Origin: Bacteroidota bacterium | Lineage (GTDB): Bacteria > Bacteroidota > Bacteroidia > B-17B0 > Aurantibacillaceae | Assembly: GCA_021323535.1 (NCBI GenBank) | Contig: JAJONO010000024.1 | Coordinates: 1-64,000 of the forward strand | Reading direction: 5' to 3' | Length of the DNA stretch: 64,000 bases | Position numbers and translations under genes: made by a program | The notes under the pieces: model-generated | The model's database searches: none | Told to the model about the DNA's origin: nothing | What the model saw: the letters and a program-made list of their open reading frames with translations, nothing else | Shown here: piece after piece, positions 1 to 64,000 of the stretch | Layout of the letters: every line of letters starts with the position of its first letter | Position numbering within the stretch: the first letter of the stretch is position 1

Positions 1-233
1 CGAAGAGGGGGTAAAATCGGTTCCGGCAATAATTGTTTTCATTGGCTATTTGTGTATAGAATTTTCTACACAAACTTTGTTCCAGCATTCCGGGGTTCTT
101 GCAGAAAGCGCAAAGTAAAATGAGAACGCAGAAAATCCAAACCGATCCGATAAAGTGAAAGCCTTGATGCAAAAAACAAAATACTCAGCGTACTTTGCTT
201 AATCTGCGCACTCAGCGAGAACCAAAAGTAGTA
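1..233. repeat. Intergenic CGCAGA-type repeat region
   Basis: No gene is visible here. The segment carries several degenerate copies of short words such as GCAGAAAGCGCAAAG, GAACGCAGA and CTCAGCGAGAACC. The same word family occurs at 23185-23314, 24929-24990 and 54648-54722, always between genes, so this looks like a dispersed intergenic repeat and not coding sequence. Its function is unknown. Confidence 0.4.
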
Positions 234-764
234 TTAAGCTTTCTTTGATCCGCGTTTCATAAACATAGCTGTTACGAAGGCGCCGCTTAAACCTATAAGA
301 ATAAGTGGGAATAATTTACCTGTAGTAGCTTTACCGGCAGATAAATCACCAATCTGAGCTTTGATAATATCCGGTAATGGCATGGTTACTTTACCAGGGT
401 TTTTGGCCTTGATATCTTCCAGAATTTTCATATATTCAGGACTGTTGTAATATTCAACAGCAATGTCCCTGTATTTCCAGTCAAACTCGATGTAATTATA
501 AACACTCACAACAATTGCAGCTACTGCAAGAACAGTAAGCGACATTCGCACGGCATCTTTTCCACTGATAATTCCTCCGAAATCTTTTTCGCGAACCACA
601 TAAACAGCGATCACGAAAAACGGAATGATAGCGAAAACACCAACAATGTTAGAGTAATAAAATCCGAAACGTGTAAGCGTGTATCCGCCTAAAAGAATAA
701 AAAGTTTAAATGCAATGACTGCAATGCAATAAAGAAGTCCGATAACAAGAGCGCGTTTGTTCAT
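234..764 (-). CDS. DUF4199 family membrane protein
   Basis: A 176-residue integral membrane protein of the DUF4199 family, which is common in Bacteroidota and has no assigned function. Four hydrophobic segments are visible, at about residues 5-25, 35-57, 72-92 and 150-170, with a polar loop of about 55 residues (EFDWKYRDI onwards) between the third and fourth, and a basic C-terminus (KRGSKKA). It starts one base after the rho stop codon, so the two genes are almost certainly cotranscribed, with rho first. This pairing may only reflect operon convenience; nothing in the sequence links the protein to termination. Confidence 0.8.
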   Translation of the reverse strand: MNKRALVIGLLYCIAVIAFKLFILLGGYTLTRFGFYYSNIVGVFAIIPFFVIAVYVVREKDFGGIISGKDAVRMSLTVLAVAAIVVSVYNYIEFDWKYRDIAVEYYNSPEYMKILEDIKAKNPGKVTMPLPDIIKAQIGDLSAGKATTGKLFPLILIGLSGAFVTAMFMKRGSKKA

Positions 765-765
765 C

Positions 766-2385
766 TTATCCGTTCATACTGATTAAGAATTCTTCGTTTG
801 TCTGTGAACGGCGTAAACGGTCGAGAAGGAACTCCATAGCTTCCTGCGGATTCATATCTCCAAGATGCTTACGTAATACCCAAAGGCGCGTGAGTGTTTC
901 TTTATCAATTAAAAGATCATCGCGACGCGTTGATGAAGCAAGAAGATCTATCGCAGGATAAATACGGCGGTTAGATAATTTTCTGTCTAACTGAAGTTCC
1001 ATATTACCCGTACCCTTAAATTCTTCGAAAATAACTTCATCCATTTTAGAGCCGGTCTCAGTTAAAGCAGTTGCAATAATTGTTAATGAACCACCATTCT
1101 CAACTTTACGAGCAGCACCAAAGAAACGTTTTGGCTTATGTAATGCATTCGCATCCACACCACCAGTTAATACTTTACCACTTGCCGGAGAAACCGTATT
1201 ATAAGCGCGCGCCAAACGAGTAATACTATCGAGGAGGACAACCACATCGTGACCGCATTCAACCAAACGCTTCGATTTTTCAAGAACGATGTTGGCAATC
1301 TTCACATGTTTTTCAGCGGGCTCATCAAAAGTACTTGATACCACCTCAGCTTTTACGCTGCGTGCCATATCGGTAACCTCTTCAGGACGTTCGTCAATTA
1401 ACAGAATAATAAGATAAACTTCAGGATGATTATAGGAAATTGCATTTGCAATATCTTTCAGTAAAACAGTTTTACCTGTTTTTGGCTGTGCAACAATCAG
1501 TCCGCGTTGTCCTTTTCCTATTGGAGAAAAAAGATCCACTACGCGGGTACTCAAATTTTCCTGCGGATGTCCGGTGAGTTTTAATTTTTCGTAAGGAAAT
1601 AACGGAGTTAAATACTCAAACATAACACGATCGCGTACGAAAGAAGGATCGCGGCCGTTGATTTGTTCTACTTTAATAAGAGGGAAATATTTTTCACCTT
1701 CTTTTGGAGGGCGAACCCCGCCTTTTACAACATCACCTGTTCTTAATCCGAATAATTTAATTTGTGATTGAGAAACATAAACGTCGTCGGGAGAGTTAAG
1801 ATAATTATAATCGGCGCTTCTTAAAAAACCATAACCATCGGGCATAATTTCGAGAACACCGATTGCAAAAACAATATTATCAAAGTTGTAATAAACTTTT
1901 TCCGGCTTTTTATGCTGCCCACTTTCTTCGTGAGTAATTTCAGGAGACTGGTTTTCATCACTCTGAACAGACTCATTGGATTCATGACTTTCGTGTGATT
2001 CATTAGAATCAGATGCAGACGTTTCTTCACCTTCCGTTTTAACAGGAGGAACATTTACGATTTCTTCTTCGTGAGATGTATTTACAGATTCGCTGACAGT
2101 ATCTTCGACCATTGGTTCGAGTTTCACCTTACGTGGTCTTTTTTCTCTTTGGTCTTTTTGATCCTTATTGTCTTTTAGATCTTTTTCTTTTGCCATATTT
2201 TTATCTCCTTTTTTTCGGAATTTTCTTGATACAGACGCTGCAAGATTGGGATTTGCAGTTTGTTCATCAACAATTCTTAGTACGACTTCCCCTTTGGTTA
2301 ATCCTTTTGTGTCGATTTCAAAAGCTTTTGCAATTTCTTTAAGTTCAGGCAGGGGACGCCCGTTAAGGTCCAGTACTTCAAACAT
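766..2385 (-). CDS. rho: Transcription termination factor Rho
   Basis: Hexameric RNA-dependent ATPase that ends transcription at Rho-dependent sites in the cytoplasm. Residues 1-43 form the Rho N-terminal SAP-like helical domain ([16 protein letters not shown]). Then comes a charged, low-complexity insert of about 110 residues rich in K, E, S and N, with a repeated HES/NES pattern; such inserts are usual in Bacteroidota Rho and explain the 539-residue length against about 420 in E. coli. The RNA-binding cold-shock-like domain follows ([17 protein letters not shown]). The ATPase core has the P-loop AQPKTGKT near residue 300, the [10 protein letters not shown] motif and [15 protein letters not shown] -7 box matches at 2509-2516, which would give a leader of about 110 bases, consistent with the leader-based autoregulation known for rho. 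Confidence 0.97.
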
Positions 2386-2691
2386 AAATTATATAAATAA
2401 TCGGAGTATTTTTTAAAATGATTTCTTAATTTTTCTGAGATTGGTAAAACGCAAGAAAATGCGTTTGTCAGAATTACAATACAATATTAAATAAAATATT
2501 TATATCTACAAAATTATTTTGCCGGGTTAACCCGAACTACAATTGAGCAAAAAGAGCCTCAATGTTCGGCGCTTTTTAAATAAAAATGCCATCCAGAAGC
2601 ACGAGGGATCTGGACTTTTACGTTCTCAAAGAACAGATCCTTCCTTCATCAGGATGACATTTCGGAGTGTGAGTAGTGAAAGTATGTTGTA
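2386..2691. other. Intergenic region between DUF4476 gene and rho
   Basis: About 300 bases without a gene. On the minus strand, 2509-2516 reads TAATTTTG, a match to the Bacteroidota -7 box TAnnTTTG and a plausible rho promoter. A perfect 12-base palindrome CGGGTTAACCCG lies at 2523-2534. A larger REP-like inverted repeat occupies 2586-2660 and is listed separately. Short reading frames crossing the region have no recognisable content. Confidence 0.5.
2586..2660. repeat. REP-like nested inverted repeat
   Basis: Outer arms ATGCCATCC (2586-2594) and GGATGACAT (2652-2660) pair with one mismatch. Inner arms GGATCTG (2606-2612) and CAGATCC (2634-2640) pair perfectly. The ending CCTTC...CAGGATGACAT resembles the REP-like elements between genes near 25085-25110 and 51411-51450. 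It sits downstream of the DUF4476 gene, so it could also fold at the end of that transcript. Confidence 0.55.
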
Positions 2692-3699
2692 TTATTTACT
2701 CTCCAGATACTTATTCAATTCATCAGTCGTTGAACTGAATGAAAACACTTCACTTACGTGATAAAATTCAGTTTTATCTACACAATAATCGTAAGCGTAT
2801 TTTGCATAAGCCAGTTTATCATCATCCATTGCAAATAATTTACAGATACCTGCAATCTGAGCAGATGACAAACATGAATTTTTTGTGGCGATTTTTGCCG
2901 TACTCATTTTAGTATCAGAGAAAGGTTTTGATTCAACCGATTGTTTCATTTTTTCATAAGAAGAAGAATTCATAGGGGCACCGCAACCATTACTTACAGG
3001 TTGCTGTGGAGTTGTATTTGAGTTTTTGGGTCTCCCATGATTCTCAGGTTCAATATGTGTTACGCCTGAAGAAGATGACGAAGATGAATAAGTAGTTGTT
3101 GTTACAGTAGAGGAAGTGGTTGAATTTATTCCTCCCATATTATCGTTTACATTCATACTGATGCCTACCCCACCCATGTTAATGCTTACGGCACCGCCAT
3201 CGCCGTTTGTGTTACTGTGTGTTGTTGTTTGATGTGTAACTGTAGTTGAAGAATTATTGTCGCCTCCGCCTGATGAAGTTGATGTATTATATCCCGTTGT
3301 GTTATCAGTTGCAGCGTTCTCCGAAGTGTGGTACTGAACAGTTGATCCATTACTTTTTGGAGCATCGGCCAGGGCCACTTTTCCAAAGTACTGCATCTTC
3401 ATAACCTTCTTCATGTTTTTCTTAAGGTTTACGGTATGTTCATACCCATATTCAAGGGGCATGTTTTGCTTTAGAACGGGAAGGGCCTTGTTTTCGAATT
3501 CAACGCGTACATTTAAAAACTCCGAGGTAAGTCCCGTAATCTTCACATTGCTTTCGTGAACATCGTTCTGGCGGATGCCATTAGCAAAAACATAAAATTT
3601 TTCACCGTCTTCAGAAAAAAGAACGAGGTTGTACGTGTTTTGGGCAAAAGTGCATAACCCCACCAGGATCATCGCAAATAATAAAATAGATTTTTTCAT
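2692..3699 (-). CDS. Secreted DUF4476 domain protein
   Basis: A 335-residue exported protein of unknown function. Residues 1-19 form a signal peptide (MKKSILLFAMILVGLCTFA). Residues 20-110 look like a small beta-rich domain (YNLVLFSEDGEKFYVF), seen in other secreted Bacteroidota DUF4476 proteins. Residues 125-240 are low complexity, rich in S, T, N and G, with runs of serine and threonine, so probably a flexible linker. Residues 245-335 form the helical DUF4476 domain, with paired cysteines and the pattern FAMDDDKLAYAKYAY. The gene is monocistronic between REP-like sequence and the divergently placed manC end. No partner is suggested by its neighbours. Confidence 0.82.
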   Translation of the reverse strand: MKKSILLFAMILVGLCTFAQNTYNLVLFSEDGEKFYVFANGIRQNDVHESNVKITGLTSEFLNVRVEFENKALPVLKQNMPLEYGYEHTVNLKKNMKKVMKMQYFGKVALADAPKSNGSTVQYHTSENAATDNTTGYNTSTSSGGGDNNSSTTVTHQTTTHSNTNGDGGAVSINMGGVGISMNVNDNMGGINSTTSSTVTTTTYSSSSSSSGVTHIEPENHGRPKNSNTTPQQPVSNGCGAPMNSSSYEKMKQSVESKPFSDTKMSTAKIATKNSCLSSAQIAGICKLFAMDDDKLAYAKYAYDYCVDKTEFYHVSEVFSFSSTTDELNKYLESK

Positions 3700-3805
3700 A
3701 GGTTTGTTTTAGATAAGCAGTGATTTTACAAGTGGCGTGCCACAAAAAAAATTTTAAGCGTTAACGGATGTTAAAGCAACCCTGTTTCATACAAAAGCAA
3801 CGGAA

Positions 3806-4897
3806 TTACACAAAGCGTTCTCCCTTATTTACCTTTACATCGTTCACAAAATTGCGGATCTGCTGCTCGTCCTGCTTCTTACAAATCATCAGAACTCCCT
3901 CACTTTCAACCACTATGTAGTCTTCAAGTCCCTGGAGGACCACTAATTTGTCTTTTGGCACCTGAACAATGCAGTTTTTTGAATCATACAGCATAACATT
4001 CTTGCCGATGGTGGCATTTCTCTGTTTATCCTTCTTGATATGGGTATATAAGCTCCCCCAGGTTCCTAAATCGCTCCAACCGATAATGCTCGAACGCACA
4101 AAAACGTTCTTCGCTTTTTCCATCACGCTGTAATCAATAGATATGTTTTTACAAACTCCATAAGCGTTATTTACAAAAGCCTGCTCCTTTGGAGTATTAT
4201 AAACATCCCAGCCTTCTTTAAAAACATTTGCGAGCTCTGGATCGTGCGATTCTATGGCTTTTAAAATACTTGCAGTGCTCCAGATGAAAATACCCGAGTT
4301 CCATAAAAAGTCGCCGCTTTCCATAAAGAATTTGGCCATTTCATGGTTAGGTTTTTCCATAAAGGTTTTAACTTTATGAATACGCTTATCTTTTTCCTGA
4401 AGGTTTCCTTCAATGAACTGAATGTAGCCATAACCCGTATCGGGACGCGTTGGTTTAATGCCAAGCGTAATGAGGCTATCTTCCTTCGCGGCTTTGTCAA
4501 AACAGGATTTGATCGCTTTTACGAAGGTGTCTTCCTTTTTAATAAGATGATCGCTCGGAGCAACAATGGTTACAGCCTTAGGATTCATCTTGTGTATCTT
4601 GTATGACGCATAAGCCACGCAAGGAGCAGTATTTTTGCGTGCAGGCTCACATAAAATGTTTTGCCTGGGAAGTTCAGGCAACTGTTCCTGTACCAGTTTC
4701 TGGTAAGATTGACTGGTAACAATGAAAATATTCTGATTAGGACAAACTTTTAAAAGCCTGTCATATGTTTGCTGCAAAAGAGTGCGTCCGGTTCCGAGAA
4801 TATCAAGAAACTGTTTGGGATGTTTGGCCGTGCTCATAGGCCAAAAACGTGTTCCAACACCACCAGCCATTATTATTGCATAATGATCTTTTATCAT
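3806..4897 (-). CDS. manC: Mannose-1-phosphate guanylyltransferase
   Basis: Makes GDP-mannose from mannose 1-phosphate and GTP in the cytoplasm, supplying mannose, fucose or related sugars for surface polysaccharides. The nucleotidyltransferase signature MAGGVGTRFWPMS lies at the N-terminus, FMEKPN is the metal/sugar-phosphate motif, and the left-handed helix-like C-terminal part follows. At about 363 residues it is the monofunctional short type, without the phosphomannose isomerase domain of longer ManC/AlgA enzymes. I chose the ATG at 4897; reading further upstream adds a hydrophobic stretch not seen in the family. The gene is not inside a polysaccharide cluster here, though an O-antigen ligase lies 18 kb away. 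Confidence 0.93.
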   Translation of the reverse strand: MIKDHYAIIMAGGVGTRFWPMSTAKHPKQFLDILGTGRTLLQQTYDRLLKVCPNQNIFIVTSQSYQKLVQEQLPELPRQNILCEPARKNTAPCVAYASYKIHKMNPKAVTIVAPSDHLIKKEDTFVKAIKSCFDKAAKEDSLITLGIKPTRPDTGYGYIQFIEGNLQEKDKRIHKVKTFMEKPNHEMAKFFMESGDFLWNSGIFIWSTASILKAIESHDPELANVFKEGWDVYNTPKEQAFVNNAYGVCKNISIDYSVMEKAKNVFVRSSIIGWSDLGTWGSLYTHIKKDKQRNATIGKNVMLYDSKNCIVQVPKDKLVVLQGLEDYIVVESEGVLMICKKQDEQQIRNFVNDVKVNKGERFV

Positions 4898-4982
4898 AAG
4901 AAGAAGGACACAAAAATAGGAAAATAATGATGTCAATATGTTACAAAATCTTTAAAAACAATGATTTATAACGAATTTATCG

Positions 4983-5086
4983 TATATTTGCACCCGGAAA
5001 GTAAAACTACCTCGCCAATTATTTGTCGGCATGAAGCATTAAAGCAAGGTAATTTTAGCTTTAATGTATAATCTAAATTTAAAAAA
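4983..5086 (+). promoter_or_regulatory. Promoter and structured 5' leader of deaD
   Basis: TATATTTG at 4983-4990 matches the Bacteroidota -7 box exactly and implies a transcript start near 4996 and a leader of about 90 bases. Inside the leader the arms CATTAAAGC (5037-5045) and GCTTTAATG (5058-5066) form a perfect 9-base stem with a 12-base loop, ending 20 bases before the start codon. Long structured leaders are known for cold-shock RNA helicase genes in other bacteria; the same role here is inference. Confidence 0.6.
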
Positions 5087-6904
5087 ATGACTTTTGAAGA
5101 ATTAGGTCTCAACAGCGACCTTTTAAAGGCTGTTACTGACCTTGGGTTTACTGCGCCCACACCAATCCAGCAGCAAACAATTCCATTATTATCGAATGAA
5201 AATACCGACCTGGTTGCACTTGCACAAACCGGAACTGGTAAAACAGCTGCATTTGGACTGCCATTGCTAAGCACTATCGATTGCGATAATAAAACCGTTC
5301 AGGCCCTTATATTAGCGCCTACACGCGAACTTTGCGTTCAGATCACCAGTGATATTAAAAATTACAGTAAGTATCTTAAAGGCTTTGGCGTAACTGCTAT
5401 TTATGGCGGAGCGCGCATCGACGGACAGATTAAAGATATTAAACGCGGTGTTCAGGTTGTTGTTGCAACACCTGGCCGTTTAATTGATATGATTGAAAGA
5501 CGCGCCGTGAGTCTTAAAACAGTGAAAATTGTTGTGCTTGATGAAGCAGATGAAATGCTGAACATGGGCTTTAAAGACGATCTCGATATTATTTTACGCG
5601 ATACTCCTGATCAGAAGAACACCTGGTTATTCAGTGCCACCATGCCAAGAGAAGTGGAGCGCATTGCCAGAACTTATATGGAGAACCCAAAAGAGATCAG
5701 CACCGGTAAAAAGAACGAAGGCGCCGATAACCTTGAACATATTTATTATGTGGTTAGTCCACGCGATCGTTATTTAGCGCTTAAACGTGTTGCCGATTAT
5801 TATCCCGAAATTTTTGGAATTGTATTCTGCCGCACTAAAGCCGAAACACAGGAAGTTGCTGATGCTTTAATTAAAGACGGGTACAGCGCCGATGCATTAC
5901 ATGGAGATCTTTCACAATCGCAACGTGATTTTGTAATGAAACGTTTCCGTAGCCGTACTTTACAAATGCTGGTTGCTACTGATGTTGCCGCACGTGGAAT
6001 TGATGTTAACGATGTTACACACGTAATTAACTACAATCTTCCTGAAGACGTTGAGAATTACACTCACAGAACCGGACGTACTGCCCGCGCAGGAAAATCG
6101 GGAATCGCTATCGCGATCATTACTCCGAAAGATTCTTCAAAGATCAAGGATATTGAACGCATCATTAAGAAAAAATTTGAAAAGAAAAATGTTCCGGATG
6201 GAGTTGAAGTTTGCGAAAAACAATTATTCAACCTGGTTCATAAATTACATAACGTTGAAGTAAAAGACGATGAGATCGAAAACTTCCTTCCTAAAATTTA
6301 CGAAGAATTAAAAGATCTTAGTAAAGAAGAATTAATTAAACGTTTCATCAGCGAAGAGTTTAATCGCTTCCACGAATACTACCAGGATGCTCCGGATCTT
6401 AATATTGCCAAGGGCAGTGTTGACGGTGCTTTCGGAAACAGTCGCACCACTCGTTTCTTCATTAACATGGGAATGATGGATGGATTTAACCGTAACAGCT
6501 TAAAAGATTTCTTAGCGGATATCGTGAAGGTGCACCAACGTATGATCTTTAATCTCGATGTAAAGAGCAGTTTCTCTTTCTTTGAAACAGAAAGTAAACT
6601 GGTAGATAATTTCCTGGCCATTAATTCGGCTGATATTGATTTCAATAATCGCAAGGTTCAATTGGAAGTAAGCAAACGCAGAATGCACGAAGGTGGCGGT
6701 GAAGGAAAACGCGGCGGTGGCGGATACAAAGGCGGAAACGGCGGCGGAAACTTTAAGGGCGACCGTAAACGTGATGACTTTGGAAAACGTAAAAGAAGCG
6801 ACGATGGCAGAAATGGAGAGAAGAAATCGTTTGGTAAAGGCGAATTCAGAAAAGAAAAATCGTCTTTCGGCGGCAAGAAAAGCTTTGGAAAGAGCAGATT
6901 CTAA
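5087..6904 (+). CDS. deaD: DEAD-box ATP-dependent RNA helicase, DeaD/CsdA type
   Basis: Unwinds structured RNA in ribosome assembly and mRNA turnover, usually important at low temperature. The Q motif (GFTAPTPIQQQ) is at residues 18-30, motif I AQTGTGKT near 46, DEAD (VLDEADEML) near 150, SAT (FSATMPREV) near 182, and HRTGRTARAG near 325. Residues 455-530 form a DbpA-like RNA-binding domain (FFINMGMMDGF). The last 70 residues are a basic tail rich in glycine, lysine and arginine, typical of helicases that hold RNA nonspecifically. The 605-residue length fits the CsdA group. The gene has its own promoter and leader and ends at a strong intrinsic terminator at 6938-6965, so it is a single-gene unit. 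Confidence 0.95.
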   Translation: MTFEELGLNSDLLKAVTDLGFTAPTPIQQQTIPLLSNENTDLVALAQTGTGKTAAFGLPLLSTIDCDNKTVQALILAPTRELCVQITSDIKNYSKYLKGFGVTAIYGGARIDGQIKDIKRGVQVVVATPGRLIDMIERRAVSLKTVKIVVLDEADEMLNMGFKDDLDIILRDTPDQKNTWLFSATMPREVERIARTYMENPKEISTGKKNEGADNLEHIYYVVSPRDRYLALKRVADYYPEIFGIVFCRTKAETQEVADALIKDGYSADALHGDLSQSQRDFVMKRFRSRTLQMLVATDVAARGIDVNDVTHVINYNLPEDVENYTHRTGRTARAGKSGIAIAIITPKDSSKIKDIERIIKKKFEKKNVPDGVEVCEKQLFNLVHKLHNVEVKDDEIENFLPKIYEELKDLSKEELIKRFISEEFNRFHEYYQDAPDLNIAKGSVDGAFGNSRTTRFFINMGMMDGFNRNSLKDFLADIVKVHQRMIFNLDVKSSFSFFETESKLVDNFLAINSADIDFNNRKVQLEVSKRRMHEGGGEGKRGGGGYKGGNGGGNFKGDRKRDDFGKRKRSDDGRNGEKKSFGKGEFRKEKSSFGGKKSFGKSRF

Positions 6905-6937
6905 ACTTTAAGTCAAAAGGTTTCAAGTTAAAATTCA

Positions 6938-6965
6938 AAAGAGCGTGATGTTATCACGCTCTTTT
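6938..6965 (+). terminator. Intrinsic terminator of deaD
   Basis: AGAGCGTGAT (6940-6949) pairs perfectly with ATCACGCTCT (6953-6962) around a 3-base loop and is followed by a run of T. The flanking A and T runs extend the stem and could let it work in both directions. Confidence 0.88.
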
Positions 6966-6984
6966 TATTTATGGATAATCAGGA

Positions 6985-7029
6985 ACTTCGCCAAAGTACA
7001 AGCAGACTGCCGATGGACTTTGGCGAAGT
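6985..7029. repeat. Hairpin between convergent genes
   Basis: ACTTCGCCAAAGT (6985-6997) and ACTTTGGCGAAGT (7017-7029) form a perfect 13-base inverted repeat with a 19-base loop, just beyond the stop codon of the minus-strand T9SS protein gene. It lacks a clear T run on either strand, so it may be a REP-like element or may protect mRNA 3' ends. Confidence 0.55.
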
Positions 7030-7042
7030 CCCTTCAAATATT

Positions 7043-9493
7043 CTATTTAATAATCAATTTGGAATGAAACGTGTGAGTACCCGTTTCAATTTTGAGAAAG
7101 TAAATTCCGGGGAGTAATTTATTTTTCAGGTTAAGAAAAGAATTTTCTTCTTTGCCAGCATGTGTTTCGCTGAGCACTTCTCTTCCATTCCTGTCAAATA
7201 CCTTTATTTTTGTGGCTCCGGATTCAATCCCTGCAATATAAAGTTCACCATCGCTTGGGTTTGGAAAAATGTTCAGACGTTTTGTTTTTTTAATAGAGAC
7301 AACTATGGTTTTAATACATGTAGTTCTTCCATCCACTCCCGTTTCGCTGAGTTTGTAATACGTTTTATTTTCAAAAGGTTTAATATCTGTTACTGAATAA
7401 TGTTTAGCGTTCGTTGCTCTTGCAACAGAAAGCATTTCAAAGCTGAAACCATCGCCTGATTTTTCGATCGTGTAATTTTTCACTCCGTTTTCATTTGCTG
7501 TTTCCCAACTAAGAATAACATCATCTCCGGAGATCTGTGCCTCAAAATTCATGAGTTCAATTGGTAATGGATTTGTTCCTCCATCCACATTTCCTAAAGT
7601 AAATTTACTGAAGGTTGTAAAAATTGCGGAGGTAATACTTCCTGACCCAACGGCTGTTCCTGTTCCACCCATATCGTACCATGTTGTTCCGGCACCGATT
7701 GTTTTCACAACCCGTAAGTTTGTAGGATCTGAAACACCATCGTCGGCTCCATACACCAGGGTAATTTGTCCACTCGAAAAATTAGCCACTGCCTCTCTGT
7801 CTATCTGCCAGTAACGCATAAGTGATACAAGATTAATTGTTACAGGTAAAGTATACGCTAACGCGTTGGCTGAAGAATTGATCACTTCAGCGGTATATGT
7901 AACAGAAGTGGCATTGGCGTGGGTTACACTTAGTGAAGCGGGCCTGTGAGTTGTTCCTTTTCCAAGAGGTAAATTAAGTGTAACGGGTGTTGCACTCGCA
8001 TGAATGTATTTCATTGGCCCGTTAACATAACTCACAGAAGTTCCCATGTTGGATGTAGCGCCATTGTTAAGTGTTATAATATTAGCGGATGTGGAATTAA
8101 TATTGCCGGATGTCATAGTAAGATTATTGTACACGTTGATACCGGTACTTAAAATAACATTGCCAGAGGTTTTGTTTACAGTTAATCGTTGTATTGAGGG
8201 CGGATCAATATTGGCAGGTGTTGGCCTGTAAATGGTTTGGTTAGCGGTTCCGTCAAACTGCATGGTTCCGGTACCTGATCCAAAATAAATTGGCATCACA
8301 GCAGCAGCTCCTATCACATCCACATAAACATCGCCTTTAAAAGAATTTACGCCATTATAGGCTACATCAACCATGCTATTGGTTGTTCCTCTTACAAAAT
8401 GTACTTCGTTGTTGTAAGCGTCGGGATTTGTATTAGCGAGACGAAGAATCGAAGCTCCTGCATCATTTGCAATAGTGGTGATAGTGCTGTTAAATATATT
8501 TCCTCCCGAACTGGCATTAGTTACCCCACCGTTAATTGCTTTACGGAATGTACTTGAGCTGCCATTGTAGGTGCCTCCTTCAAGATAAATATTAGATGAT
8601 ATAAAGTTCACATTTCCATTGAAGGTTACTCCAGGTCCTATTGTTAAGCCTAATGCTGTTGCCGAAGCCGCGCCTGTCCAGCTGAGATTAAGGCTTTGCG
8701 CCGTTGTTCCTATCTGGGTTAAGTTACGAATCTCGAGCCAGCCATTGATAAAACCATAACTTCCTTCATAGATCTGATAAGGATTGTTAAGTGTTGATGT
8801 GCCGCCGGAAATTCCGAAATTAATTCCTCCACCATTGATAGAATTTACTTCCACCTTGTTATTAAAAATATTTCCAGCGGAACTGTATGCCAGATTAATA
8901 AAACCTGTAGAAAGATTAACAAATATATTTACACCGTTGTGCGTGTCGGCGGCTCCGGCTCCAAACCTTACCGAACCTGCTCCGTTATTTTCAACCAGAA
9001 GTGAATCATTAAAAGTACATCCTTGTGATGTTGAGTTTAACGGTCCTGCTTTTAAAACATAACACATGCGCTGAAAGGTAGAACCAGAGAAAGAAGATTG
9101 TGTGCAACTCACTCTTATCCTGACCTGGATAAGACTATTAGTGATATTTGATGTTCCGCCGTTCAATTTGCAATATCCGTTAACTCCGGTTATTGTGGCT
9201 CCGTTCATAGTTGAAGTTCCGGTGGGAGTAAAAACAAAATTACCAATGTTGAGAAGCGAACCGGCATTCATGGTGAGATTAGAAACCGTAACATTCGCTG
9301 AAATAACCGGATTACTGGGTGCGCCACCGTTTATGGTTACATTATCAGCGCCGCCTGGAATACCGTTAGGTGTCCAGTTTGTATTGGTGGTCCAGGCCGG
9401 ACTTGTTGTGCCGTTCCAGACGTAATTAACTGGATGAAGTGTGCCACAAAAAAACAGAACCAGTACCGTAGCAGACAAAAACCTTTTTTTCAT
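7043..9493 (-). CDS. Secreted T9SS cargo protein with beta-helix-like repeats
   Basis: A protein of about 816 residues exported by Sec and then by the type IX secretion system. The ATG at 9493 gives a normal signal peptide (MKKRFLSATVLVLFFCG); the longer upstream reading is not a signal. Residues 25-500 are rich in G, N, S and T, with recurring short strands such as NVTINGG and NNLTMTSGNI, as in beta-helix surface proteins. A fibronectin-like region ending near 720 (PLPIELMNFEAQISG) precedes the sorting domain, which begins at LNIFPNPSDGELYI and ends in KLIIK, the type A pattern. Adhesion or surface-layer roles are possible, but the sequence shows no catalytic site. Confidence 0.85.
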   Translation of the reverse strand: MKKRFLSATVLVLFFCGTLHPVNYVWNGTTSPAWTTNTNWTPNGIPGGADNVTINGGAPSNPVISANVTVSNLTMNAGSLLNIGNFVFTPTGTSTMNGATITGVNGYCKLNGGTSNITNSLIQVRIRVSCTQSSFSGSTFQRMCYVLKAGPLNSTSQGCTFNDSLLVENNGAGSVRFGAGAADTHNGVNIFVNLSTGFINLAYSSAGNIFNNKVEVNSINGGGINFGISGGTSTLNNPYQIYEGSYGFINGWLEIRNLTQIGTTAQSLNLSWTGAASATALGLTIGPGVTFNGNVNFISSNIYLEGGTYNGSSSTFRKAINGGVTNASSGGNIFNSTITTIANDAGASILRLANTNPDAYNNEVHFVRGTTNSMVDVAYNGVNSFKGDVYVDVIGAAAVMPIYFGSGTGTMQFDGTANQTIYRPTPANIDPPSIQRLTVNKTSGNVILSTGINVYNNLTMTSGNINSTSANIITLNNGATSNMGTSVSYVNGPMKYIHASATPVTLNLPLGKGTTHRPASLSVTHANATSVTYTAEVINSSANALAYTLPVTINLVSLMRYWQIDREAVANFSSGQITLVYGADDGVSDPTNLRVVKTIGAGTTWYDMGGTGTAVGSGSITSAIFTTFSKFTLGNVDGGTNPLPIELMNFEAQISGDDVILSWETANENGVKNYTIEKSGDGFSFEMLSVARATNAKHYSVTDIKPFENKTYYKLSETGVDGRTTCIKTIVVSIKKTKRLNIFPNPSDGELYIAGIESGATKIKVFDRNGREVLSETHAGKEENSFLNLKNKLLPGIYFLKIETGTHTFHSKLIIK

Positions 9494-9656
9494 TGTTGCG
9501 ATCCTTAATATCAATGAAAAAGAATTGATACATAGAGGGATAATCAAAGGTAGAGCAATACTCTTGGCGCTTTTAGTGGTTTAATGTAATACGGTTTAGG
9601 ATTAACGAAACTTGAATTCTGATTAACAAAGTAAGTCCGAACTGATTTAGGTTGTA

Positions 9657-10538
9657 CTATTTCCAGTACTCATACTTAAAATTATACTCGTGTTCAAAAT
9701 AGTTATTGTCAAGTGCTCCCTGGAGTTGCGTGTTGCTTTTATCCTTAACGGTAAATCGTCTCACAAATTTAAAAGAAGTTAAGGTACCATCTTTGTTCCA
9801 GTTATAAAAGCTCTCTTCAATTTTGTCTCCGTAGCCTTCAGGATAAATTATCTGTGTATTTGTGAGCCATCCCGCTGTGTTATAAGAATAGGTACAGGTT
9901 GCTCCACCCGAAACCGTTTTAATATTTTTACCGTTGGCATTGTAAAAATATTCCGTCATTTTTCTTCGTGGTGTGTCATCTTTTGTTTCGTAAAGCGCCG
10001 TTACATTTCCTTTGGCGTTATATTCCCAGTCATAAGCAAAATACTTGCCACTAAGGTACTGATAACGTTTACTGAATAATTTTCCATTTTTCCACTTATA
10101 GGAAGCCACAGTTTTTGGCATGTTTATGAGCTCTTCTTTACTCAGAAACCCATTTGCATCGTAGGACCAAACGAGCGAATCGGGAATTGGTTTTAAGATC
10201 CAATATGCTTTGATCCTGTTTTTTCCGTCTAGATAATATTTTGCCGTTGTCACTTTCTCTCCGCTCCCGTCAATATATTCCGAGCTTTGCGGTTTACCCG
10301 ATTTGAAGTAATGCAGCTTATATACTTTTTTAAGATCCTTAATATCGGTTCCTTTTTCGGTATATGAAACAGTTTTTATTTTATGAATTCTTATATAACC
10401 CGTATCCGGAACGTATCCCATATCAGAAACAGGATTGAACATGATACCGTGACTGTTAATATCCAGAAAATAATTTTTATTCTGGGCCCTTAATCCGAAT
10501 GAAGATAAACAAATGAAAAGTATTACGAATTGCCTCAT
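9657..10538 (-). CDS. Secreted YD-repeat-like protein of unknown function
   Basis: A 293-residue exported protein with a signal peptide at residues 1-19 (MRQFVILFICLSSFGLRAQ). The body is a series of aromatic-rich beta strands of about 20 residues each, with recurring patterns such as WSYDANGFLSKEE, WEYNAKGNVTALY, YFYNANGKNIKTV and YSYNTAGWLTNT. This resembles the YD/RHS type of strand repeat, but it is short and has no toxin domain or cleavage motif. It lies between two T9SS cargo genes but has no sorting domain itself, so it is probably periplasmic or surface associated by other means. No function can be assigned. Confidence 0.65.
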   Translation of the reverse strand: MRQFVILFICLSSFGLRAQNKNYFLDINSHGIMFNPVSDMGYVPDTGYIRIHKIKTVSYTEKGTDIKDLKKVYKLHYFKSGKPQSSEYIDGSGEKVTTAKYYLDGKNRIKAYWILKPIPDSLVWSYDANGFLSKEELINMPKTVASYKWKNGKLFSKRYQYLSGKYFAYDWEYNAKGNVTALYETKDDTPRRKMTEYFYNANGKNIKTVSGGATCTYSYNTAGWLTNTQIIYPEGYGDKIEESFYNWNKDGTLTSFKFVRRFTVKDKSNTQLQGALDNNYFEHEYNFKYEYWK

Positions 10539-10652
10539 AGGTCGTGTTAAGCAAATATAATAAATTTCCTGATTTTAAAAAGCGGGAATGAGCCATCGCC
10601 TGCATAAACGCAATGAAAAAATGATTGGAATGAGTGAGCCAGACTTTCTTAA

Positions 10653-12713
10653 CTAGAGTCTGATAACTTTTTTATAGTAAATTTTATCGTCTAAGGAAGC
10701 TTTTACAAAATAAGTTCCCGATTTCAGATTGCGGGTTACAATCGTTGTTTTGTATTCTCCCATTATCTTTTCCTTTTCATTAAGCATCGTTATTTTCTCA
10801 CCGAGAATATTATAAACTTCAATACTTAAAGAACAAGGCTTAGAGCCAGCGTTTACAACAATACTTAAATCATCCGAAAAAGGGTTAGGGAACACATTCA
10901 ATACGCTCTCCTTTGCTTCTGTTTCGGCAATTCCAACATTGGCGCAGAATCCCGGAATGTTTGCGTCGAGCCAGGCCGTTCGGTTATAGATCCAGTTTTT
11001 CAGATCCTGTACTTCTGTCTGGTACGTTGCACCTGTCTGATTCTGAGGATTAGCATAAACATACGCCCCTATGATTGGAAACTGCCTGAAATTCCGTTGT
11101 TGCGATTCACTGAGCATGGCCGCGGTATTATCAATGTACTCATATAATTTATTATTACTCAGCAAACTCATTCGCAGCGAGTGGTAGCGGCAATACAATT
11201 TATTTTTAAAATTAATGTCATCCATTAATTTATCCCACCACACAGGAATTGGAAAATCATTATTTGGTATTTCGAACTGCCAGTATTTTTCATCCCAGGC
11301 ATTTCCATAATTGCAATTGTGCCAGGCAAGATCATAATCCCATACCGGACCCACGTGAATCTTTCCTCCATCCATAATATTATCTTTATATAAATAGGTG
11401 CTCAACCGGTACGCATCGGGGTTTTTACTGAGCTCGTTAATGATAAGATAATCGAGAAACGAATCGTCGTTAATGAATTTTTTGTAGCCGGTAACAGGAT
11501 CGGTATATGTGGGTGAATTCATAACCGTTTCAAAACTATCGAGTACACTTTTTATATAGCCTTGCTGTTGCGGACTAATTTCGTCAAACTGCGGGTAGTT
11601 ATACTGATAATAAAACTTAGTGGAAGCTCCAGAAATGCCCGGATACATAGAATACCATCCCGGATCATCTGTTCTGTTTATCTGGATAATGTATCCGCCG
11701 GTGATATATGGAAATTGATTATCAATGGGTGTCACTTTTGAGATGCTCACCCTGTTGTTTCCGCGTTTTACCTGTTCCATAAGCATGTACACACCAAAAT
11801 ATTCTCCATTAAGAAAAAGTTCAACGAAATGGGTGCGGGGTGAATAATGTCCCATCTGTGAAAACAAATGCTGCGTGAGCGAGTTTCGCACAAGGCTTTT
11901 ATCTGAATAGCAGGAAGTGAGTACCCAATCGCTTTCAGCAGGCATTCCTAATAAAGAAGCTTCTACGTCGTTTACACCTGAGGCATCCTTGAGTTCGATC
12001 TTAATATTGTTTTTCTCAAACATTTTTGAGCTGCTTCCACGAATGTGACATAGGGCCTTACCGTTATAATTGTTTTTTGGATCGGTAATAGAATTACGGT
12101 TGGTTCCATTGTATACAATTCCCAGATCAACAATAATATCGTTTACTGAAAGTGCCTGACTATTTGTATTAAGGAACACCAGTGGAAGGTTGGACGAATT
12201 AAGCATTACAGGTTTCGCAGGATTGTTCCCAAACTTAAGGCTCCAACCAACGAGCATTCCTGAGTTGGCGGGAGCCACAAAATCCTTCACCATCAGTTTC
12301 CAGGTTCCATTACCAGGTTTTGATGTATTGAATCTTCCCATGTTTCCAACAGGCCTGAAAGTACCCGTATATGGCGCGCTTGCTGTAGTAACTGAATTAA
12401 ACACGTTATTATTGAAACAGGTGTTGGAAAAAGTAACACCACTGCAGCTAAGCACACCACTAAGGTCCACTTCAATTCCAGAAGGCGACATTAGGGTTAG
12501 CTTGAGTTCCTGAACAGCGTTATGGTTAATATTAACACAGACTTCTTCAAGACCAAAGGTGCTATCGATACTAGCAGGGAGTCCCGCTACTACCAGATTA
12601 AAAACAGTTTCCTGTCCCCCATTGTTCAGGATATTTCCACCTGTTCCATTAAAGACCTGTGCTGTAAAACTGAGATAAAAAAAGGGCAGGATGAGCGTAA
12701 ATAGATGTTTCAT
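10653..12713 (-). CDS. CotH-family secreted protein with P-domain and T9SS signal
   Basis: An exported protein of about 686 residues. The ATG at 12713 gives the signal MKHLFTLILPFFYLSFTAQ; a TTG two codons upstream is the other choice. Residues 20-175 look like a proprotein-convertase P/Homo B domain (GLEEVCVNINH, LVGWSLKFGN). Residues 190-570 match the CotH kinase-like family, named for a Bacillus spore-coat protein kinase: HIRGSSSKMFEKN, YFGVYMLMEQVKRG and GPVWDYDLAWHN. Residues 600-686 are a type A T9SS sorting domain (LNVFPNPFSDD to KKVIRL). CotH-like proteins outside spore formers are common in Bacteroidota, and their substrates are not known; phosphorylation of extracellular proteins is inference. 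Confidence 0.85.
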   Translation of the reverse strand: MKHLFTLILPFFYLSFTAQVFNGTGGNILNNGGQETVFNLVVAGLPASIDSTFGLEEVCVNINHNAVQELKLTLMSPSGIEVDLSGVLSCSGVTFSNTCFNNNVFNSVTTASAPYTGTFRPVGNMGRFNTSKPGNGTWKLMVKDFVAPANSGMLVGWSLKFGNNPAKPVMLNSSNLPLVFLNTNSQALSVNDIIVDLGIVYNGTNRNSITDPKNNYNGKALCHIRGSSSKMFEKNNIKIELKDASGVNDVEASLLGMPAESDWVLTSCYSDKSLVRNSLTQHLFSQMGHYSPRTHFVELFLNGEYFGVYMLMEQVKRGNNRVSISKVTPIDNQFPYITGGYIIQINRTDDPGWYSMYPGISGASTKFYYQYNYPQFDEISPQQQGYIKSVLDSFETVMNSPTYTDPVTGYKKFINDDSFLDYLIINELSKNPDAYRLSTYLYKDNIMDGGKIHVGPVWDYDLAWHNCNYGNAWDEKYWQFEIPNNDFPIPVWWDKLMDDINFKNKLYCRYHSLRMSLLSNNKLYEYIDNTAAMLSESQQRNFRQFPIIGAYVYANPQNQTGATYQTEVQDLKNWIYNRTAWLDANIPGFCANVGIAETEAKESVLNVFPNPFSDDLSIVVNAGSKPCSLSIEVYNILGEKITMLNEKEKIMGEYKTTIVTRNLKSGTYFVKASLDDKIYYKKVIRL

Positions 12714-12884
12714 TGGCAAGAAAATTTAATCACGGAGATAAGTAGGTCCGGCTTTTTTACCTGATAAAAAAACGTGCACAGCACAATTCTAAAACGGTTT
12801 GACCATAATTGGGAACGAAACTCCACACACGCGGTGCCGAAGACATATCCCATAGTGGTTTTAGAGAAAGAAAATTGATTATTC

Positions 12885-13355
12885 TTAAAGTGTGTCTCCT
12901 TCTTTCAGATCTCCTTTTTCATCAATATGAATGAAGGGAATTTTTTCAATGATCAGAACATTGCCTATTAATTTTGAGCGATGACAATGGCGTGGATCGC
13001 TTTCGCTACACATAATAGCCAACCTGTTTTCGTTCATATATGCTTTTTTTAAGCGCTCAATTCCTTTTTGGAAAAATGGTTTTTGTGACAGGATGGAATA
13101 ATCAATTTTCCCGTCCACATAACAGCTTTCATCTTTTGGTCTTCCTCCAAGCAAATCTCCCATAAACACGTAACGTATTCCTGCTTTTTCAAGTGAAGCT
13201 GAAAGTGCTTTCTGATTGTACTGTGGATTAAATCGCGAAAAAGGAACAGAGCGAACATCTACAAGATATTCTATAGCATTTTGATGAAGTAGTTGAATAA
13301 ATTCTCCGATCTCTCTCCTCCCATGGCCGATTGTATACAGCGGCATTCTTCCCAT
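12885..13355 (-). CDS. DUF488 family protein
   Basis: A 156-residue soluble protein of the DUF488 family. Visible hallmarks are YTIGHGRREIGEF at the N-terminus, the DVRSVPFSRFNPQY block, and AIMCSESDPRHCHRS near residue 125, where a cysteine and two histidines lie close together. The family is widespread, cytoplasmic and still without a proven activity. The gene stands alone, read in the same direction as the upstream histidine kinase gene but with a gap of about 45 bases. An internal ATG three codons in is an equally good start. Confidence 0.85.
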   Translation of the reverse strand: MGRMPLYTIGHGRREIGEFIQLLHQNAIEYLVDVRSVPFSRFNPQYNQKALSASLEKAGIRYVFMGDLLGGRPKDESCYVDGKIDYSILSQKPFFQKGIERLKKAYMNENRLAIMCSESDPRHCHRSKLIGNVLIIEKIPFIHIDEKGDLKEGDTL

Positions 13356-13401
13356 GCATTAAAGTTACAAAAAGTAAATTTCATCCCGATAGTTATCGAA
13401 G

Positions 13402-15414
13402 CTAAAACTCCTTAATAAGCGGAATGGTAATGTTAACAAGGGTTCCCCGGGGTGTGCCATCTTCATTGAACAAATCGGTGTATTCGATCCTGGAGTCAAG
13501 TAGTCCAAGTAAATCAAGGCGGTCCTTAGTAATTTCAACACCCATGGAACGGTGATCAAAAACCTGCTTCTTTTTAATTTCCCCTGAAACTTTTCGTCCG
13601 GCTCCGTTGTCTTCCACTGTGCATACCAGAAAATCTCCTTCCTGTTGCATCGATAGAGAAATCAGCCCTTCATAAGTTTCCCCTTTATCCCTGCTGATGT
13701 TTTTTTTATTTTGTATTCCATGAAGAATGGCGTTTTCTACAAATGGCTGAATAGCGAGCGATGGAATTTCGACATCGTTGGTATCAAGATCGGGACTAAT
13801 TTTTATATTGTATTTAAAACTTTTTCCGAACCTGAAATTTTCGAGATCGATATAAAGTGTGAGAAGCTCTATTTCTTTTGCAAGAGGAATGGAACGCTTA
13901 TCAGATGATTCGAGGATCATTCTCAACAATCGGGAAAACTTAGTGAGATATTTGATCGCCTCTTCTCCTTCAGCCTTTCTGATAAGTTCAAGAACCCCAC
14001 CGAGTGAATTAAAAATAAAATGCGGATTCATCTGCGCCCGAAGCGCTTTTATCTCCGAATCTTTGAGCCTGAATGTAAGCTCATGTTCCTCTCTCCGTTT
14101 GTTACTTTTATACCTGGTGTAAATAAAAAAGAAAACGGTTATAATGATAATGATTGCCAGAACAAATCCAATGATCATATAGCGTTGTTTCTGATCGAAG
14201 AGCGCCTTTTGTATTTTAGCTTCTTCTTCTTTTCTTAATTCAAGTTCCTTCTCTCTCTGTCCGAATTCATACATCATCTGCCGGCGAATGTTTTCCTTCC
14301 GGGTTTTATTCCTCGTCACGCTATCGTTCATAGCATAATACAGTTCCTGCATGTCAAAGGCTTTTTCATAATCACCCATACGACTGTAAATTGTTTTCAA
14401 AGCGCCTGCGGAATTCATAATTTCTTCAGGCATACCTATGCTCATACTAAGGTTGAGACTTCGCTTCCCAAAATCGAGGGCCTGTGGATATTTTTTTTTC
14501 TTTCCGAAAAGTTTACTCAGGTTCCCTGACGTTTGAGCAAGACCGAGTTTACTTTTTGTTTCTTCATAGATCGCTAAAGCTTTGCGGTAATATTCTTCGG
14601 CAGCATCAAACTTATTTGTTTGAGAGTAAACGGCTCCAATATTATTCAGAGCAAGCGCCATCCCGTTCTTATTTCCCATTTCTTCATTCAGTGAGTAGGA
14701 ATTCCGGAAAGACTTAAGCGCCTGATCTGTATTCCCTGAATGTAAATTTAAAGTGCCAATATTGTTTTCCGCTCTGGCAATACCATCCGTAAAATCAATT
14801 TCGCAAAAAAGAGTAAGCGCTTTTTGCTGGTGAACGAGAGCCCTTACAGTGTCTCGTGTTTTTTCCTCGATCTGGGCGAGGTTGGTAAGATTGCTTGCCA
14901 TTCCGAATTTATCGCCAAGCGTTTCGTTAATGGAATAGCTTTTATAAAAATATTCGAGTCCTTTGGTTACATTTCCCTGATCCTTATATAAACCTCCAAG
15001 GTTGTTATAAATCTCGGCAATGCCCTCTTTATCATTTAAAGAAAGACGAATATCAAGACTTTTATTATAGAAAACGAGGATAGCGGGATCATTCACAGAA
15101 TTCTGTTGCAGTGTAAATCCTTTTCCGTTGTATGCCTCGGCCAGGTATTTTTTATAGAAGTTGGTGAGCTGGTGCGACTCACCAACTATTTTAAGATTGC
15201 TTTCTGAAAGCTTTAAAAGTTGCTCATTGAATTTTTGCCATTCACCTTCAGGAGCAATTTCGGCAAGAACAGAAAGTGTTTTACAGCGGGAAGTATCAGG
15301 ACCAAATACGCCGGGCTTTTTAGACAAGCGGATGAGTACCGCACGAAGCGAATCTTCGTTCTGAGAAAAAGCAGGGGCACAAATGCTCAGAAGAATAATA
15401 AATAATAATTTCAC
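13402..15414 (-). CDS. TPR-containing sensor histidine kinase, LytS type
   Basis: A 670-residue membrane sensor kinase. A signal peptide (MKLLFIILLSICAPAFS, GTG start) is followed by periplasmic tetratricopeptide repeats at about residues 75-375 (EIYNNLGGLYKDQGN, RAENNIGTLNLHSGN). One membrane segment lies near 410-432. The cytoplasmic part has the His_kinase phosphoacceptor motif LRAQMNPHFIFNSLGG and a GHKL ATPase with VEDNGAGRK. This class normally phosphorylates a LytTR response regulator, but none is adjacent, so it is an orphan here; the LytTR gene at 44311-45015 belongs with another kinase. The signal sensed by the TPR domain is unknown. Confidence 0.9.
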   Translation of the reverse strand: MKLLFIILLSICAPAFSQNEDSLRAVLIRLSKKPGVFGPDTSRCKTLSVLAEIAPEGEWQKFNEQLLKLSESNLKIVGESHQLTNFYKKYLAEAYNGKGFTLQQNSVNDPAILVFYNKSLDIRLSLNDKEGIAEIYNNLGGLYKDQGNVTKGLEYFYKSYSINETLGDKFGMASNLTNLAQIEEKTRDTVRALVHQQKALTLFCEIDFTDGIARAENNIGTLNLHSGNTDQALKSFRNSYSLNEEMGNKNGMALALNNIGAVYSQTNKFDAAEEYYRKALAIYEETKSKLGLAQTSGNLSKLFGKKKKYPQALDFGKRSLNLSMSIGMPEEIMNSAGALKTIYSRMGDYEKAFDMQELYYAMNDSVTRNKTRKENIRRQMMYEFGQREKELELRKEEEAKIQKALFDQKQRYMIIGFVLAIIIIITVFFFIYTRYKSNKRREEHELTFRLKDSEIKALRAQMNPHFIFNSLGGVLELIRKAEGEEAIKYLTKFSRLLRMILESSDKRSIPLAKEIELLTLYIDLENFRFGKSFKYNIKISPDLDTNDVEIPSLAIQPFVENAILHGIQNKKNISRDKGETYEGLISLSMQQEGDFLVCTVEDNGAGRKVSGEIKKKQVFDHRSMGVEITKDRLDLLGLLDSRIEYTDLFNEDGTPRGTLVNITIPLIKEF

Positions 15415-15472
15415 TTTATATCTGAAAGCCAGCCGGCTTTGCTCAATCTAAGATACAAAACCTGATCATAAT

Positions 15473-15502
15473 AAAAAATCCCGGAAGCAGAACTCCCGGG
15501 AT
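15473..15502 (-). terminator. Intrinsic terminator of the RND efflux operon
   Basis: Read on the minus strand, ATCCCGG (15502-15496) pairs with CCGGGAT (15484-15478) and is followed by a T run down to 15473. It lies just after the stop codon of the RND permease gene and ends the four-gene efflux operon. Confidence 0.8.
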
Positions 15503-15508
15503 CCAGTA

Positions 15509-18500
15509 TTAACGGTCAAGGTCGCCGTAGTCGAGTTTCTTTTTCTGTATTTTTAAAAGTAAAGTACAGACCATAACGAAGAAGGGAATGTACATGACAA
15601 TTCTTGGCAGTTCATAATGATCGAGTATAACAAGTGCTTTACGTTTTAAGCGTTCAGCAATTAAATACATTGCCGGAACAAGTAATAATGTAAGTAAGGT
15701 TGCAAATCCTAAACCAAAGATCATGGTCCAGCTTAACGGCCCCCAGAACACCACGTTATCTCCACCAAAGTGAATATGTGGTCTTCCGTGCGCGAGCAAC
15801 TCTTCAAAATCAATATTCAAGCCAACTGCCAAAGGAATTAATCCTAAGATGGCGGCGGTTGCTGTTAATACTACTGGTGTCATACGTGTTCTTCCGGCAT
15901 CTACAGTTGCTTCCCAAAGACTCACACCTTTAAGGCGCGCCTCTTCGGCAAACTCTACCAGCAAGATCCCGTTCCGCACCACAATTCCGGCGAGCGCCAC
16001 AACTCCGATTCCAGTCATAACAATACTCATGTCCATTTTAAAAATGGCGGTTCCGAGTAATACGCCAATCACACTTAAAAGAATTTCGGAAAGAATGATG
16101 ATTGGTTTCCCGATGGAGTTAAACTGGATCACTAACACCAATAAAATAATACCGATCGATATCTGCATTGCTTTACCAAGGAAATCGCCGGTTTCTTTTT
16201 GTTCTTCTTCCTGACCTGCGAATTTCACCTCAACAGCTCCTTCTGCTTTGAATCCTTTAGCAACTTCCTGAACCTGCGCCACAACATTATTAGGATTAAA
16301 ACCTTCCAGAACGTCGGATGATAATGTGATCACGCGTTTGTTTTGTTTACGTTTAATTCCACCATAGGTATTTTCATAACGCACATCGCAAAAGGCCGAC
16401 AGAGGAACTGATCTTAACAAACCTCCCATGTTCATATCACGGAACGTAATTTTAATGTTTTTAATCTGCTCTATATTTGTACGCTGATCATAGTTGTAAC
16501 GTAACTGAATTGGGTATTCATCATTCGCGTCACGGAATTTGGATGGATTATCGATACCAAACACTGCTTTACGGATTTCCATTGCTAATTGCACTGAAGA
16601 AATTCCTTCGCGGTTGGCGCGTTCACGATCCACATCAAAAACAATCTCAGGTTTGTTATCAACGAAATCGGATTTTAATTCGGCTACGCCCGGAACATCC
16701 GCTGCTTCGAGAAAACGTTTTAAGTTCCTTCCGTTCTCAACAAGTTCTTCAAATTTATCACCTTTGATTTCGATACTGATTGGCTTTCCTACAGGAGGAC
16801 CTGCCTGTTCTTTATTGGCTGTGATCTCAACACCTGGAATATCCCACTTCATATTCTGAAACTCCTGGAGGTATTTCATAGTGCTTTCGCCGTTACGATC
16901 AGCAAACTCTACAAAGTTGATAGCGATCTTACCCCGATTAGGATACGAGTTCTGATCTTCATCTTGGGGATCGGTAACACCAATGGTAACATTCGTAATG
17001 AGAGACGAAACAATAGGATTATTTTCTCCAATCACCTTGTTTACTTTTTTCTCAACGATCTTCATCACTTCGTTCGTTTTTGAAGGATCGGTTCCTTCAG
17101 GTAATTTCGCGTAAATGAAAATGTTATTCGGATCTCCCTGAGGGAAGAACACAACGTTAGGTTTGGTGATTCCCATGAGAACGATTGAGAAAATGAATAA
17201 TCCCAGGGTCATTAACAATAAAGTATACGGACGTTTTAATCCCCACACCAGAAGTTTTGTATAACCTCTCTGGAAAGAAGGCCATGCTTTTGTCTGGAAG
17301 TTTTCGATCACCTTGTAAAGGAACAAACGGTGAATGATCATGAACAGTGCAAAGAAAATCATAAGGTTACCAATAGCAAGACTGCCTTTGATATAACACA
17401 CGATCGCTATCAATCCAAGTACGACTAATCGCATATAAGCTTTCCGGGTGAGGCGGCCATGATCTTTTGCTTCCTCTTCATGAGGGCGCATAAAATCAAC
17501 AGCGAATACCGGATTAATAATATAAGCTACGAAGAGTGACGCCAATAATGTAATGATAAGCGTAATAGGTAAATAGTACATGAACTTACCAATCATTCCA
17601 GGCCAGAAAGCAAGAGGAATAAACGGCGCCAGTGTTGTAATGGTTCCGCTTAACACAGGAAGGAACACTTCACCCGCCGCCATTTTTGCTGCGGTTTTAA
17701 TATCCTTTTTTCCGTTGTCGAAGATACGGTGCGTATTTTCTATTACAACAATCGCGTCATCTACCACAATACCCAATGCCAAAAGGAACGCGAACAACAC
17801 GATCATGTTCATGGTAAAACCAATACTTGGCATAAACATAAATGCAATGAACATAGAGAGTGGAACAGAAAGCGCCACGAATAAAGCGTTGTTCACACCC
17901 ATGAAGAACATGAGGATGAGCGTTACTAAAATAAATCCAATGATAATTGTATTGATAAGATCATGTAAGGTTACTTTAGTTTTATCGGACTGATCGGCTG
18001 TAATTTTAATATCTATGTTTTTCGGAAACTCATTCGTTTTCATTTCCTCGATAATTGATTTGATATTATCGGAAGCGGAAATTAAGTTTTCACCGGCACG
18101 TTTAATGATGTTAAGGGTGATTACATTTTTTCCGCCAAGTCGCGCGTAACTTTCTGATTCGGCTGCTGTATCAACAACCTGTGCAAAATCGCGAAGGTAT
18201 AATCGCGCGCCTGATTGCGAACCAATAACAAGATTTTTTAATTCTTCGATGCTTTTGAACTCATTCTTTACACTGATGGTACGTTTGGTTCCATCCATTG
18301 GAATTTGCCCACCGCTGATCGTAATATTTTCACTTCCGATTGAGCGTTCAAGATCCTGCATGCCCAATTGCATCGATTGCATTTTATACATATCAAGGTT
18401 CACTTGTATTTCACGGTCAGGGGCGCCAACCATTTTTACTTCGGTGATTTCTTTTAACCCTTCGATGCGGTCCTTAAGATCATCGGCGTATTCTTTCAGT

Positions 18501-18970
18501 TTCGCAAGATCCATATCGCCGGCAATGTTAATGTACATGATCGGCAACTCGGAGAAAGCGAGCTCTTTTACAAATGGAGCGCGCGTTAATGAAGCAGGAA
18601 GATCGGATTTTGCCTCATCTACTTTATCCTTGATCTGCTGACGGGCCTTATCAACGCTTACGTTAGTATTGAACTCCGCAGTGATGAGGGAAACGTCCTG
18701 CATGGAGTTACTTGTCAGTTTTTTAATTCCTGGAATTGATTTTAATTTTTTCTCGAGAGGTTTTGTAACGGTATTCTCAATATTGGTTGGAGAGTTACCG
18801 GCATACACGGTGCTGATGTAGAATTTAGGCACAACGATATCCGGAAAACTTTCTTTCGGAAGACCATTGTACGCGTTGATTCCCATCAGGGTAATAAGAA
18901 CCACGACAATGTAAATCGCGGTTTTATTATCTATGGCCCAACTGCTGGGTTTAAATTGTTTGAAGTCCAT
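15509..18970 (-). CDS. RND-family efflux permease, inner-membrane subunit
   Basis: A 1153-residue proton-driven exporter of the resistance-nodulation-division superfamily. The N-terminus has the first membrane helix (TAIYIVVVLITLMGINAYNG) followed by the porter domain. Five helices from about 335 include GIVVDDAIVVIENTHR, with the paired aspartates of TM4 that relay protons. A second porter domain and TM8-12 follow. Between the two halves lies an insert of about 60 residues with one or two extra hydrophobic segments near residues 500-555, often seen in Bacteroidota homologues. The type is HAE1-like (drugs or other amphiphiles) because the charged metal-path residues of CusA are not evident. 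It is the last gene of the operon. Confidence 0.92.
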   Translation of the reverse strand: MDFKQFKPSSWAIDNKTAIYIVVVLITLMGINAYNGLPKESFPDIVVPKFYISTVYAGNSPTNIENTVTKPLEKKLKSIPGIKKLTSNSMQDVSLITAEFNTNVSVDKARQQIKDKVDEAKSDLPASLTRAPFVKELAFSELPIMYINIAGDMDLAKLKEYADDLKDRIEGLKEITEVKMVGAPDREIQVNLDMYKMQSMQLGMQDLERSIGSENITISGGQIPMDGTKRTISVKNEFKSIEELKNLVIGSQSGARLYLRDFAQVVDTAAESESYARLGGKNVITLNIIKRAGENLISASDNIKSIIEEMKTNEFPKNIDIKITADQSDKTKVTLHDLINTIIIGFILVTLILMFFMGVNNALFVALSVPLSMFIAFMFMPSIGFTMNMIVLFAFLLALGIVVDDAIVVIENTHRIFDNGKKDIKTAAKMAAGEVFLPVLSGTITTLAPFIPLAFWPGMIGKFMYYLPITLIITLLASLFVAYIINPVFAVDFMRPHEEEAKDHGRLTRKAYMRLVVLGLIAIVCYIKGSLAIGNLMIFFALFMIIHRLFLYKVIENFQTKAWPSFQRGYTKLLVWGLKRPYTLLLMTLGLFIFSIVLMGITKPNVVFFPQGDPNNIFIYAKLPEGTDPSKTNEVMKIVEKKVNKVIGENNPIVSSLITNVTIGVTDPQDEDQNSYPNRGKIAINFVEFADRNGESTMKYLQEFQNMKWDIPGVEITANKEQAGPPVGKPISIEIKGDKFEELVENGRNLKRFLEAADVPGVAELKSDFVDNKPEIVFDVDRERANREGISSVQLAMEIRKAVFGIDNPSKFRDANDEYPIQLRYNYDQRTNIEQIKNIKITFRDMNMGGLLRSVPLSAFCDVRYENTYGGIKRKQNKRVITLSSDVLEGFNPNNVVAQVQEVAKGFKAEGAVEVKFAGQEEEQKETGDFLGKAMQISIGIILLVLVIQFNSIGKPIIILSEILLSVIGVLLGTAIFKMDMSIVMTGIGVVALAGIVVRNGILLVEFAEEARLKGVSLWEATVDAGRTRMTPVVLTATAAILGLIPLAVGLNIDFEELLAHGRPHIHFGGDNVVFWGPLSWTMIFGLGFATLLTLLLVPAMYLIAERLKRKALVILDHYELPRIVMYIPFFVMVCTLLLKIQKKKLDYGDLDR

Positions 18971-19015
18971 ATGTTTTATTTTTTACAAGCCGGATCAAGG
19001 TCCGGACCCTGTTAT

Positions 19016-20194
19016 TTATTTTTTAATCTTAATTGCCTCTCCTTCGTTTAATCCATCATAGCCAGCTGTTATCAGCATATCTGTTTCAGATAAACCACTC
19101 AATACTTCGAGTTTTCCATTGTATTCTCTTCCAGGCGTGATGTTACGTTTTGCCGCTTTGTTGTTTTCAGCAACGAGCACATAAGGTTGTCCTTTAAAAT
19201 CTTTCTGCACATAATTTACCGGCACAACAATTACAGGTTTTGCAGAAGTGTAATCATTAATATTAAGAATCGCAATCTGGTTAGGATGGTACTCTTTTTT
19301 GTTATCGAGGTTCACCTGGATATCGAATGTGCGATTGAGTGCATTGATGGCACGTGCCGCGTAAGAAACTTTTGCAGTAAGTGTATCGTTCGAATCCGGG
19401 AAGCGGATAAGCACTTCATCACCTTTGTGAATTTTTGAGGCATAGCTCTCGGCAAGATCAGCTTTTAATTTAAGGTTGCTGAAGTTTATCACGCGCACGG
19501 CCGGCATGCCAGGTGCGGTTAATTGTCCGAGTTTAATATCCACTGCATCTACGGTTCCATCGATAGGAGAAATAATTCTTGTCATTCGCACCTGTTCCTG
19601 TAGTGTTGCAAGTTTTTTCTCGATGCTTTCCTTTTGCGTTTTCGCCTGTAAGAACTGAACTTCTGTTCCGATTTTCTGATCCCACAACGCTTTTTGTTTT
19701 TCGTATAACTGATTTACGAGTTCCTGATTGGTTTGAAGATCAGAGATGCTTTGTTGAATAGCACGCGCGTCTGTTTCAGCGAGTACCTGTCCTCTCGAAA
19801 CCTCATCACCAACTTTTACGTTGATCTTGGTAATTGTTCCTGGCATTTCAGAAGAAAGATTTACGCTTTCTTCAGCATCTACTCTACCCTGGGCATTGAT
19901 GTAAGTTTTAAAGATGGTTGGAGTAACCGGCGCTGCTTCTACAAGAACGAACTTTTTAACAGAATCACCTTCCATTTTGCTGATTTTTTCTTCTACTTCA
20001 GCCAGTTCCTTATTTATTTTTCCGGTTACGTCGGCAAGTTGCGTTCTTAATTCGGCTTGTTTCGCTTTTAACTCAGCTAGACTTCCTTTTTCCGCTCCGC
20101 CTCCACATGATGCAAGGAACAATGTGGCAACAATAAGAAGCGCCGTACCTGATCTTAATGTTTTAGAAGTTTGAATTTGTGACATATTTTTCAT
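19016..20194 (-). CDS. RND efflux periplasmic adaptor (membrane fusion) lipoprotein
   Basis: Bridges the RND pump and the TolC-like channel. A lipoprotein signal with lipobox LASC precedes a GGG linker and an alpha-helical hairpin with strong coiled-coil character (LAELKAKQAELRTQL and QELVNQLYEKQKAL). The lipoyl/barrel-sandwich halves are visible as GTITKINVKVGDEVSRG and SPIDGTVDAVDIKLGQL, followed by beta-barrel and membrane-proximal domains. The ATG at 20194 is my choice; ATGs at 20185 and 20209 and a TTG at 20245 are in frame. Gene order TolC-adaptor-pump behind a TetR gene matches many Bacteroidota multidrug pumps. Confidence 0.9.
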   Translation of the reverse strand: MKNMSQIQTSKTLRSGTALLIVATLFLASCGGGAEKGSLAELKAKQAELRTQLADVTGKINKELAEVEEKISKMEGDSVKKFVLVEAAPVTPTIFKTYINAQGRVDAEESVNLSSEMPGTITKINVKVGDEVSRGQVLAETDARAIQQSISDLQTNQELVNQLYEKQKALWDQKIGTEVQFLQAKTQKESIEKKLATLQEQVRMTRIISPIDGTVDAVDIKLGQLTAPGMPAVRVINFSNLKLKADLAESYASKIHKGDEVLIRFPDSNDTLTAKVSYAARAINALNRTFDIQVNLDNKKEYHPNQIAILNINDYTSAKPVIVVPVNYVQKDFKGQPYVLVAENNKAAKRNITPGREYNGKLEVLSGLSETDMLITAGYDGLNEGEAIKIKK

Positions 20195-20247
20195 TTTTTT
20201 ATCCGCCATAGCTTCATGCGAAGGCGTGGTTAATTTATTTTTCAATT

Positions 20248-21603
20248 TTATTTTACAAGAGTTCCGGTTGCTTTCAGATAATCAATTCGTGCTACTAATA
20301 CATCGTAAACCACGTTATAGTAATTTACTTCGGTTTCGCGGAGAGATGATTCGGCCGTTACGAGTTCTAAATTACTGCCTACACCTTGCTGCAATTTTTT
20401 CTGAGCCACTTCATACACATGCTGCGCGAGCTCCAGGCTGCGTTTGCTTATCTTAAGCGTTTTTAGCGCGTTGTTGTAAGTAATGGCGGCTGTGCTTGAT
20501 TCGAACTGCGCTGCCATCTCAATATTTTTAATCGTGTTGGTAGTTTTCATGGCAGTAACTTTCGCCTGCTGAATTTTATAATGTCTTTGCATTCCGTCAA
20601 AAATATTCAGGTTCAGGGTCACCCCTATTAACGCGATCTTGTACCATTGTTTAGCGGCGTTGTTTTTATCCGATTCGAAAATATTCGGAGTAGGACGTTG
20701 CGTGTTTAACTGGTAGCTTCCGTAAGCTGCAAGTGTTGGAAGATATCCCCACTTCAAACGTTTCACGTCGATGTTAAGAAGATTTTCCTGTGCTTTCAAT
20801 AATTGATAGTCGCTGCGCTTTGTAATATCGTTATTTGTAGTTGATAATTCCTGGCCCACTTCTGCTCCAAGATTAAGACTATCCGATAAAGCGATGGGAT
20901 CAGAAATTTTATAACCCATCTGGAATTTGAGAAGGTTTTCGCCAACACCCAGAAGTTCTTTTACTTTTTCTTTTTCAATGCTTAGATTGTTGCTTGCAAC
21001 TTCGATTCTTTCCACATCGATCTGTTCCACTAATCCCTGCGTATTATAAGCTTTAAGATCTGTAAGCGTTTTGTTTAATTTTTCGGCATTGATGTCGAGT
21101 AATTTTAAACGTTCGCGGTTTACCAGTACATTATAGTATGCTTTTGATACCTGCGCAACCAGTTCGTCTTTAGCGCGACGTGTACTTATTTTCGAAAGAC
21201 CCACAAATTGTTTTGACGCTTTTAATCCGAAAATATAATCGCTGCTGAAAAGAAGCTGCGACGCGTTCACACCTGCGGTAGCATTGTATTTCAAACCAAA
21301 TTTTACAGCCTGGTACGCATCGGCCGGTGCCATTGGATTAAAAGCGCTGATAGGAAAAAGGGAGGTTGGGATTTCGATGTAATCTTTAAAATCGGCGCTT
21401 CCACTGATTTGCGGAAGACCCAATCCCGTAATTTCATTTTTTCTATAGATCGCTAATTTTTCTTCCAGTTCAGCGTTCTGGATGTTAGGGCTGTTTTTAA
21501 CGGCATACTCAATCGCCTGCTGCAGACTGAATGCACTGTTTTGTTGCTGGCCCCAAACGAAACCAGAACAAAGTAGTGCTGCCATTGCATAAATCTTCTT
21601 CAT
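20248..21603 (-). CDS. TolC-family outer-membrane efflux channel
   Basis: A 451-residue outer-membrane factor giving the RND pump an exit path. A signal peptide (MKKIYAMAALLCSGFVWG) is followed by two OEP repeats, each with long helices: FSLQQAIEYAVKNSPNIQNAE at the start of the first repeat and QNLLNIDVKRLKWGYLPTLA in the second. The LVTAESSLRETEVNYYNVVYD helix near the end is typical of TolC relatives. It follows the TetR gene by six bases, so both are on one transcript. Confidence 0.9.
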   Translation of the reverse strand: MKKIYAMAALLCSGFVWGQQQNSAFSLQQAIEYAVKNSPNIQNAELEEKLAIYRKNEITGLGLPQISGSADFKDYIEIPTSLFPISAFNPMAPADAYQAVKFGLKYNATAGVNASQLLFSSDYIFGLKASKQFVGLSKISTRRAKDELVAQVSKAYYNVLVNRERLKLLDINAEKLNKTLTDLKAYNTQGLVEQIDVERIEVASNNLSIEKEKVKELLGVGENLLKFQMGYKISDPIALSDSLNLGAEVGQELSTTNNDITKRSDYQLLKAQENLLNIDVKRLKWGYLPTLAAYGSYQLNTQRPTPNIFESDKNNAAKQWYKIALIGVTLNLNIFDGMQRHYKIQQAKVTAMKTTNTIKNIEMAAQFESSTAAITYNNALKTLKISKRSLELAQHVYEVAQKKLQQGVGSNLELVTAESSLRETEVNYYNVVYDVLVARIDYLKATGTLVK

Positions 21604-21609
21604 AATTAT

Positions 21610-22221
21610 TTATTCTTCAACAATGTTTTTGTATTTATTAATCAGTTTATGTCCTTTTAAAGTACATACACCGTAGAGGAAATGTTCTGTCATAGCCAGT
21701 TGCACTTCCAGCATATTGAATTTATCGATCGGGAAAGCGCGGCCAAAAAAACCCATGTCGAGGTTTTCGAGACGCATGCGTGACATTACTTTAATATTAA
21801 TGTCCATCCTCACCAGTCCCTGCTCTTGTCCTTTTTTCAGACACCTTTCAATGTTGTCCAATACGAATCCGTTTTTGAAATTGTCGTACACTTTCCATGT
21901 GGTAGGATAGAACTTATACAATTCATGAAAGAGGATCGGGTTAACATTTTTTAGTATTTCCTGCATGTTCTTCATGATGTTGAATGTTTCTACCACCACA
22001 TTTTCGGCTTCCTCATGCGTTTTTGTGAAGATCACTTTATCTTCTTCAATTTTCTGGATTATCAGCGAATGAATCATTTCATCTTTATCTCTAAAGTACT
22101 GGTAGATCGTCTTCTTGCTGATTCCAAGGTGGCGGGCTATCTCGTCCATGGTAATGTTTTTTATACCATACCTGAAGAATAGTTCCTCCGCTCCGTTAAG
22201 TATTTTATCTTTTATTTCCAT
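21610..22221 (-). CDS. TetR/AcrR-family repressor of the efflux operon
   Basis: A DNA-binding regulator of about 203 residues. The ATG at 22221 places the helix-turn-helix at the N-terminus, as usual for TetR proteins (ILNGAEELFFRYG then ITMDEIARHLGISKKTIYQYF). The C-terminal part is the variable ligand-binding and dimer domain. It is the first gene of the TetR-TolC-adaptor-RND operon. Its promoter carries a perfect inverted repeat placed between the -7 and -33 positions, which is where a repressor would block RNA polymerase. Autorepression relieved by a pump substrate is the likely logic. Confidence 0.9.
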   Translation of the reverse strand: MEIKDKILNGAEELFFRYGIKNITMDEIARHLGISKKTIYQYFRDKDEMIHSLIIQKIEEDKVIFTKTHEEAENVVVETFNIMKNMQEILKNVNPILFHELYKFYPTTWKVYDNFKNGFVLDNIERCLKKGQEQGLVRMDINIKVMSRMRLENLDMGFFGRAFPIDKFNMLEVQLAMTEHFLYGVCTLKGHKLINKYKNIVEE

Positions 22222-22233
22222 TAAAATTGGGCA

Positions 22234-22272
22234 CAAAACTATGGAAACTTTTATTGTCTTGCAAGTTTCCAT
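22234..22272 (-). promoter_or_regulatory. Promoter and TetR operator of the efflux operon
   Basis: On the minus strand, 22241-22234 reads TAGTTTTG, an exact TAnnTTTG -7 box, with a transcript start expected about seven bases before the TetR ATG. A perfect 10-base inverted repeat, ATGGAAACTT (22241-22250) and AAGTTTCCAT (22263-22272), with a 12-base spacer, covers the spacer and the -33 position. It also lies 34 bases upstream of the divergent M23 peptidase gene. Confidence 0.8.
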
Positions 22273-22305
22273 TAAAAAATATTTTTTTCGGATATTTATG
22301 GCCTT

Positions 22306-23178
22306 ATGGTGGACCAAAAGCAAAAAAGGTGGGCCCGGATGCTGGCTTTTTTAAAGAATAAGTACCGGCTGGTGATCCTTAACGACAGTACTTTCGGTGA
22401 GAAATTCTCTCTGAGACTATCGCCCTGGGGACTTATCATAGCCATAGCTTTTATTACCATTGTAATGACCACGATTGTTATAAGTTTTGTGGCTTTTACA
22501 CCTTTAAGAGAATATATACCGGGTTACGGAACCGTAGCCGAGCGCCAGCAGATCCTTGATCTTACCCAAAAAAGCGATTCCATTGAACAGGAACTTGAGG
22601 CCCGCGATTCTTATATGAAAAATATTTTGAATGTACTCAACGAAAAACACGAGGTTAAATCCGACAAACCCAAAAAAGATACAACGGGTAAATATTCCAA
22701 GGTGAATGTCAACCCAAGCTCCAATGATGTTGAATTCAGGAAAGATTACGAGAACAATAAAAACACAGGTATAGCTGCCATTTCAAATCCGAGATTAAAA
22801 GGAATAAGCGATCTTGTTTTTTATACACCTGTGAAAGGAATAGTAATTTCTTCTTTCAACCTATCTGAAGATCATTTTGGAACTGATATTGTTACCAAAG
22901 CTGATGAAATCGTAAAATCAACTCTTGATGGTACCGTTGTGTTCACGGGATTTTCGGCGCAGGACGGATATGTGATACAGGTTCAGCACAGCAACAATTT
23001 AACCAGCATATATAAACACAACGCGGAACTTCTGAAAAAAACCGGGGAGCGTTTAAAATCCGGAGAAGCCATAGCCGTTGTAGGGAACACAGGTGAGAAA
23101 AGTAAGGGCCCGCATTTACATTTCGAGCTGTGGTATAATGGTATACCTATTAACCCGCAGGATTGTGTGGCCTTCTAG
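22306..23178 (+). CDS. M23-family metallopeptidase, membrane anchored
   Basis: A 290-residue LytM-type peptidoglycan endopeptidase or endopeptidase activator acting in the periplasm. A single membrane helix spans about residues 40-62, then a short coiled-coil stretch (YGTVAERQQILDLTQKSD) and a charged linker lead to the LytM domain at about 175-285. Zinc ligands are seen as HFGTD and HLHFE near the end, and the full set H-x(3)-D, HxH is present, so it may be catalytically active. The family is almost always next to alaS in Bacteroidota, but that neighbour is absent here. It shares a 84-base control region with the TetR operon. Confidence 0.88.
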   Translation: MVDQKQKRWARMLAFLKNKYRLVILNDSTFGEKFSLRLSPWGLIIAIAFITIVMTTIVISFVAFTPLREYIPGYGTVAERQQILDLTQKSDSIEQELEARDSYMKNILNVLNEKHEVKSDKPKKDTTGKYSKVNVNPSSNDVEFRKDYENNKNTGIAAISNPRLKGISDLVFYTPVKGIVISSFNLSEDHFGTDIVTKADEIVKSTLDGTVVFTGFSAQDGYVIQVQHSNNLTSIYKHNAELLKKTGERLKSGEAIAVVGNTGEKSKGPHLHFELWYNGIPINPQDCVAF

Positions 23179-23184
23179 AGCCCG

Positions 23185-23314
23185 TTCTCGCAGAGTGCGC
23201 TGAATAGGCAGATTACGCAGAGAATTCAATACAACTTTAATTATTATTCAGTATTCAATTATTTTTGCTCTGCGAACTCAGCTTTCTCTGCGTTATTCTG
23301 CGAAAACGAGAACC
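23185..23314. repeat. Long imperfect inverted repeat of CGCAGA words
   Basis: GTTCTCGCAGAG near 23188 and CTCTGCG...GAAAACGAGAAC ending near 23314 are opposed arms made of the recurring CGCAGA/TCTGCG words, around an AT-rich middle. The right half runs into the 3' end of the O-antigen ligase gene and encodes its last 16 or so residues. Confidence 0.6.
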
Positions 23315-24944
23315 AGGCAAGAGCGATAAACAATGAATTAAAATAATTGAAGAACGTTAATCCGGCTTGTGACTCCAGAGTATCTTCGAGAAGAAAAGAA
23401 GAGATAGCAAGGTAGAAGAATGGCCAGAATAGAACATGAAAATATTTACGCAAACGAAACACCGGCCAGAATAAACTTACAAGAAATACGATCAGTCCAA
23501 TAAATCCCAACGCCACAGTAATAGTGAGAAACTGATTATGCGGTCGCTTATACCATTTTTTTGAAAGCGGGGAGTTTGTCTCCACATAAGCTTTGTTCAT
23601 TTCAGTTTGTACATCTCCGGTTCCAACGCCAATGATACTATTGTTTTTTACAATATGTAACGCGGCTTTCCAGAAATATGGTCGCATGCTTAATGAATGT
23701 CCGTTTATATCCCGCCCGTTCCATGCTTCATCAATTTCGTAAACAATTTCGTAAACGCGTTTATGAAGATAACTCCATTTATCGGTCAGGTAATTTACTT
23801 TGTTATTTTTAATTTTTCTGAGATCTTCTTCCGTTAACTGCCACACACCAACAGAATCTTTTGTAAGCTCTTTACTTGATAGATAGCGGATAAGAATTTC
23901 AAAACGGTTCAGATTAACCTGTGGATCGTAAGAAAAAGTATCCTCAGGGCAACGTTTGTTCCATTGTTTACCTAAACCAATAAGATCGAGATTTCTGTGA
24001 ACATAGTTTCCGTTTTCTTTCTGTCCCAATGTATCAAGATGAAAATAAGGCACCCCGAATTTATTTTTTTCCTGTAAAGTATTATACGCTGTTTGCTTTG
24101 GCGCGATCTGCGAATTGTATACACCAATTACATAATTGCTCACAAAATAAATTCCTACGCCAAGCACAAGGATAAGAACAATTTTAATTTTAAAACTTTG
24201 CCTGAAGATGAGATAAACTCCGGCAAGAAAACATAAAATAAAAAAGTTGACAAAGCCCGAGGCTAATCCCAGAGCGTACATTCCGAATAAAAAAACAAGA
24301 ATGAGAATGAGAAAGAGTCCGCGGCGAAGGAGCTCTTTATGGTACCAGATAAAATATACACAAGCCGAAATGGCAACGTTTAAATATAATCCCAACCTGA
24401 TGTGACTCATGAATCGTGAAGCGCTTCTGGCCACTTCATTTTTATGAAGAACGAAACTATAAATATAACACCAGGTTACGTTTACGAATGACCCAAGCAA
24501 AAAACAATACAACAGAATATGAAATTCTTTTTTTGACAAAGGCGCTGTAGTAAAAAACACCATAGGCAAAAGCAATAGTGTCATTTTTGTTTTGAGGTCC
24601 TGAATACCTTCATTCGCATTGGATGTCCATGCCATACCAATAACGTGAATGAAAAGTAAGCTGGTCATGATCCAGAAAAGTTTATGAAAACGGAGCTGTT
24701 CCCATTTGCGTTTAAAATCCATTTCAAGGAGCCAGTTCCCAAAGAGTATGAATTGGGGTACACTGGTTGGAACGGCGCCTATCATCATGCCAAAGCCCAA
24801 GGAGCAAATGCCGAAAAGAAAAATATATCTATGGATACGTGGAGATAACAAACCGAAGTAAAGAAACGAAAAAAGAGGAGAAAAAGTGTGGTGTAGATTA
24901 ATAAAATCTTTGAAATACCCGCCTGTTTTAACCACAGATTTCAC
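23259..24944 (-). CDS. O-antigen ligase/polymerase family membrane protein
   Basis: A polytopic membrane protein of about 560 residues with some 11-12 hydrophobic helices and a large periplasmic loop at about residues 275-440, the Wzy_C/WaaL pattern. The helix after the loop begins at KRPHNQFLTITVALGFIG, where an RxHN-type motif is usual. It probably joins or polymerises surface glycans. Both gene ends lie in intergenic-type repeats: the first in-frame start, a GTG at 24944, sits in the repeat at 24929-24990, and the C-terminus NNAEKAEFAEQK is repeat sequence. The true start is therefore uncertain and may lie some 30 codons downstream. No glycan gene cluster surrounds it. Confidence 0.8.
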   Translation of the reverse strand: MKSVVKTGGYFKDFINLHHTFSPLFSFLYFGLLSPRIHRYIFLFGICSLGFGMMIGAVPTSVPQFILFGNWLLEMDFKRKWEQLRFHKLFWIMTSLLFIHVIGMAWTSNANEGIQDLKTKMTLLLLPMVFFTTAPLSKKEFHILLYCFLLGSFVNVTWCYIYSFVLHKNEVARSASRFMSHIRLGLYLNVAISACVYFIWYHKELLRRGLFLILILVFLFGMYALGLASGFVNFFILCFLAGVYLIFRQSFKIKIVLILVLGVGIYFVSNYVIGVYNSQIAPKQTAYNTLQEKNKFGVPYFHLDTLGQKENGNYVHRNLDLIGLGKQWNKRCPEDTFSYDPQVNLNRFEILIRYLSSKELTKDSVGVWQLTEEDLRKIKNNKVNYLTDKWSYLHKRVYEIVYEIDEAWNGRDINGHSLSMRPYFWKAALHIVKNNSIIGVGTGDVQTEMNKAYVETNSPLSKKWYKRPHNQFLTITVALGFIGLIVFLVSLFWPVFRLRKYFHVLFWPFFYLAISSFLLEDTLESQAGLTFFNYFNSLFIALAWFSFSQNNAEKAEFAEQK

Positions 24945-24990
24945 AGATCAACGCAGATTATCTGTAAGAATCTGAATTAATCTACGGCTG
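24929..24990. repeat. ACAGATT-type intergenic repeat
   Basis: The string AACCACAGATTTCACAGAT followed by CAACGCAGATTATCTGT has the form of the dispersed intergenic repeats seen in many Bacteroidota genomes, and ACAGAT/ATCTGT words pair with each other. It overlaps the annotated start of the O-antigen ligase gene. Confidence 0.55.
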
Positions 24991-25011
24991 AAAAAATTGG
25001 GAGGTATTAAA

Positions 25012-25037
25012 CAAAAATCCCGCCTCATGAGCGGGAT
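25012..25037 (-). terminator. Intrinsic terminator downstream of recQ
   Basis: On the minus strand ATCCCGC (25037-25031) pairs with GCGGGAT (25023-25017) around a 7-base loop and is followed by TTTTTG. It lies about 95 bases after the recQ stop codon. REP-like sequence (CCTTCGACTGTGCCCGGGATGACGG, 25085-25110) lies between. Confidence 0.78.
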
Positions 25038-25130
25038 AATTGTACATTCTTTAAAACCGGTACTGAGCAAGTTCGTTCGCCTCTTCCTTCGACTGTGCCC
25101 GGGATGACGGCTCACTGAATTTGAGTCTCA

Positions 25131-27341
25131 TTAATTCCCGAAATCAGATAAGAACTTAATTCTCATGATCCTGATCTCTTCTTCGGTATAATCATTTTCG
25201 CCGAGTTCTTTCATGGCGTGCTGAATACTATCTGTTTCGCTTTCTTTAAAGTAATCCATTACTTCTTCCTGCTTCTCTTCGTCGATCTCGGATTCAATGT
25301 AATAATTGATATTCACTTTTGTTCCTGATTCAACAATGGTTTCAATTTCAGTAAGAAGTTCTGGTAATTTTAGTCCTTTACTTTTTGCCATATCGTTCAG
25401 GCCGATCTTACGATCGATGTTCTGAATGATATAAACTTTTAATCCCGATTTATTTACAACAGATTTGATGACCATGTCGCTCGGGCGTTCGATCTCGTTA
25501 TCGTCGACATATTTTTTGATAAGGTCAATAAATGGTTTTCCGTATTTGGTTGCTTTACCAATTCCAACACCACTGATCTTTGTCATTTCTTCCATATTAA
25601 CAGGATATTGAATTGACATTTCTTCGAGTGAGGTTTCCTGGAAAATAACGTAAGGAGGTAATCCTTTTGCTTTCGCGGTTTTCTTTACAAGATCTTTTAA
25701 TAAAGCGAAGAGAACCTCATCGGCTGCTCCGCTACCTGATTTTCCTCCCAGTGCAATATCATCGTCATCGCGGTCGGCGTTATTATAATCGTGATCGCGT
25801 GTAAATTTAATGCTTACCGGTTTTTTAAGGAAAGCGTGCCCTTTTTCAGTTACTTTAATAAGGCCATAATTCTCGATATCTTTTGAAAGGAAACCATTTA
25901 CGATAGCCTGACGGAGAACTGCCTGCCAGAATTTATCATCCTTATCATCTTCAACACCTTTACCCCATGTTTCGAGGCTGTTGTGTTTATATGATTTAGC
26001 GGTGGCGGTTAGTGTTCCCATTAACACGTTCATCACATCTTTGATCTTGTGTTTTTCTTTAATTTCGAGAACCGCTTCAATTGCAAGTTCAAGATCTTCT
26101 TTCGCTTCAAATTTTTCTTTAGGATGACGGCAGTTGTCGCACATGGCGTTACATTTTTGCGCATCGTACTCCTCGCCAAAATAATGAAGAATAAATTTTC
26201 GGCGGCAGCTGCTGGTTTCTGCAAAGGATGCAGTTTCGCTCAGCATTTGTTTACCAATCTCCTGTTCAGCAACAGGTTTATCCTTCATGAATTTTTCAAG
26301 CTTGATAATATCGTCGTAGCTATAGAATGTTACGCAATTTCCTTCGCCACCATCACGACCGGCACGACCGGTTTCCTGATAATACCCTTCGAGTGATTTA
26401 GGAATATCGTGGTGGATCACATAACGAACGTCTGGTTTATCGATTCCCATTCCAAATGCGATCGTAGCAACAATCACATTAAGTTCTTCCATTAAGAAAG
26501 CGTCCTGTGTTTTAGCACGTTCCTTGGCATCGAGACCAGCATGATAAGGCGCGGCTTTAATACCGTTTACTTTTAATGCTTCTGCAATCTCTTCCACCTT
26601 TTTACGGCTGAGACAATAAATAATACCACTTTTACCGTTATTTTGTTTTACGTATTTAATGATCTCTTTAATAACGTTTTGCTTCGAGCGAACTTCGTAA
26701 TAAAGATTTCCACGGTTAAATGAAGATTTATAAAGCGCGGCATTCATCATGCCAAGGTTTTTCTGAATATCCTGTTGAACTTTTGGTGTTGCCGTAGCTG
26801 TTAGTGCCATTACAGGAACATTTCCAACGGCATCAATAATAGGGCGAAGGCGACGGTATTCAGGGCGGAAATCATGTCCCCATTCCGAGATACAATGCGC
26901 TTCATCGATAGCAAAAAAAGAAATTTTAAATTCCTTGAAGAAGGTAATGTTTTCTTCTTTAGTTAAAGTTTCAGGGGCAACGTATAATAATTTTGTTTTT
27001 CCTCCGAGTACATCTTTCTTCACTTTCGCGATCTCACTTTTATTAAGGGAAGAGTTTAAGAAATGAGCGATTCCACTTTCGTCGCTGAACCCGCGGATCG
27101 CATCCACCTGGTTCTTCATAAGGGCAATAAGAGGCGAAACAACGATAGCTGTTCCTTCACTAAGAATGGCAGGTAACTGGTAGCAGAGGCTTTTACCACC
27201 ACCGGTTGGCATAATAACAAAAGTATCCTGTCCGTTTAATAAGTTTTTAATGATCTTCTCCTGGTTTCCCTTAAAGCCATCAAAGCCAAAGAAGCTTTTA
27301 AGGGAATCTGATAATTCTGTCGTTTCTACTTCGGCAATCAT
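25131..27341 (-). CDS. recQ: ATP-dependent DNA helicase RecQ
   Basis: A 3'-5' DNA helicase that processes stalled forks and recombination intermediates. Motif I is [14 protein letters not shown], the DEAH box is [16 protein letters not shown], and helicase motif VI is [11 protein letters not shown] zinc-binding RQC subdomain with the cysteine set [12 protein letters not shown]...CDNC follows, then the winged helix, and an HRDC domain near residue 545-620. The C-terminal 110 residues form a further acidic helical extension common in Bacteroidota RecQ of about 730 residues. I prefer the ATG at 27341 to the GTG three codons upstream. It is a monocistronic gene. Confidence 0.95.
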
Positions 27342-27597
27342 GCTTTTCACTGATTAAAATGTATGTTTTAGTGAGTAAATAATTGGTGTTCTCCTTATAA
27401 AGATATAAAATTATTTTTCTACCGTGCAAGACTTTTATACGAAACGGGCTATTTTTAGATGATTTCAGAGAAAACTTAGATGTAATTTTTAGTTTTCACA
27501 AATTTTAGGAGATTTTAGCAAGAGATAAAATGAAGATGAAAATAAAATATTCAGTGTTGAAGGGTGAAGAGTTGAATTATAAATAAATGAGTTCTAT

Positions 27598-27936
27598 TTA
27601 TAAATTCTGACTCATTTTGGAATAATATTTCAGCAGAATGAAAATGAAAATGAAAGAGAGACCTGTGCTCAAATAAAAACCAGGTGTGTATTGCTGTATA
27701 ACAATAAAGAAAAGAGTTTTGGCAAAAAACGTGAGAAGATACAGCTGCACGCCCCATTGTTTAAAATACCAGAGGCCAACACATGAAATAAAATGTGATG
27801 CAACCAGGATTCCGTACAGCGCCGGCATAAAAACTCCCAGCTTTTTAATAGAAGGAGAGAACACCTGCGGAAACGTGAATACGATTGTAAGGTAACCTAC
27901 AATGCAGATGATGGATATGATGCGAGGCCTTTTCAT
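27598..27936 (-). CDS. Small membrane protein of unknown function
   Basis: A 112-residue integral membrane protein with four hydrophobic segments at about residues 6-24, 35-52, 62-80 and 86-104 and a basic N-terminus (MKRPR). I do not recognise the family. It lies alone between recQ and the ABC permease, in an AT-rich stretch with short inverted repeats on its upstream side (27948-28005). Codon use looks like that of its neighbours. It may be one of the common small hypothetical membrane proteins of flavobacteria. Confidence 0.65.
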   Translation of the reverse strand: MKRPRIISIICIVGYLTIVFTFPQVFSPSIKKLGVFMPALYGILVASHFISCVGLWYFKQWGVQLYLLTFFAKTLFFIVIQQYTPGFYLSTGLSFIFIFILLKYYSKMSQNL

Positions 27937-27947
27937 TTCAGTTATTA

Positions 27948-28005
27948 ATGTTTAGTTTTTAGTGTTTAATATTAAAAACTTAACACTAAGAATTAAAAAC
28001 TAGTT
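27948..28005. repeat. AT-rich inverted repeat
   Basis: TTAGTTTTTAGTGTTTAA and, in the opposite sense, TTAACACTAAGAATTAAAAAC surround a short AT-rich loop. It sits just after the stop codon of the ABC permease gene (28000), so on the minus strand the stem could end that transcript. Confidence 0.45.
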
Positions 28006-29241
28006 ACTACGTATGGCTTCCACCGGATCGAGCTGACTGGCGCTATAAGCGGGAATAAATCCGCTGATAATTCCAATGAGAATTGAAATGGTAAATCCTA
28101 AAATTACATTGGTAACAGTTAAACTTATTTCCATTTCTATGGCGTCTTTTCCAAGCGCAGTAATGATCCATGTAAGCAGCAAACCAAAAAATCCTCCTAC
28201 GCAACTCAGCATTACACTTTCACTCAGAAACTGAACCAGGATGAACATGTTCTTTGCTCCAAGACTTTTTTGAATACCGATAAGATTTGTACGCTCGCGA
28301 ACAGAAACAAACATGATGTTAGCAATTCCGAAACCTCCTACCAGGATTGAAAACCCTCCAATGATCCAGCCGGCTGTTCCGATCACATCAAACAATTCAT
28401 CAAAGCCTTTACTGAGCAAGCTTGTTTCATTTAAGGCGAAATTAGGATCGCTCATTGGTTTTAATTTTCGTATCGCTCTTAAAACTCCGGTTAGTTCGTC
28501 CATCATTTCCGCATTGGTAACGTTCGGTTTTGCTTTTGCATAAATGATAGGGTCGGCATTTTCGGATTTAGGATCCATCATTACCCTGGCAAAATTGAAA
28601 GGAATAAGTACCTGGTAATCGAAACTAGGACCCAGCATGCTTTCGCCTTCTTTTTTTATCACACCAATAACTACAGCCTTGTTTCCCGCGATCTTAATTT
28701 CTTTTCCGATAGGATCTTCGTAAGGGAAAAGCCCCTGTGCAATTTCGGCGCCTATAATAGCAACACGGTAACCTCCCTCTGTTTCGGTTTGCATAAAATA
28801 ACGCCCTGATGTGAGATCAAAATTTTTGATCTTATAAAATTCATGCGATATACCGCCAACTATCGCGTTCTCTACGCTGCTGCTTTTATATTTGATGGTG
28901 CGGCGTTTTCCCATTCGGTACGCAATGGCTTCGGTACTTTTACATTTACGTTGCAATTCATCCAGTTCATAATATTGTGGCGTGGGCCGGTTAATGTATT
29001 TCCACCAGGGATAATCGGGACCAAAGGACCATGGCCATTTCTGAACGAAGACCACATTGTTTCCCAATGACTGAATACTTCCTCGTATGTTGTTTTCGAG
29101 ACTATCTACAATTGTAAATACAAGAATAATGGCGAAGATTCCAATAGTAATACCCAGCAGGCTTAAAAAAGAACGGAGCTTGTTTGCGGTGAGCGATTGC
29201 CACGCGAACAAAACACTTTCTTTAAATAAGACGAGAAGCAT
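28000..29241 (-). CDS. ABC transporter permease, MacB/FtsX type
   Basis: A 413-residue inner-membrane permease of the mechanotransmitting MacB/LolC group. The first helix (LRSFLSLLGITIGIFAIILVF) is followed by a MacB periplasmic core domain at about residues 45-255, and the FtsX domain with three helices lies at about 285-405. The conserved SLGAKNMFILVQFLSESV coupling region and the ending QLDPVEAIRSN are typical. The matching ATPase is not next to it, so it probably pairs with a LolD-like ATPase encoded elsewhere. Substrate cannot be told from sequence; export of lipoproteins, peptides or macrolides is known for relatives. Confidence 0.9.
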   Translation of the reverse strand: MLLVLFKESVLFAWQSLTANKLRSFLSLLGITIGIFAIILVFTIVDSLENNIRGSIQSLGNNVVFVQKWPWSFGPDYPWWKYINRPTPQYYELDELQRKCKSTEAIAYRMGKRRTIKYKSSSVENAIVGGISHEFYKIKNFDLTSGRYFMQTETEGGYRVAIIGAEIAQGLFPYEDPIGKEIKIAGNKAVVIGVIKKEGESMLGPSFDYQVLIPFNFARVMMDPKSENADPIIYAKAKPNVTNAEMMDELTGVLRAIRKLKPMSDPNFALNETSLLSKGFDELFDVIGTAGWIIGGFSILVGGFGIANIMFVSVRERTNLIGIQKSLGAKNMFILVQFLSESVMLSCVGGFFGLLLTWIITALGKDAIEMEISLTVTNVILGFTISILIGIISGFIPAYSASQLDPVEAIRSN

Positions 29242-29335
29242 ATTTTAAAGGTACGAAGAACATTCAGTTTATATTACCGGGAGATATAAAGAAAACTACC
29301 GCTTGTGTAAATTTTCAGTTTCTATTAGTCGGCAT

Positions 29336-29479
29336 TTTTAACCACATAACACATAGTCAAAAGTTTATCACCATTACTGCTGATTTAAGAACACATAAAT
29401 TTCCGTCTTCGACGGAAATACGGTGCTCTTTGTGGAGTCTGGATATTCATCTTTATTCTATGTTTCAATGTGGTTAAAA
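29336..29479. repeat. 140-base inverted-repeat element with internal hairpin
   Basis: Arms TTTTAACCACATAACACATAG (from 29336) and CTATGTTTCAATGTGGTTAAAA (29458-29479) pair with few mismatches. Inside is a perfect 9-base hairpin, ATTTCCGTC (29399-29407) and GACGGAAAT (29411-29419). It has the form of a short nonautonomous palindromic element; it contains no gene and lies between the ABC permease gene and the small membrane protein gene. Confidence 0.6.
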
Positions 29480-29510
29480 CATACAATACTTTTTAAGCCG
29501 GATTGAAATA

Positions 29511-29738
29511 TTATTTTTTATCCTGTTTGTTCTTGAGATAGGTTTCCTGCTTTTTACGCTGGCTTTTTCTAACAAGATAAATAACGGCTGAAAGAATGAA
29601 GAACGCGAAGAAGAACAGCGCGCTGTCGTTGTCTTTTATTATAAGGAAATAAATTGTTCCGAGAATACCACAGCCGGCTCCAACCAGCCAAAGTCGCTCA
29701 AGGATGATAAATAAGTTATTTTGATAATCCTGTTTCAT
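29511..29738 (-). CDS. Small two-helix membrane protein
   Basis: A 75-residue protein with hydrophobic segments at about 12-33 and 38-57 and a very basic tail (KSQRKKQETYLKNKQDKK). Its start lies inside the end of the lptC gene (23-base overlap), so the two are translationally coupled. It belongs to the small hypothetical membrane proteins often found after lptC in Bacteroidota operons. No function is known; a role with the lipopolysaccharide transport machinery is only suggested by position. Confidence 0.65.
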   Translation of the reverse strand: MKQDYQNNLFIILERLWLVGAGCGILGTIYFLIIKDNDSALFFFAFFILSAVIYLVRKSQRKKQETYLKNKQDKK

Positions 29739-30285
29739 TATTTGGAAGCTGCAAGGTACCTGTTATTTCTTTTATTTCCCATTTTGAGAAATCGGAATTG
29801 CTTTCCATTCCATTCCCCATAATGACTTCTCTGGCCGTTGTAATTTTCACAAATGCGTCGGTATAAATTCTATTACGTTGTTTATCCCACACCAGTCGCT
29901 CGCTTTCCAGTTTTTCGCCTTTTACATTGGTTACTTCAACAGCATAACGCGCTTCCATATGCTCGGTACGATCGAAACGCACTCCGAATTTTGCCTTAAT
30001 GGTGGAAGTAATTTTTTCGTTTTCGTCGAACATGGTTACAAAAAAACCTTTTGGCATTACTGTATAAGGTTCGCTCACATCTTTATCGAACATAAGCATG
30101 CGGTTAGCCTTGATCATGAATTTAAGTGAAGCGCTATCCGTTACCAGCATGGTAATACTATCGCCTATTCTGGTAGCGCCACGTTTAGGCATTGCAATAG
30201 CAGCTACCTCTTTCATGTCGTTGGTGCATGAAGACAAAAAGAGAATGAGAGCAAGAGCGAAGAATATGCTGATATTTTTTACCAA
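29716..30285 (-). CDS. lptC: LPS export periplasmic protein LptC
   Basis: Periplasmic bridge component that passes lipopolysaccharide from the LptBFG transporter to LptA. The N-terminal hydrophobic helix (VKNISIFFALALILFLSSC) includes a lipobox-like SSC, and the following region has the beta-jellyroll pattern of LptC (FFVTMFDENEKITSTIKAKFG, NVKGEKLESERLVWDKQ). TITTAREVIMGNGMESNSDFSKWEI is the usual C-terminal block. No ATG fits well: I chose the TTG at 30285, with a GTG at 30342 as the alternative; the reading frame upstream crosses an intergenic repeat. It is the third gene of coaX-OMP-lptC-membrane protein order typical of flavobacteria. Confidence 0.82.
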   Translation of the reverse strand: MVKNISIFFALALILFLSSCTNDMKEVAAIAMPKRGATRIGDSITMLVTDSASLKFMIKANRMLMFDKDVSEPYTVMPKGFFVTMFDENEKITSTIKAKFGVRFDRTEHMEARYAVEVTNVKGEKLESERLVWDKQRNRIYTDAFVKITTAREVIMGNGMESNSDFSKWEIKEITGTLQLPNNETGLSK

Positions 30286-30335
30286 AGCGTTTTCATTTAT
30301 AGTTTGTAGCCGCGTTCTGCGGCATCTGCAACTTT

Positions 30336-30412
30336 TAACCACAAAGGCGCTAAGGGTTGCTCAAGGGGCGCTATGATTGCGAACTTTGCGGATCATTGCG
30401 GTTAGCCCTGAC
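30336..30412. repeat. AACCACAAAGGCGCTAAGG-type intergenic repeat
   Basis: The string AACCACAAAGGCGCTAAGG followed by TGCGAACTTTGCGGATCATTGCGGTTAGCC has the form of the dispersed phylum-typical repeats. Words GCGCTAAGG/GCGCTATG and TTGCGAA/TTTGCGG recur and can pair. It separates the outer-membrane protein gene from lptC and may be why the lptC start is hard to place. Confidence 0.5.
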
Positions 30413-30416
30413 CCTG

Positions 30417-31967
30417 TTAATCGTACCTGAATTTCTGGAACCAGCGGTCAGAGAAAGTGAATCCAAAATTAACGCGCCAGTAATTTTCTTTTACAAGATT
30501 GTTGCTGAGCGACCCCATTTGTCCGTACTGCACACCAATGTTAACCATGGATGAAGCCTGGCCAATTCCTACCGGTAATCCAACTCCGGCCGAAATAGAA
30601 TAATTACTGATGTAAGTATTTCTTAACTGTATATAACCGGTATTATAACTTAATCCTGCACGGTAATTTATTTTGCGGAAATAAGCTCCTGCTCCAGCGG
30701 CTTCTTTTTCTGGAACATAATTTGCTCCTAAGGCAATACGGTAATTATTGGCGTAAGATCCAGTCTGGTCGAGGTATTTAAAGTTCTGCCAGTTAGTAAT
30801 TGCAAAATCAGCCACAATATTCAGTCTTTCACCCTTCTTAAATCCTATCCCAAATCCCTGTTCCAAAGGTAGAGTAATGGTTCCTTTCTGATCCTGGGTA
30901 TGTAAGACCGTATCTCTTATTGTTTCGGTTCCGGCTCCTGTAAGTACGTAATTGTAAACCGCGGCATCATAATTAGCCTGTAACGGATTGTTCAACGTCA
31001 TGAAAAAACCAAAAGTGAATTTAACCTTATCGTTGATTATTCTTTTTCTTAATGGAATTTTTGCAATACTGTCTTGCGCCGCTTTGATCTGCGCTTCCGT
31101 AGCGCCTTCTTTTTTCAGTCGCTGAACCTCTTGTTTAATTCTTGTTTTTCTACCCGAGCGATCGAGTACACTATCGATAGTATAGGCAGTCTGCACACCA
31201 AAATTACCCGTAAAATCTCCCATAGTGAGGGTGCGTATACGGTAGGTATTATTGTAAAGGATTGAATTAGGATATACAACGCGTGTGGACTGTTCTACAT
31301 TTCCGAAAATATAATTGACATTGAAGCCGAGGGAAAGATCGCTGAATACTTTGTTGAATCCTTCGCGCAGTTTATAAGATGAGCGGCTGATAGTTGTATC
31401 ACTTATGTGCGGGAATTTTCTTCTGAATTTTGAAAGACGTTTATTGAAGGGCAGTACACCATAACCAAGAAACACTTTGTTTAAACTACCACTTCCGCTA
31501 TAGAGATAGTTAACATCCCCGATTCCAGTTTGGTTGTATGTTGATTTTACATCGTAACCAACGGTGCTAAAAGGCATAATACCCAGGCACGCGCCGCCGT
31601 TACTACGAACCGGGAAGCCAAGCGTTCCATAACCGAAATTGGTTCCCCATTTACGAAGTGATGAAGAATTTGCTTTGAAATCGGAATAAATGAAATTTCC
31701 TCCTACTTCAAGGGTTGTAAGACGAATGAATGGATAAGAAGCCGGGTTTCCGGAATTAATAAAGTGACAACCGCCATGTTTTGCATACGTAGAATCTGGT
31801 CGCCACGCTACATTTGCGCCACCCATTGCAAGGTTATGTGCAAAAGTGGAAGGGATTAATTCACCAAGACCATAACGTGAATAAGGACTGTAGGTGATAT
31901 TCTGTGCCAGGAAATGAACAGCAGAAAAAATGAACAGTAGAAAAAGGATATGGGATTTATTCTTCAA
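30417..31967 (-). CDS. Outer-membrane beta-barrel protein, FadL/PorV-like
   Basis: A 516-residue exported protein; residues 1-22 are the signal peptide (MKNKSHILFLLFIFSAVHF). The N-terminal block ITYSPYSRYGLGELIPS and AMGGANVAW is characteristic of a Bacteroidota outer-membrane protein family with FadL-like N-termini, and the C-terminus ends in a beta strand (YWRVNFGFTFSDRWFQKFRYD). An inserted charged helix lies at about residues 265-300 (RLKKEGATEAQIKAAQD). It overlaps the end of coaX by 11 bases, and the same three-gene order occurs in many relatives. Substrate is unknown; a link with LPS or lipid transport is suggested only by the neighbour lptC. Confidence 0.75.
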   Translation of the reverse strand: MKNKSHILFLLFIFSAVHFLAQNITYSPYSRYGLGELIPSTFAHNLAMGGANVAWRPDSTYAKHGGCHFINSGNPASYPFIRLTTLEVGGNFIYSDFKANSSSLRKWGTNFGYGTLGFPVRSNGGACLGIMPFSTVGYDVKSTYNQTGIGDVNYLYSGSGSLNKVFLGYGVLPFNKRLSKFRRKFPHISDTTISRSSYKLREGFNKVFSDLSLGFNVNYIFGNVEQSTRVVYPNSILYNNTYRIRTLTMGDFTGNFGVQTAYTIDSVLDRSGRKTRIKQEVQRLKKEGATEAQIKAAQDSIAKIPLRKRIINDKVKFTFGFFMTLNNPLQANYDAAVYNYVLTGAGTETIRDTVLHTQDQKGTITLPLEQGFGIGFKKGERLNIVADFAITNWQNFKYLDQTGSYANNYRIALGANYVPEKEAAGAGAYFRKINYRAGLSYNTGYIQLRNTYISNYSISAGVGLPVGIGQASSMVNIGVQYGQMGSLSNNLVKENYWRVNFGFTFSDRWFQKFRYD

Positions 31968-32679
31968 TATTGTAGTTTAAGATCGTGTTGAGTCCCGAAA
32001 GTACAATATCGGGGTGCGCAAAGATGCGATTTTTAAGTTGTTTGCACAAGTATGGGGAGTCGCCTCCGGTTATAACAACCGCAAGGTTTTCATGTGATCT
32101 GTTGTAGCGGTTGATGGTCTCTTCCACCTCGGCAGCCGCGCCCAGTAAGGCCCCCGAGAGAATGGATTCATGAGTGCTTTGCCCTGTTAATTTTTCATAA
32201 TTAAAATCGATCTCTACCAGAGGCAGTTTGTTGGTAAAGTGATTCATGGCTTTAAGACGCATGGGAAGGCCCGGAGAGATAGCTCCTCCTAGGTATTCGT
32301 TGGATCTATTTACGAAATTATATTTAATGCAGGTACCGGCATCTATGGTAAGAACATTACGATTTGGGTACAACGAATAAGAACCAATGGACGCTGCGAT
32401 TCGGTCGGATCCCAGTGTTAGCGCGCTTTTATAAAGATTTTTGAGCGGTATAGGAGTTGAAGCTTCGAATAAAAGTACTTTTTTATCGATAACTGAGTTC
32501 ATGAATTGCGTATGATTGCTCACAACGCTTCCTATCACAACATTTTGGGCACGGGAATAAAAGTTTTTGTCGTTTATAAGATCAGTAACCGAATCGTATG
32601 TTTTTTTGCTGATAAGGGTGTTGTTTTCGAACAGGGCGGTTTTAATACGGGTATTACCAAAGTCGGCAATTAAATTCAT
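31957..32679 (-). CDS. coaX: Type III pantothenate kinase
   Basis: First step of coenzyme A synthesis: ATP-dependent phosphorylation of pantothenate. At 240 residues it has the normal length. The ASKHA-type phosphate loop is MNLIADFGNTRIKTALF at the N-terminus, with the catalytic DFGNT aspartate, and the sugar-kinase motifs TLGSDRIAASIGS and VLTIDAGTCIKYN are clear, as is GGAISPGLPMRLKAM. ITGGDSPY near the end is the adenosine motif. It is the first gene of the coaX-OMP-lptC operon, and the start codon is unambiguous. Confidence 0.93.
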   Translation of the reverse strand: MNLIADFGNTRIKTALFENNTLISKKTYDSVTDLINDKNFYSRAQNVVIGSVVSNHTQFMNSVIDKKVLLFEASTPIPLKNLYKSALTLGSDRIAASIGSYSLYPNRNVLTIDAGTCIKYNFVNRSNEYLGGAISPGLPMRLKAMNHFTNKLPLVEIDFNYEKLTGQSTHESILSGALLGAAAEVEETINRYNRSHENLAVVITGGDSPYLCKQLKNRIFAHPDIVLSGLNTILNYNIEE

Positions 32680-32742
32680 GGTTTTTAAAGATACTTGTAA
32701 ATCAGCTAACTGGCCTGAGAATTAAGAATTTTTTAGAAATAT

Positions 32743-32772
32743 TTTGTGGGTGAGATAAAATATGTATTTTTG
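32743..32772 (+). promoter_or_regulatory. Promoter of tRNA-Phe
   Basis: TTTG at 32743-32746 and TATTTTTG at 32765-32772 match the Bacteroidota -33 (TTTG) and -7 (TAnnTTTG) boxes with an 18-base spacer. The tRNA begins 24 bases after the end of the -7 box, which is about 18 bases past the expected transcript start. Confidence 0.7.
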
Positions 32773-32796
32773 CAGCCTCCAATGATGGATTGAGCT

Positions 32797-32872
32797 GGTG
32801 CCTTAGCTCAGTTGGTAGAGCAAAGGACTGAAAATCCTTGTGTCGTTGGTTCGATTCCGACAGGCACCACCA
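32797..32872 (+). tRNA. tRNA-Phe (GAA)
   Basis: All cloverleaf parts can be traced: acceptor GGTGCCT pairing with AGGCACC, D-arm with AGCTC/GAGC, anticodon stem AAGGA/TCCTT with loop CTGAAAA (anticodon GAA at 32830-32832), TTCGATT in the T arm, discriminator A at 32869 and an encoded CCA at 32870-32872. The 3' half is also part of a large inverted repeat with the sequence that follows (see 32865-32929). Confidence 0.96.
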
Positions 32873-32929
32873 TAAAGCAGAAAGCCCTTCGAGTTACTCG
32901 GGGGGCTTTCGCTTTATGGTGGTGTCATG
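32865..32929 (+). repeat. Left boundary hairpin overlapping the tRNA-Phe 3' end
   Basis: CACCACCATAAAGC (32865-32878), which is the tRNA 3' end plus six bases, pairs perfectly with GCTTTATGGTGGTG (32911-32924). Inside, AAAGCCC (32881-32887) pairs with GGGCTTT (32903-32909), so the whole element is a long near-perfect stem of 21 pairs. It could act as an intrinsic terminator for the tRNA, but a downstream arm complementary to the tRNA end is unusual. 32881-32929 is repeated in modified form at 33331-33380, after the GIY-YIG gene. Confidence 0.75.
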
Positions 32930-32965
32930 AAGCGTAAGTGCCGAAAACGTTTTCTGCTTCATGAC
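32924..32965. repeat. Second inverted repeat before the GIY-YIG gene
   Basis: GTCATGAAGC (32924-32933) and GCTTCATGAC (32956-32965) form a perfect 10-base stem. A 12-base perfect palindrome, GAAAACGTTTTC (32943-32954), lies inside the loop. It starts on the last base of the stem arm of the preceding hairpin. Confidence 0.65.
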
Positions 32966-33018
32966 ATTTTTCGTTAAATCATTCTGACTTCATTTGCATA
33001 TGAGTATATATTTGATCC

Positions 33019-33330
33019 ATGCCTCTTCCTTTTTGTGTTTACGTACTTTTTAGTCAGAAAGACCATTTACTTTATATTGGTTATACTTCCAATCTTGAAC
33101 GGCGGATAAAATCACATAACAACGGCGAAAACATCAGTACGAAATCAAGAATTCCACTCGAATTAATTTTCTGCGAATTTTACTTATTTAAAGAAGACGC
33201 TCTTGACAGAGAAAAGTATTTTAAGACCTCTATGGGAAAAAAGGCTATTAAACTTATGCTAAAAACCACTCTTGATAAATTGGGATACAAAAACATAAAT
33301 TTGAAAAAGTTAGTTATTTTAACCCATTAG
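33019..33330 (+). CDS. GIY-YIG nuclease family protein
   Basis: A 103-residue single-domain nuclease of the UPF0213/Slx1-like GIY-YIG family. The visible motifs are VYVL in the first strand and LYIGYT in the second, then ERRIKSHN (catalytic arginine) and the glutamate in DREKYFKTS, so the active site is complete. There is no DNA-binding extension, so specificity is unclear. An exact -7 box, TATATTTG, lies at 33007-33014, and the ATG follows five bases later, so the message is probably leaderless. The gene sits between a tRNA-Phe gene with hairpins on its left and a matching hairpin directly after its stop codon, as if it were the cargo of a small mobile cassette. Confidence 0.88.
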   Translation: MPLPFCVYVLFSQKDHLLYIGYTSNLERRIKSHNNGENISTKSRIPLELIFCEFYLFKEDALDREKYFKTSMGKKAIKLMLKTTLDKLGYKNINLKKLVILTH

Positions 33331-33380
33331 AAAAACCTCTCGAGTTACTTAGGGGTTTTTCGCTTTATGGTGGTGCCATG
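33331..33380 (+). repeat. Right boundary hairpin, modified copy of the left one
   Basis: Begins on the base after the GIY-YIG stop codon. AAAAACC pairs with GGTTTTT, so the stem of the left copy (AAAGCCC/GGGCTTT) is preserved by compensating changes on both sides, while the loop CGAGTTACT is identical. TTTCGCTTTATGGTGGTG is also the same in both copies. GCTTTATGGTGGTGCC at 33362-33377 is an exact reverse complement of 32863-32878, the tRNA-Phe 3' end plus six bases. It has terminator form for the GIY-YIG transcript. Confidence 0.75.
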
Positions 33381-33411
33381 TTCTTATTAAACTGGCATAA
33401 CAACTCACAAA

Positions 33412-34257
33412 TTACTTTCTGATTTTTAATTTATCCGGATTGCGCACGTAATGTAAGCGGGTAATCACCCCGTTTTCAAATTCGACATATTGCATAGAAT
33501 CTAACTCGCCATTAGAGCGGTGAAAAATCAGCGCGGCCGGGGAACCATTTACAAAAGCGGAGCGAAACATGAATTCGTTGTCCTGATTCTCGGGAAGCTT
33601 TGCGATGCCTCCCAGAAATTTTAAAACCTTTTCGAGGCCAAACAACGGTTTTAAAGCCGCTGCTCGCTTACCGCCACCATCGTTATATAATTCAATATCG
33701 TTTCGGAGCAATTTACTGAGCGAAACCACGTCCTGTTTGTGAAGCGCAACAAGAAACGCTTCGGTAAGCACCGTCCTCGATGAAGGATCCATCGTTTTTT
33801 TTGTGTTTCGCTGGAGTTTTTCGTGCGCGCGGTGCAAAAGCTGTCTGCAATTTTCTGCAGTAAGTCCCGTGAGTTCGGCAATAACATTATAATCTTCCGA
33901 AAAACTTTCCCTGAGAATAAATACTGCACGCTCATAAGGATTGAGTTTATCGAGTAAAAAAATCAAACCGTATTCGAGGGTTGGTACTTTGGCCGGCTCA
34001 TAAGTGATATAGGGTTCCGGGAGCCAATATCCTTTATAATTTTCACGTTGCAATTTTAATTCATTGAGACGATTGATGCTCCGGTTAACAACCATCCGAC
34101 CCAGATAAGCCCTTGGCTCATTTACATTCTTAACAGAGAGCCACTTTTCAAAAACATCCTGAACGATATCTTCGGCATCTTCAAAAACACCAAGCATGTT
34201 ATAGGCAAGACCTAACAACTGAGGCCGAAGCCCAAGAATTTCATTGGTAAGTTCCAT
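33412..34257 (-). CDS. ECF41-type sigma factor with SnoaL-like C-terminal domain
   Basis: A 281-residue extracytoplasmic-function sigma factor. Sigma-2 (LAYNMLGVFEDAEDIVQDVFEKW) and sigma-4 (EDYNVIAELTGLTAENCRQLLHRAHEKL) are in the first 165 residues, and a SnoaL-like domain occupies the rest. The three marks of the ECF41 group are present: WLPEP in the linker near residue 93, DGGGK near 195, and NPDKL at the C-terminus. In ECF41 the C-terminal domain takes the place of an anti-sigma factor and controls activity. The gene follows a carboxymuconolactone decarboxylase gene, the usual target of this group, and both lie behind an ECF41-like promoter, so it probably regulates its own operon. Confidence 0.93.
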   Translation of the reverse strand: MELTNEILGLRPQLLGLAYNMLGVFEDAEDIVQDVFEKWLSVKNVNEPRAYLGRMVVNRSINRLNELKLQRENYKGYWLPEPYITYEPAKVPTLEYGLIFLLDKLNPYERAVFILRESFSEDYNVIAELTGLTAENCRQLLHRAHEKLQRNTKKTMDPSSRTVLTEAFLVALHKQDVVSLSKLLRNDIELYNDGGGKRAAALKPLFGLEKVLKFLGGIAKLPENQDNEFMFRSAFVNGSPAALIFHRSNGELDSMQYVEFENGVITRLHYVRNPDKLKIRK

Positions 34258-34320
34258 TAGACAGATACAAATTTCGAAAAATAAATCTTACTAACTCAAC
34301 TGTTGTTTAAAAAATGCGGG

Positions 34321-34884
34321 TTATTTAGTATTCTTCATTTTCGCAATATCACAAAGCATATCGGAATGAATATTTAAACCAATATTTCCAATGTTGTAAT
34401 AAAACTCGGTTGCAGTAACCCATATAATCTCGCATATACAACGTTCATTATAATATTGAGCGAGCCGGTTAAACATATCCTGCTCCATTTTACGGTCACG
34501 GGCAAGCATGGTAACAAAATCAAGTAATGTCTTTTCCTTTTCAGAAAAATGTTTACTGTTACTATACTGACTCAACTCATCGAACTTAGCCTGATTCATT
34601 GACGAATTAATAGTAATAGAACGGCCTATATCGATGCAAAAGAGACAAATATTTATTTCGGCTACCTTTTGCCGGACGAGCATAACTGTTTCCGCAGGGA
34701 GCTCCAGCTTTTTATCGAGCTGACCGATTTTTCCGGAGAAGGAACCAAAGCTAAGCGGCATGCGGGCCGCCATAACCTTTAAAGGTGTCATTACTTTACC
34801 AAATTTTTTGCGTGAGTACGCATAAAGTAGTTTCCAAAACAAGCCATTGGGCTTTTCAATAGGTGCGAGAAAGGGTGTGTCCAT
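34321..34884 (-). CDS. Carboxymuconolactone decarboxylase/AhpD-like protein
   Basis: A 187-residue protein of the CMD/AhpD superfamily, with a CxxC pair (CLFCIDIGRS) near residue 101 in the helix where AhpD has its redox cysteines, and a downstream helical domain (FDELSQYSNSKHFSEKEKTLLDFV). Members act as thiol peroxidases or on small substrates; here the CxxC favours a redox role. It is the classical partner of ECF41 sigma factors, and its gene lies directly upstream of one. It starts 29 bases after the ECF41-like -10 element, which fits a short leader. Confidence 0.88.
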   Translation of the reverse strand: MDTPFLAPIEKPNGLFWKLLYAYSRKKFGKVMTPLKVMAARMPLSFGSFSGKIGQLDKKLELPAETVMLVRQKVAEINICLFCIDIGRSITINSSMNQAKFDELSQYSNSKHFSEKEKTLLDFVTMLARDRKMEQDMFNRLAQYYNERCICEIIWVTATEFYYNIGNIGLNIHSDMLCDIAKMKNTK

Positions 34885-34912
34885 AATTAATTTGATTTTA
34901 GTTTATGTATAA

Positions 34913-34938
34913 GACAGATATTGCTTGATTTTGTGACA
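34913..34938 (-). promoter_or_regulatory. ECF41-like promoter
   Basis: Read on the minus strand, TGTCACA (34938-34932) is followed after 15 bases by TGTC (34916-34913). ECF41 targets have been described with TGTCACA as the upstream and CGTC as the downstream element about 16 bases away, so the first element is exact and the second differs at one base with one base less spacing. It lies 29 bases upstream of the CMD gene and would drive the CMD-sigma operon. Confidence 0.68.
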
Positions 34939-35057
34939 AGAAAACTGAAAAAAAATATTTTTTATAAACCACAGATAAACAAAGCTTTACACTGAACTGA
35001 CAATTTCCGGAGTATTTTTTTTATTAGTTGCAAATGGTATTTTAGCCGTTATAATTC

Positions 35058-35639
35058 ATGCAACAAAAATCCATAGAAACCTTCTACCCTGAAAACCTGC
35101 AAGCCTGGAGGCAATGGCTAAAAAAGAACCACAAATCAAAACAATCCATCTGGCTTATTTGTTACAAAAAAGAATCTGGCATACCAACTATTTCGTGGAG
35201 CGAGGCAGTAGACGAAGCGCTTTGTTTTGGATGGATAGATAGTACCCGAAAATCCATTGACTCGGAAAAATTCATGCAATTTTTCGGTAAACGTAAAGTC
35301 AGCAGCACCTGGTCGAAAATAAATAAAGAGAAAATAACGAAACTCATTGCAGAAGGAAGAATGACTAAAGCCGGTCTGGAAAGCATTGAAGCCGCGAAAC
35401 AAAATGGTTCGTGGGAAATTTTAGACAGCGTTGAAGACTTAACCATACCAAAAGATTTAGCAAAAGCATTTAAAACAAAAGCATGCTCAAAAGAATTTTT
35501 TATGAGCCTGAGTAAATCGGTAAGAAAAAGTATGCTTCAGTGGATCATTCTTGCCAAACGGCCAGAGACAAGAGAAAAACGAATCAACGAACTGGCTGAA
35601 CTTGCTTCACAAAAGCAGAAGCCGAAACAATTCCGATAG
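35058..35639 (+). CDS. YdeI/OmpD-associated family protein
   Basis: A 193-residue cytoplasmic protein of the YdeI family, which has been linked to bacteriocin or antimicrobial peptide resistance in some bacteria. The N-terminal block AWRQWLKKNHKSKQSIWLICYKK and the DEALCFGWIDSTRKSID motif are typical, with FGKRKVSSTWSKINKEKI following; the C-terminal YdeI helix is AKRPETREKRINELAE. The gene is alone, divergent from the ECF41 operon and convergent with the phosphatase at 35645, with only five bases between their stop codons. The family's biochemical activity is unknown. Confidence 0.88.
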   Translation: MQQKSIETFYPENLQAWRQWLKKNHKSKQSIWLICYKKESGIPTISWSEAVDEALCFGWIDSTRKSIDSEKFMQFFGKRKVSSTWSKINKEKITKLIAEGRMTKAGLESIEAAKQNGSWEILDSVEDLTIPKDLAKAFKTKACSKEFFMSLSKSVRKSMLQWIILAKRPETREKRINELAELASQKQKPKQFR

Positions 35640-35644
35640 GCTTA

Positions 35645-37750
35645 TCATATTCTCACGCCTATAACGCAAACATCGTCTACCTGTTCAAGACTGCCTCTCC
35701 ACGATTCAAATTCTGAATGAAGTTTTTCTTTTTGTTCGCTCATTGACAAATTCATGATGGACAGCAAAAAGTTTTTCATGTTCGCGTATTTGTATTTCTT
35801 GCCTTTTGGTCCGCCGAACTGATCAGGAAAACCATCGGTGAGACTGTAGATCAGATCTCCTTTTTTTAGTTCAAATTCACGCGCGATAAATGGCTGATTA
35901 TCTTTATCGTGTTTACCAATTGGCATTTTATCCGGATCCAGCTCTATGATCTGAGCATCACGAAGAATCCAGACCGGGTTATTGGCCGCGGCATAGTATA
36001 ATTTATTCTTTTCTTTATTCAGTATGATCAACGAAGCATCCATTCCGTCTTTTCCACCATCGGTGCTTCCGTCTTTTTTTAATCTTTCAATAATAATTTT
36101 TCTTGTCTCATTGATAATTTCGGCTGGATTTGTTTTTGTTTCGATTGACCGTTCGAGAGAAGAAATATTTAAAATACTCATAATAGCTCCCGGCACGCCA
36201 TGCCCGGTACTATCCGCGCAGATGTAAGCAAAATTTCCATTGGATAACTCTGACGCCCAGTAGAAATCGCCACTCACAACGTCCTTAGGTTTAAAGAACA
36301 CGAAATAATCTTCCAGGTTTTCATCGAGCAATTCTCTGGTCGCTAAAAAACTTCGCTGTATCCTTTCGGCATAATTAATACTATCGGTAATTTCTTTATG
36401 TTTTTCCTCAATGATGCGTTTCTGGTGATCGGTTTCTTTTTCCTTTTGTTCGATCACCTTTTTTTGACGACTTGTAACACGGAAGCGATTAAACATAAAA
36501 GCTCCGAATAATCCCAGTAATCCCACACCACCATAAAGCGCTATTCGCTGTGTACGCTCTTGTTCCAACTGCACAGCAACAATTTTTCTTTCCTCCACAG
36601 TTTTTAAACTGTCGGCCACCGCTTTTTTCTCGTACGCGAACTCGGCCTGTTGCTGAAGTACCTTCCTGTTATTATCGTCATTGAAGATCTCTTTCTCAAT
36701 GCTATCATAAAGTTTATAATAGGCGAGTGATTTTTTATAATCACCTGTTCCATTGTAAAGATTGCTGAAATTTAAACTGTTCCTGCTTTTAAGTTCAAGT
36801 GAATTTATACTGTCCAATAATTTTTTGTCCGATACTAAAAGCGGTTCAGCAATATTATTCTTCCCGGTTTTTATATACACCATTGAAAGAAGTTCCTGTG
36901 TACGGACCTTCACGCTTGGATTATTAATTTTGTGGGACAACTCTTCGGCTTTCTTTATATAAATAAGCGCGCTATCGTTCTGGCCCAGCATTTCGAAAGA
37001 AGAACCCACATTAAAGTAGGCGTTCCAGAGCGAGTAAGGGCGTTTTATAGTTTCATTTATCTGAAGCGCTTTCTTATGAAATTCCAATGCTTTCTTAAGC
37101 TCCTTTTTATTTGAATAAACAATGGCGATGTTTGCATAAGCATTGGCGATTCCCTGCTGATGACCGATTTCGCGGCTGGTTTTGAGCGAGCGTTCATAAT
37201 ATTCAATCGCTTTGTCGCGCTCCCCAATTTTATCATAGATGATACCAATGTTCATGGAATAACCAGCCACATCGGCTTTCTCGTTAAGTGATTCTAATAT
37301 CTTGAGCGCCTTAAGAAAATTTTCGATCGATTGATGGAATATTCCTTTGTAATAACAGGTATTTCCCAAATCACCATAAACAGTAGCCAGTTCTCTTTTC
37401 AATCCTATTTTAGTAAACCTGGAAATGGACTCATTAAACATTTCTGTGGCCTTATCGTATTCAGACTTATCATTGAAATCGCGCCCGTAAATTCTATAAC
37501 ACGTTGCTATCCCTTTTTCAAAGTTTAATTTTTTGGAGAGCGTCATTGCTTCATTCGCATAGTCCATACCTTTCTTGTTTTCATTATTGTAAACAAGCTC
37601 CATGGCTAAATTGATCAAACGGTTTGCCCGAACCGTATCCTGCGACCCTGTTTTCAGTAATGCTATAAGTGAATCTGCCATCCTGGTTTGAGCAAACCAA
37701 CATGTGGGTAAAAGGAAAAGAAACACTACAAGAAGATTTTTTCTCACCAT
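35645..37750 (-). CDS. TPR-containing SpoIIE-family serine phosphatase
   Basis: A protein of about 701 residues: signal peptide (MVRKNLLVVFLFLLPTCWFAQ), periplasmic tetratricopeptide repeats to about residue 375 (IIYDKIGERDKAIEYYERSL), one membrane helix near 410-430 (IALYGGVGLLGLFGAFMF), a coiled-coil linker and a PPM-type SpoIIE phosphatase domain at about 470-700. Metal-binding motifs SGDFYW, STGHGVPGAIMS, DGMDASLI and LTDGFPDQ are all present, so it should be active. The ATG at 37750 fits the signal peptide. A TPR sensor on a phosphatase suggests partner switching through an STAS protein, but no such pair is next to it. It faces a paralogue at 37847. Confidence 0.9.
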   Translation of the reverse strand: MVRKNLLVVFLFLLPTCWFAQTRMADSLIALLKTGSQDTVRANRLINLAMELVYNNENKKGMDYANEAMTLSKKLNFEKGIATCYRIYGRDFNDKSEYDKATEMFNESISRFTKIGLKRELATVYGDLGNTCYYKGIFHQSIENFLKALKILESLNEKADVAGYSMNIGIIYDKIGERDKAIEYYERSLKTSREIGHQQGIANAYANIAIVYSNKKELKKALEFHKKALQINETIKRPYSLWNAYFNVGSSFEMLGQNDSALIYIKKAEELSHKINNPSVKVRTQELLSMVYIKTGKNNIAEPLLVSDKKLLDSINSLELKSRNSLNFSNLYNGTGDYKKSLAYYKLYDSIEKEIFNDDNNRKVLQQQAEFAYEKKAVADSLKTVEERKIVAVQLEQERTQRIALYGGVGLLGLFGAFMFNRFRVTSRQKKVIEQKEKETDHQKRIIEEKHKEITDSINYAERIQRSFLATRELLDENLEDYFVFFKPKDVVSGDFYWASELSNGNFAYICADSTGHGVPGAIMSILNISSLERSIETKTNPAEIINETRKIIIERLKKDGSTDGGKDGMDASLIILNKEKNKLYYAAANNPVWILRDAQIIELDPDKMPIGKHDKDNQPFIAREFELKKGDLIYSLTDGFPDQFGGPKGKKYKYANMKNFLLSIMNLSMSEQKEKLHSEFESWRGSLEQVDDVCVIGVRI

Positions 37751-37833
37751 AATTTGTAATTCTGCCGCAGGACAAAAGTGCTTATAGGGAAACACCGGCA
37801 TTTATTTCAATGGTGAAAATACGAGGTTTTTGT

Positions 37834-37841
37834 TAAATTTG
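37834..37841 (+). promoter_or_regulatory. -7 promoter box of the second SpoIIE phosphatase
   Basis: TAAATTTG matches the TAnnTTTG box exactly. The ATG of the next gene begins five bases after it, so transcription would start at or near the start codon (leaderless message). No clear -33 box is seen. Confidence 0.5.
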
Positions 37842-37846
37842 AAACT

Positions 37847-40327
37847 ATGTTCGCAAATCTCCTTCTTAAAAAGACATTACGACTCAGTATATTTTTTATT
37901 TGTGTACTTGGTTCTTTCATGGCTTCTTCTCAAACCATAGAAGAGCAAATTACAAAAGCAGAATCAGAAACAAGTGATTCATTAAAAATTGTAGCTCTAA
38001 GCAAAGTAGCTTTTAAACTAGTTAAAACCGACTCGAAAAAAGCATTCGATATCGCACACCGCGCTTTTGCTATCGCCGGAAAAAATCTAAATCTACAAGG
38101 AGTATCTTATATGGCGCAGGCCTCATTGTACAGTGAACTCACGCAATATAATAAAGCGCTCGAATTAATAAACTCAGCGCTTAAAATATACCAGTCACAG
38201 AACAATTTCAAAAGGCTTGCCTTCTCATACGATAAAGCCGCCTTCGCCTACAAAAAACTTGGTAAGCCGGATAGGGCGGCGGAAGTCTACAGGCAATGTA
38301 TTGAAGTGGCTAAAAAAGTACCAGGTTGGGAAACCACGAGAAAAGCGTACAAAGATCTTGGATTCGTTTTAACAAACAACGGACAGAATCCTAAAGCCAT
38401 TGCCACCCTGCAGGAACAACTTACCTACGCCACCAGTCTTCAGCCTCTCAATCACGCTTACCTCGCCGCTGCAAATATCGACATTGCCTATAATTATATT
38501 ACAGCCGGAGAATACGCTACCGCGCTTCCCTATGCCCTTGCGTCGCACGAACACGCCCAGGTTACCAAAGATAATTTTCAAATGCTCGACGCCTATAACA
38601 CAACAGGTGTATGCTATAAAAATATTCACAAAGAAAAAGAATCCATCGTGTGGTTCGATAAAGCCATCAGCATCCTGGAACAACCCGGACAGAATAAATT
38701 TTTTCTCGCGTCTGTTCTTATGAATGTTGGCGGGACCTTATACGACATTGGCGATTTTAAAAAGGGACTTGAATATAAAGAAAGATCTCTTAAGATATGC
38801 CAGGAAACTTCAAATGAAGAATGTATCATGAACAACTACATTTCGCTTGGACTTGACCTCGTTGAAAAAGAAAAACAATACGATAAAGGAATTGATTATT
38901 TAAAAAAAGCGGAAGACATGTTGTCGGGCCGCGATCTATACAAGAGCCGTTATGTTTACGAAGGATTATATAAAGCATACAGCGCCAAGGCCGATTACGA
39001 AAAAGCTTTTTCTTACATGTCCAAATTCATGACCTTCCGCGACAGTATCATGTCTTCCGAAAAACTGAAACAAACCAATGAACTGGAAGCAAAATACGAG
39101 TCTTCGAAAAAACAGCAGCAGATCGAACTTTTAGGAAGAAACAAGCGCATCCAGGAATTACAGTTATTACAGAACCATGCCGACCTTGACAAACAGAAAG
39201 CGGAAAATAAAGCGAAACAGAACTCTATTCTTCTGTTAGAAAAAGACAAAGATTTAAATGAAGCCAGTCTTAAAAAGAAAGAAGCGGAAGCCGAGAAACA
39301 ACAGGCGCAATTAAAACTGATGGATGAACAGAAAAAAATGACCGAAAGCGAAAACAGAAACCAAAGGGTTATTATTTATTCTTTCATTGGCGGACTGATC
39401 TTACTGGTTGTGCTTCTCTTTAATATTTTCAGAAACTACCAGCAAAAGAAAAAAGCTAATCTTGAGATCACACAACAAAAAGCGGAACTTCAGATTCAGA
39501 AAAACATTGTTGATGAAAAAAATAAAGAGATCATTGATTCCATTGCCTACGCAAAAAGATTACAGGAAGCCATTCTTCCTCCTATAAAACTTGTGAAATC
39601 AACCCTGCCCGACTCTTTTGTTTTATATCAGCCAAAAGATATTGTAGCGGGAGATTTTTATTGGATGCATACGACTGAGAGTCATTCGTTAGAGGTTAAA
39701 GGTTCAGAACGTACAACCAATAATCCGGAACTTATCTTAATAGCCGCCGCTGATTGTACAGGACATGGGGTTCCGGGCGCGATGGTAAGCGTAGTGTGTT
39801 CAAACGCGCTGAACAGGGCCGTAAAAGAATTTGATATTAAGGATCCTGGTAAAATACTGAATAAAGTTCGCGAACTGGTTATCGAAACTTTTGATAAAAG
39901 TGAAAGCGAAGTAAAAGACGGGATGGATATTTCGCTCTGCGCCATTGATCTTAAAACCTGCGAAGTAAAATGGTCGGGAGCAAACAACCCGATCTGGATA
40001 CTGAAAAAGAATTCGGATGATATGATGGAAATAAAGGCCGACAAACAACCCATTGGGAGATACATTGATCCGAAACCTTTTACCACAAACACGATTCAGC
40101 TTCAAAAAGAAGACATTATTTATTTGTTCACCGATGGATACGCCGATCAATTTGGCGGACCAAAAGGAAAAAAATTCAAGTACAGTAGTTTGAGTAAGCT
40201 CATGAAAAGTATTTCACATTTAAACATGAACGAGCAAAGGAATAAACTGGAGGAAACCTTTAAAGACTGGAAAGGCAACCTTGATCAGGTTGACGATGTT
40301 TGTGTTATAGGAATTAAAATGGCATGA
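37847..40327 (+). CDS. TPR-containing SpoIIE-family serine phosphatase (paralogue)
   Basis: An 826-residue paralogue of the divergent gene at 35645. It has a signal peptide or short N-terminal helix (LSIFFICVLGSFMASSQ), TPRs at about residues 50-400 (YDKAAFAYKKLGKPDRAAEVY), a long coiled coil at about 400-510 rich in K, Q and E, one membrane helix near 508-528 (IIYSFIGGLILLVVLLFNIF), a second coiled coil, and a SpoIIE phosphatase domain in the last 250 residues. Catalytic motifs AGDFYW, CTGHGVPGAMVS, DGMDISLC and FTDGYADQ are complete. The two genes share a 96-base control region. They may answer different signals and act on a common STAS target elsewhere. Confidence 0.9.
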   Translation: MFANLLLKKTLRLSIFFICVLGSFMASSQTIEEQITKAESETSDSLKIVALSKVAFKLVKTDSKKAFDIAHRAFAIAGKNLNLQGVSYMAQASLYSELTQYNKALELINSALKIYQSQNNFKRLAFSYDKAAFAYKKLGKPDRAAEVYRQCIEVAKKVPGWETTRKAYKDLGFVLTNNGQNPKAIATLQEQLTYATSLQPLNHAYLAAANIDIAYNYITAGEYATALPYALASHEHAQVTKDNFQMLDAYNTTGVCYKNIHKEKESIVWFDKAISILEQPGQNKFFLASVLMNVGGTLYDIGDFKKGLEYKERSLKICQETSNEECIMNNYISLGLDLVEKEKQYDKGIDYLKKAEDMLSGRDLYKSRYVYEGLYKAYSAKADYEKAFSYMSKFMTFRDSIMSSEKLKQTNELEAKYESSKKQQQIELLGRNKRIQELQLLQNHADLDKQKAENKAKQNSILLLEKDKDLNEASLKKKEAEAEKQQAQLKLMDEQKKMTESENRNQRVIIYSFIGGLILLVVLLFNIFRNYQQKKKANLEITQQKAELQIQKNIVDEKNKEIIDSIAYAKRLQEAILPPIKLVKSTLPDSFVLYQPKDIVAGDFYWMHTTESHSLEVKGSERTTNNPELILIAAADCTGHGVPGAMVSVVCSNALNRAVKEFDIKDPGKILNKVRELVIETFDKSESEVKDGMDISLCAIDLKTCEVKWSGANNPIWILKKNSDDMMEIKADKQPIGRYIDPKPFTTNTIQLQKEDIIYLFTDGYADQFGGPKGKKFKYSSLSKLMKSISHLNMNEQRNKLEETFKDWKGNLDQVDDVCVIGIKMA

Positions 40328-40328
40328 T

Positions 40329-40808
40329 CTAATGTTTTACTTCATGGTGATGATGGGTTCTTCCTACATAAGCACCCATAGCGGCTCCGTAAGCCATATA
40401 ACCAAGAAATAAACCAATGTGGTTCATATGAGCAGCCATGGTTGGATCGACAGTCTGAATTCCGCCTAACACCGCGAAGAGCCAATAGATACCTGCTACC
40501 ACCATTCCCCAGAGCCACATGTTGCGGCCATTTAAAAAAGTATTAGCGGCGAAAATAAACAACAATCCTCCAAGAACACTTGCAATAACGTGAACCGCGA
40601 TTGCAGTAAGAAGAACAGTGTTACTCATTTCCGGATCAGATACATAAGGTTGAAACACATAACCGGCCAGAATAATAGGATGCAATAATCCTTTTCCCAA
40701 TATTAAAGAACCCAGCATTGATGTGAGAGCTAATGCAACTCCACCTACAATACCACCGATAGCGCCCTGAAGCACCCCGTATTTTGATTTTAATGTTAAG
40801 ACTCCCAT
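40329..40808 (-). CDS. Small polytopic membrane protein with histidine-rich tail
   Basis: A 159-residue membrane protein with about four hydrophobic segments (residues 17-37, 62-85, 97-118 and 129-147), many glycines, and a C-terminal tail GRTHHHHEVKH that could bind metal. I do not recognise the family. It is a single gene read against the preceding phosphatase, whose stop codon is one base away; the histidine run is natural and not a tag, because the rest of the gene is ordinary coding sequence. Metal handling is only a guess from the tail. Confidence 0.65.
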   Translation of the reverse strand: MGVLTLKSKYGVLQGAIGGIVGGVALALTSMLGSLILGKGLLHPIILAGYVFQPYVSDPEMSNTVLLTAIAVHVIASVLGGLLFIFAANTFLNGRNMWLWGMVVAGIYWLFAVLGGIQTVDPTMAAHMNHIGLFLGYMAYGAAMGAYVGRTHHHHEVKH

Positions 40809-40920
40809 GATGATTGATTTTTAAAGGCTAAACAGACCCGACCCCGTTTTATCGTGCAAAAATTTGTGCCATGTCAGAATGAACTGTGACCAGCTAAATC
40901 ACGAAAATAATTCCACATAA

Positions 40921-40952
40921 ATAAAAAAGCGGGGGTCACACAAACCCCCGCT
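40921..40952 (-). terminator. Intrinsic terminator of the kelch/T9SS gene
   Basis: AGCGGGGGT (40928-40936) pairs with ACCCCCGCT (40944-40952). On the minus strand it is followed by TTTTTTAT, downstream of the stop codon at 40993. Confidence 0.82.
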
Positions 40953-40992
40953 CCGCGTTATTTCCTTTCTCTCCCCGGAAATAACTGCTGCA

Positions 40993-42249
40993 TTAATTTT
41001 TAATTAATTTCTGTGATGCGATTTTTGTTTTGGATGAATTAAGTAATGTAAAACTGTAAATCCCTTTACCCATTGATGCCGGCAATTGAATTTTTTCTGT
41101 TTCAGTTCCTGATAATTCTCCTGAGTAACTCACTTCGCCGAGAATATTTGTAATTATAAAACTGTATGTGCTGTTTTTTTTCTGATAAATGTTTAAAGTA
41201 AGTTCATTCATTACAGGATTTGGTCCTATCGAAAAAGCTTTTATAGATTCGGTTTTTTCTGTTACGCCTGTTGTAATCGTAGAAGAGCTTGCGGTAAACT
41301 CCCACCAATCGTTTCGCGGATTAAGACTTGCGTCAAACCCGGTTCCCGCGTAAGCTTTTCCATTGGATGAAACCGCTACCTGGCCCGCGATAATTCCACC
41401 AGGAAAACTTCCGGCTGTTACCCAGCTATCGGTAATGGTATTATAACGGCGGTAAGAAGTAGGAGCGGTAAAAGTAGCAAGGTCTAATCCGCCCATTAAA
41501 TACAGATCGTTTCCTATTAAAAATAATCCCGGATCGGCAACCGGATATCCTGCTCCAATGCTTTTTGGGGTCCACACATCTGTTACAGGATCGTACTCGT
41601 AAAAATCAGTGAAGGAAGCATTCTGGTTAGCATCTGCTCCAAAACCAAGATAACCTTTCGTTCCGGCTGAGCAACCTGCTGCAAAAGTTCTTGTGCTCCC
41701 AGGTACATTTGCTTTTTGTGTCCATGAATCTGTTGCAGGATCGTATTCGTAAAAATCATTGTATGCTATATTGAACGAACTGTTGGGGCCAACAAAAAAT
41801 TTCTGTCCGGTTCCAATATATCCTTTTGACCCTATACTGAATCCAACTGCTTCTTCGCGCGTGTCGCCCGGCATAAATGCTTTCTGGGTCCAGGTATCAG
41901 TGGTTTGATCATACTCCCACAAATCGTTGTAGTAAAAATTAGTATTGCTTCCCAATCCCAGGTAAGCTTTTGTTCCAATTGTAAAAGTGCTGGAGCCCGC
42001 CCGAAACCCTCCTGGAAAATTTGCTTTTTGCGTCCACACATCAGTTGTTATGTCATACTCCCAGAAATCCTGCAACTGGAAATTATCTGTGCCTCCGAAT
42101 AAATACACTTTATTGCCAAGGCTAAACGCCGCGCTTGCGGCACGAGCGGTACCACCAAAATTTGTTTTCTGAATCCACTGAGCCTTTATAGGGGGCCAGC
42201 CGAAGAATGTAAATATTCCAAACAGAATGAGTGTCGAGATCTTTTTCAT
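40993..42249 (-). CDS. Kelch-repeat secreted protein with T9SS signal
   Basis: A 418-residue exported protein. A signal peptide (MKKISTLILFGIFTFFGW) is followed by about six kelch repeats at residues 25-320, each with the pattern W-x-QKA-x-FPG and YxF/YLGxG plus a YEYDPATDSWTQKA-like strand pair, which together form a beta-propeller. Residues 335-418 are a type A T9SS sorting domain (SIGPNPVMNELTLNI to SQKLIKN). Extracellular kelch proteins bind glycans or other proteins, but no enzyme active site is visible. The gene is single, with its own terminator. Confidence 0.88.
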   Translation of the reverse strand: MKKISTLILFGIFTFFGWPPIKAQWIQKTNFGGTARAASAAFSLGNKVYLFGGTDNFQLQDFWEYDITTDVWTQKANFPGGFRAGSSTFTIGTKAYLGLGSNTNFYYNDLWEYDQTTDTWTQKAFMPGDTREEAVGFSIGSKGYIGTGQKFFVGPNSSFNIAYNDFYEYDPATDSWTQKANVPGSTRTFAAGCSAGTKGYLGFGADANQNASFTDFYEYDPVTDVWTPKSIGAGYPVADPGLFLIGNDLYLMGGLDLATFTAPTSYRRYNTITDSWVTAGSFPGGIIAGQVAVSSNGKAYAGTGFDASLNPRNDWWEFTASSSTITTGVTEKTESIKAFSIGPNPVMNELTLNIYQKKNSTYSFIITNILGEVSYSGELSGTETEKIQLPASMGKGIYSFTLLNSSKTKIASQKLIKN

Positions 42250-42427
42250 AATTTTTTTTTACAAAATTAAACGAGAATTGAGCAACATTTTTTTAAATTA
42301 TATCATCTGCTTTTTGGTTGGGATAAAATGTGCCGTGTGCCAATAATTACAGACCCAGTTTAATTTATGTTTATCCCAAATGCATAAAAACAGGGACGAA
42401 ATGAATTTTATTCAGTAGCATTATGTT

Positions 42428-42435
42428 TATCTTTG
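42428..42435 (+). promoter_or_regulatory. -7 promoter box of the LytS/LytTR operon
   Basis: TATCTTTG is an exact match to the TAnnTTTG box. The GTG start codon at 42446 follows ten bases later, so the leader would be only about five bases long. Confidence 0.55.
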
Positions 42436-42445
42436 AAAAGAAATT

Positions 42446-44314
42446 GTGAAAACCCTATTCGTTTTTTTTGCCGCGGCACTTCTAACTTCTTACTCCGGTT
42501 TTGGAGCCAAAGACAAATACGCGCTTTACGAAGACATTCTTAAAATTAACGACGACAGTGTTAAATGCGCCCGCCTTATATTGCTGGCCGAGAAAGTAGC
42601 CGATAGTTTATACGATTATAGTTTTTCATTGATGACCTTCGAAAAAGCAAACTCTATTCTTTCGAAACACAGGTATCCTGTTCTTGAACTCGACCTGTAT
42701 TACAAATGGGGATTTGTGAACTACCATAAGGGAAACTATGACAGGGCCGACAAGCTTTACCTCAAAGCGCTTGAGTCTAAAGTATTGGATAGTAAACAAA
42801 ATCTTAAGGCAAATATTCTAAATATGGCAGCAGTAAATCTCCAGGAGCTGACTGTGTTTAAAAGAGCTTTGGAATATTATAACGAAGCGCTGGAAATTTA
42901 CACGAGGTTAAAAGATGATAATGCCAAGGCGGCTGTATACGTGAACATGGCAAATATTTTTGCGTTATCGGGTAATCTTAAAGAATCGGACGCGTTTTTT
43001 GACAGAGCGGGAAAGATATTTATCAAGCTTGATAAAATGGAAAGGTACGCTACGCTTCTGGGAAACAAATCCTACATAAAATGGAAACTCGGGTATCCCG
43101 ACAGCGGTAAAGTTCTTTTAATAAGATCTTTTGAGATCGCCTCTAAATATCCGGGGAACATGACCGGAAAAATTGAGCACCTGTTCAATCTCGGGATCAT
43201 GTATGGAGAATTAAGAAACTGGGACAGTTGTTTTTATTTTCTCGAGCGTGGAAAAAAAATATCCGATTCGCTTAGTCTTTTTGGGAGCCTCGACGGTTCT
43301 TATTATTACAGCCTGGGATATTGTCACCAACTGAAAGGCGATCTTAAAGAAGGAATCAGAAATTACAAGAAGGCTATTAATCTTAAAACCGGCATTTCGA
43401 ATTTCCGTCTTCTTCATGATAATATTTCAGCCCTGTATTTCAGGTTAAAACAATTTGACTCGGCCCTCATTTATAAAAACATCAGCTTCAGCATTGCGGA
43501 TAGTATCTATAAAAGCGAATTACAGGAACACATTAATTTTGAAGATAAAAGAATAGAGCTTATTGAGAAGGATTATGAGAACAGGATCAGAAGCGCGGAA
43601 CAGGAACAGCATCTTGAAAATCTTAAAAAAAGAAATTATCTTCTTATTGTCGCGGTTATTCTTCTCATCGCATTTGTGCTTTTGTTTATTCTGTATTTCA
43701 GGCAATATAAATTAAAGGAAAAGAAAGAACATCTCGAAAGTGAACTCAACTTTCTGAAAGCGCAGATGAATCCTCATTTTCTTTTTAACTCCATCAATAA
43801 TATTTATGTTCTGTTAGATGAAAACAAGGAAAAAGCTTCAGAGATCCTTTTGAAATTTTCTGATCTGTTGCGTTACCAGTTGTATGAATGTAACGTGAGT
43901 TTTATTTCATTGAATAAAGAACTGAACTTTCTTGAAAATTTTATTGAATTTGAAAAGCTAAGGTATTCCAACAAAATACAAGTGATCTATGAATTTGAAA
44001 ATCCTCCATCAGCGGATCTAATGATTGCGCCGCTTTTATTGCAGCCTTTCATAGAAAATGCCTTTAAGCATACACCAAAAACCAAAAATCACCAGGCCAG
44101 CATCAGAATAAAAACATATTTCAGCGGTGATAACTTTACCCTGGAGGTTATTAATAGTGTAGACGGAAAAAAACCTTCTTCCCTGCCGGGAGGAATAGGT
44201 CTTGAAAATGTAAAAAGACGTCTCAGGCTTTTATACAATAATAAACACCAACTCAGAATTTCTACTGAGGAATCAACCTTTACAACCACCCTAAGCATCA
44301 AACTCACAAAATGA
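42446..44314 (+). CDS. TPR-containing sensor histidine kinase, LytS type
   Basis: A 622-residue sensor kinase with a GTG start and a signal peptide (MKTLFVFFAAALLTSYSGFG). TPRs occupy about residues 55-360 (ALEYYNEALEIYTRLKDDN, GIRNYKKAINLKTG), a membrane helix lies at about 398-420, and the cytoplasmic part has the LytS-type motif LKAQMNPHFLFNSINN and a GHKL ATPase ending in LPGGIGLENVKRRLRLLY. It overlaps the start of the response regulator gene by four bases (ATGA), so the two form a two-component pair translated together. Signal and target genes are unknown; peptide or cell-wall responses are common for this class. Confidence 0.92.
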   Translation: MKTLFVFFAAALLTSYSGFGAKDKYALYEDILKINDDSVKCARLILLAEKVADSLYDYSFSLMTFEKANSILSKHRYPVLELDLYYKWGFVNYHKGNYDRADKLYLKALESKVLDSKQNLKANILNMAAVNLQELTVFKRALEYYNEALEIYTRLKDDNAKAAVYVNMANIFALSGNLKESDAFFDRAGKIFIKLDKMERYATLLGNKSYIKWKLGYPDSGKVLLIRSFEIASKYPGNMTGKIEHLFNLGIMYGELRNWDSCFYFLERGKKISDSLSLFGSLDGSYYYSLGYCHQLKGDLKEGIRNYKKAINLKTGISNFRLLHDNISALYFRLKQFDSALIYKNISFSIADSIYKSELQEHINFEDKRIELIEKDYENRIRSAEQEQHLENLKKRNYLLIVAVILLIAFVLLFILYFRQYKLKEKKEHLESELNFLKAQMNPHFLFNSINNIYVLLDENKEKASEILLKFSDLLRYQLYECNVSFISLNKELNFLENFIEFEKLRYSNKIQVIYEFENPPSADLMIAPLLLQPFIENAFKHTPKTKNHQASIRIKTYFSGDNFTLEVINSVDGKKPSSLPGGIGLENVKRRLRLLYNNKHQLRISTEESTFTTTLSIKLTK

Positions 44315-45015
44315 TTAACTGTGTTATTATAGAAGACGAGCCCCTTGCGCAACTTGGTTTACTAAACCTTATAAAACCATTTGAAAATCTGCACCCTATG
44401 GTTGTATGCGATGATGTAGCCGATTTTTTAAGTTTCAGAGAAGCAAACAGCGAAAAAAATATTGATCTTATTTTTCTCGACATTGAATTACCCGGAATGA
44501 ATGGTATCGATTTCATAAGAAAAATCCCACTGGATGTTCCGATAGTAATAACTACCGCTTATAACCAATACGCTATTGAAGGATACGAGTTAAACGTACT
44601 CGATTATCTTTTAAAACCCACATCGAAAGATCGTTTCCGGCAGACTGTTTCAAAAGTGGAGAGTTATATCAATTACCACAAGTCAGCATCAGCCGAACAC
44701 AGGTTCATTTATATTCGTTCAGAAAAAATTATTGAAAAAGTGACCTTTGACGAAATTGTGATGATCGAAGCCATGAGAAATTATGTGATCTATCATTGTG
44801 AAAAAAGAAAACTGATCTGCTACAACTCTCTTAAAAATGTGGAGAGTGAACTTCCGCAAAATAAATTTATTAAGGTGCAGAAATCATTTATTGTGAACAA
44901 GAGCAAAGTAAGTAAGATTGAAAAAGGGCAGGTTCATATAAAAGGTAAGAGCATTTCCATTAACCGCGAAAACAAGAACGAGATTGTAAAGAAACTTCTT
45001 GAGAAAACTTCCTGA
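44311..45015 (+). CDS. LytTR-family response regulator
   Basis: A 234-residue DNA-binding response regulator. The receiver domain (residues 1-120) has the acidic pocket NCVIIEDEPLAQ, the phosphoacceptor aspartate in FLDIELPGMNG, and the lysine in YLLKPTSKDRF. A LytTR domain fills residues 137-231 (RFIYIRSEKIIEKV, KFIKVQKSFIVNKSK). Its partner is the TPR kinase whose gene overlaps it by four bases. LytTR proteins bind direct repeats in promoters; I did not find an obvious pair near this operon. Confidence 0.93.
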   Translation: MINCVIIEDEPLAQLGLLNLIKPFENLHPMVVCDDVADFLSFREANSEKNIDLIFLDIELPGMNGIDFIRKIPLDVPIVITTAYNQYAIEGYELNVLDYLLKPTSKDRFRQTVSKVESYINYHKSASAEHRFIYIRSEKIIEKVTFDEIVMIEAMRNYVIYHCEKRKLICYNSLKNVESELPQNKFIKVQKSFIVNKSKVSKIEKGQVHIKGKSISINRENKNEIVKKLLEKTS

Positions 45016-45016
45016 T

Positions 45017-45649
45017 CTACTTCTTAATCATTTCTTTTCTGATAAACAGTCCGTAATTTGAAACGTATAGCATTTCCCTACCGAAGCAATCGTAATTCGC
45101 CGCCACACCAAACTGAAATGTTTTTTGTTCGAGTCCAAATCTAACATATTGATAACTTCTGTTATGTCCTTTGTCACCATAGTTCATCATGGTTTGAAAC
45201 CTTGCATAAAGTTTTATTTTTTCACTCAACCTCGGTTTGTATTCCGCCAGAAACATAAAATCGTAGGTTGGCTTCTTTGCCAGATCTATCCTTGGCACAA
45301 AAATAAACGTGTAGTTGTTCCCGAATTTAAACAACTGAATATTTACCGATGAATAAAAACCAGGAACAGATGAATAAAAAGCGCCTAAGCCCAATTTTAC
45401 TTTATTAAAGGGCTGATAAGTGAGGTACGATTGAGCCATAACTTCTCCCCTCTTTTCTTTATAATAAAAAGCGTCGAATGAACTTGTATTGAAAAATCCC
45501 ACACCTGAACTTCCTACAGAAGCTACAATGGTATGCTGATACCAGATGCTATTGTTACCCGACATCATTTCGGTGGATAAGGATTGGCCATTACATGACT
45601 CGCCCAACAAAAAAAAACCCGAAACCAAAAAAAAATTCACCCAATTCAT
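45017..45649 (-). CDS. Putative outer-membrane beta-barrel protein
   Basis: A 210-residue exported protein with a signal peptide (MNWVNFFLVSGFFLLGESCNG) and, in the rest, alternating hydrophobic strands rich in tyrosine and phenylalanine (YDFMFLAEYKPRL, KLYARFQTMMNYG, YQYVRFGLEQKTFQFGVAANY), as in small beta-barrels. No named family is recognised. Its start overlaps the end of the DoxX gene by four bases, so they are co-translated, and its stop codon is one base from the convergent LytTR gene. Its job may be to form a pore or anchor for the DoxX/RidA cluster, but the sequence does not show it. Confidence 0.65.
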   Translation of the reverse strand: MNWVNFFLVSGFFLLGESCNGQSLSTEMMSGNNSIWYQHTIVASVGSSGVGFFNTSSFDAFYYKEKRGEVMAQSYLTYQPFNKVKLGLGAFYSSVPGFYSSVNIQLFKFGNNYTFIFVPRIDLAKKPTYDFMFLAEYKPRLSEKIKLYARFQTMMNYGDKGHNRSYQYVRFGLEQKTFQFGVAANYDCFGREMLYVSNYGLFIRKEMIKK

Positions 45650-46128
45650 TTTTTGTTTTTTTTGCGAATGATACTATCTAATGAAATTTTACCGCCGCCT
45701 GTAAGGATTAACGAAATACACAAGCCAAGAAGCAATAAGTGAAATTCATAACCTTCTCCCTTCTGCGAACCAAACCAGTTCATGAAAAAGCCGTGTTCTG
45801 TGTGCCCATTAAAGATCATACCAATCACAATAATGAACATGGCATAGGCGCAAAGACGTGTGAATAAACCAACCAGAATGAACAACGAGCCGAAAAACTG
45901 GATCATGATAACGAGAAAGGCGGCAATCCAGGGAAGACCGCTCTCTTCCTGCAGAAAAACCATTGTGCCCTTAAATCCATATCCCCCGAACCACCCTAAT
46001 AATAATTGCGCTCCGTGCGGCCACATAACAATTGCAATCGATAGCCTTACCAATACCGGGGCCCAGTTAACACCTGCTGTAGCCAGACAGGAACTTAATT
46101 CTGTAATCTTAAAGATTTTTACTTTCAT
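45646..46128 (-). CDS. DoxX-family membrane protein
   Basis: A 160-residue membrane protein of the DoxX family, with four hydrophobic helices (VRLSIAIVMWPHGAQLLLGWF; IAAFLVIMIQFFGSLFILVGLF; MFIIVIGMIFNGHTEHGF; FHLLLLGLCISLILTGGG) and conserved glycine and aspartate positions. DoxX relatives are linked to quinol oxidation or oxidative-stress resistance, mostly by association. It lies downstream of a Crp-type regulator, a STAS-like and a RidA gene read in the same direction. A half-conserved TGTTA-TTTATA-TCACA palindrome lies five bases before its ATG at 46133-46148. Confidence 0.85.
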   Translation of the reverse strand: MKVKIFKITELSSCLATAGVNWAPVLVRLSIAIVMWPHGAQLLLGWFGGYGFKGTMVFLQEESGLPWIAAFLVIMIQFFGSLFILVGLFTRLCAYAMFIIVIGMIFNGHTEHGFFMNWFGSQKGEGYEFHLLLLGLCISLILTGGGKISLDSIIRKKNKK

Positions 46129-46209
46129 GATATGTTATTTATATCACAAAAGTGCCAGGAAATGCCGATGCGTAAAATATCACCGGATATCAATTTAAAT
46201 TGATCTACA

Positions 46210-46665
46210 TCAATAAAGTGTAAATGTAGCGGTTAGGCCCGCGCTGAAGTCGCGCGGTAACACATGCACGCCAAAAATAGATCTTGAATGTTGTCCTTTC
46301 TCACCAAGAACATTTATAAAAAGATCGGAAGCTCCATTTACGATCTTTGGACCCTCGTCCCAACCGGGTTCGGCCTGGTAATAGGCATCAAAATGATTTA
46401 AGCCTTCAACTTTTTCGAAACCCACTTTTTCATGTACCTGTGCAATTACGTTAAGAGCTGAGAGTTGCATGGCCTTATAACCATCCTCCGTAGTGAGATC
46501 TTTTCCTAATCTTCCTTTGAAAAGAAAAGCACCGTTATAAATAGGGAACTGAATAGCTACATATGCAATTTTTCCCCTGATATTTATCGAGTTGTAAGAG
46601 CCGCCTGGCTTTGAAGTTTCCGGTAGTTCGAAATTAAGGCTTTTTAATTTTTCTTCGAGGTTCAT
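46210..46665 (-). CDS. RidA-family protein
   Basis: A 151-residue protein of the RidA/YjgF superfamily of small trimeric enzymes that hydrolyse reactive enamine/imine intermediates or are relatives without that activity. Typical blocks are GGSYNSINIRGKIAYVAIQFP near residue 21, LNVIAQVHEKVGFEKVEGLNHFDAYY, and GEKGQHSRSIFGVHVLPRDF, where the arginine of the active-site loop lies. The start codon is three bases after the preceding gene's stop. It belongs to a longer-than-usual RidA subgroup and need not act on 2-aminoacrylate. Confidence 0.87.
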   Translation of the reverse strand: MNLEEKLKSLNFELPETSKPGGSYNSINIRGKIAYVAIQFPIYNGAFLFKGRLGKDLTTEDGYKAMQLSALNVIAQVHEKVGFEKVEGLNHFDAYYQAEPGWDEGPKIVNGASDLFINVLGEKGQHSRSIFGVHVLPRDFSAGLTATFTLY

Positions 46666-46668
46666 GAT

Positions 46669-47124
46669 TTATAAATGAATAGCGTTTAACCATTTTTCAG
46701 CCGCGTCAGAATCCGTAAAAAAATCCTCTGAAGCGGTGCTTAGCTCTGTATGATATTTCGTGATCTTGGTCACGTCGTGATGAACATGGGCGGAGGCTAC
46801 ACAGCGTTTAGCTTCCAACGTTACAACAGTTACAGGTACCTCCGGAAAAAGACGGGCGAATCCGGGTTTCATGCCGTGTTGCGACAAAAAAAGAGGAATA
46901 ATAGTACGCATTGCTTTGTGAGCTTCTACATTCTCAGCAGTGAAGCCATGAAGATCGGAAAGTAACTTGAATCCGGAATTGGAAGGGATCAATTTTGCTG
47001 CCTGTTCAAATCCCTGGATCCATGAACGAACATCGTTCACACTAATGAGTCCCCTCAGCCGGGTAATAAGAATACTTTTTTCCGGATCCCATAATGTATA
47101 ATATTGCGTTTTAAATCCATTCAT
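46669..47124 (-). CDS. STAS-like small protein of unknown function
   Basis: A protein of about 151 residues (start chosen at the ATG at 47124, since further upstream is not conserved-looking). The first 80 residues resemble a STAS-like fold: YYTLWDPEKSILITRLRGLIS followed by a helix, then GFKLLSDLHGFTAENVEAHKAM. A C-terminal helix ends SDAAEKWLNAIHL. No catalytic motif is seen. It follows the Crp-type regulator gene and precedes RidA, in the same direction, and may be a small binding protein regulated with them. Confidence 0.6.
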   Translation of the reverse strand: MNGFKTQYYTLWDPEKSILITRLRGLISVNDVRSWIQGFEQAAKLIPSNSGFKLLSDLHGFTAENVEAHKAMRTIIPLFLSQHGMKPGFARLFPEVPVTVVTLEAKRCVASAHVHHDVTKITKYHTELSTASEDFFTDSDAAEKWLNAIHL

Positions 47125-47228
47125 ACAGTCACCAAAGTTATGTAACAGCAAAGCAGCAAACGTCTTTTTAATAAAGTTTTCACGCTTTTTATGTTTAGTC
47201 CTGTAATTACATTAATATGGTCTCAGGA

Positions 47229-47831
47229 TCATCTTTCGAGAAGACTTTTTTTGATCCTGCTCAGCGATTCGGGTGTAATACCGATATAAGAAGCGATCAG
47301 TTTCTGAGAGAACCTTAATTCAATCTGTGGATACTTACTGCAAAAGATCTTATACCTTTCCTCGGCGGGAAGGCTCATATCTGCTAATACCCTGGATTGA
47401 AAAGTAGCAAATGCATTTTGCGTAATCCTTAAAAAGTATCTTACTATTCCTGGAATCTCATCATAGGCAAGATCCATATGTTCACGCGAAAATTCATATA
47501 TCTCACAATCTTCAATTGCCCGAACATTTAACCTGGCAGGGCCCCCATTAATGAAACTCTGGAGATCGCTGATCCACCATCCTTCTATTCCAAACTGAAT
47601 AACATGTTCATCTCCTGATGAATCGATGAAGTAGGCAATAGCAGCGCCTTTCCTCATGAAGTGAGTTTTTCTTGTGGTGCTGCCCTCCGGAATTAAAAAC
47701 TGTCCCTTTTTATATTTTCTGATAACAGCTAATGAGACAAAACGGAAAAATTCACTCTCGCTTAAATGGGCATGCGCAGCAATGCTTGTCTTCAGCAAGC
47801 TATGATCATTATCATGGTTCTTTCCATTCAT
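47229..47831 (-). CDS. Crp/Fnr-family transcription regulator
   Basis: A 200-residue regulator with a cyclic-nucleotide-binding-like domain (GQFLIPEGSTTRKTHFMRKGAAIAYF) and a C-terminal helix-turn-helix (LIASYIGITPESLSRIKKSLLER). The conserved R and S of cAMP sites are not convincingly preserved, so it may bind another ligand or none, as is common for Bacteroidota members of the family. It lies upstream of the STAS-like, RidA, DoxX and barrel genes and may regulate them. Confidence 0.88.
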   Translation of the reverse strand: MNGKNHDNDHSLLKTSIAAHAHLSESEFFRFVSLAVIRKYKKGQFLIPEGSTTRKTHFMRKGAAIAYFIDSSGDEHVIQFGIEGWWISDLQSFINGGPARLNVRAIEDCEIYEFSREHMDLAYDEIPGIVRYFLRITQNAFATFQSRVLADMSLPAEERYKIFCSKYPQIELRFSQKLIASYIGITPESLSRIKKSLLER

Positions 47832-48064
47832 TCAACTAAAAATAAGAATAATTCACGAAATCAGTAAGAATGGTATTATTTTATGCGTTTTTACAAAGTT
47901 TTTCTGATCTGACTCCCTTTTAAAAAACCTATTGCTCTTTGATTGCAGATATTATGGTAATTTCAAAAAAGCGAGCCGTTCCCGTTCTTTCAAAAAAACT
48001 TTTGGGAGCACATAGGGGTATACCGGACTTCGGTTGTCTAAAGAGAAAGTTATCCTGATTAATG

Positions 48065-48072
48065 TATCTTTG
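48065..48072 (+). promoter_or_regulatory. -7 promoter box of the sigma/FecR locus
   Basis: TATCTTTG matches the TAnnTTTG box exactly. The implied transcript start near 48078 rules out the upstream TTG starts at 48034 and 48070 and favours the TTG at 48091. No good -33 box is seen, which would fit activation by another factor. Confidence 0.5.
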
Positions 48073-48090
48073 TGGCCAATATCCACAAAA

Positions 48091-48678
48091 TTGCAGGTTA
48101 GCGAACAAACATACTGGCAGCAAATTAAAACAGGTGATAAAAAGGCCTACGAAACTATTTTCAGGACCTGGTACCAGGTGCTGTGTAATTACGCCTGTTC
48201 GCTTATAAAAGATATGGATGAAGCAGAAGAAGTGGTGCAAAATGTATTTTATACGATCTGGAAAAAACGCGAGGAACTCGAGATCGGCTCTATAAAAGCG
48301 TACTTGTACAGAGCGGTGCATAACGATTGCCTCAACAAAATAAAACACGCGAAAATAAAAATGAATTACGCGCAGGATTATAAGCACACTGCACAGGCCG
48401 GACTCGACAGTTCGACACAACTGCTGAATGCGAAGGAGCTGAGTGTAAAGATACATGAGGCTATTGATTCGCTTCCGGAGCAATGCGGACTTGTATTCAG
48501 GCTGAACCGTTTTGAAAATAAAAAATACTCGGAGATCGCCAGCGAGCTTGGTATTTCGGTAAAAACGGTAGAGAACCACATGGGCAAGGCGCTTAAAATT
48601 ATGAGGGAACGATTAAAAGATTATTTACCGGTAATTGGCTGGTGGCTATTTTGCGCCAGCGCCGAAGTTTTAACGTAG
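48091..48678 (+). CDS. ECF sigma factor paired with FecR
   Basis: An RpoE-type sigma factor of about 195 residues. Region 2 is GDKKAYETIFRTWYQVLCNY...EEVVQNVFYTIWKKRE, and region 4 is LPEQCGLVFRLNRFENKKYSEIASELGISVKTVENHMGKAL. It lies just before a FecR anti-sigma gene. The TTG at 48091 is preferred because of the promoter position; the frame remains open upstream. In Bacteroidota such sigma factors are held by FecR and released when an outer-membrane STN-domain protein is engaged, so it probably turns on the STN repeat protein and TonB receptor genes that follow. Confidence 0.88.
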   Translation: MQVSEQTYWQQIKTGDKKAYETIFRTWYQVLCNYACSLIKDMDEAEEVVQNVFYTIWKKREELEIGSIKAYLYRAVHNDCLNKIKHAKIKMNYAQDYKHTAQAGLDSSTQLLNAKELSVKIHEAIDSLPEQCGLVFRLNRFENKKYSEIASELGISVKTVENHMGKALKIMRERLKDYLPVIGWWLFCASAEVLT

Positions 48679-48686
48679 GAATTAAA

Positions 48687-49685
48687 TTGAAGAACTATTC
48701 TGAACATATTGACGGGCTCATTGCCAAACTTCTTTCAGGAGAAATAACTCCCGAGGAAAATGCTGCGCTGGAAAATTGGAAAGCCGAAAGCGAAGACAAC
48801 CTGCGTTATTTCGAACAGAATAAAAAACTGTTCATGGAAATTGAATCCATGAAAACGGAACAGGAAGTGAACGTAGACAAAGCCTGGAACAAACTTGAAG
48901 AAAGGCTTAATGAAAAAGAAGAAGCGAAAGTTATTTCTATAAGACCCCGCTTTACAATTTATCATGCCGCCGCAGCCCTTGCTATTATTGCCGTTCTGGC
49001 CATCCTCATTACTTTTTTCATGGGTGGAGAACAAACAACGGGACTGGCTCTTGTTTCATCAAAAAACTCTGTTACAAGTAGGTTACCTGATGGAAGCTCA
49101 GTGATCCTGAATAAAAATTCGGAGCTCACTTACGAATCGGGAAGTAATAAACGTGAAGTAAAATTAAAAGGAGAAGCTTATTTTGATGTGGTTCATAACG
49201 AAGATCAGCCTTTTGTTGTAACCGTAAACGATATTACTATTAAAGACATTGGAACCTCTTTTAATGTAAAAGCCATTGAAGGAACCAGTACCATTGAAGT
49301 AATGGTGGAAAGCGGCGAAGTACATTTTTATTCGAAAGAAGACGAAGGATTAAAACTTGTTAAGGGAGAGAAAGCTGTTTATTCTACCATTGACAGAAAA
49401 TTCTCCAAAGCTTTTATTTCTCCGGGAGACAATACCACCAGTTATCATTCGAAAGTATTCCGGTTTAAGGAAACGCCTCTTCATTTAGTTATACAACAGT
49501 TGAATGATGTGTATGAAATGAACATACAACTGGAAGATCCCGCTCTTGGAAATTGTATGCTTTCTGTTACTTTCAACAATGAAAAACCGGAAGCCATTCT
49601 GAGTATTATTGCCGAAACGCTCAATCTTGAGGTGGTACGATCAGGAAAATCTATCACACTAAAAGGCGAACCTTGCAACAACTAA
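48687..49685 (+). CDS. FecR-family anti-sigma factor
   Basis: A protein of about 332 residues. A cytoplasmic domain of about 85 residues holds the sigma factor (NYSEHIDGLIAKLLSGEITPEENA); a membrane helix follows (AAAALAIIAVLAILITFFMGG); the periplasmic FecR domain (ITIKDIGTSFNVKAIEGTSTI, VESGEVHFYSK) and the DUF4974 domain at the C-terminus (FKETPLHLVIQQLNDVYEMNI) come next. I prefer the TTG at 48687 right after the sigma stop codon to the ATG at 48642, which overlaps the sigma gene by 37 bases. It links an outer-membrane STN domain to the sigma factor. Confidence 0.9.
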   Translation: MKNYSEHIDGLIAKLLSGEITPEENAALENWKAESEDNLRYFEQNKKLFMEIESMKTEQEVNVDKAWNKLEERLNEKEEAKVISIRPRFTIYHAAAALAIIAVLAILITFFMGGEQTTGLALVSSKNSVTSRLPDGSSVILNKNSELTYESGSNKREVKLKGEAYFDVVHNEDQPFVVTVNDITIKDIGTSFNVKAIEGTSTIEVMVESGEVHFYSKEDEGLKLVKGEKAVYSTIDRKFSKAFISPGDNTTSYHSKVFRFKETPLHLVIQQLNDVYEMNIQLEDPALGNCMLSVTFNNEKPEAILSIIAETLNLEVVRSGKSITLKGEPCNN

Positions 49686-49688
49686 AAA

Positions 49689-51410
49689 ATGCGCCGGTCA
49701 ATCGTTTTGTTTTTTTTCATAATGACCTTGTTCACTTTCAGAGCCGCAGTTCCCGCGCTTGAAAGAGAGGTTACATTAACGGTTCAGAATGAACCCATTT
49801 CGATTGTGCTTATAAAAATTCAGGAACAAACCGGTGTTGTTTTTTCTTATCCTTCATCACTCATCAGTTCTGTATCTCCCGTTTCGGTAAGTGTAAAACA
49901 AAAAACGATCCGCGAAGTGCTGTCTTTAATTCTTCCTCAAAGCTTATATTATAAACCAAAGGATAATTACATTATTCTGAAAGAAAAAAAAACGGAAAAA
50001 AATCCCGCAAAAACCGAGCTCAGCGGATACGTGATCGATAAATCCACCAATAAGAAGATCGCAAATGTAACCGTGTACGACAAGAACACTCTTAAATCAA
50101 CCACTACCGATGACTATGGTTTTTATTCCTTAACCGTTCCCGCAGCAAGCAATAAGATCAGCATCAACAAACAGGATTATAAAGACACAGCTTTAATTCT
50201 TACTGGAAATAATAACGCGTTGTATACGATTGGACTTGATCCGTTAAGTGATTCAATTAAAACAAAAAACAGGGAGTGGGAGAAAAAACTGGAGCAGATT
50301 GAAAAATTCACCGAAGACTTTGTAAAAAAATTCGGCGCCTACATCAACACCCTCAACGTGAAAGATACTTTGACAAGACCCTTCCAGGTTTCGCTTTTAC
50401 CTTTTATCGGAACCAACCACAAGCTCTCAGGAAATATCTACAATAATTTTTCTTTCAACGTACTTGGCGGCTATTCAAAAGGCAATAACGCTTTTGAACT
50501 CGCAGGATTGTTCAACATCAATAAAGAACATGTAAAAGGTGTGCAGATCGGAGGCCTGTTTAACGCCAACGGCGGAAAGATGACGGGCGTACAGATCGGC
50601 GGCTTGTTTAATGCTGTTGGCCAGGAAACAAAAGGAGTGCAGATTGCCGGCCTCTTCAATAATAACAATGGAAATTCTAAAGGCGTTGCTATCGCCGGAT
50701 TAATGAATCTTACCAAAGACACCACTTCTGGTATTAGTATCGCAGGATTATTTAACAGAAGCAGGCATCTGAAAAACGGAATACAAATAGCAGGGCTTTA
50801 TAATGACGCAGAAAGCGGAAGCGCCAATGTTCAGATCGCAGGTTTATTCAATAAGACAAAAGTTTTAACAGGTGTGCAGATTGCAACATTTAACTTTGCA
50901 GACTCAGCCAGTGGTGTTCCAATAGGATTTTTCAGTTTCGTGAAAAAAGGTGTTCACCAGATAGAAATTTCGGCGGATGAACTCTTTTATACCAATCTTT
51001 CTTTCCGCACCGGAGCCAATTCGTTTTATAATGTATTCAGCGGGGGAATAGAACCCGGAAAAAGCGAGCCCATGTGGCATCTGGGTTATGGCATAGGGAC
51101 TTCATTCGGAATAATAAAAAAATTAAGAAGTGATATTACTGTCAGCACACAACATTTATGCATTGGTGAATTTAGCTTTTCAACGAACGACCTGTATAAA
51201 TTCTATTGGGGGCTAGAATACAAATTCAATAGAAAACTTTCTGTTGCCGCAGGAGCCACATTCAATCTTCTTTTAACAGATCTTAACGATCCCGAAAATG
51301 CGCTTAAGTACCAAAGCAGGATTCCTTCTGGTGCCACAGAACTCAATGATGGCGGAAACAACAGCGTTAAGTGGTGGCCAGGCGCGAGAGTCGCCATTCG
51401 TTTCTTATAA
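49689..51410 (+). CDS. STN-domain secreted protein with GVQIGGLFN surface repeats
   Basis: A 573-residue exported protein. After a signal peptide (MRRSIVLFFFIMTLFTFRAA) comes an STN domain at residues 26-97 (NEPISIVLIKIQEQTGVVFS), the module that contacts FecR in TonB receptors, then a carboxypeptidase regulatory-like domain at 108-184, a helical stretch near 190-220, and eight tandem repeats of about 22-24 residues between about 266 and 415. Each has the pattern GVQIaGLFN. A membrane-barrel-like region follows, with no plug and no TonB box. The repeats match the LA_2272-type surface repeat seen in Leptospira and Bacteroidota. It lies between FecR and the TonB receptor, an unusual place for STN. 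Confidence 0.85.
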   Translation: MRRSIVLFFFIMTLFTFRAAVPALEREVTLTVQNEPISIVLIKIQEQTGVVFSYPSSLISSVSPVSVSVKQKTIREVLSLILPQSLYYKPKDNYIILKEKKTEKNPAKTELSGYVIDKSTNKKIANVTVYDKNTLKSTTTDDYGFYSLTVPAASNKISINKQDYKDTALILTGNNNALYTIGLDPLSDSIKTKNREWEKKLEQIEKFTEDFVKKFGAYINTLNVKDTLTRPFQVSLLPFIGTNHKLSGNIYNNFSFNVLGGYSKGNNAFELAGLFNINKEHVKGVQIGGLFNANGGKMTGVQIGGLFNAVGQETKGVQIAGLFNNNNGNSKGVAIAGLMNLTKDTTSGISIAGLFNRSRHLKNGIQIAGLYNDAESGSANVQIAGLFNKTKVLTGVQIATFNFADSASGVPIGFFSFVKKGVHQIEISADELFYTNLSFRTGANSFYNVFSGGIEPGKSEPMWHLGYGIGTSFGIIKKLRSDITVSTQHLCIGEFSFSTNDLYKFYWGLEYKFNRKLSVAAGATFNLLLTDLNDPENALKYQSRIPSGATELNDGGNNSVKWWPGARVAIRFL

Positions 51411-51418
51411 TCCTTCTC

Positions 51419-51434
51419 CCGATAATTATCGGGA
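51419..51434. repeat. REP-like palindrome
   Basis: CCCGATAATTATCGGG is a perfect 16-base palindrome. Together with the flanking CCTTCT and GCTCAGGGTGACGAA it resembles REP-like elements of the phylum (compare 2586-2660 and 25085-25110). It is also close to the STN gene stop codon. Confidence 0.6.
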
Positions 51435-51527
51435 ACGCTCAGGGTGACGAACAGCCTTTATTTTTTCTTTTTGAGTAGGGGTTAAAGAGTTTACGGTTGT
51501 CACAGGTATATAACAAAAAAATATACT

Positions 51528-52253
51528 ATGAAAACTTCAAACATGATTCTCTCTCTTCTTCTGATCACTGCTTTATTTTCTTCCTGCAAAAAAAACTGGC
51601 ACAAAGTAGTTGTCGGAAAAGGAGAAACTGTAACTGAAAGCAGACAGCCAGGAAATTTCAATCGCATTCATTTATCAATAGACGCCAACGTACACTTTGT
51701 TCAGGACTCGGTTTATAAACTCGAAGTTTCGGCTCAACAAAATTTAATGTCGGTTATCGAAACAAAAACCGATGGTAAGGAACTCGATATTGAATACAGC
51801 GCCAATGTTGCAAAACATTCGCCTATAAACATCACCATTCACGCGCCTGATATTTCTAAATTTTCGGTTAGTGGTTCAGGAAATATAGACTGCGCCAATA
51901 AGATCACCACAAATTCGCTTGAATTAAAAGTAAGTGGCTCCGGCGATATTGATCTTGCAGAACTTGTAACAGATAATTTAAGCTCACACATTAGTGGGTC
52001 AGGTAATGTGGATATACATGCCGGCACCACCAACTATGAATCATTTGAGATCAGTGGATCAGGAAATTGTAATGCTCTAGACTTTAAAGCTACAACTGCC
52101 AATGTAAAGGTGAGCGGCTCCGGAGATATAAAACTGTATTGTACCGAAAGTCTTGAAGCAAAAATTTCAGGAAGCGGTAATGTAAGTTACAAAGGTAATC
52201 CCGGTGTTAATAGTTCATGTAGCGGTTCAGGCAAGCTTGTCCATCTTAATTAA
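51528..52253 (+). CDS. Head-GIN domain (DUF2807) lipoprotein
   Basis: A 241-residue outer-membrane or surface lipoprotein with a lipobox signal (LLLITALFSSC). The DUF2807 domain contains seven regular SGSGx(I/V) repeats about 19-21 residues apart, for example GSGNIDCANK, GSGDIDLAEL and GSGNVDIHAG, which form a right-handed beta-helix. The family is called the putative auto-transporter adhesin head-GIN domain. It lies between the STN repeat protein and the TonB receptor on the same strand, so it probably belongs to the same regulon. Its ligand is unknown. Confidence 0.88.
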   Translation: MKTSNMILSLLLITALFSSCKKNWHKVVVGKGETVTESRQPGNFNRIHLSIDANVHFVQDSVYKLEVSAQQNLMSVIETKTDGKELDIEYSANVAKHSPINITIHAPDISKFSVSGSGNIDCANKITTNSLELKVSGSGDIDLAELVTDNLSSHISGSGNVDIHAGTTNYESFEISGSGNCNALDFKATTANVKVSGSGDIKLYCTESLEAKISGSGNVSYKGNPGVNSSCSGSGKLVHLN

Positions 52254-52276
52254 TCATTATCAAAATAAATAGTACA

Positions 52277-54640
52277 ATGAGATCCACTATTAATTCTTTC
52301 ATTTTAATTCTTTCATTCATGAGCCTTGGTGCCTGGGCACAAACGCTCACGCAAACCATTCGCGGAACGGTTACGGATAAGATATCGCAATCTCCTCTTC
52401 CGGGAGTAGCAATTGTGTTACTGAACTCCGATCCTCTTAAAGGAACAACCACTGATGAGAACGGACAATTCATTCTGAATAATGTGCCTGTTGGAAAACA
52501 AACCATCAAGGTAAATTATATTGGTTACAAAGAATCAACGCTCCAGAATCTTACTGTCAATTCAGGAAAAGAACTTGTGATGAATATAAACCTTGAAGAA
52601 GATATTGCCACTATGAGCGAAGTGGAAGTAACCGCGAAGCAAAACAAAAACAAACCTCTCAATGAAATGTCGACTGTTAGCACTCGTGCGTTCTCCGTTG
52701 AAGAAACACAAAAATTTGCCGCGGCAGTAAACGATCCTGCCAGGATGGCCACTTCATTTGCGGGAGTTGTTCAGGGAGGCGACGGAAATAATCATATTTC
52801 TATTCGTGGAAACTCACCCGGAGCTTTGTTATGGAGGATGGAAGGCGTTGAAATTCCGAATCCGAATCATTTTTCAAGTGTGGCCACATCAGGTGGAGGG
52901 ATCTCTATTCTGAGCGCGCAACTTTTAAATAATTCCGATTTTTCCACCGGTGCCTTCGCCGCGGAATATGGCAACGCGCTCGGAGGCGTATTCGATCTCA
53001 AACTTCGTAAAGGGAACAACCATAAAAGAGAATACACTTTTCAGGCTGGGGTGCTTGGAGTGGATGTTGCAGCCGAAGGTCCGTTTAAAAAAGGTTACGA
53101 TGGTTCTTTCCTGGTCAACTACCGTTACTCAACTCTTTCAGTTCTTTCGATGATGGGTGTTCCCATTGGCGATGGTATTACTAATTTCCAGGATCTTTCT
53201 TTCAATGTTTCATTACCAACGAAAAAAGCCGGGACTTTTAGTGTGTTTGGTTTTGGGGGATTAAGCTCACAAAGAACAGAAGCAAAAAAAGATTCTCTCA
53301 AATGGAAAGAAGATGATTTTTATCGTTACAGTTATAATTTCTATGCCAATACCGGCGCCACTGGAATTACCAATACAAAATTATTCAATAATCAGTCTTA
53401 CTTAAAAACAGTACTCGCATTTTCGGGAACACAAAACGGAGAAGATGGCAGAAAACTCGAAAACGATTACAATACTTTTACAAAAACATACCAGCAGACT
53501 TACACCCAGAGTAAAATTACTTTATCGAGTGTGTATACAAAAAAGATCAACGCGAGGAATAATATCAGGACCGGATTTATTCTTAACAGGCTTGGCTATG
53601 AGTTGCTGCAAAAATCAAGCAGAGATACAAACATATTAATCGAAAAACTCCGTGTTAATGGCAGTACCGAAACAGCACAACTGTTTTTTCAATGGAACCA
53701 GAGGCTGAGCGAAAAACTAACCACAAATGTTGGCGTACATTATTTTCATTTATTGCTCAATAACTCCAACTCACTTGAACCACGTGCTTCTGTGAAATAT
53801 GATATTACTCCCAAACACAGTCTTACTCTTGGTTACGGCTTACACAGCCAGCTTCAACCTATTGGCGTTTACTTTGCCCAGTTGCCGGGAACAGATGGAG
53901 GTTACACACTTCCGAATAAAAATCTTGGATTCAATAAAGCTCACCACATTGTGTTGGGTTACGACTGGAACTTTAACGAATACTCGCATCTGAAAACCGA
54001 AATTTATTACCAGCATTTATTTAATATTCCAATCAGCCAGGATAAAACATCTACCTTTTCGATTCTGAACGTAACCGACGGATACAACACCGATCCTCTC
54101 GTTAATAGCGGACTTGGCACCAACACAGGATTAGAATTAACGTATGAAAGATTTCTTCACAAAAATCTTTACTACTTATTATCTGTTTCATTGTATGACT
54201 CAAAATACAAAGCTCCGAATGACGAATGGTATAACACGCTTTTCAATACCAATTACGCAAGCTCATTCACCATGGGAAAAGAATGGCACTTTACAAGAAA
54301 GGAAAAGAACAGAACATTCGGGTTTAATATTAAATCTGTTTTTGTTGGTGGGTTTCGTTATACACCTATAGATCTTGCTGCTTCTATCGCAGCCGGAGAA
54401 ACAAAATATCAGACAGACAAAAGTTTCGAAGAGAAAAATCCGGATTATTATCGTCTCGACATTCGCGCCAGCCTAAAACGTAATTACAAGAAAATTACAA
54501 GCACGGTAGCATTGGATATTCAGAATACAACGAACAGGAAAAATGTTGGCGGACAATATTTTGATGTCAAAACCGGGCAAATAAAATACTGGTACCAGGC
54601 ACCGTTAATTCCTATATTAAGTTACAAAGTGGAGTTTTAA
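52277..54640 (+). CDS. TonB-dependent outer-membrane receptor
   Basis: A 787-residue receptor. A signal peptide (FILILSFMSLGAWA) is followed by a carboxypeptidase regulatory-like domain at residues 27-105 (TIRGTVTDKISQSPLPGVAIV), the plug at about 120-230 (ISIRGNSPGALLWRMEG), and a beta-barrel to the C-terminus (ILSYKVEF). It lacks the STN domain usual for FecI/FecR-linked receptors, while a separate STN protein is encoded 1 kb upstream. No SusD gene is adjacent, so it is not a typical polysaccharide locus. Substrate is unknown; metals, cobalamin or peptides are all possible. Confidence 0.9.
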   Translation: MRSTINSFILILSFMSLGAWAQTLTQTIRGTVTDKISQSPLPGVAIVLLNSDPLKGTTTDENGQFILNNVPVGKQTIKVNYIGYKESTLQNLTVNSGKELVMNINLEEDIATMSEVEVTAKQNKNKPLNEMSTVSTRAFSVEETQKFAAAVNDPARMATSFAGVVQGGDGNNHISIRGNSPGALLWRMEGVEIPNPNHFSSVATSGGGISILSAQLLNNSDFSTGAFAAEYGNALGGVFDLKLRKGNNHKREYTFQAGVLGVDVAAEGPFKKGYDGSFLVNYRYSTLSVLSMMGVPIGDGITNFQDLSFNVSLPTKKAGTFSVFGFGGLSSQRTEAKKDSLKWKEDDFYRYSYNFYANTGATGITNTKLFNNQSYLKTVLAFSGTQNGEDGRKLENDYNTFTKTYQQTYTQSKITLSSVYTKKINARNNIRTGFILNRLGYELLQKSSRDTNILIEKLRVNGSTETAQLFFQWNQRLSEKLTTNVGVHYFHLLLNNSNSLEPRASVKYDITPKHSLTLGYGLHSQLQPIGVYFAQLPGTDGGYTLPNKNLGFNKAHHIVLGYDWNFNEYSHLKTEIYYQHLFNIPISQDKTSTFSILNVTDGYNTDPLVNSGLGTNTGLELTYERFLHKNLYYLLSVSLYDSKYKAPNDEWYNTLFNTNYASSFTMGKEWHFTRKEKNRTFGFNIKSVFVGGFRYTPIDLAASIAAGETKYQTDKSFEEKNPDYYRLDIRASLKRNYKKITSTVALDIQNTTNRKNVGGQYFDVKTGQIKYWYQAPLIPILSYKVEF

Positions 54641-54647
54641 TATACAT

Positions 54648-54722
54648 CTCACGCAGATTACGTTGATAGCGCAGATCCTTAGGGTGAACAATTCATCTTC
54701 GGAATCTGCGCGATCTGCGTAA
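54648..54722. repeat. Inverted repeat of ACGCAGAT words
   Basis: ACGCAGATTACG and GCGCAGATC near 54651-54676 face ATCTGCGC and ATCTGCGT near 54703-54720. The arms are made of the same CGCAGAT words found at 1-233 and elsewhere. It follows the TonB receptor stop codon and may also act as the transcript end. Confidence 0.6.
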
Positions 54723-54794
54723 GAAAACGGAAACATTTTAGTTTAAATTCTTAATAGAACCTTGGTTAGAAAGTCCCACCCCTCGTGGAATTTT

Positions 54795-55541
54795 TTATTT
54801 CAGGTAACGTTGGATCTGTTTCTCCGTCAACCTTATTTTTTTATCAGAATCAAAGCTTAGAAAAGATGTATCAGCATTCATACACAATCTCTGATGTAAT
54901 ACAGTTCCCTTCGGGTTCTTTCCCTCGCATTGCATATTTACCTGGTTGTACACATAATCAAACACAAGACATTTCCATTTCTGGTTGTATGCATAAGTTA
55001 TTTTTCCGTCATGGCTGTAACAATCGCATTCCCGGTTAGTTTCGGGATCAGCGAAGCATTGGTCGGACGCCGTGTTGGACGAAGCAAAAACGAACCTCAC
55101 GTTCTGACCCTTGAGACTACCCGGCGTTAACAGCATAAACTGCTTTTCTCCATAATCAACTCCCCCTGCGTACACGCCGAAGGTTTCGTATTGCAATAAC
55201 ATCTGTCTTCCGAAAAATCCTTCGAATTTTACCGCATTGTAATCTATCGCTTCTCCCTGTACAGAAGCATCGGCTACTTTCCACCCTTTCTTTTCTTTCA
55301 CCAACATTAAAACCGATTCGTGAAAATGATTGTGCATCCGTATGGTTATAGCCATTTCACCTCTCAGGTAAATGACCTGCACCGAATCATTACCCAACCT
55401 CTCAGCTACATAAACGTAAACCGAATCCTGATCGTCCCATATTTTAGGCCCTGCATTAAAGTAAGGCTTATCGTCTTTGTAAGCATAAGAACCATAAACG
55501 AGCTTTAGTAAAGTTGTATCTTCAAGGTTGGCTATCAACAT
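54795..55541 (-). CDS. Body of a frameshifted lipoprotein gene
   Basis: A 248-residue open frame whose first codon (ATG 55541) is not a natural start: it has no signal and begins in mid-domain. The region directly upstream, in the next frame, encodes a lipoprotein signal and runs to a TGA that overlaps this frame (55522-55644). The body has beta-rich segments and a GxSYxYKDDKPYFNAG block; it contains a clustered ECDCYSHDG sequence and a cysteine pair, but I do not recognise a family. I read the two as one gene disrupted by a +1 shift at CCT-TGA, either real, programmed or an error. Confidence 0.6.
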   Translation of the reverse strand: MLIANLEDTTLLKLVYGSYAYKDDKPYFNAGPKIWDDQDSVYVYVAERLGNDSVQVIYLRGEMAITIRMHNHFHESVLMLVKEKKGWKVADASVQGEAIDYNAVKFEGFFGRQMLLQYETFGVYAGGVDYGEKQFMLLTPGSLKGQNVRFVFASSNTASDQCFADPETNRECDCYSHDGKITYAYNQKWKCLVFDYVYNQVNMQCEGKNPKGTVLHQRLCMNADTSFLSFDSDKKIRLTEKQIQRYLK

Positions 55542-55644
55542 CTACCGTTTTCACTCTCTGTTCGTCAATTAAAACTTTGTCATCTGAAGAACAGGACAAC
55601 ATTATAACGGTTACGGCCAGGATATAAAGTCTTCTCATTATCAT
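55522..55644 (-). CDS. Lipoprotein signal fragment, out of frame with 54795-55541
   Basis: A 40-residue frame with ATG at 55644 or 55638. It encodes RRLYILAVTVIMLSCSSDD, a standard lipoprotein signal with lipobox LSCS, then VLIDEQRVKTVDVDSQP and a TGA. Skipping one base at CCT-TGA gives SQLEDTTLLKL, joining smoothly to the downstream frame. The TAG directly before the downstream ATG shows that no other start is possible nearby in that frame. It is too short to be a protein in its own right, so it is best read as the 5' part of the following gene. Confidence 0.6.
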   Translation of the reverse strand: MIMRRLYILAVTVIMLSCSSDDKVLIDEQRVKTVDVDSQP

Positions 55645-55766
55645 ACACCAAAGCTATGATATTTGAAACTAAAACCGTGCTGCAAATAATAAGAGGAAAG
55701 CCGCGATTAATAGATTTTTCTTTAAAACTCTAAGCAAAAGCTGTTACTTTGAGTAAAAACAATACC

Positions 55767-56285
55767 ATGAAGCTTTCCAAAAAAGAAATAATCATTCTCG
55801 TTGTAGTTGTTGCTTCCTATCAAGTACTTCAGTTTTTCTGCGCTTCATTTATTTTTCGTTATAATACCAGTTTTTTCGGAATAAAATCCGGGTGGGAAAA
55901 AGCTACCGATGTAAAATTGATGATGCTATCGGCCCTTGTTCTGTTTCCCGCTACTCACATTCTTTCCAAAAAATGGGAACATACTTCACTTGTTCTTTTC
56001 ATTTTTGGATGTCTCATTCTTTTCTTTGGCTGTATGATCCTTTACTCAGACACATGGTCCATGCGCCAGGAATATTCCGGATGGGATCGTATGGGATCGA
56101 CCTACATCGTTAATAAAACAGCCTCGCATCTTTTCAATTATCTTCTCTTTTTGACTGCTACTATGCATGTAAGTCTGAGCGCCATTGGCAGATCAAAACA
56201 GTTTTTACTTTACATTATTCCTTTTTCCGTTTACTTTATTATTTTAATCTCAGTAGCCAATAGCGCTCCTTCTTATCTCGGTTAA
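55767..56285 (+). CDS. Four-helix membrane protein of unknown function
   Basis: A protein of about 172 residues with hydrophobic helices at about residues 6-27, 52-70, 74-94 and 128-165, the last being long or split. It starts best at the ATG at 55767 (MKLSKKEIIILV); a TTG six codons upstream is the other choice. I do not recognise a family. It is followed five bases after its stop by another small membrane protein gene, so the two form an operon and may act together. Confidence 0.65.
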   Translation: MKLSKKEIIILVVVVASYQVLQFFCASFIFRYNTSFFGIKSGWEKATDVKLMMLSALVLFPATHILSKKWEHTSLVLFIFGCLILFFGCMILYSDTWSMRQEYSGWDRMGSTYIVNKTASHLFNYLLFLTATMHVSLSAIGRSKQFLLYIIPFSVYFIILISVANSAPSYLG

Positions 56286-56290
56286 AAAAC

Positions 56291-56599
56291 ATGAATAGGA
56301 TAGTCAAAATCATACTTTGTGTTCTCATATCTGCTTCTACATGTTTTGGGGTCATGATTATCTCTGTATTTGCAGGCGATTTTTTTAAGGGGCAAAATTA
56401 CTCCGACGTTGGTGTACCTATGTATTCAGGACAAGGTTTTCCTGTAGGATTTATCACTTACATCATTCTCATCATAGTAAGTTATTTTTTATGGAGGCAA
56501 GTAAAAGAAATAAAATACGATCTTTTTCCCATCTACTTCCTCGTAAATATTCCATTCTTTGTTTTATTTATGATCTTTCTTACCTGGGTGACAGGGTAA
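56291..56599 (+). CDS. Small membrane protein of unknown function
   Basis: A 102-residue protein with three hydrophobic segments at about residues 6-26, 46-64 and 77-98. It starts five bases after the preceding gene's stop, so the two are cotranscribed. No family is recognised. Its stop codon is close to the convergent SDR gene end, 16 bases away. Confidence 0.62.
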   Translation: MNRIVKIILCVLISASTCFGVMIISVFAGDFFKGQNYSDVGVPMYSGQGFPVGFITYIILIIVSYFLWRQVKEIKYDLFPIYFLVNIPFFVLFMIFLTWVTG

Positions 56600-56615
56600 A
56601 TAAAATTCACAGAAA

Positions 56616-57350
56616 CTAATTTGAATTAAGATACTCCAATGCTTTTTCGGGACTGCTCAGATATAAATGATAAAAATCATTGGTGCTTGCCACTTTGATT
56701 TCGAAATTATCCAGCGTCATAGCATTCATAAGTTCCGCAGCCACCAAAGAAGGATTAAGTTTATTGGGAGAATGTATCTCTGTAGTCATATCCGTATCCA
56801 CCAAAGGCGGCATGAGCTCAAATACTTTTACAGGAGTTGAGCGCAGAGTATGTCTGAGTATTTGTGTGTATGAGTGAAGGGCCGCTTTGCTTGCACTATA
56901 CGTTGGAAGCGATTCGGCGGGAGAAAAAGCTACCAACGAAGATACATTCACGATGGCGGATTCTTTTTTCAATAATGTTGGAAGCAGTTTTTCTACCAGT
57001 CTTACCACCGATAAATAATTTGTCATTATTTCGGAAGAAGCATTTTTAAAAACTTTATCTCCTGTTTTCAAATTGTGAAGATTAGCCTCGCCGGCATTAT
57101 TGACAAGAATATTGATCTTCGGAAAATTTTTCTCCAGGTGCCTTATAAGATTTTTCACATCGTATTCGCTGGTAATGTCGCACACGAAAAATTGAGCTCC
57201 GCCTATTTTTTCTGCAGCAGCTTCCAGTTTCTTTGGATTTCTCCCGGTAATGATCACTTCATTCCCGAGTTTGTGAAACGCTTTTGCAATTTCGAATCCA
57301 ATGCCCGATCCACCTCCGGTAACGAGCACGGTATTTTCTGTTGTTTTCAT
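56616..57350 (-). CDS. Short-chain dehydrogenase/reductase
   Basis: A 244-residue NAD(P)-dependent oxidoreductase of the classical SDR group. The nucleotide-binding motif GGGSGIGFEIAKAFH and NNAGEANLHN are present, and the active site YSASKAAL supplies the Tyr-Lys pair with a serine in VNVSSLVAFSP. A TGRNPKKLE segment after the second strand suggests NADP(H). It is a DltE-like SDR and the last gene of an operon with DUF2798 and lpd. Substrate is unknown, but the operon is under a TetR regulator, which fits a small-molecule response. Confidence 0.88.
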   Translation of the reverse strand: MKTTENTVLVTGGGSGIGFEIAKAFHKLGNEVIITGRNPKKLEAAAEKIGGAQFFVCDITSEYDVKNLIRHLEKNFPKINILVNNAGEANLHNLKTGDKVFKNASSEIMTNYLSVVRLVEKLLPTLLKKESAIVNVSSLVAFSPAESLPTYSASKAALHSYTQILRHTLRSTPVKVFELMPPLVDTDMTTEIHSPNKLNPSLVAAELMNAMTLDNFEIKVASTNDFYHLYLSSPEKALEYLNSN

Positions 57351-57360
57351 TTTATAATTT

Positions 57361-57588
57361 TTATTTTGAGTTTATTTTTTCAGGAATCAGATAATCTACC
57401 AGCTTTTGTACAACCGGACCTAATATCAGTATAGCCGGGATTACAACAATATAACCCATGCCCCATGACTTCAGCCAGATGTTAAGGAATCTTTCAGTGA
57501 ATCCAATGTTTACGGAAATAAGCATGAAAGAAATTAATCCTGTTGAAATTATTCCCATGATGAGTGCGAAAGCGATCTTCTTTTTCAT
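57361..57588 (-). CDS. DUF2798 family membrane protein
   Basis: A 75-residue membrane protein of the DUF2798 family, two hydrophobic helices at about residues 5-26 and 44-67 with the pattern MGIISTGLISFMLISVN and VIPAILILGPVVQKLVDYL. It lies between lpd and the SDR gene, 10-11 bases from each, so all three are cotranscribed. Members often sit beside TetR regulators and SDR enzymes; no activity is known. Confidence 0.82.
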   Translation of the reverse strand: MKKKIAFALIMGIISTGLISFMLISVNIGFTERFLNIWLKSWGMGYIVVIPAILILGPVVQKLVDYLIPEKINSK

Positions 57589-57599
57589 TGTATTTGGTT

Positions 57600-59003
57600 T
57601 TATAAATTAATGGCTCCTTGTCCCGAGGCTATTAAATACGCCTCCTTCATGGCTTCCGAATACGTAGGATGAGCGTAAGACATACGAAACATATCTTCGG
57701 CAGTTGTTTCGTAATACATTCCAATAACAGCTTGTGTAATGAGATCGGCCGCGCGCGGACCAATTACATGAACACCCAGGATCTCTCCGTACTTTGGGTC
57801 GGAGAGAACTTTTACGAATCCTTCCGGTTCCATTGCTGCTCTTGCACGACCACTGGCGATAAAAGGAAACTTTCCTGTGTTGTAAGATTTGTTTTCTTTC
57901 TGAAGTTGTTCTTCGGTATAACCTACCGAAGCAATTTCGGGCCAGGTATAAACAACACCCGGAATTAAGTGATAATGAATGTGGGGTTTTTGTCCGTTAA
58001 TGGTTTCTGCGACAAAAGCCCCCTCTTCTTCGGCTTTGTGTGCCAGCATTGGGCCAGCAACAACATCGCCAATAGCGTAAATATTCGAATCGTTGGTTTG
58101 AAGTAATTGATTGGTTTTAATTCTCCCGCGTTCATCGAGTTTTATATTCGTGTTTTCAAGTCCGAGTCCTTCGGTGTAAGGTTTTCGTCCAACAGCAACC
58201 AGGCAGTACTCCGAAACCATTTCTTTTTGTTCGTTATTTTCATCAAGATATTTTAAGTGCACAGAATTCCCTTCGTTTGTGGCCGATTGAACCTTATGAT
58301 TAAGCAGGACAGAGATCCCGCGTTTTAAAAATAGTTTTTTAAGTTCTTTACCAAGATCATGATCCATAGTTGGAAGAAGATCATTGGCGTATTCTACAAT
58401 AGTAACTTTTGTACCAACACGCGCGTAGATCGAAGCCATCTCTACGCCAATAACACCACCGCCGATAATGATCATGTCTTTGGGAAGAGTTTCCAATGAG
58501 AGTGCTTCTGTTGAAGTAATAATTCTTGTTTTATCAATTTCAACGCCAGGAATACCTGAAGGTTTTGAACCCGTCGCAATGATAAAATAATTGCTTCTCA
58601 CATTCCAGTCTCCACCGTTGCCTGAAACTTTGATACTTGTATTGTTCAGGAAAGAAGCTTTTCCTTCAATGACTTCAATTTTATTTTTTTTCATGAGGAA
58701 ACTCAGACCGGAAGTATTTTGTTTAACAACATCATTTTTGCGTTTCATGAGTTGATCGAAGTTGATGCGGAGATTATCAAGTTCTATCCCATGAGTTTTA
58801 AATTTCTCACTGGCTTCATAAAAATGTTCAGTGCTGTCGAGCAATGCTTTTGAAGGAATACAACCCACATTAGTGCAGGTACCTCCCAGCGTGCTGTACT
58901 TTTCAACGATAGCTGTTCTGTAACCAAGCTGTGCGGCTCTTATTGCCGCTACATAGCCTCCGGGGCCCGCCCCTATGACTACTATATCAAATTGTTTTTC
59001 CAT
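57600..59003 (-). CDS. lpdA: Dihydrolipoyl dehydrogenase
   Basis: A 467-residue FAD-dependent disulfide oxidoreductase that reoxidises lipoyl groups of 2-oxoacid dehydrogenase complexes or the glycine cleavage system. The FAD motif GAGPGGYVAAIRAAQLG is at the N-terminus, the redox-active pair is in GGTCTNVGCIPSKALL, the NAD motif is GGGVIGVEMAS, and the catalytic base motif is YAHPTYSEAM. A second E3 copy is likely elsewhere in the genome, since this one is beside a TetR gene and an SDR gene and not in a dehydrogenase operon. Its promoter region carries a 16-base TetR-type palindrome at 59033-59048. Confidence 0.93.
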   Translation of the reverse strand: MEKQFDIVVIGAGPGGYVAAIRAAQLGYRTAIVEKYSTLGGTCTNVGCIPSKALLDSTEHFYEASEKFKTHGIELDNLRINFDQLMKRKNDVVKQNTSGLSFLMKKNKIEVIEGKASFLNNTSIKVSGNGGDWNVRSNYFIIATGSKPSGIPGVEIDKTRIITSTEALSLETLPKDMIIIGGGVIGVEMASIYARVGTKVTIVEYANDLLPTMDHDLGKELKKLFLKRGISVLLNHKVQSATNEGNSVHLKYLDENNEQKEMVSEYCLVAVGRKPYTEGLGLENTNIKLDERGRIKTNQLLQTNDSNIYAIGDVVAGPMLAHKAEEEGAFVAETINGQKPHIHYHLIPGVVYTWPEIASVGYTEEQLQKENKSYNTGKFPFIASGRARAAMEPEGFVKVLSDPKYGEILGVHVIGPRAADLITQAVIGMYYETTAEDMFRMSYAHPTYSEAMKEAYLIASGQGAINL

Positions 59004-59032
59004 GTTTTTATTGTTTTATATTTTTCTTAAAA

Positions 59033-59048
59033 TATACCGATCGGTATA
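59033..59048 (-). promoter_or_regulatory. TetR-type operator before lpdA
   Basis: TATACCGATCGGTATA is a perfect 16-base palindrome, 30 bases upstream of the lpdA start codon. It differs only in its central two bases from the site upstream of the tetR gene (59695-59710), so one regulator probably binds both. Confidence 0.85.
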
Positions 59049-59067
59049 CTTTAATTCAAAAAAAATT

Positions 59068-59658
59068 CTAGGTTCTTAATTCATGTATTTTTTGCTCCAG
59101 GAAATCCATAGCAATATTAATGGCTGATTTGTTATCGCTTGCCTTAGACATCATGACTCCTCCTTCGATTAAAGAAATAATGATTACGGCGATCTCCTTC
59201 GGTTGGGTATTCTTCTTAATTTCTTTATTCTCTATACCAGCCTGTACAATACGTTCGATGGATTGTCGCCAGTTGTTAATGGCCAACCTGGCTTCTACAC
59301 GAAGTTCGGGATGTGTATCGTCTGCCTCTGTAGATGTATTAAAAATAGGACAGCCTCCGTGCAGACAGGGTATCTTGAAATAATTACGGTAAACATCAGG
59401 AAAAACAAGGAGTTTATTTACAGCGTTCGTCTCAGATTGTATTTTATCTTTTAAGAATGCGCCCACCTGCGCCACATTATATCTAAAAGCTGCAATCGCA
59501 ATTTCGTCTTTATTACCAAAATTGCCATAAATACTTCCCTTAGTAAGCCCTGTTGCCTTTTCGAGATCGGATAAGGAGGTGCCCGCATAACCTTTAGCGT
59601 TGAAAACAGGAGCGGTTTTCTCTATAATGTATTGCCTGGTTTTTTCAGCTTTCGACAT
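59068..59658 (-). CDS. TetR-family repressor of the lpdA operon
   Basis: A 196-residue TetR-type regulator. The helix-turn-helix (VFNAKGYAGTSLSDLEKATGLTKGSIYGNFG) is near the N-terminus, and the C-terminal half has the TetR_C_13-like cysteine region PCLHGGCPIFN near residue 100. It is transcribed ahead of lpdA, DUF2798 and the SDR gene. Both its own promoter and the lpdA promoter carry the same operator, so it controls itself and the operon. Its ligand is unknown; genes controlled by related regulators often act on reactive electrophiles. Confidence 0.9.
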   Translation of the reverse strand: MSKAEKTRQYIIEKTAPVFNAKGYAGTSLSDLEKATGLTKGSIYGNFGNKDEIAIAAFRYNVAQVGAFLKDKIQSETNAVNKLLVFPDVYRNYFKIPCLHGGCPIFNTSTEADDTHPELRVEARLAINNWRQSIERIVQAGIENKEIKKNTQPKEIAVIIISLIEGGVMMSKASDNKSAINIAMDFLEQKIHELRT

Positions 59659-59678
59659 TTCAAATCGGAATTACGATA

Positions 59679-59710
59679 CAAATATAAACAAAAATATACC
59701 GTTCGGTATA
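59679..59710 (-). promoter_or_regulatory. Promoter and operator of the tetR gene
   Basis: On the minus strand 59686-59679 reads TATATTTG, an exact -7 box. Just upstream, TATACCGTTCGGTATA (59695-59710) is a 7-base inverted repeat around TT, lying between -7 and -33 positions. The start codon (59658) is about 15 bases from the expected transcript start. Confidence 0.82.
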
Positions 59711-59770
59711 ATATTTTACTTTTTTTATATCCTGTTTGTTAAAATAGCAGGATTTATTCTTTAACTTTAA

Positions 59771-60373
59771 ATGGTGGTTCAAGACTCCGAAATATTAGAA
59801 TCTTACAGGAAACATGTTTCATCCTTCGCGTCTTTCGGCAACGAGACCTGGAAACTTATTGAAAGCATTGTTACTATTGGCACATTAAATAAGGGCGACA
59901 TTAGCTTACAGGAAGGTAAAGTGTGTAGTTATGTCGATTTCCTTTACAGCGGATCATTACGTGCGTTTTCAAACAGAGATGGTTCTGAAATAACAACAGG
60001 TATTTATCTTTCTGGAAAATGTGTTACCAATATGAAGAGCCTTTCTACGCAAACGCCCTCCAGCAGCTCCTTCCAGGCATCAGAGGATACCATCTATGCA
60101 CGGATCCACAAGGAACATCTCACAAAACTCTATGAGAAATCGGCCGAGGTGCAGGCAGTTGGGCGCGCCTTGCTTGAAGCCATGGTAGTTGAAGAAAACG
60201 ATTGGAAAGAAATGTACACTTTATACGATCCCGAAGAACGCTACATGTTCTTAATGAAAAAATCACCTGAAATGCTAAATCGTGTTCCATTACAGTATGT
60301 GGCGTCTTTTCTTGGAATACGTCGTGAAACATTGAGCCGTATCAGGAAACGTACACTCAAAACAAACAAATAA
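59771..60373 (+). CDS. Crp/Fnr-family transcription regulator
   Basis: A 200-residue regulator with an N-terminal cyclic-nucleotide-binding-like domain (GTLNKGDISLQEGKVCSYVDF, FSNRDGSEITTGIY) and a C-terminal helix-turn-helix (YVASFLGIRRETLSRIRKR). No iron-sulfur cysteine cluster like that of FNR is visible. It lies directly upstream of two genes that start behind a perfect TGTGA-N6-TCACA palindrome (60402-60417), so it probably binds there. Confidence 0.88.
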   Translation: MVVQDSEILESYRKHVSSFASFGNETWKLIESIVTIGTLNKGDISLQEGKVCSYVDFLYSGSLRAFSNRDGSEITTGIYLSGKCVTNMKSLSTQTPSSSSFQASEDTIYARIHKEHLTKLYEKSAEVQAVGRALLEAMVVEENDWKEMYTLYDPEERYMFLMKKSPEMLNRVPLQYVASFLGIRRETLSRIRKRTLKTNK

Positions 60374-60401
60374 ATCACATAATTTATTAGCTGCTTCATT
60401 T

Positions 60402-60417
60402 TGTGATTTAAGTCACA
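60402..60417 (+). promoter_or_regulatory. Crp/Fnr-type operator
   Basis: TGTGATTTAAGTCACA has perfect 5-base arms and the 6-base spacing of the E. coli CRP consensus. It lies 114 bases before the DUF6526 start codon and 29 bases after the stop codon of the Crp-type regulator gene. Confidence 0.8.
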
Positions 60418-60515
60418 CACTTCCATTTTTATTCCGCGCAACTTTGTATCGTGAAACAGCACAGCTATTCCGGATTTGCGTTCCTGTTTCGTTAAATCAA
60501 AAAAATAAAAACAAA

Positions 60516-60944
60516 ATGGAAAAACAAACCTTTTCAAATCATGTAAGAAGACATCCATTGTATCACTTCTTTATTGTACCGCTATCATTATTACTTATTG
60601 GCGCTGCCATCTTCAATGTTGTTCATGATGCTAATCTGGCATCATTGAGTCTTTTAATAAGTACCGTATTTATTCACATACTCGCATTTCTTACAAGGGA
60701 TTATGCCAAAAAGAACCAGGACAGGATCATCCGCGCCGAACTCCGCTTGCGTTATTTAACCTTAACCGGTAAAAGTTTCGAAGAAAAAGAAAAACAACTC
60801 ACGGTGCCGCAACTCTTAGCGTTAAGATTTGCTTCAGATCACGAGTTCATCGAATTTCTAGAAAGAAAGAACCTGAGCACTCTTGACGCGATGAACATTA
60901 AAAAACAAATTAAGAACTGGCAACCCGATACAATGAGAGTATAA
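60516..60944 (+). CDS. DUF6526 family membrane protein
   Basis: A protein of about 143 residues. The ATG at 60516 begins MEKQTFSNHVRRHPLYHF, a highly conserved start of the DUF6526 family; the upstream reading is not. Two helices lie at about residues 18-40 (FFIVPLSLLLIGAAIFNVV) and 48-65, then a soluble part with LRYLTLTGKSFEEKEK and SDHEFIEFLERK. It is followed two bases after its stop by the AhpD-like gene. Function is unknown; the family is common near Crp-type regulators and oxidative-stress genes in Bacteroidota. Confidence 0.82.
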   Translation: MEKQTFSNHVRRHPLYHFFIVPLSLLLIGAAIFNVVHDANLASLSLLISTVFIHILAFLTRDYAKKNQDRIIRAELRLRYLTLTGKSFEEKEKQLTVPQLLALRFASDHEFIEFLERKNLSTLDAMNIKKQIKNWQPDTMRV

Positions 60945-60946
60945 TT

Positions 60947-61450
60947 ATGAAAACTATGGAAAAAGAAATTACAACACAACAGGTTTACGACCTCGCTATG
61001 GAATCATTTGGTGTGGTTCCTGGCATAGTAAAAGAATTAGCGGAAAGAAGTAAAGAAGTAGCTTATATTTTTACTAAAGGGTCCATGCTTCTTGAAAAAA
61101 CAACCTTTACTTTCACCGAACTCAATGTTATGGAATTGAAAGTATCTCTGCTTAACAAATGCGACTCCTGCATAAAGGGACACACTTATCTTCTGAAAAA
61201 AGAAGGAGTATCGGATCTGGACATCAAAGCTATTATCGTTAACCAGCATGTAAGTAACGAGCGTTTTGAAAATCTGCTTACGGCCGTGGAGAATATTTAT
61301 TACGCAGGAAGCGCTGCTTTCCCGGAACATGTGACCGAACACCTGCAGAATAATTTTACAGAAAAAGAAATCGTGGAGATCATCGGCATCATTGGAGTGA
61401 AAACCATTGCCAACTACACTAATAATTTTCTTGTTTCAGTTAAGAAATAA
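60947..61450 (+). CDS. AhpD/carboxymuconolactone decarboxylase family protein
   Basis: A 167-residue AhpD-like protein with the redox motif CDSCIKGHTYLL near residue 75, matching the AhpD CxxC-x(2)-H pattern needed to reduce a peroxiredoxin or act as a thiol peroxidase. A second helical block is NFTEKEIVEIIGIIGVKTIANYTNNF. It starts two bases after the DUF6526 gene and shares its control region, so it likely belongs to a stress regulon of the upstream Crp-type regulator. Confidence 0.88.
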   Translation: MKTMEKEITTQQVYDLAMESFGVVPGIVKELAERSKEVAYIFTKGSMLLEKTTFTFTELNVMELKVSLLNKCDSCIKGHTYLLKKEGVSDLDIKAIIVNQHVSNERFENLLTAVENIYYAGSAAFPEHVTEHLQNNFTEKEIVEIIGIIGVKTIANYTNNFLVSVKK

Positions 61451-61468
61451 AATAAAAATACAAAGAAC

Positions 61469-61493
61469 AAAGAGCGGGTCATGCCCGCTCTTT
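61469..61493. terminator. Bidirectional intrinsic terminator
   Basis: AAAGAGCGGG (61469-61478) pairs perfectly with CCCGCTCTTT (61484-61493). It has A and T runs on both outer sides and lies between the convergent stop codons of the AhpD-like and DtxR-type genes. Confidence 0.88.
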
Positions 61494-61497
61494 CATT

Positions 61498-62154
61498 TTA
61501 CAATGCCTTCACAATTAAATTTCCCGCTACTTTTGGGGTAATGATAACGTCTTTTTTATTGCAGTGAATCAACAAAGAACCATCTACCTCTTCCACATCT
61601 TTCACAAAAATATCGGCGCCGATAATGAGCTGATTTTTTTCAAGATATTTTAAAAATACAGGAGAATGATCTGAAACTCCCATGATCTTATAGGACGTTT
61701 TTGCCTTTGCTTCCTGTAAAGAAATAAATTTATTTTTCTGGAACTTTCCTTTCGCGTCGGGAATAGGATCGCCGTGCGGATCGTAACTCGGGTTTCCTAA
61801 AATCTCGGCCAGTTTATTAATGAGTTTATCATTTTTAACATGTTCAAGCTCTTCTGCAATTTCGTGAACCTCGTCCCAACCAAATCCAAGTTCCTTTACA
61901 AGATACGTTTCCCATATCCTGTGCCTTCTTACTATATCAATAGCCATTTTGGAACCAATGGCTGTTAATCGGGTACCATAAGATTTTTCATAGACCACAT
62001 ACTTTAATTCATGAAGTTTTCTAAGCGCCTCTGTAACGGAAGCAGGATTAATATTGAGCCTGTCGGCGAGCCTCTGATTAGTAACCACAGCCCGGTTGTC
62101 GGACGAAAGGTTATAGATCGTTTTCAGGTAGTTCTCAATTGTTTCAGCTCTCAT
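61498..62154 (-). CDS. Metal-dependent regulator, DtxR/MntR family
   Basis: A 218-residue Fe(II)- or Mn(II)-responsive repressor. The winged helix is ENYLKTIYNLSSDNRAVVTNQRLADRLNINPASVTEALRKL; the dimer and metal-site domain has HRIWETYLVKELGFGWDEVHEIAEELEHV and NPSYDPHGDPIPD; and an SH3-like FeoA domain ends the protein (QLIIGADIFVKDVEEVDG). At 218 residues it is the long type. It is divergent from a cytochrome operon, and a palindrome overlaps its -7 box, so it is likely autoregulated and regulates the cytochrome operon. Confidence 0.92.
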   Translation of the reverse strand: MRAETIENYLKTIYNLSSDNRAVVTNQRLADRLNINPASVTEALRKLHELKYVVYEKSYGTRLTAIGSKMAIDIVRRHRIWETYLVKELGFGWDEVHEIAEELEHVKNDKLINKLAEILGNPSYDPHGDPIPDAKGKFQKNKFISLQEAKAKTSYKIMGVSDHSPVFLKYLEKNQLIIGADIFVKDVEEVDGSLLIHCNKKDVIITPKVAGNLIVKAL

Positions 62155-62162
62155 AAATTATC

Positions 62163-62182
62163 TTTTAGGTATACCAAAATTA
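62163..62182 (-). promoter_or_regulatory. Promoter and putative metal-regulator operator
   Basis: TTTTAGGTATACCAAAA (62163-62179) is a palindrome with one mismatch around GGTATACC. It overlaps TAATTTTG (62182-62175 on the minus strand), an exact -7 box for the DtxR-type gene, eight bases upstream of its start codon region. CAACTTTG at 62209-62216 is a weaker -7 candidate for the divergent cytochrome operon. Confidence 0.6.
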
Positions 62183-62231
62183 ATAATTATAGTTTATAAA
62201 AAAGGCCCCAACTTTGTTAAAAATTAAAGAA

Positions 62232-63455
62232 ATGAAAAAACGATATATTGCCTGCTCCCTGCTTGTATTATTTCTTGCCGGTATTGGGGCCTGCAAAAAA
62301 CTTTTACCCCCCGCTCCTGCCGATGAAGAAATTCTTGACGGTCCGGTAGAAGGTTTAACTTCAGAACAAAAAATCAGGTTCCTTGAAGGCGACCGTGCTT
62401 TTAATGATGAAGTGTTTACAGCAGAAACCGGACTTGGTCCTTATTTTGTTGCCAACTCTTGCGGAAGCTGTCATGCCGGCGATGGAAAAGGACATCCGTT
62501 CACAACACTCACACGCTTTGGACAAGCCGACACGAATGGCAATACATACATGAATTCAGGCGGACCGCAATTACAAAACAGGGCCATTCCCGGATTCGCT
62601 CCCGAAACAGTTCCTGCCGGCGCTTCATTTTCAAAATTTACACCGCCCGCTAATACAGGTTTAGGCTTCCTGGAACTTTTGACCGACGCGCAGATCATTG
62701 CCAACGCCGATCCTAATGATTTAAATGGTGATGGTATTTCCGGCGTCGCAAATTATGTTTCACCTCCTGCTTATTTTATTCCTAAAGCATTTCATACTCC
62801 TGTTAATGGAAAATATATCGGACGCTTCGGAAAAAAAGCGGCAGCCATTGATCTGTGGCATCAAACCGTGAATGCTTATGTGCAGGATATGGGTGTGACT
62901 TCGGAATATGCTACCGACGAACCTTACATTAATGGTGTACAAAGTCCTTACGGCGACCCTGCACCGGATCCTGAAGTGGCATCCTCCCGCGTGCAGAATG
63001 TTATTTTTTATCTGCGCACGTTAAAAGCTCCAGTTCAGAGAAATAAAAACAACGCTGATGTTATTGCAGGAAAACAAACTTTTGTAACCATTGGCTGCGA
63101 AAAATGTCATAAAGCAGAATGGACAACAGGCAAGTCAGACATTGAAGCCTTATCTTATAAAACATTTTATCCGTACACCGATCTATTATTGCACGACATG
63201 GGAGCTGGTCTTAATGATGGCTACACCGAAGGAAAAGCTCTTACATCGGAATGGAAAACACCGCCCCTGTGGGGATTGGGTCTGTCAAAAAATTCGCAGG
63301 GAGGAAAATATTATCTGATGCACGACGGTCGCGCTACAAGTATTGAACAGGCCATCCAACTTCACGGTGGTGAAGCGCAGAACAGTAATAATGCTTTCCA
63401 GGCTTTATCGCAAAATGAAAAAGATAATCTCATTAAATTTTTAGAGAGCCTGTAA
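62232..63455 (+). CDS. Di-heme c-type cytochrome oxidoreductase (DUF1111/DHOR family)
   Basis: A lipoprotein of about 407 residues with a lipobox signal (LVLFLAGIGACKK). Two heme-binding motifs are seen: CGSCH at residues 77-81 and CEKCH at about 289-293. The family has the MauG-type di-heme peroxidase fold. A calcium-like EF-hand sequence DPNDLNGDGISG lies near residue 160. Histidine and methionine residues that could be axial ligands lie beyond each motif. The protein probably moves electrons in the periplasm or on the outer membrane. Its ATG at 62232 gives a proper signal. Its stop codon overlaps the Rieske gene start by one base, and it is next to a metal-dependent regulator. Confidence 0.92.
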   Translation: MKKRYIACSLLVLFLAGIGACKKLLPPAPADEEILDGPVEGLTSEQKIRFLEGDRAFNDEVFTAETGLGPYFVANSCGSCHAGDGKGHPFTTLTRFGQADTNGNTYMNSGGPQLQNRAIPGFAPETVPAGASFSKFTPPANTGLGFLELLTDAQIIANADPNDLNGDGISGVANYVSPPAYFIPKAFHTPVNGKYIGRFGKKAAAIDLWHQTVNAYVQDMGVTSEYATDEPYINGVQSPYGDPAPDPEVASSRVQNVIFYLRTLKAPVQRNKNNADVIAGKQTFVTIGCEKCHKAEWTTGKSDIEALSYKTFYPYTDLLLHDMGAGLNDGYTEGKALTSEWKTPPLWGLGLSKNSQGGKYYLMHDGRATSIEQAIQLHGGEAQNSNNAFQALSQNEKDNLIKFLESL

Positions 63456-63892
63456 TGGACAGAAAAGAATTTTTGAAAGTATGCGGAGGAACCTGTCTTG
63501 GTTTGCTGGGAATTTCGTTGCTGGATAGCTGCGCGGGTACACATTATGTTCAGGCAACAACATCCGAAAATAAACTGATTGTATTATTAAATGAATTCAA
63601 AGTCGATAAAAACAATAAGCCCTCTTTCAGAAAATACATTGTAGTTAAAACAGAAAAATCAGACTATCCTATTGTTGTTTATCGTAACTCCGAAACAGAT
63701 TACAAAGCCATGCTCATGAAATGTACGCACCAGGGAATTGAGCTTTCGCTTAATGGCGACATTCTGAGCTGCTCGGCACATGGAAGCGAATTCAGTAATA
63801 AAGGCGAAGTCATTTCAGGTCCTGCCGATCAGAAACTCAGAAGTTTTCCGGTTACCAGTGACGAAAAAAATATTTACATACAACTTTCTTAA
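63455..63892 (+). CDS. Rieske [2Fe-2S] lipoprotein
   Basis: A 145-residue Rieske-type electron carrier. A lipobox-containing signal (LGLLGISLLDSC) precedes the Rieske fold, with cluster-binding motifs CTH near residue 90 and CSAH near 107, giving the expected two cysteines and two histidines. It is small, so it is probably the soluble lipoprotein type that passes electrons to or from the di-heme protein encoded just upstream, whose stop codon its start overlaps. It is not the Rieske subunit of bc1, which has a membrane helix and other partners. Confidence 0.9.
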   Translation: MDRKEFLKVCGGTCLGLLGISLLDSCAGTHYVQATTSENKLIVLLNEFKVDKNNKPSFRKYIVVKTEKSDYPIVVYRNSETDYKAMLMKCTHQGIELSLNGDILSCSAHGSEFSNKGEVISGPADQKLRSFPVTSDEKNIYIQLS

Positions 63893-63893
63893 T

Positions 63894-64000
63894 ATGAAAA
63901 AAAACATACTTATACTTTTATCTTTTTTAAGTCTTTCATTGGCGGCGCAAACCGATTCAAGTCTGTTTAAAAGAACACCCGCCGATACAAACAAATTAAA
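63894..64000 (+). CDS. Partial exported protein, truncated by window end
   Basis: Starts two bases after the Rieske stop codon and runs off the window. Only 35 residues are visible: a signal peptide (MKKNILILLSFLSLSLAAQ) followed by TDSSLFKRTPADTNKL. It is the third gene of the operon and may be an outer-membrane or periplasmic partner of the electron-transfer proteins. A family cannot be assigned from this fragment. Confidence 0.7.
   Translation, partial: MKKNILILLSFLSLSLAAQTDSSLFKRTPADTNKL

Follow-up and report, generated by a model that had tools for sequence, protein, structure and literature searches.

Introduction

Integrative elements that use the 3' end of a tRNA gene as their attachment site keep this tRNA whole and carry a tyrosine or serine recombinase. 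REPINs, i.e. paired inverted hairpins, are non-autonomous and are moved by a dedicated nuclease that the genome encodes. For the hairpin elements of mitochondria, we know of no linked Slx1-like gene and of no arm matched to a tRNA. These double-hairpin or hairpin-forming elements are likewise small mobile hairpin repeats but, unlike the element treated here, they are organellar (PMC2800124).

Two groups of GIY-YIG nucleases are also relevant. SegB of T-even phages is a free-standing GIY-YIG homing endonuclease with cuts mapped inside tRNA genes and the motif RAWTSGAAC (PMC13096335), which we ourselves read as the T-loop consensus of tRNAs in reverse complement. The nuclease studied here has the GIY-YIG domain and the linkage to tRNA genes in common with SegB; however, SegB is a phage gene for which we know of neither flanking hairpins nor a tRNA-copying arm (PMC13096335), and matches of our nuclease to PHROG endonucleases are weak (best E 5e-4). 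The standalone prokaryotic Slx1-like/UPF0213 family is conserved, mostly vertically inherited and presumed to act in DNA repair (PMC1564403). Our nuclease shares its minimal single-domain GIY-YIG fold (PDB 1zg2, 1ywl) but, unlike the family as described there, belongs to a clade that is patchy, tRNA-linked and mobile.

Here we analyse a locus in a 64,000-nucleotide stretch of Bacteroidota DNA, called the window, in which a tRNA-Phe gene is followed by hairpins and a short GIY-YIG gene. We consider it quite likely that this locus holds a member of a family of very small mobile elements that take the exact 3' end of a tRNA or tmRNA gene as their insertion site, share the orientation of that gene and leave the tRNA whole, being probably worked by their own GIY-YIG nuclease and having hairpins as their ends. 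Judged by sequence, the locus is one case of a recurring arrangement: throughout the Bacteroidota, relatives of the element are lodged at the ends of tRNA genes of many kinds and of tmRNA genes.

Results

Hairpins that continue the tRNA-Phe gene

The features of the locus are collected in table 1. By the ARAGORN boundaries, positions 32863-32878 comprise the final ten bases of tRNA-Phe (CCA included) and six more. As the earlier note had claimed, GCTTTATGGTGGTGCC at 33362-33377 on the plus strand is the exact reverse complement of this segment, and a repeat search also recovered the one-mismatch copy at 32911-32926. With three or fewer mismatches, GCTTTATGGTGGTGCC occurs in four places against 0.36 expected; a chance origin of the repeat is ruled out by the shuffles, none of which (0/100) reaches four matches.

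Table 1. Features at the tRNA-Phe locus of the window and the basis on which each was assigned
Feature	Position	Strand	Basis
tRNA-Phe(GAA), target gene	32797..32872	+	ARAGORN; Rfam RF00005, 72.6 bits
Hairpin H1	32873..32926	+	sequence reading, covariation, tRNA-specific pairing
Hairpin H2	32923..32966	+	sequence; same two-hairpin layout in relatives
Standalone GIY-YIG nuclease ORF, 103 aa, Slx1/UPF0213-like	33019..33330	+	Pfam, alignments, AlphaFold, fold matches
Second, truncated H1	33332..33380	+	repeat comparison; matching layout at tRNA-Met of G002

The 3' end of tRNA-Phe, CACCACCA, is itself the outer base of the H1 stem. H1 has a terminator-like core and a bulged A within its constant motif, TAAAGC-A-GAAA ... 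TTTC-GCTTTA (across the family, the likewise bulged AAGYAGAA...TTCRCTT). Its outer right arm reads TGGTGGTG, which is the 3' end of tRNA-Phe in reverse complement, i.e. the stem runs on into the tRNA. H2, TGTCATGAAGCG...TCTGCTTCATGACA, repeats the H1 core motif in inverted form, with the bulge on the opposite arm. Beyond the gene, the truncated H1 has lost most of its left arm and bears a further copy of the 3' end of tRNA-Phe in reverse complement (GGTGGTGCC); the two H1 copies form a 49-nt direct repeat, 84% identical and 451 nt apart (32881-32929 and 33332-33380). We read the distal copy as an older one that was probably displaced by the present element, whose right end in the window is not clean. 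In a known-RNA test of the locus with Rfam, the tRNA alone passes the gathering score, and neither H1 nor H2 reaches that of any Rfam family.

That the nuclease gene lies between tRNA-derived inverted repeats, as first proposed, is true of the window but not general, since elsewhere both hairpins sit between tRNA and gene. Likewise, the repeats bounding the gene are real, but the far one is an extra truncated H1, and the inverted tRNA copy is a part of H1 that is matched to each target; of the hairpins, the proximal and distal copies had been listed and the inverted H2 behind the proximal one had been missed.

Presence and absence of the gene at the tRNA-Phe locus

Comparing the locus with and without the gene, as the earlier note had proposed, revealed a difference: across 29 genus loci (window included, defined by coaX together with tRNA-Phe, some of the genomes being incomplete), the nuclease gene is found in two and absent from 27, i.e. 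it is neither fixed nor ancestral there. The second case besides the window is genome G034 (L028), where the gene is broken off after approximately 57 aa. Genome G002 has the hairpins at this site without a nuclease gene (L071), and the remaining loci have ordinary terminators or other inserts. At one such tRNA-Phe locus, a 501-aa serine-recombinase-like ORF (L058:1512-3017) reads into the tRNA from the opposite strand, and DNA similar to this ORF, judged by DNA similarity only, lies downstream of tRNA-Phe at L056, L057, L065 and L072.

A predicted Slx1-like nuclease linked to one type of hairpin

The window ORF matches the GIY-YIG domain PF01541 with an E-value of 6.6e-16 and consists as a whole of this single domain; Y8, Y19, G21, R29, H33 and E65 are invariant in an alignment of 20 sequences, in which the catalytic residues are thus conserved. 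Among solved structures it has sequence matches to 1zg2 (6.9e-6) and 1ywl. Its AlphaFold model (pLDDT 90.1) finds its best Foldseek matches, none with an E-value below 0.001, in Slx1 and the UPF0213 protein BH0048 (1zg2), which rank far above I-TevI and UvrC. By its domain, tyrosines, arginine and glutamate, the protein is thus a predicted member of the GIY-YIG superfamily, and the sequence and fold matches place it in the Slx1-like/UPF0213 branch rather than with UvrC or I-TevI.

Searched with four relatives of the nuclease, GTDB genomes yielded 25 nuclease loci, with an intact tRNA upstream in 15, a tmRNA in four (ARAGORN), a remnant tRNA or tmRNA end in four and neither in two. Wherever such an end exists, a hairpin abuts it (23/23, some in variant form). 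The arrangement is absent in one relative (L293) and one distant match (L298). A second scan, with a 20-sequence profile against 395 genomes of the class, added five clade members (L303, L307, L308, L309 and L311), and all five have a tRNA, tmRNA or remnant 3' end followed by H1, as had been predicted beforehand, two of them being accepted by eye as the search pattern was too strict. Outside the clade, none of 17 relatives has the H1 motif, yet ten of these adjoin tRNAs. Within the genus, the strict tRNA-H1 pattern occurs in four of five genomes with the clade nuclease vs 3/35 without it (p = 0.002), and its backward control gives one match in 87 genomes; in three genomes of the genus, tRNA-H1 hairpins are present and no clade nuclease was detected.

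No relative of the nuclease was found in viral_contigs, and the plasmid and phage sets contain one distant match each, the phage match being weak; on these results, a viral or plasmid origin was rejected. At L286 (CP034120.1, labelled Glaciecola amylolytica, Gammaproteobacteria), a tRNA-Phe and its element are nearly like those of Fluviicola, which reflects either a mislabelled genome or a transfer across phyla.

Other GIY-YIG subfamilies at tRNA genes

The association with tRNA genes extends beyond the window clade. In 40 genus genomes, 50 of 84 GIY-YIG matches lie within 700 nt of a tRNA, where about two are expected, and all 50 are on the tRNA strand. A partial copy of the same tRNA lies beyond the gene in 36 of the 49 testable cases vs none of 49 if the tRNA is read backwards. 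The Arg-CCT, Val, Met, Arg-TCT and Arg-CCG subfamilies each keep to one tRNA and form clades or near-clades on the nuclease tree. These other subfamilies seem to lie within tRNA genes and to make these whole again; in this wider GIY-YIG family, the window clade is the one specialised on the 3' end.

In the far tRNA copies of the other subfamilies, the anticodon arm is often replaced by a palindrome. At L030, L236, L047, L253, L167 and L269, a perfect palindrome takes the place of the anticodon arm or D-loop of the far-side copy or interrupts it; in the Val copy, for example, this palindrome is CCCGACTTTTCGTCGGG. One locus (L329, G192:C9:904800-911600) contains ten GIY-YIG copies in strict 457-bp spacing with partial tRNA-Met copies, an arrangement that reads as tandem amplification of a GIY-YIG/tRNA-Met unit.

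Near-identical copies at unlike tRNA genes

The freshest copies reside in G002, a two-contig genome in which two 549-bp copies, with the GIY-YIG gene as their sole gene, follow tRNA-Arg(ACG) and tRNA-Met and are 98.2% identical over 565 aligned columns. On both sides this unit is flanked by 8 nt of the end of the target tRNA, i.e. GGTACCAC at Arg and GGGACCAC at Met, and the DNA beyond is unlike. This evidence is strong but small, because one base separates the two repeats, and the clean 8-nt repeat comes from one genome. At tRNA-Met of G002, the newer copy separates the tRNA from an older H1-H2 remnant, which is the layout proposed for the window. Searching for exact matches, we found far-side copies of the tRNA end of 17-18 nt in L291 and L296, 13 nt in L279 and 9 nt at the Arg locus of G002; in other members this repeat is near background, most having no intact far-side repeat, and, at E<0.01, BLAST detected no long copy of the tRNA on the far side in the window clade.

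An important question is whether these genes merely home. A classical free-standing homing endonuclease gene would cut the cognate tRNA allele that lacks it and be copied by repair, without moves between non-homologous tRNAs, and the variety of targets would be due to ordinary recombination. The other subfamilies, which hold to one tRNA and leave partial tRNA copies, would suit such behaviour, as would the cutting of phage SegB within tRNA genes (PMC13096335). The window clade, however, departs from residence at one cognate site: its targets include Phe, Asn, Ala, Met, Arg, Val, Gln, Glu and tmRNA, scattered over a nuclease tree of few columns and many weakly supported forks, and G002 has near-identical copies at two unlike tRNA genes. 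For this clade, we therefore regard homing in the classical sense as unlikely.

Paired hairpins and the case for a RAYT

A second explanation takes the hairpins as REPIN-like units moved in trans by a RAYT/IS200-type HUH (Y1) transposase, with the GIY-YIG gene as a passenger. REPIN/RAYT systems (PMC3116915) resemble the window element in that a pair of inverted hairpins makes up a small, non-autonomous mobile unit and the genome has a dedicated nuclease. RAYT is a HUH/Y1 transposase, whereas the window element has a linked GIY-YIG gene, a target at tRNA/tmRNA 3' ends and a target-matched arm. The paired inverted hairpins with their conserved bulge do look REPIN-like, Y1_Tnp genes are present in 29 of 40 genus genomes, and one genome (G029) has dispersed hairpins of the same motif away from tRNAs. 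On the other hand, PF01797 has no match in G027, in G034 or in G002 with its freshest copies, i.e. a RAYT transposase is not needed, since none is detectable in G002, and the hairpin type follows the GIY-YIG clade. A RAYT or other HUH transposase as the engine was rejected on the G002 result, and the explanation as a whole seems very unlikely to us.

The dispersed hairpins of G029 (AAGCAGAA...TTCGCTT; L172, L176-L189) number about 20-30, some arranged as inverted pairs, and are possibly a REP-like offshoot. In G022, five tandem H2-type hairpins with a 41-nt period follow tRNA-Leu(TAA) (L200:1136-1325).

The outer arm of H1 matches its own tRNA

Scanning the window genome for further copies, which had also been proposed, recovered H1 after tRNA-Val (two), Leu(TAG), Arg(TCT), Arg(CCG), His, Met and a second Phe-like tRNA, the nuclease gene being absent there; the outer arms of these hairpins are mostly complementary to the end of the adjoining tRNA. 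For 28 non-redundant cases of the genus group, the mean uninterrupted outward pairing of the H1 arm with its own tRNA is 5.2, as compared with 1.6 if the arms are exchanged (0/20000 shuffles), and at positions 6-9 outward, i.e. within the tRNA, pairing is 2.18 vs 1.23 in shuffled sets (again 0/20000). With relatives added (42 loci), the covariation score is 0.307 vs 0.139 +/- 0.013 for shuffled arms (0/500), with slid controls at or below 0.114. In the column next to the fixed motif, G-C (23) and A-U (16) interchange, and the Y-R pair of the motif appears as C-G (32), U-A (7) and U-G (3); the columns of the motif were set by the search pattern and thus have no weight in the covariation. In G002, the H1 outer arms are identical at Arg, Met and Phe and match the common ACCAC alone. 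A simple terminator with incidental pairing is ruled out by the tRNA-specific pairing together with the covariation.

A related explanation, a host-domesticated terminator or processing structure of tRNAs in which the pairing of H1 with the tRNA end evolved for function and the nuclease gene is incidental, is highly improbable: the H1 core resembles an intrinsic terminator, and pairing with the tRNA end could act on pre-tRNA, but most tRNA genes of the window genome and most genus loci have plain terminators, the H1 sequence motif is conserved across orders, near-identical units occur at different tRNA genes, the same structure is found on a pseudo-tRNA end (L166) and on tmRNA, and the patchiness and the tie to one nuclease clade would be left unexplained.

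At L166 (G002, tRNA-Leu(CAA)), a pseudo-tRNA copy within an element of another subfamily has H1 at its 3' end, so tRNA ends would be targeted whether or not the tRNA is functional. Near 106557-107377 of contig C1 of G000 (L107), a tRNA-Glu is followed by a gene that by eye resembles RDD-type membrane proteins, beyond which lies another tRNA-Glu 3' end together with H1-H2. G000 contigs C138, C66 and C121 (L144, L151 and L148) contain dense tRNA arrays with unusual isoacceptors, several with H1/H2-type hairpins; for C138 and C66, an origin from a phage or mobile element is possible.

Discussion

Overall, the target specificity, the target-matched arms, the linkage between nuclease clade and hairpin type, the variation in presence and absence, and the near-identical copies at different tRNAs lead us to conclude from comparative evidence that the window element is a mobile element aimed at tRNA/tmRNA 3' ends, its movement probably being driven by the Slx1-like GIY-YIG nuclease. 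The original suggestion of a small mobile unit with a tRNA 3' end as boundary has thus held up, on account of the gene's presence in two of 29 genus loci, its relatives at other tRNA and tmRNA 3' ends, and the two copies with target-derived flanks in one genome.

How might such an element move? The unit would be ordered as H1, H2 (an inverted copy) and one GIY-YIG nuclease gene; gene-free H1-H2 pairs, which occur at other tRNAs, are comparable to MITEs or REPINs. A minimal Slx1-like enzyme would nick or cut at the tRNA 3' end and would probably require DNA structure besides sequence. Slx1 acts on branched DNA, and, by analogy, hairpins or cruciforms would be natural substrates. Because the hairpins are conserved and covarying, they may be what the machinery recognises and may also form the termini of the mobile DNA. 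The element would be joined straight after the last base of the tRNA, and its far side would be marked by a short repeat of the end of that tRNA, as seen in one complete genome. With the left arm of H1 joined to the tRNA end, the right arm, i.e. the 3' strand, may fold back and be extended on the tRNA template, or an equivalent templated step may occur. Such a fold-back step would be the simplest account of the target-matched arm and predicts rewritten arms in new insertions; since the recent copies in G002 match the common ACCAC alone, rewriting would not be immediate or not always be complete. The tRNA would remain functional, because H1 supplies a putative terminator and the element is inserted outside the mature tRNA. 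T-loop and acceptor end are common to tRNA and tmRNA, from which the range of targets would follow.

Whether this amounts to a new class of transposable element, with an Slx1-lineage GIY-YIG nuclease as transposase and only protein, paired hairpins as ends and an outer arm that is rewritten at each insertion from the target tRNA/tmRNA 3' end, so that each copy is imprinted by its target, is a point on which we are evenly divided. The element shares the tRNA 3' boundary and the whole tRNA with tRNA-integrative elements, but the 549-bp unit holds the GIY-YIG gene alone and no recombinase. Novelty is claimed on the grounds that the element fails to fit the known classes and on the open-access literature, in which we found no earlier description of the arrangement of tRNA end, mimic hairpin and GIY-YIG gene, a description in a subscription journal being possible.

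If our reading is true, the Slx1-like/UPF0213 group, usually taken as minimal repair-type nucleases, would include the enzyme that drives a widespread mobile element with tRNA and tmRNA genes as its targets. With about 100 bases of hairpin and one gene of about 100 codons, this element would be among the smallest autonomous mobile units. Its target-matched arm would be a direct trace of insertion chemistry and may reveal extension of a hairpin end on the target during integration. Furthermore, many of the short GIY-YIG genes found next to tRNAs in Bacteroidota would be accounted for by the subfamilies that lie within tRNA genes, which would also tie bacterial tRNA genes to the biology of phage SegB.

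Follow-up and report, generated by a model that had tools for sequence, protein, structure and literature searches.

The locus examined here is confirmed to be of the FecI/FecR type with its STN domain on a separate protein. We consider it probable that it forms a trans-envelope module in which a protein other than a TonB-dependent transporter (TBDT) serves as the outer-membrane transducer. The gene order, the domain make-up, their conservation and the promoter pair were observed directly. Several lines of evidence from sequence comparison point to the STN protein as the outer-membrane partner of FecR, i.e., adjacency to fecR, TBDTs lacking STN, co-variation and a shared promoter.

In the mechanism that we propose, the transducer would be a small 8-stranded barrel with a periplasmic extension made up of a solenoid stalk, a helix, a SusC-type NTE and finally STN, which is farthest from the barrel. 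By analogy with the STN domains of FecA, PupB and FoxA, this STN would bind FecR at its periplasmic half. The STN-FecR contact would be altered when the barrel, its four external loops or the stalk senses a change, and in response FecR would either release the sigma factor or activate it. The sigma factor would then read TAGGGGT-N14-TTGTC promoters, the first copy driving the sigma-fecR-transducer operon itself and the second driving the head-GIN lipoprotein and the TBDT. Here, we infer the STN-FecR binding, the promoter activity and the direction of control.

Locus layout and recurrence in Bacteroidota

The window, i.e., the whole 64,000-nt stretch of DNA that was analysed, encodes the sigma factor, FecR, the STN protein, the head-GIN lipoprotein and the TBDT on the forward strand (Table 1). 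An earlier sequence-only reading had placed these genes correctly and in this order. It had also described the receptor as lacking STN, in agreement with the domain profiles, which give NTE, plug and barrel only. The sigma factor (TIGR02985) adjoins the anti-sigma factor (PF04773, PF16344), as is characteristic of FecI/FecR signalling. FecR consists of a cytoplasmic part, a TM segment at about residues 108-128 (by eye), a FecR domain and an STN-like FecR_C, with residues 132-347 as its periplasmic part, and its gene is separated from the STN-protein gene by 3 nt. As the TTG at 48034 falls within the promoter motif, the sigma factor probably starts further downstream, and comparison with relatives likewise suggests a start at about 48091. 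A scan for sigma-70 promoters and terminators performed no better than shuffles.

Table 1. Coordinates of genes, domains and promoter motifs at the locus
Feature	Position	Strand	Evidence
Promoter motif TAGGGGT-N14-TTGTC, copy 1, before sigma (predicted)	48013..48038	+	exact copy
FecI-type ECF sigma factor	ORF listed 48034, probable start ~48091, end 48678	+	TIGR02985 176 bits (cut-off 126)
FecR-type anti-sigma factor	48642..49685	+	PF04773 1.5e-16, PF16344 2.7e-11
STN-NTE-helix-solenoid-barrel protein, proposed outer-membrane transducer	49689..51410	+	profiles, alignment, models
STN domain, residues 25-104	49761..50000	+	PF07660 4.7e-5, 23.5 bits; PupB 6ovk_B model match
SusC-type NTE / carboxypeptidase-regulatory-like domain, residues 107-187	50007..50249	+	PF13715; 9hfj match
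16-residue repeats, predicted beta-solenoid, residues 224-417	50358..50939	+	alignment and models
Predicted 8-stranded outer-membrane barrel, ending ...VAIRFL, residues 422-573	50952..51407	+	models; OprF match
Promoter motif TAGGGGT-N14-TTGTC, copy 2, before head-GIN and TBDT (predicted)	51476..51501	+	exact copy
Head-GIN (DUF2807) lipoprotein, predicted target gene	51528..52253	+	DUF2807 4e-44; lipobox ...LFSSC by eye
TBDT with NTE, plug and barrel, without STN; predicted target gene	52277..54640	+	domain profiles

Relatives of the STN protein were found by an alignment-based scan of genome contigs; the single window protein as query gave no match against genome contigs. The sequence-only reading had suggested looking for STN-repeat proteins beside fecR in other genomes, and among 80 Bacteroidota loci (scan of named genome contigs) the STN protein is immediately preceded by FecR in 78, and the sigma factor is upstream in 75. 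Cultivable relatives, e.g., Algoriphagus strains (L082-L097), are among the carriers. The association of sigma factor, FecR and STN protein therefore exceeds chance, and the gene order on one strand is conserved across loci. Two of the 78 FecR-positive loci (L081, L085) have a listed STN-protein start that overlaps fecR. Among the loci without sigma and/or FecR, four begin near a contig start (L075, L116, L127, L129), and L141 is one true orphan with an STN protein and no fecR. Of 60 genomes sampled independently from the class, seven have the STN protein, all with sigma-FecR directly upstream (7/7), a set that includes G032 and our own window. The ~640-aa STN ORFs of this sample were rejected as FecR partners: the one scanned (L200) is a secretin, and the remaining ones, which have similar neighbourhoods, are read as T2SS-type secretins.

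Domains and predicted fold of the STN protein

The STN domain scores 23.5 bits with PF07660, which is below the Pfam cut-off of 28.4, but the assignment of an STN fold is supported by the match of its model to PupB chain 6ovk_B (Z 9.7, rmsd 2.1, 79 aligned). This type of STN is conserved, with invariant positions in 17 aligned sequences, and is also found in distant loci. The following domain matches the SusC NTE 9hfj (Z 12.3, rmsd 1.8, 80 aligned). No TonB plug was detected in the STN protein by domain profile search, and its STN is thus not the N-terminal extension of a plugged TBDT. Together, the sub-threshold PF07660 match, the PupB fold and the barrel model place STN on a predicted outer-membrane protein of the locus.

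The sequence-only reading described this protein as a surface protein with STN and eight GVQIGGLFN repeats. STN is present, but the PF13715 domain (NTE) and the C-terminal barrel were both overlooked. By inspection of the translation, about eight repeats are counted if variants are allowed, whereas the exact form occurs only twice and the others are close variants, mostly with a 16-residue period. At DNA level, the gene showed no tandem repeats. The AlphaFold model of repeats and barrel (pLDDT 95.9, pTM 0.87) predicts a beta-solenoid that is connected to an OprF-like barrel of eight strands, the latter matching OprF 4rlc (Z 13.6, rmsd 3.0, 123 aligned). This modelled topology would place the repeats on the periplasmic side, and a surface location is not supported. 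That the 16-residue repeats are themselves barrel strands was considered and rejected, as a deeper model splits the solenoid from the 8-strand barrel. Foldseek against the PDB gave no match at E <= 0.001 with either model. The solenoid matches the HxuA secretion domain (Z 11.7, rmsd 3.3, 159 aligned) and Tapirin (Z 11.3, rmsd 2.8, 175 aligned), which we take to be right-handed, whereas presumably left-handed folds give Z of about 13 but a poorer fit, with rmsd of about 10. Right-handed folds thus fit the model better, and the solenoid may itself be right-handed.

Proposed signalling to FecR and role of the transporter

Given sigma, the partial distance correlation of the FecR periplasmic part is 0.55 with STN (bootstrap 0.44-0.64; 78 loci), a value that shared recombination history may raise because fecR and the STN gene are adjacent. 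The corresponding values are 0.47 for NTE, 0.39 for the barrel and 0.27 for the solenoid (78 loci), and the weakest of all parts is the TBDT with 0.07 (53 loci). For FecR_C taken by itself, co-variation is higher with NTE (0.45) than with STN (0.31). Binding by PupR is described as requiring both periplasmic subdomains (PMC7186176), which agrees with co-variation between STN and the whole FecR periplasmic part.

These values bear on the alternative that the TBDT is still the sensor, binding the ligand and touching the STN-barrel protein, which merely relays, so that the two would form a split receptor. We regard this as unlikely. A TBDT match lies within 6 kb in 55/80 loci, and the TBDT of the window has the sigma promoter motif in common with the sigma gene, both as a sensor role would suggest. 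However, 25/80 loci have no TBDT match, several of them with 8 kb of downstream sequence, and FecR hardly co-varies with the TBDT; a target gene also need not be a sensor. The TBDT is an optional member of the locus, and the STN gene is the last one in some operons (L077, L080, L091, L100). STN was detected on none of the locus TBDTs (0/56) by a search that did detect two STN-TBDT controls. The split signalling system proposed from sequence only hence holds up in its STN on a non-transporter, in the adjacency to FecR and in the STN-less TBDTs, but not in the surface location of the repeats. A TonB-box pattern matched 0/78 STN proteins, yet this pattern is insensitive, as only 19/53 TBDTs match it.

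With the STN protein as transducer, the TBDT looks like an output and not a sensor, since the promoter motif is common to sigma and head-GIN-TBDT. Exact copies of TAGGGGT-N14-TTGTC occur twice in the 5.3-Mb genome, both at this locus, as predicted sigma-dependent promoters before the sigma gene and before the head-GIN and TBDT genes. The dyad was found in 45/75 sigma-upstream and 39/66 downstream regions (maximum 4 in shuffles), and the relaxed motif was absent on both sides in 12/72 testable loci. In 13 related genomes, 25 of the 30 exact copies fall in the STN-protein locus. Collectively, the motif would act as the sigma-dependent promoter of the locus genes.

Less probable still is that the STN protein is a non-sensing periplasmic scaffold or stability partner of FecR, while another input, e.g., protease control, sets sigma activity. 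The FoxA/FoxR signalling domain is reported to shield the anti-sigma factor from proteolysis without inducer (PMC11637429), but a scaffold leaves the conserved outer-membrane barrel and stalk unexplained.

A Pfam STN search had suggested a genome without any STN receptor, which was rejected when a family-specific profile found one weak STN on a TBDT on contig 90. Another STN receptor as the partner would speak against the sequence-only reading, and one candidate thus exists, but it adjoins a sigma-FecR pair of its own, and cross-talk with the window FecR is possible but not favoured. That this TBDT serves the window FecR and the window STN is vestigial is highly improbable: the window STN is indeed under the Pfam cut-off, but it is conserved, and the contig-90 TBDT has its own adjoining partners.

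Known systems and a possible wider class

Cell-surface signalling is taught as transporter-coupled, with the imported ligand as the signal. The FecI-FecR-FecA, PupI-PupR-PupB and FoxI-FoxR-FoxA systems resemble the present locus in their FecI-type ECF sigma factor, FecR-type anti-sigma factor with STN-like C-terminus, STN on an outer-membrane protein (predicted here) and locus-linked target promoters. They differ in that the carrier of STN here is a small barrel that has a solenoid stalk and no plug, and the TBDT is a predicted target only. The sequence-only reading held that known systems keep STN at the N-terminus of the TonB receptor, but VreA of VreA-VreR-VreI (PUMA3, Pseudomonas aeruginosa) is a published exception (PMC2729926), in which STN belongs to a separate protein that is not a transporter and is encoded together with sigma and a FecR-type regulator. 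VreA is described as mostly soluble, without barrel and with a TolA/TonB-like C-terminus, whereas the window protein ends in an 8-strand barrel according to a high-confidence model and is not VreA-type.

In the Dma anti-sigma factors of Bacteroides, an outer-membrane beta-barrel is described as reporting across the periplasm to an ECF sigma factor (PMC13088901). Dma is one chain, with the anti-sigma factor fused to the barrel by a disordered tether, and pairs with an ECF21 sigma factor; here anti-sigma factor and barrel are two ORFs, presumably joined through STN, and the locus is therefore not of the Dma type. SusC transporters with NTE and STN likewise carry both domains on an outer-membrane protein (predicted here), and SusC STN has been linked to anti-sigma signalling (PMC7782687). 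The window protein differs from them in lacking a plug and a 22-strand barrel and in having STN before NTE, while such SusCs are described with NTE before STN (PMC7782687). The LA_2272 and VC2662 repeat proteins (NCBIfam) have similar short G-rich repeats, but the window protein is under both curated cut-offs (19.5 bits against 25 for the LA_2272 model, NF047436) and is not assigned to these families. Full-text searches of openly accessible published papers gave no case in which FecR is adjoined by an STN protein that has a small barrel.

As the STN-barrel arrangement recurs across many Bacteroidota, the sensor in such signalling would not have to be a transporter. We see about an even chance that Bacteroidota hold a class of plugless STN transducers, i.e., small barrels in the outer membrane whose signalling to FecR involves neither TonB nor transport, with STN as a portable plug coupling FecR to whatever the outer membrane must report. 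A conserved plugless transducer would separate sensing from transport, predict TonB-independent input and place the TBDT among the regulated outputs. With its two copies, the motif lends itself directly to a reporter assay and defines an almost closed regulon, so that the role of the STN-FecR contact, activation or protection, is testable without confounding by transport.

A second candidate type, STN with a PF13568-like barrel beside sigma-FecR, was observed in a single genome (loci L210-L213), and at one of these loci a SprB-repeat protein follows. A third type may be STN-NTE-ankyrin (L214).

Architecture of the locus and proposed signalling route

The sigma, fecR, STN protein, head-GIN lipoprotein and TonB-dependent receptor (TBDT) genes run in the same direction in the window, and only 3 nt separate fecR from the STN protein gene. 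The sequence-only reading had described a TBDT without STN, and the domain search agrees, giving it NTE, plug and barrel only. That reading overlooked the NTE (the SusC-type PF13715 domain) which directly follows STN in the STN protein. PF16344 (FecR_C) of the FecR is itself STN-like. As the STN domain of the window protein scores 23.5 bits against a Pfam cut-off of 28.4, the sequence match by itself is modest. Just upstream of the region, translations judged by eye show an ORF resembling a TPR-type sensor kinase and, after it, one resembling a response regulator (42446-45015).

Genes and promoter motif copies of the locus in the window
Feature	Positions	Matches or domains
Promoter motif copy	48013-48038	TAGGGGT-N14-TTGTC
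Sigma factor	about 48091 (probable start) to 48678	TIGR02985
FecR	48642-49685	PF04773, PF16344
STN protein	49689-51410	STN, NTE, solenoid, barrel
Promoter motif copy	51476-51501	TAGGGGT-N14-TTGTC
Head-GIN lipoprotein	51528-52253	DUF2807
TBDT	52277-54640	NTE, plug, barrel

AlphaFold modelling of the whole STN protein (17 sequences) gave a pLDDT of 77.8 and a pTM of 0.49. The modelled STN aligns with PupB chain 6ovk_B (Z 9.7, rmsd 2.1, 79 aligned), and the second domain with SusC NTE 9hfj (Z 12.3, rmsd 1.8, 80 aligned). Residues 224-573 (94 sequences; pLDDT 95.9, pTM 0.87) form a solenoid of 16-residue repeats, then eight strands that align with the OprF barrel 4rlc (Z 13.6, rmsd 3.0, 123 aligned). 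Since Foldseek with both models returned no match at E <= 0.001, these are second-look alignments. In the model, the inter-strand gaps of the barrel (4, 2, 7, 2, 7, 4 and 26 residues) alternate between longer and short. Periplasmic turns of outer-membrane barrels are as a rule short, so the start of the barrel, and hence the solenoid, would lie on the periplasmic side, and not at the surface where the repeat protein had been placed from sequence. The four external loops are short in the model; the signal therefore seems likelier to be a lipid, LPS, a partner protein or the state of the envelope than a large ligand. The state of the barrel or stalk would pass through STN to FecR and then to sigma, the output of which would be autoregulation and a small set of targets.

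The sequence-only reading placed STN on the TonB receptor in known systems, but VreA is a published exception, with STN apart from any transporter (PMC2729926). For Dma of Bacteroides, PMC13088901 describes outer-membrane barrels that control an ECF sigma. The locus joins both ideas, a transporter-free STN and a sigma-controlling barrel, in a different way. Literature searches found no paper on a sigma-FecR locus with an STN-solenoid-barrel protein, and we file the locus as a new variant form of cell-surface signalling.

Conservation of the locus

A protein search of 87 genomes in the GTDB family (E <= 1e-5) gave some match in 69, many to TBDT NTE domains only. Gene order is identical in the fetched family loci that hold the whole STN protein. 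Among the 139 relatives that a search of named genome contigs gave, 80 were retained; they come from Cyclobacteriaceae, Algoriphagus, Chitinophagaceae, Crocinitomix and other Bacteroidota, and some share their assembly with a family genome. How often the STN-repeat protein adjoins fecR had been asked from the sequence; FecR lies directly upstream in 78/80 loci, and sigma upstream in 75/80. L116 is cut by its contig; L075, L127 and L129 begin near the start of a contig and have no sigma. The only true exception is L141:7920-9692, an STN-solenoid-barrel gene without fecR or sigma nearby. Downstream, a TBDT is found in 55 loci and a head-GIN gene in 38.

An additional solenoid-barrel gene copy lies downstream in 27/80 loci. 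Copies that lack STN come after the proposed transducer gene in L041, L042, L045, L046 and many Algoriphagus loci, and may be its competitors or partners. In a phylum sample, 71 of 392 genomes matched; by our own reading of the rows, the STN-fused form occurs in 18 genomes including the window's own, from seven families of one class. The wider spread of STN-free solenoid-barrel proteins in this sample suggests that the solenoid-barrel protein came first and gained its STN-NTE end later by fusion.

Promoter motif and predicted regulon

Dyad searches found GGGGT-N14-TTGTC in 45/75 sigma-upstream regions and TAGGG-N16-TTGTC in 39/66 regions before the next gene (shuffles <= 4). In 100 dinucleotide-preserving shuffles of the window with one mismatch allowed, the mean was 0.22 matches, and two were reached in 2/100. 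The exact motif occurs in the whole own genome only at the two window sites, from which the predicted regulon would be sigma-fecR-transducer plus head-GIN-TBDT. One-mismatch copies there show no excess (6 versus 18 in the backward control). Thirteen related genomes hold 30 exact copies (control 5), 25 of them at the STN-protein locus, and two of these genomes have none. The other five are in G003 and G004, and in each of these two genomes the motif precedes an orthologous TBDT next to hisS (L227, L230), a site without an exact copy in the own genome. The relaxed motif is found at 50/74 sigma fronts and in 51/78 downstream stretches, and on neither side in 12/72 loci. Strict copies in the 80 loci number 108, of which 20 precede an STN-free solenoid-barrel copy. 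A motif-like promoter near a canonical STN-TBDT locus of genome G050 (L059:3206) means that the motif may extend beyond this sigma group.

The proposed partner of FecR

The main rival explanation is that the TBDT acts as a co-receptor. STN was found on 0/56 TBDTs of the 80 loci, while both STN-TBDT controls were detected. Co-variation was calculated as the correlation of pairwise distances given sigma. The FecR periplasmic part gave 0.073 with the TBDT (53 loci with a TBDT), and over 78 loci 0.552 with STN (bootstrap 0.44-0.64), 0.472 with NTE, 0.389 with the barrel and 0.272 with the solenoid. Collapsing near-identical loci to 63 kept the order (0.54, 0.50, 0.40, 0.31), and length-matched blocks of 79 columns averaged 0.30 for the barrel and 0.07 for the TBDT. 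The lead of STN over NTE is not firm, with a bootstrap share of 0.95, or 0.79 after collapsing. FecR_C alone follows NTE (0.446) more than STN (0.308), which counts against STN as the partner, as does the recombination history that adjacent genes have in common. The co-variation of STN with the whole periplasmic part fits the PupR-PupB system, where binding requires both periplasmic subdomains of PupR (PMC7186176).

The own genome has three FecR genes and 25 plug hits. With the family STN profile, ORFs from the plug loci showed STN only on a contig-90 TBDT, and weakly; L180 falls outside this result, as the ORF taken there is not a TBDT. Proof that another STN receptor is the partner had been named as one outcome that would refute the sequence-only reading; one such receptor with a weak STN exists (L057:8808-11408), but it adjoins its own FecR and sigma. 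Its STN is below Pfam detection; Pfam STN searches undercount Bacteroidota transducers. The third sigma-FecR pair, on contig 16 (L056:8121-10144), is followed by a 182-aa protein without a Pfam match, and no TBDT was found at this pair.

A Pfam STN search of 60 genomes of the class matched 20, and 20 of the loci with shorter or odd STN ORFs were fetched. Five of these loci encode a solenoid-type protein, each preceded by sigma-FecR (7/7 counting G032 and the window). Genome G501 has four sigma-FecR-STN loci (L210-L213) in which a 458-483-aa protein bears STN. Of these proteins, the one in L212 passes the Pfam cut-off for a PF13568 barrel, those in L210 and L213 match below it, and that in L211 gives no match; in L210 the STN gene is followed by one for a SprB-repeat protein. 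In a fifth G501 locus (L214:1904-4306), STN and NTE are joined to ankyrin-like repeats in an 801-aa protein, which adjoins sigma-FecR and is possibly another non-transporter STN partner.
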